Below are positions 1-14,814 of a stretch of 14,814 bases of DNA, piece by piece. The notes under the pieces are model-generated. The model was given only the letters and a program-made list of their open reading frames with translations, ran no database searches and had not been told where the DNA came from. This DNA is from Magnetococcales bacterium (lineage in GTDB: Bacteria; Pseudomonadota; Magnetococcia; Magnetococcales; Magnetaquicoccaceae). Position 1 is the stretch's first letter; every line of letters starts with the position of its first letter. A program made the translations under genes and the position numbers. The DNA lies in NCBI GenBank assembly GCA_015228895.1, contig JADGCR010000034.1:1-14814 (forward strand), read 5' to 3'.

Positions 1-1756
1 GTTCCGCGTCCAGGGTCAGCAGGCCGCTGGCGTCCTCCAGGGGAAGGGGCAGAAAGGGGGGATGGAAGTTGGCTTTTTTCAGCTCCAGACGACCCGAATA
101 GGTCATTTTCCCCAAGGATTCCAGAGGCAGGGTGAGCTTCATGCCGCCCACCCCCTGCCCCGTCAGGGTGGCGCCCTCCATGCCCACGGCCCTGTCCCAG
201 CGCAGCAGTGGATGGGCGACGATCTCCTTCCAGATGGATTGCAGCTCCACATGGGGGGATTCGGCGACGATTTCCACGGTGGGATTGTCCAGCATGTTGG
301 CGATCCTCACCTCGCCGGAGACCTTGCGGGTCTCCCCGAACAGGGCGGAGGGCACCTGCGCGGTCATGCCGTAACGGTCGAAGATCAGGTGGGTCGTGAT
401 GCGGGAAAGAGGCAGCAGCGGGGGGAAATAGTGGAGCGACAACCCGGTCACCTCCCCTTCGATGTGAAACAGATCCTCCCTGGGATCCCGGGGACCCGCC
501 GGAATGTTGACCAGTCGTCCCCGGATGTGGGCGCTGGCCCGGGTGACCTGCCCCTCTTTCAGGTTGTTGTCCAGCCACTTGACCAACGGGGGGTGCATGA
601 TGCGGGTGGGGTAATAGAATTTGGCCTGGTCCGTCCGGGTTCCCGAGGCGGTGGCGGTCAACTCCAGATGGGGCGACTCCGCGCCTCCCAGTCCGGTCAG
701 GGTCATCCTGCCCCCCGCCTGGCCATGAACGCTGGTCAGGTCGAAACGTTTGACCTCCAGATTCCACAGGGAGCCGGTCTGCTCCAGAAGACCGTCGGCC
801 TTCAGGCTGGTGATGGGCAGGGGCCAGCGGAAGACGGCGGGCCACGCGAGGCTTCCGGAGCCGATGTTGGCCTGCCATTGCGCCCGCAACCCGGAGGCGG
901 AGCGCTGCGCGATGACATCCAGATCCAGCGGAGGGGTCAGTCCGTCCAGGGGGGGGAGTCGCTTCAGATAGGGGGCGAAGGGGGAGAGGAGCAGCCCCTC
1001 GACCTGCATCCGCAGGGACCAGAAGTTCTGGTGATCCCGTTCCCCCTTGGCGAACCATCGGGTTTGCGGCTGGATATCGGGTAAACGCCCCTCGGCGGTA
1101 AAATGCGCGGATCCGTCCAACTCCACAAAGGCGGTGGCGTGAACCCCGGTCAGGCGGGTCCGCAAGGGTCGTTCCCGCTCCTGGACGGACTCGTCCTCCC
1201 AGGTCACGGTGGCGTCCTGCAGGGAGATCGCGGTCATCGGAATACGGGAGGAACCGGATTTCGTCCCCGAAAGCATCGTCTCCACCCCCCGGTCGGCCAG
1301 CAGCAGTTCTCCATCCCCCCGCCGGCGCACGGTGAGGTTCGCCCCCTCCAGGGTGAGACTGGTGGAGAGCCATCCCTGCCGCCAGGACAGGGGGGAGACG
1401 CGCAACAGGATCCGCCGGACGTCGAACAACGGGGTCTCGTTGTCCGGGTGCCTGATCTCCACTCCCTGCCCCACCATGGCCAACGACAGGCCCGTCTGCA
1501 GGGTCAATCCGTTCACCCGGATGTCCAGTCCGGTCTGCCTGGAGAGAAAACGGGAGACAGGTCCCAGACAGGGGGTCAGATCCGGAGGGGAAACGGCCAG
1601 GGAAAACAGGATGGGAGCGGTGAAGAAAATCAGGAAAAAGATACTGTTGATCCATAAGGAGCACAGACGGCGCACCCATCCGGAACGCCGGCCCTCAGGC
1701 TTCACGGGCGCGTTCGACTCGGTTTGCGGCGCGGAGGGTGGATTGGTATTGGGCAT
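1..1756 (-). CDS. YhdP/AsmA-like DUF3971 envelope protein (partial, C-terminus beyond left edge)
   Basis: The reading frame is open from an ATG at 1756 to the left edge, giving 585 visible residues. A basic, proline-rich N-terminus (1-30) precedes one hydrophobic segment at about residues 34-56, so the protein is probably anchored in the inner membrane with a large periplasmic body. The body has the amphipathic beta-rich texture of AsmA-like proteins. A stretch at about residues 380-480 (YYPTRIMHPPLVKWLDNNL, then RGRLVNIPAG and LHYFPPLLPLSR) matches the DUF3971 pattern of YhdP. YhdP, TamB and YdbH of Escherichia coli are known to support phospholipid transfer between inner and outer membrane. 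Full-length relatives usually exceed 1000 residues, so much of the gene lies outside. It is divergent from glnE with a very short gap. A perfect TATAAT lies 32 bases upstream of the ATG; the ribosome binding site is poor. A more generic AsmA-family protein is the main alternative. Confidence 0.8.
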   Translation of the reverse strand, partial: MPNTNPPSAPQTESNAPVKPEGRRSGWVRRLCSLWINSIFFLIFFTAPILFSLAVSPPDLTPCLGPVSRFLSRQTGLDIRVNGLTLQTGLSLAMVGQGVEIRHPDNETPLFDVRRILLRVSPLSWRQGWLSTSLTLEGANLTVRRRGDGELLLADRGVETMLSGTKSGSSRIPMTAISLQDATVTWEDESVQERERPLRTRLTGVHATAFVELDGSAHFTAEGRLPDIQPQTRWFAKGERDHQNFWSLRMQVEGLLLSPFAPYLKRLPPLDGLTPPLDLDVIAQRSASGLRAQWQANIGSGSLAWPAVFRWPLPITSLKADGLLEQTGSLWNLEVKRFDLTSVHGQAGGRMTLTGLGGAESPHLELTATASGTRTDQAKFYYPTRIMHPPLVKWLDNNLKEGQVTRASAHIRGRLVNIPAGPRDPREDLFHIEGEVTGLSLHYFPPLLPLSRITTHLIFDRYGMTAQVPSALFGETRKVSGEVRIANMLDNPTVEIVAESPHVELQSIWKEIVAHPLLRWDRAVGMEGATLTGQGVGGMKLTLPLESLGKMTYSGRLELKKANFHPPFLPLPLEDASGLLTLDAE

Positions 1757-1787
1757 GACCTTTTGGCAATCAGTGGCAAAGGCAACG

Positions 1788-1793
1788 ATTATA
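1788..1793 (-). promoter_or_regulatory. -10 box of the YhdP-like gene
   Basis: The minus strand reads TATAAT here, a perfect -10 hexamer. It would place the transcript start near 1781 and give a leader of about 25 bases before the ATG at 1756. No good -35 hexamer is seen at 16-18 bases. The local sequence is clearly more AT-rich than the flanking genes. Confidence 0.4.
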
Positions 1794-4700
1794 TGCGAAG
1801 ATCGGGGCAATTGACATGGAGAAAACCAATCTTCGAATGTCTGCGTGGTGTCGGTCAATGGTTCTGCCACCGATTTCAATCATCCGCCGAGAGTTTTGCA
1901 AGCTTGACGATTCCCGCCGCATTGAACCTGGATGAGCTGACCAGGAGAGAAATTCACGCTCAAGCCGCCCTCACCGCCGATCCGGCCGGTGCCATCAGCC
2001 GACTGGCCGATTTCGTCGCCACTCATGTCAGCGACCGGCCCGATGCCATAGAGCGGCTGGCGCAACGGCTCCGGGATCCCCTTTGGCGGGTCCGTCTGGT
2101 GACCGCCCTGGGCAACAGCCCCTACCTGGCCCATGTGATGAACAAATGGCCGGAATTCCTGGACGACGACGATACCGGCCAGGACCCGGTGGCCTGGAAC
2201 CAGGGACTGGTCGCCGCGCTGCTCTCCACCGACTCCCGCAACGAAGCCGCCCAACTGTTGCGACGGCACAAACATCGCACCTTTTTCGGCATCGGGCTGC
2301 GGGATCTCACCTGCGAAGCCAGCCTGCGGGAGACCACCCATGGTCTCTCCGCCCTGGCGGACGCCTCTCTGGAAGCGGGTTGTCAATGGCTCAACCGATG
2401 GTTGAGCGCCCGCCACGGCCCCCCCATGACCCAGACCGGGGAAGGGCGCAAACCGGCCCGTTTCGTCATCCTGGGCATGGGAAAACTGGGAGCGCGGGAA
2501 CTCAATTTCTCCTCCGATGTGGATCTGATCTACCTCTACGACGAGGACCAGGGGGGGAGCGACGGTCCCCGTCCCCTGGCCATCAAGGCGTACTACAACC
2601 GCCTTGGACAGGAACTGATCCGTCTGCTGAGCGAATCCACCGCCGATGGCATGGTGTTTCGCATCGACCTGCGGTTGCGACCGGAAGGCGAAAGCGGGGA
2701 TTTGACCCTCTCCCGCCGTTCCGCGGAGATCTACTACGAATCCTGGGGCCGCACCTGGGAGCGGGCCGCCATGATCAAGGCCCGTCCCGTGGCCGGCGAT
2801 CTGGCCCTGGGGGAACAGTTCCTGCGCAATCTGCAACCCTTCGTCTACCGTCGCTACCTGGATTTCGCCGCCCTGGACGCCATCCGGGAGATGAAATGGC
2901 AGATCGACCACAAGATCGCCGCCCGTCAGGATTATCACCACAACGTCAAGCTTGGCTACGGGGGGATCCGGGAGATCGAGTTTTTCGCCCAGTGCCAGCA
3001 ATTGATTCATGGCGGCAAGAACCCGCAACTGCGTCTGCGGGAGACCGAGGGGGTGCTGATGGCGCTGGTGGCGGCCAACCTGCTCCCCGCCAGGAGCGCG
3101 GATATCCTGATCACCAATTATCGTTTCCTGCGCACCGTGGAACATCGTCTGCAAATCGAACGGGAGCGCCAGACCCACTCCATCCCCCAGGAGCGGGCCG
3201 CGTTCGCCGCCCTGGCCAGACGGATGCACTTTTCAGACAGCGAGGCCTTTCGTCTGCGGCTCTCCGAGGTGGTCGAGGAGGTGCGGGGCATTTACGGGCA
3301 GTTGTTTTTCGAGGGCAAACACGATCGGAAAGGACAGGGCAATCCCACGGTCGAGGCCCTGCTGGAGTGTGACGCCGGGGAAGAGGCGTGTCTGGAGGCC
3401 ATCCGTCGCGTCGGTTTCGAGAATCCCCAACAGGCTGTCGGTCTGTTGTCGGTGTTGCGGGACGGTCCCACCCAGACCCGTATGACCGAGGCGGCCCGCG
3501 GGTGGTATGGCCGGGTTGCCGTGCCTCTGCTGGCCGAGGTGCTCACCGCTCCGGATCAGGATCTGGCGTTGCAACACGCGGAAGCCTTCGTGCGGGGTCT
3601 GGGACATCGGATCAACTATCTGGCCCTGCTGGTGGAGTATCCGCCGGTGCTCAAGCTGCTGATCCGCATGTTCGGCACCTCGGCGCTTTTGTCCCGCTTT
3701 TTGATCCACCACCCGGAACTGATGGACGGACTGGTGACCACCGATTTTCTGGGCCGGTTCCGCAACCGGCTGGAGTTGACCAGGGATCTGGACCAGACCA
3801 TGGCCAGGGCCACCCATCCGGAAGACGCGATGCAGTTTATCCGGGAGTTCAAGAACGTCGAGACCCTGCGACTGGGCATACGCGATCTGTCGGGCATCGC
3901 GGAACCCTCGGAGGTGACCGCGGGTTTGGCCCTGTTGGCCGAGGTGATCCTGACACGGGTTTTCCTGGATGCCAGGGAGGAGTTGATCCGGCGTCATGGC
4001 ACCCCACGCCACACCAACCCGCGGGGAGAACGCCTGGAAGCCCCGTTCGCCATTCTGGCCATGGGCAAGCTGGGGGGCAAGGAGCTCAGTTTCTCCTCGG
4101 ACCTGGATCTGATCTTCATCCACGGCAGCCAGGGTGAGGATCAATCCACCGACCACCCGACCCGTTCCATCTCCAATACGTTGTTTTTCACCCGTCTGGG
4201 TCAGAAGATCATCACCAGCATCACCAGTTTGACCCGCGCGGGCAAGCTGTATGAACTGGACATGCGGCTCCGTCCCTCCGGGTCCTCCGGACCCGTGGTG
4301 ACTTCGCTGGACTCTTTTGTGCAATATCAAACCCGCGAAGCCTGGATCTGGGAGCATCAGGCCTTGACCCGCGCCCGACCCTTGGCCGGGGATGAAGCCT
4401 TTTGCAAGACGCTCACCGGCGCCATCGCCACTCTGTTGACCCAACCCAGGGAGCCGGACCGGGTGCGTCGGGAGGTTTTCGCCATGCGTGAGCGCATGTA
4501 CGAGGAGAAAAAACCCCCGGCTGGCTGGATCGACATCAAGCAGAGCCGGGGCGGGGTGGTGGATGTGGAGTTTCTGGTGCAGTACCTGGTTCTGGCCCAC
4601 GCCTCCAGCCACCCGGAGATCATTTCCGCCAATCTGCCCAACGCCTTGCGGGGTCTGGCCAAGGCCGGCGTTCTGGAACATGATGACGCCCGGATTCTGG

Positions 4701-4906
4701 AAGACGCCTATGCCTTGTATCGCTTTGTCGAGAACCGTCTGCGTCTGCTCCACGACCGCTCGGAAAACCGCATCGGTCCGGACGAACGGATCAGGACGCG
4801 CCTGCGCCGCTTGTGTCACGCGCTCGACGGCGAGGAGGTGATCGGGGCCGTGGAGGCGGGATTGGCGCGGGTGTATCCCGTTTACCTCAAGATGCTCGCC
4901 CCCTAG
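1793..4906 (+). CDS. glnE: Bifunctional glutamine synthetase adenylyltransferase / adenylyl-removing enzyme
   Basis: This enzyme adenylylates and deadenylylates glutamine synthetase in response to PII, tuning ammonia assimilation in the cytoplasm. Two nucleotidyltransferase domains are seen. The N-terminal adenylyl-removing one has GMGKLGARELNFSSDVDL (from residue 228, Asp242 and Asp244). The C-terminal adenylyl-transferase one has AMGKLGGKELSFSSDLDL (Asp770 and Asp772). Each is followed by its helical partner motif: GYGGIREIEFF from residue 388 and SRGGVVDVEFLVQYL from residue 918. At 1037 residues it is longer than E. coli GlnE (946). The start is uncertain. ATG 1793 is the last in-frame ATG before conserved sequence and has AAAGG about 10 bases upstream. 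However, the first 37 codons are rich in codons unusual here (AGA, CGA, ACA), and a promoter-like TTGACA lies inside them. TTG at 1904 is therefore a serious alternative. The stop abuts the ATG of the HNH gene. Confidence 0.96.
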   Translation: MRRSGQLTWRKPIFECLRGVGQWFCHRFQSSAESFASLTIPAALNLDELTRREIHAQAALTADPAGAISRLADFVATHVSDRPDAIERLAQRLRDPLWRVRLVTALGNSPYLAHVMNKWPEFLDDDDTGQDPVAWNQGLVAALLSTDSRNEAAQLLRRHKHRTFFGIGLRDLTCEASLRETTHGLSALADASLEAGCQWLNRWLSARHGPPMTQTGEGRKPARFVILGMGKLGARELNFSSDVDLIYLYDEDQGGSDGPRPLAIKAYYNRLGQELIRLLSESTADGMVFRIDLRLRPEGESGDLTLSRRSAEIYYESWGRTWERAAMIKARPVAGDLALGEQFLRNLQPFVYRRYLDFAALDAIREMKWQIDHKIAARQDYHHNVKLGYGGIREIEFFAQCQQLIHGGKNPQLRLRETEGVLMALVAANLLPARSADILITNYRFLRTVEHRLQIERERQTHSIPQERAAFAALARRMHFSDSEAFRLRLSEVVEEVRGIYGQLFFEGKHDRKGQGNPTVEALLECDAGEEACLEAIRRVGFENPQQAVGLLSVLRDGPTQTRMTEAARGWYGRVAVPLLAEVLTAPDQDLALQHAEAFVRGLGHRINYLALLVEYPPVLKLLIRMFGTSALLSRFLIHHPELMDGLVTTDFLGRFRNRLELTRDLDQTMARATHPEDAMQFIREFKNVETLRLGIRDLSGIAEPSEVTAGLALLAEVILTRVFLDAREELIRRHGTPRHTNPRGERLEAPFAILAMGKLGGKELSFSSDLDLIFIHGSQGEDQSTDHPTRSISNTLFFTRLGQKIITSITSLTRAGKLYELDMRLRPSGSSGPVVTSLDSFVQYQTREAWIWEHQALTRARPLAGDEAFCKTLTGAIATLLTQPREPDRVRREVFAMRERMYEEKKPPAGWIDIKQSRGGVVDVEFLVQYLVLAHASSHPEIISANLPNALRGLAKAGVLEHDDARILEDAYALYRFVENRLRLLHDRSENRIGPDERIRTRLRRLCHALDGEEVIGAVEAGLARVYPVYLKMLAP
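1811..1838 (+). promoter_or_regulatory. Candidate glnE promoter
   Basis: TTGACA at 1811-1816 is a perfect -35 box. It is followed after 16 bases by TCGAAT at 1833-1838 (4 of 6 for a -10). Transcription from it would begin near 1845, downstream of the ATG at 1793. It could only serve glnE if translation starts at a later codon such as TTG 1904. Confidence 0.3.
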
Positions 4907-5212
4907 ATGGACGATCTGTTCATTTCAGCCGACCCGGATGTGGTGCAGCGGGAGCGTTTGAAAGCCAAGGAACTCAAACGCACCGCCTGGTGGAAAAACC
5001 GCGTCGGCCAGGGGGTGTGCGCCTATTGCGGCACCCGTCATCACCCCGCCGACCTCACCATGGATCACGTCGTCCCCTTGATTCGTGGTGGCCGCACCTC
5101 CCGATCCAACTGTGTGCCCGCCTGCGCCACCTGCAATCAAGAAAAACGTCATCTCTCCACCACCCAGTGGCACTGTCATCTGGAGGAGAAATTGGGTGGT
5201 GGCTTACGTTAA
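4907..5212 (+). CDS. Small HNH endonuclease family protein
   Basis: This 101-residue single-domain HNH protein starts with the base after the glnE stop codon (TAGATG), so it is probably translationally coupled to glnE. No Shine-Dalgarno sequence is obvious. A basic N-terminal helix (RERLKAKELKRTAWWKN, residues 15-31) leads into a zinc-stabilised HNH fold: Cys38-x2-Cys41, Asp53-His54 (the catalytic His region, TMDHVVP), Asn68, and Cys73-x2-Cys76-Asn77. The pattern RER-K-A-EL---WWK before the first Cys pair is typical of a widespread family of about 100-residue bacterial HNH proteins. HNH domains cut or nick DNA using a single metal ion, but the biological role of this small family is not known to me. 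No restriction, intein or phage context is visible. Confidence 0.85.
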   Translation: MDDLFISADPDVVQRERLKAKELKRTAWWKNRVGQGVCAYCGTRHHPADLTMDHVVPLIRGGRTSRSNCVPACATCNQEKRHLSTTQWHCHLEEKLGGGLR

Positions 5213-5226
5213 AAAATCCTGGCAAG

Positions 5227-6126
5227 TCAACCCCATTGAGCCTGCACCCCCAGGGCGGTCAGCAGCAGCCTGCCCCGCCCATCGGTGGGGGGACACCAGT
5301 AGTGGCTGCCGGTGACAGGACGGGTGAACCGGAACAGGGCGTCCACGATGCCGTCCTCCTGCCCGGTCATGCGGCGCAGCATGCTTTCGAAGGCTTCCGG
5401 GGAACGACCGAAGGCCAGAAACAGCAATCCCTCCCCCATGGCATCGACCCAGGGCATGGAACGGCGCACCATGAAGGCCGGAGGTTCATAGCTCTCCTGG
5501 GCGGTGCGCTTGACATGGGCGGAAGGGGGGGCGTCCTCCAGTTCCCCGTTGTCGCTTTTCCGGCGACCGATGATATGATCCTGCTCCTGCCGGGAAAACC
5601 CCTGAAACCGGCCAAGATCGTGCAACCACTGTTGCACGGCCACAAAACTGCCACCATCCAGCCCCTCCCCGGCACCCTGGACCAGGGCCGCCTCCGCCGC
5701 CGCATCCCCTGTCGGATTCTCGGTGCCGTCCTCGTAGCCGGTGAGATCCAGGCCCTCGGAAAATTTGAAGCAGTCCAGACGTCGCACGCACACGAATGCA
5801 TCGGCCACCAGGGACTCCAGCGCCCGTCCCCGGTGGGTGACGACTCCCGGGTCCCCACCCCGCACCAGCAACCACAGATCCCCCTGGGTGGAGACCACAT
5901 TGCATCCAGGCCCGCTCATGGCGGGAAAAGGGTGCAGATCCGCCACCGGCTTGCCCAGGAGCAGCGACAACGCCGGCCCCAACCCGACAACCACCTCCAC
6001 TCCCAAAATCTCGCGGGCGAGTCGTGCCAGAACCGGAGCGGGGTCCCGGCCCGGTTTCAGCAGAAACTCCAGGCTGCGGGCGTGGGTGGGAAGGTCGTCC
6101 AGAATTCCGGGTTGACTTGTGCGCAT
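5227..6126 (-). CDS. Dye-decolourising (DyP-type) heme peroxidase, YfeX-like
   Basis: This is a 299-residue DyP-family peroxidase, the same length as E. coli YfeX. DyP enzymes use heme and hydrogen peroxide to oxidise aromatic and other substrates. The signature GxxDG is seen as GYEDGTENP (residues 130-138, distal Asp133). The proximal heme ligand is His204 in PSAHVKR and the distal Arg is Arg221 in MVRRSMPW; the 17-residue His-Arg spacing matches that in YfeX. No signal peptide, Tat motif or encapsulin-targeting tail is seen, so the enzyme is probably cytoplasmic. ATG 6126 was chosen because AGAAGGGA lies about 5 bases upstream and the protein then begins like its relatives. The frame stays open upstream to 6216, but that part resembles no family sequence. 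It converges on the HNH gene with a 14-base gap. Its neighbours (oxyR, rubrerythrin) support a peroxide-related role. Confidence 0.92.
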   Translation of the reverse strand: MRTSQPGILDDLPTHARSLEFLLKPGRDPAPVLARLAREILGVEVVVGLGPALSLLLGKPVADLHPFPAMSGPGCNVVSTQGDLWLLVRGGDPGVVTHRGRALESLVADAFVCVRRLDCFKFSEGLDLTGYEDGTENPTGDAAAEAALVQGAGEGLDGGSFVAVQQWLHDLGRFQGFSRQEQDHIIGRRKSDNGELEDAPPSAHVKRTAQESYEPPAFMVRRSMPWVDAMGEGLLFLAFGRSPEAFESMLRRMTGQEDGIVDALFRFTRPVTGSHYWCPPTDGRGRLLLTALGVQAQWG

Positions 6127-6190
6127 GGCAGTCCCTTCTCTTTGGCTTGATGTGGTTGTGGAGAATTCCGGCGGTGTCCGAAACGGTTCG

Positions 6191-6220
6191 ATCATAACGT
6201 ACCCGATTTTTTGCACACAA
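6191..6220 (-). promoter_or_regulatory. Candidate DyP peroxidase promoter
   Basis: On the minus strand TATGAT (6196-6191, 5 of 6 for a -10) follows TTGTGT (6220-6215, 3 of 6 for a -35) after 18 bases. The predicted transcript starts near 6184, about 58 bases before the ATG. No OxyR-like box was found beside it. Confidence 0.3.
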
Positions 6221-6282
6221 GGTTTTTTCCCCCCCGCGGAGCACGGACCCGCCAGTTGTCAAGTCAAGAGTGGGGAGTTGGA

Positions 6283-6678
6283 TCAGAAGGTGGTCCGGGA
6301 GGTGGAACAGGCTTTCAGTGGACCGGAACCGGGCTGGCGGACTTCGACCATGCGGTATTCCAGCATGGTCAGCATGAAGATCAGATCCTGACTGTCCCGT
6401 TTCAGTTCGTCGAGGGCCACTTCCGCTTCCACATAATTGCGGTCATGGTAACAACGGACCAGTTGATCCGCGGTTTCGTGAAAATGTTTGTGACGCTTTT
6501 CCAGGAACGGCATTTCCGGAAACTTGCCGTATTTTTCCATCCCCTCGCTGTAAAACCAGACGCCGAGATCGCAGGCGGTATACGATTGCAGTTGTGGAAT
6601 CGATTCCTTTCTCAACAGCGATTCGAGTTGCAGCAACCACCTCAGATGGATCAATCGCGCCCGGGAGATGTCGATCAT
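6283..6678 (-). CDS. Stand-alone CZB (chemoreceptor zinc-binding) domain protein
   Basis: The 131-residue protein is essentially one CZB domain. The 3His/1Cys zinc site is visible: His11 in HLRWL, Cys36 in ACDLGVWFYSEG, and His63 and His67 in KRHKHFHETAD. CZB domains bind zinc very tightly and usually sit at the C-terminus of chemoreceptors or diguanylate cyclases such as DgcZ. In some of these the zinc-bound Cys is reported to react with hypochlorous acid. Here there is no signalling domain, signal peptide or membrane segment. The last 20 residues are variable and basic. The ATG overlaps the TGA of the upstream transporter gene by 4 bases (ATGA), so the two are translationally coupled and probably act together. 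It may be a cytoplasmic zinc buffer or sensor for the transporter; that role is inferred from position only. Confidence 0.85.
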   Translation of the reverse strand: MIDISRARLIHLRWLLQLESLLRKESIPQLQSYTACDLGVWFYSEGMEKYGKFPEMPFLEKRHKHFHETADQLVRCYHDRNYVEAEVALDELKRDSQDLIFMLTMLEYRMVEVRQPGSGPLKACSTSRTTF

Positions 6679-7622
6679 GGTTGTTTCTCTTCCTCTTTGG
6701 GAAGGTGGGAGAAGAGATGCTCGGACCAGTAATCCATGCCTTCGCGCTTGCGGGTGCTGTGGGGAATGGTGATCACCCACACATGGTGCACCTGAACAAA
6801 CGCGGCCTGCACATTTTTCTTCATGGCGGCGACAATCTCGTGCCCCTCGCGGACGGTCAGCGTTTCGTCGAGAGTGACATGCATGTAGATTTCCCAGGAT
6901 TCCCCCAAACTGCGCCCCCGGATCAGTTTGATATCCTGGATGCCGGAGGTCATCCGGGCCGTGCGCGCGATTTCCGCCAGCACCTCCCTGGAAACGGTCA
7001 CATCCAACAACCCCTTGATGGCATCCCAGGTGATCATGCTCCCGATGCGCAGCACCATGAGCGCCACGAGCAGCGCGGCGATGTGGTCGGCGGCGGGCAT
7101 GCCCAGATTGGACAACACGATGCCCAGCAGGACGAGAACCGAGGAGAAGGCGTCCAGACGGTTGTCCCGGGCGGAGGAGTCCAGGGCGCTGTTGCGGTTT
7201 TGTCTGGCGACACACCGCAGATAACGATGCATCAGTTCGCTGGCCGCCGCGGACAGCAGCACTCCGAGGACGGTAAACAGGGAGGGCGCGGCCCGGACCG
7301 CCCCCAGTTCGCTGAAACTGGTCAGACCGAGGGAGAGCCCACCCAACAGCAAACCCACGCCGATGGTCAACGAGGAGACAAACAGCACCTTGCCGGAGCC
7401 GAACGGAAAGGTCTTGCTGGGAGGCCGTTTGGCGATCTGCACGCTGATGAGGGTCACTCCCTTGGCAAGCGCGTCGCCAAAGGAATAGAGTCCCTGGAGG
7501 ATCAACCCCATGCTGCCTGAAATCCAGCCCAGCAGGGTACGAAAAACGGCCTGGGACACCGAGCAGGCGAGGTCGGTCCAACCCGCTTGCACCACACACC
7601 GGGGACAGTAATCAAATTGCAT
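6675..7622 (-). CDS. Cation diffusion facilitator, magnetosome MamB/MamM-like
   Basis: This 315-residue metal/proton antiporter has the usual CDF layout: about six membrane segments in residues 13-205, then a cytoplasmic domain (about 206-290). It resembles MamB as I recall it: an N-terminal CxxC at residues 6-9, SGSMGLIL, KTFPFGSGKV, ELMHRYLRCVARQNRNSAL, ARDNRLDAFSS, and a cytoplasmic domain opening with RGRSLGES. Predicted transport-site residues are Tyr46 and Asp50 in TM2 (YSFGD) and Asp153 and Asp157 in TM5 (DNRLD). Tyr at the first position is as in MamM. ATG 7622 was preferred to a TTG at 7655 because Cys6, Cys9, Tyr46 and Asp50 then fall on the Mam numbering; AGGA lies 12 bases upstream. 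A tail of about 25 residues (HLFSHLPKEEEKQP) extends the usual end. It is coupled to the CZB gene and divergent from oxyR. The substrate, likely Fe, Mn or Zn, is not readable from sequence. Confidence 0.88.
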   Translation of the reverse strand: MQFDYCPRCVVQAGWTDLACSVSQAVFRTLLGWISGSMGLILQGLYSFGDALAKGVTLISVQIAKRPPSKTFPFGSGKVLFVSSLTIGVGLLLGGLSLGLTSFSELGAVRAAPSLFTVLGVLLSAAASELMHRYLRCVARQNRNSALDSSARDNRLDAFSSVLVLLGIVLSNLGMPAADHIAALLVALMVLRIGSMITWDAIKGLLDVTVSREVLAEIARTARMTSGIQDIKLIRGRSLGESWEIYMHVTLDETLTVREGHEIVAAMKKNVQAAFVQVHHVWVITIPHSTRKREGMDYWSEHLFSHLPKEEEKQP

Positions 7623-7666
7623 GAAATGCGTCCATCCTGTAAGCTGAACCGACAAACACCCCCGTC

Positions 7667-7695
7667 ACTCTCGCCAATCAGCCTCCGGATGTCAA
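7667..7695 (-). promoter_or_regulatory. Candidate promoter of the CDF-CZB operon
   Basis: The minus strand has a perfect TTGACA at 7695-7690. After 17 bases comes a weak -10, GAGAGT, at 7672-7667. A strong -35 with a poor -10 would fit an activated promoter. No clear OxyR box was found in the 124-base divergent region. Confidence 0.35.
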
Positions 7696-7746
7696 GTGCT
7701 GGTGTGGGACCGGGACGCCGATCAATCGGGCCACAGGATGGAATTC

Positions 7747-8730
7747 GTGAACATCAATCAATTGCGCTACGTCCTGGCGGTGGCCAGGGAGAAGAGTTTC
7801 AGTCGCGCCGCCAAGGTGTGCCATGTCAGCCAGCCCTCCCTGAGCGTGGCGGTGAAAAACCTGGAGGACGAACTGGGACGTCCCCTGTTCGAGCGGTACA
7901 AAACCGCCATCAAGGTGACCAGCCGGGGACAACGGGTGCTGGAGCAGATCAAGAAGGCTCTGGAGGAGATGGAGCGGATCCGCAAGATCGCCCGGGACGA
8001 CTCCGACCCCTTGAACGGCGACCTGCGGGTTGGCGCCATTCTGACCATCGGTCCCTACCTGTTCCCCTCCATGATTCCAGCCTTTCACGCCCTCGCGCCC
8101 CGAATGAAACTTCTGCTGGAGGAGAATTTCACCGCCCTCCTCACCCAAAGGCTGAAAAGCGGGGAGATCGATGCCATGTTCATCGCCCTGCCCTTTCAGG
8201 AACACGGGGTGGAGGTGGCTCCCCTGTATGATGAGCCTTTCATGGCCATCGTTCCCGCCGGTCATCCCTGGCAGGAGCGGAATCATCTCTCCGGAGAGGA
8301 TCTGGCCAACGACGACCTGATCCTGTTGGGGGAAGGCAACTGCTTTCGCGACCAGGTCCTGGACATCTGCCCGGATTGCATGCGTCTGGAGGCCACCAAC
8401 GCGGGTCACGCCAGCATCGTCGAAGGGAGTTCCCTGGAGACCATCCGCCATATGGTGGCGACCGGAGTGGGCGTTTCGGTCCTGCCCATGACCTCCATCA
8501 ACAACATCCTGTGTCATGCCCTCACCTGTCCGGCCAAAGAGAATCAACTGATCCGGTTTGTTCCGTTTCGTCCACCGGCGCCCAGTCGAAGGGTCGCCCT
8601 GGTCTGGCGCAGCTCCTTCCCCTGTCCCGCGGTCATGGACACCCTGGCCAGGGCCATACGCGCCAACCCTCCCGCGGGGGTCCGACTGGTCTCCCGGGAG
8701 CGGACGGTCCAGGGGGAACCCGATTCATGA
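7747..8730 (+). CDS. oxyR: LysR-family peroxide sensor and regulator OxyR
   Basis: This 327-residue LysR-type regulator has an N-terminal winged helix-turn-helix (residues 1-60, FSRAAKVCHVSQPSLSVAVKNLEDELG region) and a periplasmic-binding-protein-like effector domain (about 90-305). OxyR is a cytoplasmic peroxide sensor that forms an intramolecular disulfide and activates defence genes. Both redox cysteines are present: Cys199 in GEGNCFRDQ and Cys208 in LDIC, with the 9-residue spacing and the exact numbering of E. coli OxyR. Thr100 of the LTIGPYL loop also keeps its number. This numbering decides the start: GTG 7747, with AGGA 8 bases upstream, rather than ATG 7738 or GTG 7696. Extra cysteines at 211, 256, 261 and 293 are not part of the known switch. 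It is divergent from the CDF gene and followed by rubrerythrin, whose operator begins at the last base of the oxyR stop codon. Confidence 0.93.
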   Translation: MNINQLRYVLAVAREKSFSRAAKVCHVSQPSLSVAVKNLEDELGRPLFERYKTAIKVTSRGQRVLEQIKKALEEMERIRKIARDDSDPLNGDLRVGAILTIGPYLFPSMIPAFHALAPRMKLLLEENFTALLTQRLKSGEIDAMFIALPFQEHGVEVAPLYDEPFMAIVPAGHPWQERNHLSGEDLANDDLILLGEGNCFRDQVLDICPDCMRLEATNAGHASIVEGSSLETIRHMVATGVGVSVLPMTSINNILCHALTCPAKENQLIRFVPFRPPAPSRRVALVWRSSFPCPAVMDTLARAIRANPPAGVRLVSRERTVQGEPDS

Positions 8731-8766
8731 TAGGCTGAGACTATCCATATCATTAAAATATAGTAT
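8730..8766 (+). promoter_or_regulatory. Putative OxyR binding site upstream of rubrerythrin
   Basis: ATAG-N7-CTAT at 8730-8744 matches all eight outer bases of an OxyR half-operator (ATAGntnnnanCTAT). After the expected 7-base spacer, ATTA-N7-GTAT at 8752-8766 is a degenerate second half with 5 of 8 matches. The inner T and A positions are not conserved. Total length is 37 bases, as in the four-contact OxyR consensus. The site abuts a promoter-like -35 and lies between oxyR and a likely target gene. Confidence 0.5.
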
Positions 8767-8795
8767 TGGAATGTTTGATTGTTTTAAGCTATCTT
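8766..8795 (+). promoter_or_regulatory. Candidate rubrerythrin promoter
   Basis: TTGGAA at 8766-8771 (4 of 6) and TATCTT at 8790-8795 (4 of 6) are 18 bases apart. The putative OxyR site ends exactly at this -35, the usual position for OxyR activation. An alternative -10, TATAGT at 8759-8764 with CTGAGA at 8735-8740, would put the OxyR site over the -35 instead. Confidence 0.35.
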
Positions 8796-8884
8796 GTCGC
8801 CATGGAAGCACACACCGCCAACCCTCACGACGCCCTTTTCATGATCACAACCGCTGCATCTTTCAACTCAGGAGAACAAAAGAC

Positions 8885-9385
8885 ATGACCACCAAGGAAA
8901 ATCTCAAGGCGGCTTTCGCCGGTGAAAGCCAGGCCAACCGGAAATACCTCGCCTTCGCCAAAAAAGCCGAACAGGAGGGGTATCCGGTGATCGCCCACCT
9001 GTTCCGCGCCGTGGCCGAGGCGGAGACCATCCATGCCCACACCCATCTGCGCAATCTGGGCGGGGTCAACGACACCCTGGCCAACCTGAAGGAGGCCATG
9101 GCCGGGGAGAATTACGAGGTCAACGAGATGTATCCCGGCATGGTGGCGACCGCGGAGGCGGAAGGGGAAAAACGGGCCGCCCAGGGGATGCGCAACGCCA
9201 TGGAGGTGGAGAAGATTCACAGCGAACTCTACCAGCAGGCCATCACCGCCCTGGAAGGGGGCAAGGATCTGGATCACGAGATGCTGCATCTTTGTGAAGT
9301 GTGCGGCCACACCGTATTCGGTGCAGCCCCGGATAAATGTCCCGTGTGTGGGGCCAAACAGAGCGCGTACCAAAAGGTGGCGTAG
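8885..9385 (+). CDS. Rubrerythrin
   Basis: This 166-residue rubrerythrin is a cytoplasmic non-heme diiron peroxidase that reduces hydrogen peroxide. The diiron ligands of the four-helix bundle are all visible: Glu14 (GESQAN), Glu47 and His50 (ETIH), Glu78 and Glu81 (YEVNEMYPG), Glu109 and His112 (EKIH). The spacing agrees with the Desulfovibrio enzyme. A C-terminal rubredoxin-like knuckle follows, with Cys137-x2-Cys140 (CEVC) and Cys152-x2-Cys155 (CPVC), which would carry the electron-donating iron. The ATG at 8885 has AGGAG 10 bases upstream; longer in-frame starts reach back into oxyR and resemble nothing. It lies 154 bases after oxyR with its own AT-rich promoter region and a putative OxyR operator. 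It is followed by an 11-bp hairpin. Electron donors are not encoded nearby. Confidence 0.96.
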   Translation: MTTKENLKAAFAGESQANRKYLAFAKKAEQEGYPVIAHLFRAVAEAETIHAHTHLRNLGGVNDTLANLKEAMAGENYEVNEMYPGMVATAEAEGEKRAAQGMRNAMEVEKIHSELYQQAITALEGGKDLDHEMLHLCEVCGHTVFGAAPDKCPVCGAKQSAYQKVA

Positions 9386-9404
9386 CGCGGAGGCTTCGAA
9401 TGGT

Positions 9405-9429
9405 GGGGTCCGGATCGCATCCGGACCCC
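9405..9429 (+). terminator. Hairpin after rubrerythrin
   Basis: GGGGTCCGGAT and its exact complement form an 11-bp GC-rich stem with a 3-base CGC loop, 19 bases after the rubrerythrin stop. The following sequence (TCTTCCC) is only weakly T-rich. It may terminate both rubrerythrin and the converging DUF4189 gene. Confidence 0.6.
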
Positions 9430-9509
9430 TCTTCCCGCGACCCGTTGCGCCGGAGGGAGGGGCGCATTCCGCGTTCCATCGGCGCGGGATCCGGTGGACC
9501 GGTCACCCC

Positions 9510-9863
9510 CTATTCACATTCGGCGGCGACGATTTGGCACTGTTTTTTTCCGCACATTTCCAGGGCGTCCGCAACCGCTTTCCGTTTGGTCCTGCCATAA
9601 CCGTATCCATAGTACCTTTTGGAGACGGCCACCGCGCCGCAGGTTTCGAACCAGACCACGGTGCGGCACTGGGTGCCGCCATACTCTTCACAATACTCCA
9701 GGGCGACCCTCTTGGCATCCGCCTTGGAGTCCTGCCCGACGGAAAACCCATAAATGGGATCCACATCCCCCCGTTGATCGTCGATCGCAATGGCTCCAAA
9801 GGCAAACGCGCCTCCAGGAAATGCCAGGCCCAAAACAAGAGCCAACAGTGATAATTTCTGCAT
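9510..9863 (-). CDS. Exported DUF4189-type cysteine-rich protein
   Basis: A 117-residue protein with a clear signal peptide (MQKLSLLALVLGLAFPGGAFA, cut before FGAIAI at about residue 22). The mature part begins GAIAID, continues with SKADAKRVALEYC, and has Cys58, Cys66, Cys75, Cys104, Cys109 and Cys116, probably forming three disulfides in the periplasm. The paired motif 'A...AL..C......C.....' occurs twice (ADAKRVALEYCEEYGGTQC and RKAVADALEMCGKKQC), which is the pattern of DUF4189 proteins. A tyrosine/glycine stretch (RYYGYGYG) lies between the two halves. The biochemical role of the family is not established here. ATG 9863 was chosen because AGGAG lies 8 bases upstream and the signal peptide starts there. 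It converges with rubrerythrin. Confidence 0.8.
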   Translation of the reverse strand: MQKLSLLALVLGLAFPGGAFAFGAIAIDDQRGDVDPIYGFSVGQDSKADAKRVALEYCEEYGGTQCRTVVWFETCGAVAVSKRYYGYGYGRTKRKAVADALEMCGKKQCQIVAAECE

Positions 9864-9912
9864 GACCCACTCTCCTGCATTCGGTCGATTGCTGATTTTG
9901 TCCCTTTCAACG

Positions 9913-9941
9913 CATAACCGCTCCCAGAAGGAGCGGTTATG
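9913..9941. repeat. Perfect 12-bp inverted repeat
   Basis: CATAACCGCTCC and GGAGCGGTTATG flank a 5-base CAGAA loop. The hairpin lies between the CxC protein gene and the DUF4189 gene, both on the minus strand, 50 bases before the DUF4189 start. No T-run follows on either strand. It could be an atypical terminator for the CxC gene, a leader structure, or an operator. Confidence 0.6.
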
Positions 9942-10007
9942 GTACGACAGGAGTTCCGGATGACGGTCAACCGATCGGGCGCGGGTCTCGATCAGTCGCA
10001 AGCCGCG

Positions 10008-10271
10008 TCATTTCCAGCCCGCTTCTCTTTCACACGCTTTCATTTCCTGGGGATGGGACTTTTCCCAGGTCGAGATCGACTGGGTTTCGCTTTCGTCCAT
10101 TTTGTTGTTCATGCAGGTGCAATATTTGCTGACGACTTCCGCAGGCACTTTGGCGTCCGCATTGTCCGTCATGCATTTGGCAACCCATTTCATGTCGTCC
10201 GCTCCGGCGTAAACGACGCCAGAGGAGAGCATCAGACCAACGGACAACATCATCATCGCTTTCAATTTCAT
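10008..10271 (-). CDS. Small exported protein with CxC motif, unknown function
   Basis: An 87-residue protein with a signal peptide (MKLKAMMMLSVGLMLSSGVVYA) and a mature part of about 65 residues. Four cysteines are visible: Cys33, Cys51, Cys53 (KYCTCMNNKMDE) and Cys80. They could make two disulfides or hold a metal or cofactor in the periplasm. I do not recognise a named family; similar tiny C-x-n-CxC-x-n-C exported proteins are common hypotheticals in proteobacteria. ATG 10271 was chosen over ATG 10277 because GGGAG then sits 8 bases upstream instead of 2. It has its own promoter-like sequence and is not joined to the kinase gene upstream, which ends in a strong terminator. Codon use and composition look native. 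Confidence 0.75.
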   Translation of the reverse strand: MKLKAMMMLSVGLMLSSGVVYAGADDMKWVAKCMTDNADAKVPAEVVSKYCTCMNNKMDESETQSISTWEKSHPQEMKACEREAGWK

Positions 10272-10382
10272 GTGCATCACTCCCTTACTGTCAGGTTTTA
10301 TGAAAACAGACTCGAACGACAAACGGCAAAACGTCCGTCAGGCTCCTCGCCCGACCTCCCAGCCAAATCTAAGGTGCGTCAT

Positions 10383-10411
10383 AATCTATCCCACACCCGC
10401 GCACGAATCAA
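10383..10411 (-). promoter_or_regulatory. Candidate promoter of the CxC protein gene
   Basis: The minus strand reads TTGATT (10411-10406) and TAGATT (10388-10383), each 4 of 6, separated by exactly 17 bases. The leader to ATG 10271 would be about 105 bases. It lies just downstream of the kinase terminator. Confidence 0.4.
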
Positions 10412-10432
10412 GGAAACCGTACAGTTCCACAG

Positions 10433-10476
10433 AAAAAAAAACTCTTGCGCGCGGCCGGGCCACGGCGGGAGAAGAG
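10433..10476 (-). terminator. Rho-independent terminator of the two-component cluster
   Basis: On the minus strand CTCTT (10476-10472) pairs with AAGAG (10446-10442) around a very GC-rich interior that can fold further, and nine T follow at once (10441-10433). It begins 14 bases after the kinase stop codon. Confidence 0.75.
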
Positions 10477-10489
10477 GTCCGCCGGAAGG

Positions 10490-12154
10490 TCAGATTGCCA
10501 GTGAATGGACGCTTTTCTTCCTGGACGCCAGTTGCTCGCGATACAGGGCAACGGACGGCAGGATCATGACGACTTCGGTTTCATCTTCCGGTGGCGAGAA
10601 AATCGTGATCTGGCCACGGTGATCCTTCACGATTCCCTCCACGATGGACAACCCCAACCCCGTCCCCTTGGTTTTTCCCTTGGTGGTGAAGAAAGGATCG
10701 AAGACCTTGCCGAGCGCCGACTCCGGGACGCCGGGGCCATTGTCCTTGACCCAAATCCAGATATGACGGTCGATCAGCCTGCCCTCCACGGTGATCCGTT
10801 TCTCCCGTTGCTCGCGCATCTCCTCCATGGCGTCCAGGGCGTTGTTGAACAGATTGACAAACACCTGCGCCATCTGCTGACGGTCGCAACAGACCATCAG
10901 GGTCCTGGGAATGGTGACCCGCAACGCCGCATTCTCCTTGCGCAGGCGATGCTGCAACAGGTTTTCCGCGTCCCGCACCGGGTCGTCGAGACGACACTCC
11001 ACCCGATCGCTCTCCATGCCACCCTTGGAATAGGTCTTGAGGCTGTCCACGATTTTGGAAATGCGTCCGCTGCCATCCAGAATCCCCGCCATGGTCTTGT
11101 CGATCTCGCCGAGAAAGCGGGCGACGCGACCGCTGGAGTCCTGGTGGGCGTTCTGGAGCAGAATGGGCTGGGCCAGTGTCCAGAACTGCTGCAAGAACTG
11201 CACGTTCCCGGTGATGAACGCATTCGGATTGTTGATTTCGTGGGCGATTCCAGCCGAGAAAGTCCCCAGGGTGGCCAGACGCTCGGCGTGAATCAACTGT
11301 TTGGTGCGGGACTGCACCATCTCTTCAAGTTGTTCCGCATCCTTTTGCATCTTGTCATGGGCCGCGCTCAATTGCCGGGCCATCTGGTTGAAGATCCTCG
11401 CCATCTGGCCCAGTTCATCCTTGCCGACCACCGGGAGATGGGAGTCCAGATGTCCCTCCGCCACATGCAACATGGCGCGCATCAGTCCGGTGATGGGCCG
11501 GACCAGACTGCCGGTCAGCAGCAAGGCCATTCCGATCATCAGGACGAGCAGGACGCAGGCCATGACCAGCGCCAGCCAGGTCCGATCCTGACCGAAGTGC
11601 TGCATCTCCACCGAGGCTTTCTGCATGTCCATTCTGACCCGACCCACATGATACTCCACCAGAAATTCAATGGCCTGTTTCGCTTCTTCCATCTTTTCCA
11701 ACGCTTCCCTGGAGTGCGCGGCGCTTTCGTGGTTCTTCCAGGCATCGACCGTGGAGACAAAAGCCTTGTCGTAGTCATGGATGTGCTGCAGGATTCCCCT
11801 TGGGGCTTTCAGATCCTCCCCGTTCCCGGAACGCCTTTCCAGGGCGGTGAGCCGCTCCAGTTTGCCCAGAAAATCCTTGAGGTGATGCTGGTGGTCTTTC
11901 ACCAGGGCTTCGTTGGGCGCGATGCGAAAATTGTATTCCACTTCCCGCATCAACGAGAGGGCATGGGATAGCTGATAACCCAGCGTAAAGCGTGTGATAT
12001 CTTCATTGATAAAATCCTGGTAGTCATCAACGACCTGTTTCATGCTGAAATGGTAGACAAAGACGATCCCGAAAAAAAAACTGGCGATCACCACAAATCC
12101 AAAAGCGAATTTTTGCCAAATCAACAAACGGTTGAACAGACTCATCGATGTCAT
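10490..12154 (-). CDS. Membrane sensor histidine kinase (HAMP, NtrB-like core)
   Basis: A 554-residue kinase. It has TM1 at about residues 15-36, a helical periplasmic domain of about 150 residues (four-helix-bundle type, rich in His and charged residues), TM2 at about 192-218, HAMP (219-270) and a coiled linker. The dimerisation box AGIAHEINNP follows with phospho-acceptor His305. The ATP-binding domain has the N box NLFNNALDAM (434-443), G1 DNGPGVP (471-477), F box FDPFFTTKGK (486-495) and G2 GTGLGLS (497-503). It should autophosphorylate and pass phosphate to a receiver, plausibly the response regulator 147 bases upstream. Start: ATG 12154 has GGGA 4 bases upstream and gives a short N-terminus before TM1. 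ATG 12220 is possible, but an extended -10 sequence lies just inside it. The ligand is unknown. Confidence 0.92.
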   Translation of the reverse strand: MTSMSLFNRLLIWQKFAFGFVVIASFFFGIVFVYHFSMKQVVDDYQDFINEDITRFTLGYQLSHALSLMREVEYNFRIAPNEALVKDHQHHLKDFLGKLERLTALERRSGNGEDLKAPRGILQHIHDYDKAFVSTVDAWKNHESAAHSREALEKMEEAKQAIEFLVEYHVGRVRMDMQKASVEMQHFGQDRTWLALVMACVLLVLMIGMALLLTGSLVRPITGLMRAMLHVAEGHLDSHLPVVGKDELGQMARIFNQMARQLSAAHDKMQKDAEQLEEMVQSRTKQLIHAERLATLGTFSAGIAHEINNPNAFITGNVQFLQQFWTLAQPILLQNAHQDSSGRVARFLGEIDKTMAGILDGSGRISKIVDSLKTYSKGGMESDRVECRLDDPVRDAENLLQHRLRKENAALRVTIPRTLMVCCDRQQMAQVFVNLFNNALDAMEEMREQREKRITVEGRLIDRHIWIWVKDNGPGVPESALGKVFDPFFTTKGKTKGTGLGLSIVEGIVKDHRGQITIFSPPEDETEVVMILPSVALYREQLASRKKSVHSLAI

Positions 12155-12203
12155 CCATTCCCAGGGAAAGTCGAGATCGCCCAAGGAGATCAGGCGGGTG
12201 CCA

Positions 12204-12212
12204 ATTCTAGCA
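12204..12212 (-). promoter_or_regulatory. Extended -10 upstream of the second kinase
   Basis: The minus strand reads TGC-TAGAAT, an extended -10 (TGn plus 5 of 6 bases of TATAAT) with no good -35. It would start transcription near 12197, giving a leader of about 43 bases to ATG 12154, so the kinase may have its own promoter besides read-through from the upstream pair. Confidence 0.35.
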
Positions 12213-12301
12213 TACCCCATCCTGCGACGCTACCACCCCCCTGTCCGTTCCATGGTCGGGCGCGTTCCTCTCGCGGCCTGTATCCAACCGTTGACTGGAT
12301 T

Positions 12302-12943
12302 TCAATGACCCAATGCCCGCAACAGATTGAAGGCGTTGCTGCCCAGCGACGTGAGGGCGTAGAGCTTGTCCTCCGCCTGACGAATCAGTCCCGCCTCCCG
12401 GAGGGTGCGCAGATGAAACAGGGTCTTGGTGTGATCCTCGATGTACAGGGCCGCGCTGATGTCGGTCATGCGCAGGCAGTTGGACTGCCCCAGCACCTCG
12501 ATGATGCGCCTGCGAATGGGATTGGCCAGGGACGCCAGGGTCTGATCCAGGTCACGGGACTGGATCTGCATTTCGAAACGTCTCTCCTCCAGGGAACGGC
12601 GCACCACGGCCACCAACTCCTCGAAACGGAACGGCTTGGAGAGATAATCCGACGCCCCCTTGCGAATCGCCTGCACCGCCGTGTTGACCGTGGCGAAAGC
12701 GGTCAACATGATGAACTTGGTTGCACTGCTCGTCTTGCGCATCTCCTGCAAGGTTTCGATGCCATCCAGACCGGGCATGATCAGATCCAGCAGCACCACG
12801 TCGAAACGTTCCCCGGCCAATAGTCGCAACCCCTCCAGTCCCGATGGGGCCGTGGTTACCCGAAACCCCTCATGGCTCAGCAGAACGGCCAGGTTCTCCC
12901 GCAATTCGGCCTCGTCGTCCACGATGAGAATGCTCTGATTCAT
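12302..12943 (-). CDS. Response regulator with ArsR-like winged-helix output domain
   Basis: A 213-residue regulator. The receiver domain (residues 1-120) has the acidic pair Asp9-Asp10, phospho-acceptor Asp53 (LLDLIMPGLDG), Thr81 (LTAFAT) and Lys103 (SKPF), so it should be fully functional. The output domain (about 130-213) is not of the OmpR, NarL or NtrC type. It reads like an ArsR-family winged helix: LANPIRRRIIEVLG, then LRMTDISAALYI, HTKTLFHLRTLREAGLI as the recognition region, and KLYALTSLGSNAFNLL as the wing and last helix. It probably binds DNA as a dimer in a phosphorylation-dependent way. No ArsR metal-binding ELCVCDL-type motif is present; Cys156 is alone. GGGAG lies 10 bases before the ATG. 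It starts 18 bases after the upstream kinase stop, so the two are cotranscribed and likely a cognate pair. Confidence 0.9.
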   Translation of the reverse strand: MNQSILIVDDEAELRENLAVLLSHEGFRVTTAPSGLEGLRLLAGERFDVVLLDLIMPGLDGIETLQEMRKTSSATKFIMLTAFATVNTAVQAIRKGASDYLSKPFRFEELVAVVRRSLEERRFEMQIQSRDLDQTLASLANPIRRRIIEVLGQSNCLRMTDISAALYIEDHTKTLFHLRTLREAGLIRQAEDKLYALTSLGSNAFNLLRALGH

Positions 12944-12961
12944 CGATGCCCCACTCCCGCG

Positions 12962-14814
12962 TTATTGTGGCGCCAGGGGCAGGCGCAGCGTGGCCAGCAC
13001 GCCACCCCCCTCCCCGTTGACCACCTCCAGGGTGCCGCCATGTTGCCGCACGATACTGTAACAGATGGGCAACCCCAACCCCACACCGATACCAGACTTC
13101 TTGGTGGTGAAAAAGGGATCGAAAATCTTCCCGTCCGCCTCCGGGGCCAGTCCCGGTCCCCGATCTCGCACCCGCGCCACCAGGAAACCGCGTTCGCAAC
13201 CGGCGCTCACCACCACCTCCCCACCCGCCCGGGTGGCGTCCAGGGCATTTTGCAGCAGATTGCGCATCACCTGACCAATCTTCACCCGGTCTCCCCACAT
13301 GCGCAACGTCTCCTCCATCTCCAGGGTGATATCGACAGGACCACCATCGGCCTGCACCAGTTCCAGCACCTCGTTCAACTCATCCCGGAGATTGAAATAG
13401 GCGCACTCCGGCTGTCCGGTCCAGGAGTACTCCAACATCTGCCGCGCCACCCGCGTGGCCCGCTCTATGTTGCTTTCCACCTGATTCAAACGGTGGGTCA
13501 CGGCCGGATCCTGGGAGTGGGGCGGCAACAACAGACGCACGTTCTGCAACCCCATGGCGGCGGTGGAGAGGGGATTGTTGATTTCGTGCGCCACCCGCAC
13601 CGCGAATTGACCGATACTCGACATCTTTTCCGATACCAGCAGCATGCGCCGCAATTCGGCGCGCTCCCGCAACGCCATGGCCAGATGTTTCATGGCCGCC
13701 AACAACCGGTCACTGCCGGAACGCTCCTCCACCGTGACCGACAGATCATCCCGCGCCAGACGTTGCGCCATGTCCGCCACCCGGCTTTCCGCATCCACCA
13801 GTCGTCTCATCGCCTCCATCAGTTGACCGAATTCGTCCCGAATCCCCGCCGGCGCCATGATCGCCTCCTCCTCCAGATCCCCCCTGGCCACCGCCTCCAC
13901 GGTACGGATCGCCCGCGTCAACCCCCGGTTCACGTCCCGTGAAATCCGCAAGGCGATGATGGTCCCGACGACGATGCTCAGACACAGCATGGCCGACAGC
14001 ACGGCGAACGCAATCCGGTAATCCCGGTTGGATTGCCGTCGGGCCTCGTTCATCCGCGCTTCGCTGCTGGCGGAAAAGGCAAGCAGCAGATCCCGCAACT
14101 GCAACAATACCGGTCGTCCCTGCTCCTGGGAGAGCCGGATGGCCTTGTGATTGCCGTTTTCCAGCGTCAGCGAGCGCACCTGACGGGAAATTTCCAGATA
14201 GCTCTTGAGATGCGCGTCAAACTCTGCCAGCAGCGCCTCCCCCCGTTCCCCGGTCAACCAGCGTCCAAGCTGCTCCCGATGGCGGTTCAACCGTTCTCCG
14301 TCGCGTTCCATCGCCTGCGCGTCCCTGACCATTTTGTTTTCGTCCGTGGTCAGGATCATGTGGATTTCATCCCTCTGGATGGTCATCAGCAACAGTTGCA
14401 TTTCGCGAATGAGGGTGTCCGGATAGGCGTTTCCTGCCGCGGACAGTCCCTGCTCCAGGGTCTCCTGCGCCAACAGCATGGCCTGACGCCCGGCGTTCTC
14501 CGACAACCCGGTGGCGCGCACATTGGAATTGAGCATGCCCAGACGTTGCACCTCCCGGTCAATGGCGATCAATGAGCCGATGGTGGCGTCGATCCGCCCG
14601 AGGATCTCCTGTTCCTGCCCGCTGGTGGACAACTCCCGCAAGCGCTCCAAGGCCCGTTGCAGTTGATCGTGCGCCTGGGTGATCTCCCGGGCGAACCGGA
14701 GCATATCCCGCGGATTGTCCGACAGGATGATGTTGCGCTCCCCACGGGTGATCTCCAGGACGCTCTGATCCAGCAGGCTGGCCATGCGCACCTTTTCCAC
14801 ATCGTGCAGCACCA
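12962..14814 (-). CDS. Membrane sensor histidine kinase with duplicated helical sensor (N-terminus beyond right edge)
   Basis: The frame is open through the right edge. 616 residues are visible when counted from the codon at 14812; the true start and first membrane segment lie outside. Residues about 14-252 form a helical extracytoplasmic region of the 4HB_MCP type present as two tandem copies (offset 124 residues). TM2 is at about 267-290, followed by HAMP (about 291-345) and a second linker helix region. The kinase core has MSSIGQFAVRVAHEINNPL with phospho-acceptor His409, N box NLLQNALDAT (518-527), G1 DRGPGL (550-555), F box FDPFFTTKKSG (564-574) and G2 GVGLGLP (576-582). This is an NtrB-like orthodox kinase. 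It is followed after 18 bases by its probable partner regulator. The ligand is unknown. Confidence 0.93.
   Translation of the reverse strand, partial: VLHDVEKVRMASLLDQSVLEITRGERNIILSDNPRDMLRFAREITQAHDQLQRALERLRELSTSGQEQEILGRIDATIGSLIAIDREVQRLGMLNSNVRATGLSENAGRQAMLLAQETLEQGLSAAGNAYPDTLIREMQLLLMTIQRDEIHMILTTDENKMVRDAQAMERDGERLNRHREQLGRWLTGERGEALLAEFDAHLKSYLEISRQVRSLTLENGNHKAIRLSQEQGRPVLLQLRDLLLAFSASSEARMNEARRQSNRDYRIAFAVLSAMLCLSIVVGTIIALRISRDVNRGLTRAIRTVEAVARGDLEEEAIMAPAGIRDEFGQLMEAMRRLVDAESRVADMAQRLARDDLSVTVEERSGSDRLLAAMKHLAMALRERAELRRMLLVSEKMSSIGQFAVRVAHEINNPLSTAAMGLQNVRLLLPPHSQDPAVTHRLNQVESNIERATRVARQMLEYSWTGQPECAYFNLRDELNEVLELVQADGGPVDITLEMEETLRMWGDRVKIGQVMRNLLQNALDATRAGGEVVVSAGCERGFLVARVRDRGPGLAPEADGKIFDPFFTTKKSGIGVGLGLPICYSIVRQHGGTLEVVNGEGGGVLATLRLPLAPQ

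Follow-up and report, generated by a model that had tools for sequence, protein, structure and literature searches.

Recurrent pairing of a gene for a CDF transporter of the wider MamV group with a gene for a CZB-only protein

A gene pair encoding a CDF transporter, on a branch of the MamV group, and a CZB-only protein is present in the window (the whole stretch of 14,814 nucleotides of Magnetococcales DNA analysed here) and recurs in other genomes. The best explanation is that the two genes are a co-inherited unit of magnetotactic bacteria. As a tentative reading of this unit, the CZB protein may be a zinc- or redox-responsive subunit that would dock on the CDF transporter and gate it.

The gene pair and its recurrence

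The features of the gene pair are as follows:

6283..6678, minus strand: CZB-only protein, 131 aa (Pfam CZB; AF2 predicted four-helix bundle)
6349..6438, minus strand: CZB residues 81-110 (helix 4), the most conserved stretch of paired CZB proteins by entropy
6478..6492, minus strand: predicted zinc ligands His63 and His67 (HKHFH), invariant in the paired-type alignment and 19 CZB units
6571..6573, minus strand: predicted zinc ligand and candidate redox residue Cys36, invariant in the paired-type alignment and 19 CZB units
6646..6648, minus strand: predicted zinc ligand His11, aligned in 19 of 19 CZB units
6675..6678, minus strand: ATGA overlap of CDF stop and CZB start, from the sequence
6675..7622, minus strand: CDF transporter, CZB-linked branch of the MamV-wide group, 315 aa from ATG (Pfam, NCBIfam, trees)
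6711..6731, minus strand: tail motif YWxxHLF, residues 298-304, candidate CZB docking motif, branch-specific in the alignment
7152..7166, minus strand: predicted transport site A, TM5 half, D153 to D157 (DNRLD), from alignment columns
7473..7487, minus strand: predicted transport site A, TM2 half, Y46 to D50, from alignment columns

The first-pass annotation had described a magnetosome-type CDF transporter that shares several motifs with MamB and MamM and overlaps by four bases a protein that is nothing but a CZB domain. The overlap is present (ATGA, 6678-6675), as are all of the named motifs (C6xxC9, R136-C137, PFGSGK and RGRSLGE). Both Pfam domains of the transporter score over their cut-offs (Cation_efflux, 122.5 bits; ZT_dimer, 38.7 bits), and an alternative TTG start at 7655 would lengthen it by 11 aa. 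The description of its partner is nearly right: the Pfam CZB match (43.5 bits, cut-off 29.4) spans residues 11-74, but a fourth predicted helix (residues 82-114) extends beyond it.

Protein database searches added 28 CZB proteins and 21 close CDFs (53-67% identity) to those of the window. A scan of contigs from 84,980 species with the CZB alignment, biased to the paired type by its two peptide patterns drawn from paired CZB proteins, found 11 loci in nine genomes, ten of which have a CDF gene directly upstream of the CZB gene on the same strand; the eleventh (L010, in G008) begins at a contig start. Four more pair loci were read in G038, G014, G075 and G092. The two-part unit that had been proposed from the window alone is therefore recurrent, with a same-strand CDF gene directly upstream of the CZB gene in all 14 other readable places, in 12 genomes. 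G008 also has a CDF of the CZB-linked branch that is cut by the end of another contig (L182), so that L010, the fifteenth place, looks like one half of a pair split by a contig break. Gaps between the two genes range from -101 to +76 bp over the readable places: adjacency on one strand is conserved, and the 4-bp overlap is not. Translational overlap as a rule was rejected, only the window, L001 and (over a greater length) L074 having overlapping genes.

Eight of the nine scan genomes possess a match over the MamB cut-off; in G004 the matching gene is a canonical mamV next to mamU and mamT. Apart from its CZB-linked CDF, G005 has only a MamM-like match (133 bits).

Phylogeny, transport site and tail of the CDF transporter

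The main tree contained 70 rows (24 CZB-linked CDFs, 10 MamV, 11 MamB, 11 MamM, 13 other CDFs and one unassigned), sequences more than 95% alike and six distant database CDFs having been left out. In this tree, whose bootstrap was still short of convergence (correlation 0.965), the CZB-linked CDFs are a single clade (98/94) that groups with MamV (100/100), and with MamB added (99/95); MamB, MamM, MamV and the CZB-linked CDFs are together at 97/93. The placement of the CDF inside the Mam clade was thus upheld by the tree, and the label of magnetosome-type transporter stands in that sense, but the protein is neither a MamB nor a MamM, having its own branch of the MamV-wide group. Neither result that the first-pass annotation had said would weaken its claim, a CDF outside the Mam clade or a pair absent from all relatives, was obtained. 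As a check, 27 further Mam-type CDFs, mostly of Magnetococcales, were added: 25 fall in the MamV-wide group and lack the tail, L182 falls in the CZB-linked branch, and L186 falls outside. In this quick tree, SH-aLRT values were 87 for the CZB-linked branch including the truncated L182 and 100 for the MamV-wide group (60 rows). Placement as a plain sister of canonical MamV was dropped because the added CDFs put the branch inside the wider MamV group.

CDFs of the MamV group with neither CZB partner nor tail are common in Magnetococcales genomes (L162-L181, L183-L185, L118 and L120), a range wider than the one in print. Among Mam-type CDFs outside the CZB-linked branch, an adjacent CZB gene is absent from 11 of 11 readable loci of L048-L060 (several from near-identical strains; two others are cut off on that side), from L086, L087 and L104, and from all 20 further loci whose downstream side could be read for at least 1.2 kb. 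At L118 and L120, a tandem CZB gene is located about 5 kb from the CDF gene on the other strand. At L104 (911-2978, in G009), a MamV-type CDF gene is directly behind a mamK-like gene.

Among the NCBIfam models, MamV (NF040994) fits the window CDF best, at 412.4 bits versus 269.9 for MamB and 171.5 for MamM; these scores are under the curated cut-offs of 500 bits for MamV and 350 bits each for MamB and MamM. Seven other CZB-linked CDFs pass the MamV cut-off (604.9-623.3 bits).

Along with the CZB partner and the tail, a Y-D-D-D transport site without histidine sets the CZB-linked branch apart. Position 46 is tyrosine in CZB-linked CDFs (23 of 23 filled rows) and MamM, and histidine in MamB and nine of the ten MamV; position 153 is aspartate in MamV, MamB and 21 of the 24 CZB-linked CDFs (glutamate in the other three), and histidine in MamM and 12 of 13 other CDFs. 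No filled row departs from D50, and D157 is present in 22 of 24 CZB-linked CDFs (asparagine in two). As predicted from these alignment columns, site A of the branch is a MamM-like TM2 half joined to a MamB-like TM5 half, free of histidine. A histidine-free transport site counts against zinc as the ion, and zinc is not favoured here because site A lacks the TM5 histidine of MamM and most other CDFs compared. The CxxC motif is not universal in the branch (of 21 filled rows, 15 have C6 and 19 have C9). The YWxxHLF tail is found in 23 of 24 CZB-linked representatives versus none of 72 other CDFs (46, plus 26 further Mam-type CDFs, a count that leaves out L182 as cut before the tail); the only representative without it, L015, is the earliest branch of the CZB-linked CDFs. 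The structure model of the CDF is mediocre (pLDDT 75.7), with values below 50 for residues 292-315, which hold the tail.

The CZB protein and a possible mechanism

The 3His/1Cys ligands of the CZB domain (His11, Cys36, His63 and His67) are intact in the window protein and common to 19 of 19 units from paired, single and tandem proteins, and the window protein may bind zinc. Its AF2 model is a four-helix bundle (mean pLDDT 86.2, pTM 0.77), for which the best Foldseek match was the MID domain of DosC (TM 0.70, E 0.036); no match reached E ≤0.001, and no CZB structure was named among the 50 matches listed. Mean entropy in 29 paired-type CZB proteins is 0.35 bits in helix 4, compared with 1.00 in residues 1-35 and 0.93 in residues 36-80. 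The helix-4 stretch VEAEVALDELKR of the paired type is absent from the tandem type. Judging from sequence conservation, helix 4 may be the contact surface for the CDF tail. Three CZB-only relatives (P0002, P0005 and P0006) are called 'putative lipoprotein' in a public source, a name without support here.

In the mechanism proposed, the CDF would carry a divalent metal out of the cytosol; Fe2+ and Mn2+ are the likeliest, ahead of Zn2+. The CZB protein would be its cytosolic regulatory partner, with zinc held by the four ligands, and would use helix 4, which hardly varies, to dock on the YWxxHLF tail at the C-terminus of the CDF. If zinc were lost or Cys36 oxidized, the CZB bundle would change and so switch transport, by which metal export would be tied to the zinc or redox state of the cytosol. 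The tail and helix 4 could instead be conserved for separate reasons, which would count against docking.

The same adjacency and the same tail would also suit a metallochaperone or buffer that captures metal or passes it to the CDF without gating it, and seven of the 48 tandem loci have a CZB-only gene by genes for Fe2+ import, where a carrier linking uptake to efflux might be expected. This alternative is unlikely: CZB domains studied to date hold zinc with femtomolar affinity and give it up upon oxidation by HOCl, according to PMC8262984 and PMC13370339, and such affinity fits a sensor better than a carrier; hand-over of zinc is improbable because the CDF site lacks the histidine of most CDFs compared.

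Neighbouring genes in the window

Downstream of the CZB gene is a DyP peroxidase gene (156 bp to its ATG), and divergent from the CDF gene is an OxyR-like gene with a rubrerythrin gene beyond it. These oxidative-stress neighbours fit the earlier suggestion that oxidants may be read through Cys36. They would also favour the idea that the CDF and the CZB protein serve metal or oxidant stress in parallel, without contact, and travel as a small stress cassette. This idea is given no better chance than the carrier, as OxyR, DyP and rubrerythrin were not found at other pair loci, yet the CDF and CZB genes stay together there, and the tail and helix-4 sequences are specific to the pair. An HNH gene stays behind glnE in eight of eight relatives with a readable flank, and the DyP-CZB-CDF-OxyR-rubrerythrin block (window 4907-9385) is behind these two genes in none of the eight, which suggests a lineage-specific insertion or rearrangement. 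GlnE of the window is 69-75% identical to its counterpart in 9 of the 42 matching Magnetococcales genomes (48 searched) and 49-58% identical to the rest, which places the window in this order.

A conserved oxidative-stress neighbourhood was rejected: loci L001-L105, whose flanks are limited, contain no match to OxyR, DyP or rubrerythrin. A DyP match is present in 10 of 48 Magnetococcales genomes, and G038 alone has both DyP and the pair, on different contigs. Control of the pair by OxyR was also rejected, the CDF-oxyR gap matching 9 of 20 positions of the OxyR binding consensus. Two overlapping 13/20 matches to this consensus, the best in the window, precede the rubrerythrin gene (8730-8792). 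The OxyR-like LysR regulator (7738-8730) scores 216 bits against the OxyR model (cut-off 329) and has two cysteines in GNCFRDQVLDIC, which we take to resemble the OxyR redox pair. Elsewhere in the window (10490-14812), a response regulator gene is located between two histidine kinase genes; the end of this regulator weakly matches an ArsR-like HTH.

Magnetosome gene context and published genetics

The pair is close to magnetosome genes in some genomes. G001 (L001) has the order mamI-mamE-mamA-mamQ-CDF-CZB-tandem CZB, all on one strand (mam names assigned through BLAST against a reference labelled according to gene order); in UT-4 (L003), the distance from the end of the CZB gene is 3.8 kb to mamU and 5.9 kb to mamB; and in G075, possibly Magnetospirillum gryphiswaldense MSR-1, the pair is between a mamXY-type cluster and mamU, with the CZB gene about 12 kb from mamU. 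A MamR-family gene is next after the CZB gene in 7 of 14 pair loci (the one scanned scored 132 bits, cut-off 100). A FieF-like CDF gene is convergent with CDF-CZB-MamR at L084 (10924-11949), L083 (11576-12535) and L005 (9553-10611).

That the pair is a dispensable magnetosome accessory, tuning the iron loading of magnetosomes under non-laboratory conditions, would agree with the gene order of G001, the distances to mamU and the MamR-family genes, but is the least probable of the alternatives, given that the Magnetococcales pair loci read (window, L009, L011 and L073) have no adjoining mam gene and that deletions in the MSR-1 region kept wild-type magnetosomes. The window holds no mam gene other than the CDF gene itself, which is not behind mamU in a mamAB operon.

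Deletion dA4 of MSR-1 (mgr4106-mgr4146) left wild-type magnetosomes, according to PMC3197154. If G075 is MSR-1, dA4 probably removed the CDF-CZB pair; a needed magnetosome role is counted against because MSR-1 deletions that possibly cover the pair left normal magnetosomes. The predicted functions listed for the MSR-1 island in PMC3197154 name no cation transporter, which makes it less likely that the island sequence of that paper contains the pair. Large MSR-1 deletions into which five operons were put back had magnetosomes restored, and under H2O2 restored dM13 grew about 70% below wild type and restored dM04 about 12% below (PMC7908775). An oxidant role of the removed genes would be compatible with this loss of growth but is not demonstrated by it.

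CZB-only proteins in magnetotactic bacteria

CZB-only proteins (at least 49 bits, in frames of less than 400 aa) are encoded by 38 of 48 Magnetococcales genomes, and 44 of the 48 have a match over the MamB cut-off. In 16 genomes, one contig carries both MamB and a tandem CZB gene, 8.8-17.9 kb apart; in G045 (possibly Magnetococcus marinus MC-1), G046 and G047, a single CZB copy is 18.6-27.8 kb from MamB, near mamH; and in the other 19 CZB-only genomes the CZB gene is on a contig without a MamB match, with other mam-like genes within 8 kb in four (G014, G021, G027 and G049). G045 (one contig) and G047 also hold a tandem CZB gene far from MamB, which counts against a link to the magnetosome region, and a second CZB protein of G014 (131 bits, L075), encoded in a mam region with no CDF gene beside it, limits the pairing reading. 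At L076 (9947-10363, in G045), one small ORF is between the single CZB gene and mamH.

By locus, 23 of 48 tandem-CZB loci are within about 12 kb of a mam-type gene, four of five unpaired single CZB loci are near mam genes, and seven of 48 tandem-CZB loci (L078, L081, L110, L112, L127, L151 and L158) are at most 0.7 kb from a feoA or feoB match, with L152 at 2.4 kb. At L151 (5602-9599, in G075), the tandem CZB gene is divergent from feoAB in the magnetosome region; L158 has the same neighbours, as does L152, where they are 2.4 kb apart. At L072 (268-2171, in G008), a tandem CZB gene is directly behind a FieF-like CDF gene on the same strand, a second and separate CDF-CZB neighbourhood; this CDF, at 289 bits, falls short of the FieF cut-off of 420.

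In the family of G003, CZB-only proteins (at least 50 bits) are encoded by 13 of 21 genomes with a Mam-type CDF (at least 200 bits; G005 counted through its CZB-linked CDF) versus none of 34 others (Fisher p 1.4e-7, kinship ignored). Among 37 tandem-CZB relatives in the protein database, three of the four with organism names are from magnetotactic species. In the open-licence literature, no paper was found that links CZB or chemoreceptor zinc-binding domains with magnetosomes or magnetotactic bacteria, and none of the 16 with 'CZB domain' has a magnetotactic title.

CZB-only proteins, paired and tandem, might together constitute an unrecognised zinc- and redox-sensing layer of magnetotactic iron handling, in which one type would gate MamV-like CDFs and others would work alongside feoAB or a FieF-like CDF; the zinc occupancy of the module they have in common would in this way match iron uptake and efflux to the redox state of the cytosol. 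This broader proposal is more doubtful than gating of the paired CDF.

Comparison with known systems

The pair bears on the question of how magnetotactic bacteria sustain large iron fluxes without oxidative damage: a Mam-clade transporter with a fixed zinc- or redox-sensing partner, perhaps present in the tractable MSR-1, would make this question directly testable. If the proposed mechanism is true, lone CZB proteins gain their first function.

Among known CDFs, the closest is MamV of the AMB-1 type mamAB operon, which forms one group with the CZB-linked CDFs (100/100) and has in common with the window CDF C137, D50, D153, D157, RGR and E241. MamV differs in having H46 (nine of ten representatives), no YWxxHLF tail and, where readable, no adjacent CZB gene, and its gene sits behind mamU, unlike that of the window CDF. 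Deletion of mamV in AMB-1, in work of 2010 by Murat, reportedly had little effect. MamV is 'of unknown function' in PMC10470508. A 2014 paper (PMC3934378), which compared MC-1 and IT-1 only, thought MamV a recent addition in Magnetospirillum; the MamV group extends beyond Magnetospirillum.

MamB and MamM resemble the window CDF as Mam-clade CDFs with CxxC and C137, but are placed elsewhere in the tree, lack the tail and have histidine in site A (H153 in MamM, H46 in MamB). FieF/YiiP belongs to the CDF family and is the best PDB sequence match of the window CDF (E 2.7e-15). It has a histidine in the TM5 half of site A, where the window CDF has D153; the non-Mam CDFs compared have H153 in 12 of 13, lack C137 and fall outside the Mam clade.

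'CZB only' proteins made up 27.1% of the sequences surveyed in PMC8262984, some of them perhaps incomplete, with no function given in the part of that survey available. The CZB domains of DgcZ and TlpD have the same 3His/1Cys ligands, and that of DgcZ (3T9O) is a weak sequence match to the window protein (E 0.0035). Those domains sit in a cyclase or a chemoreceptor, whereas the CZB protein of the window stands alone by a transporter.
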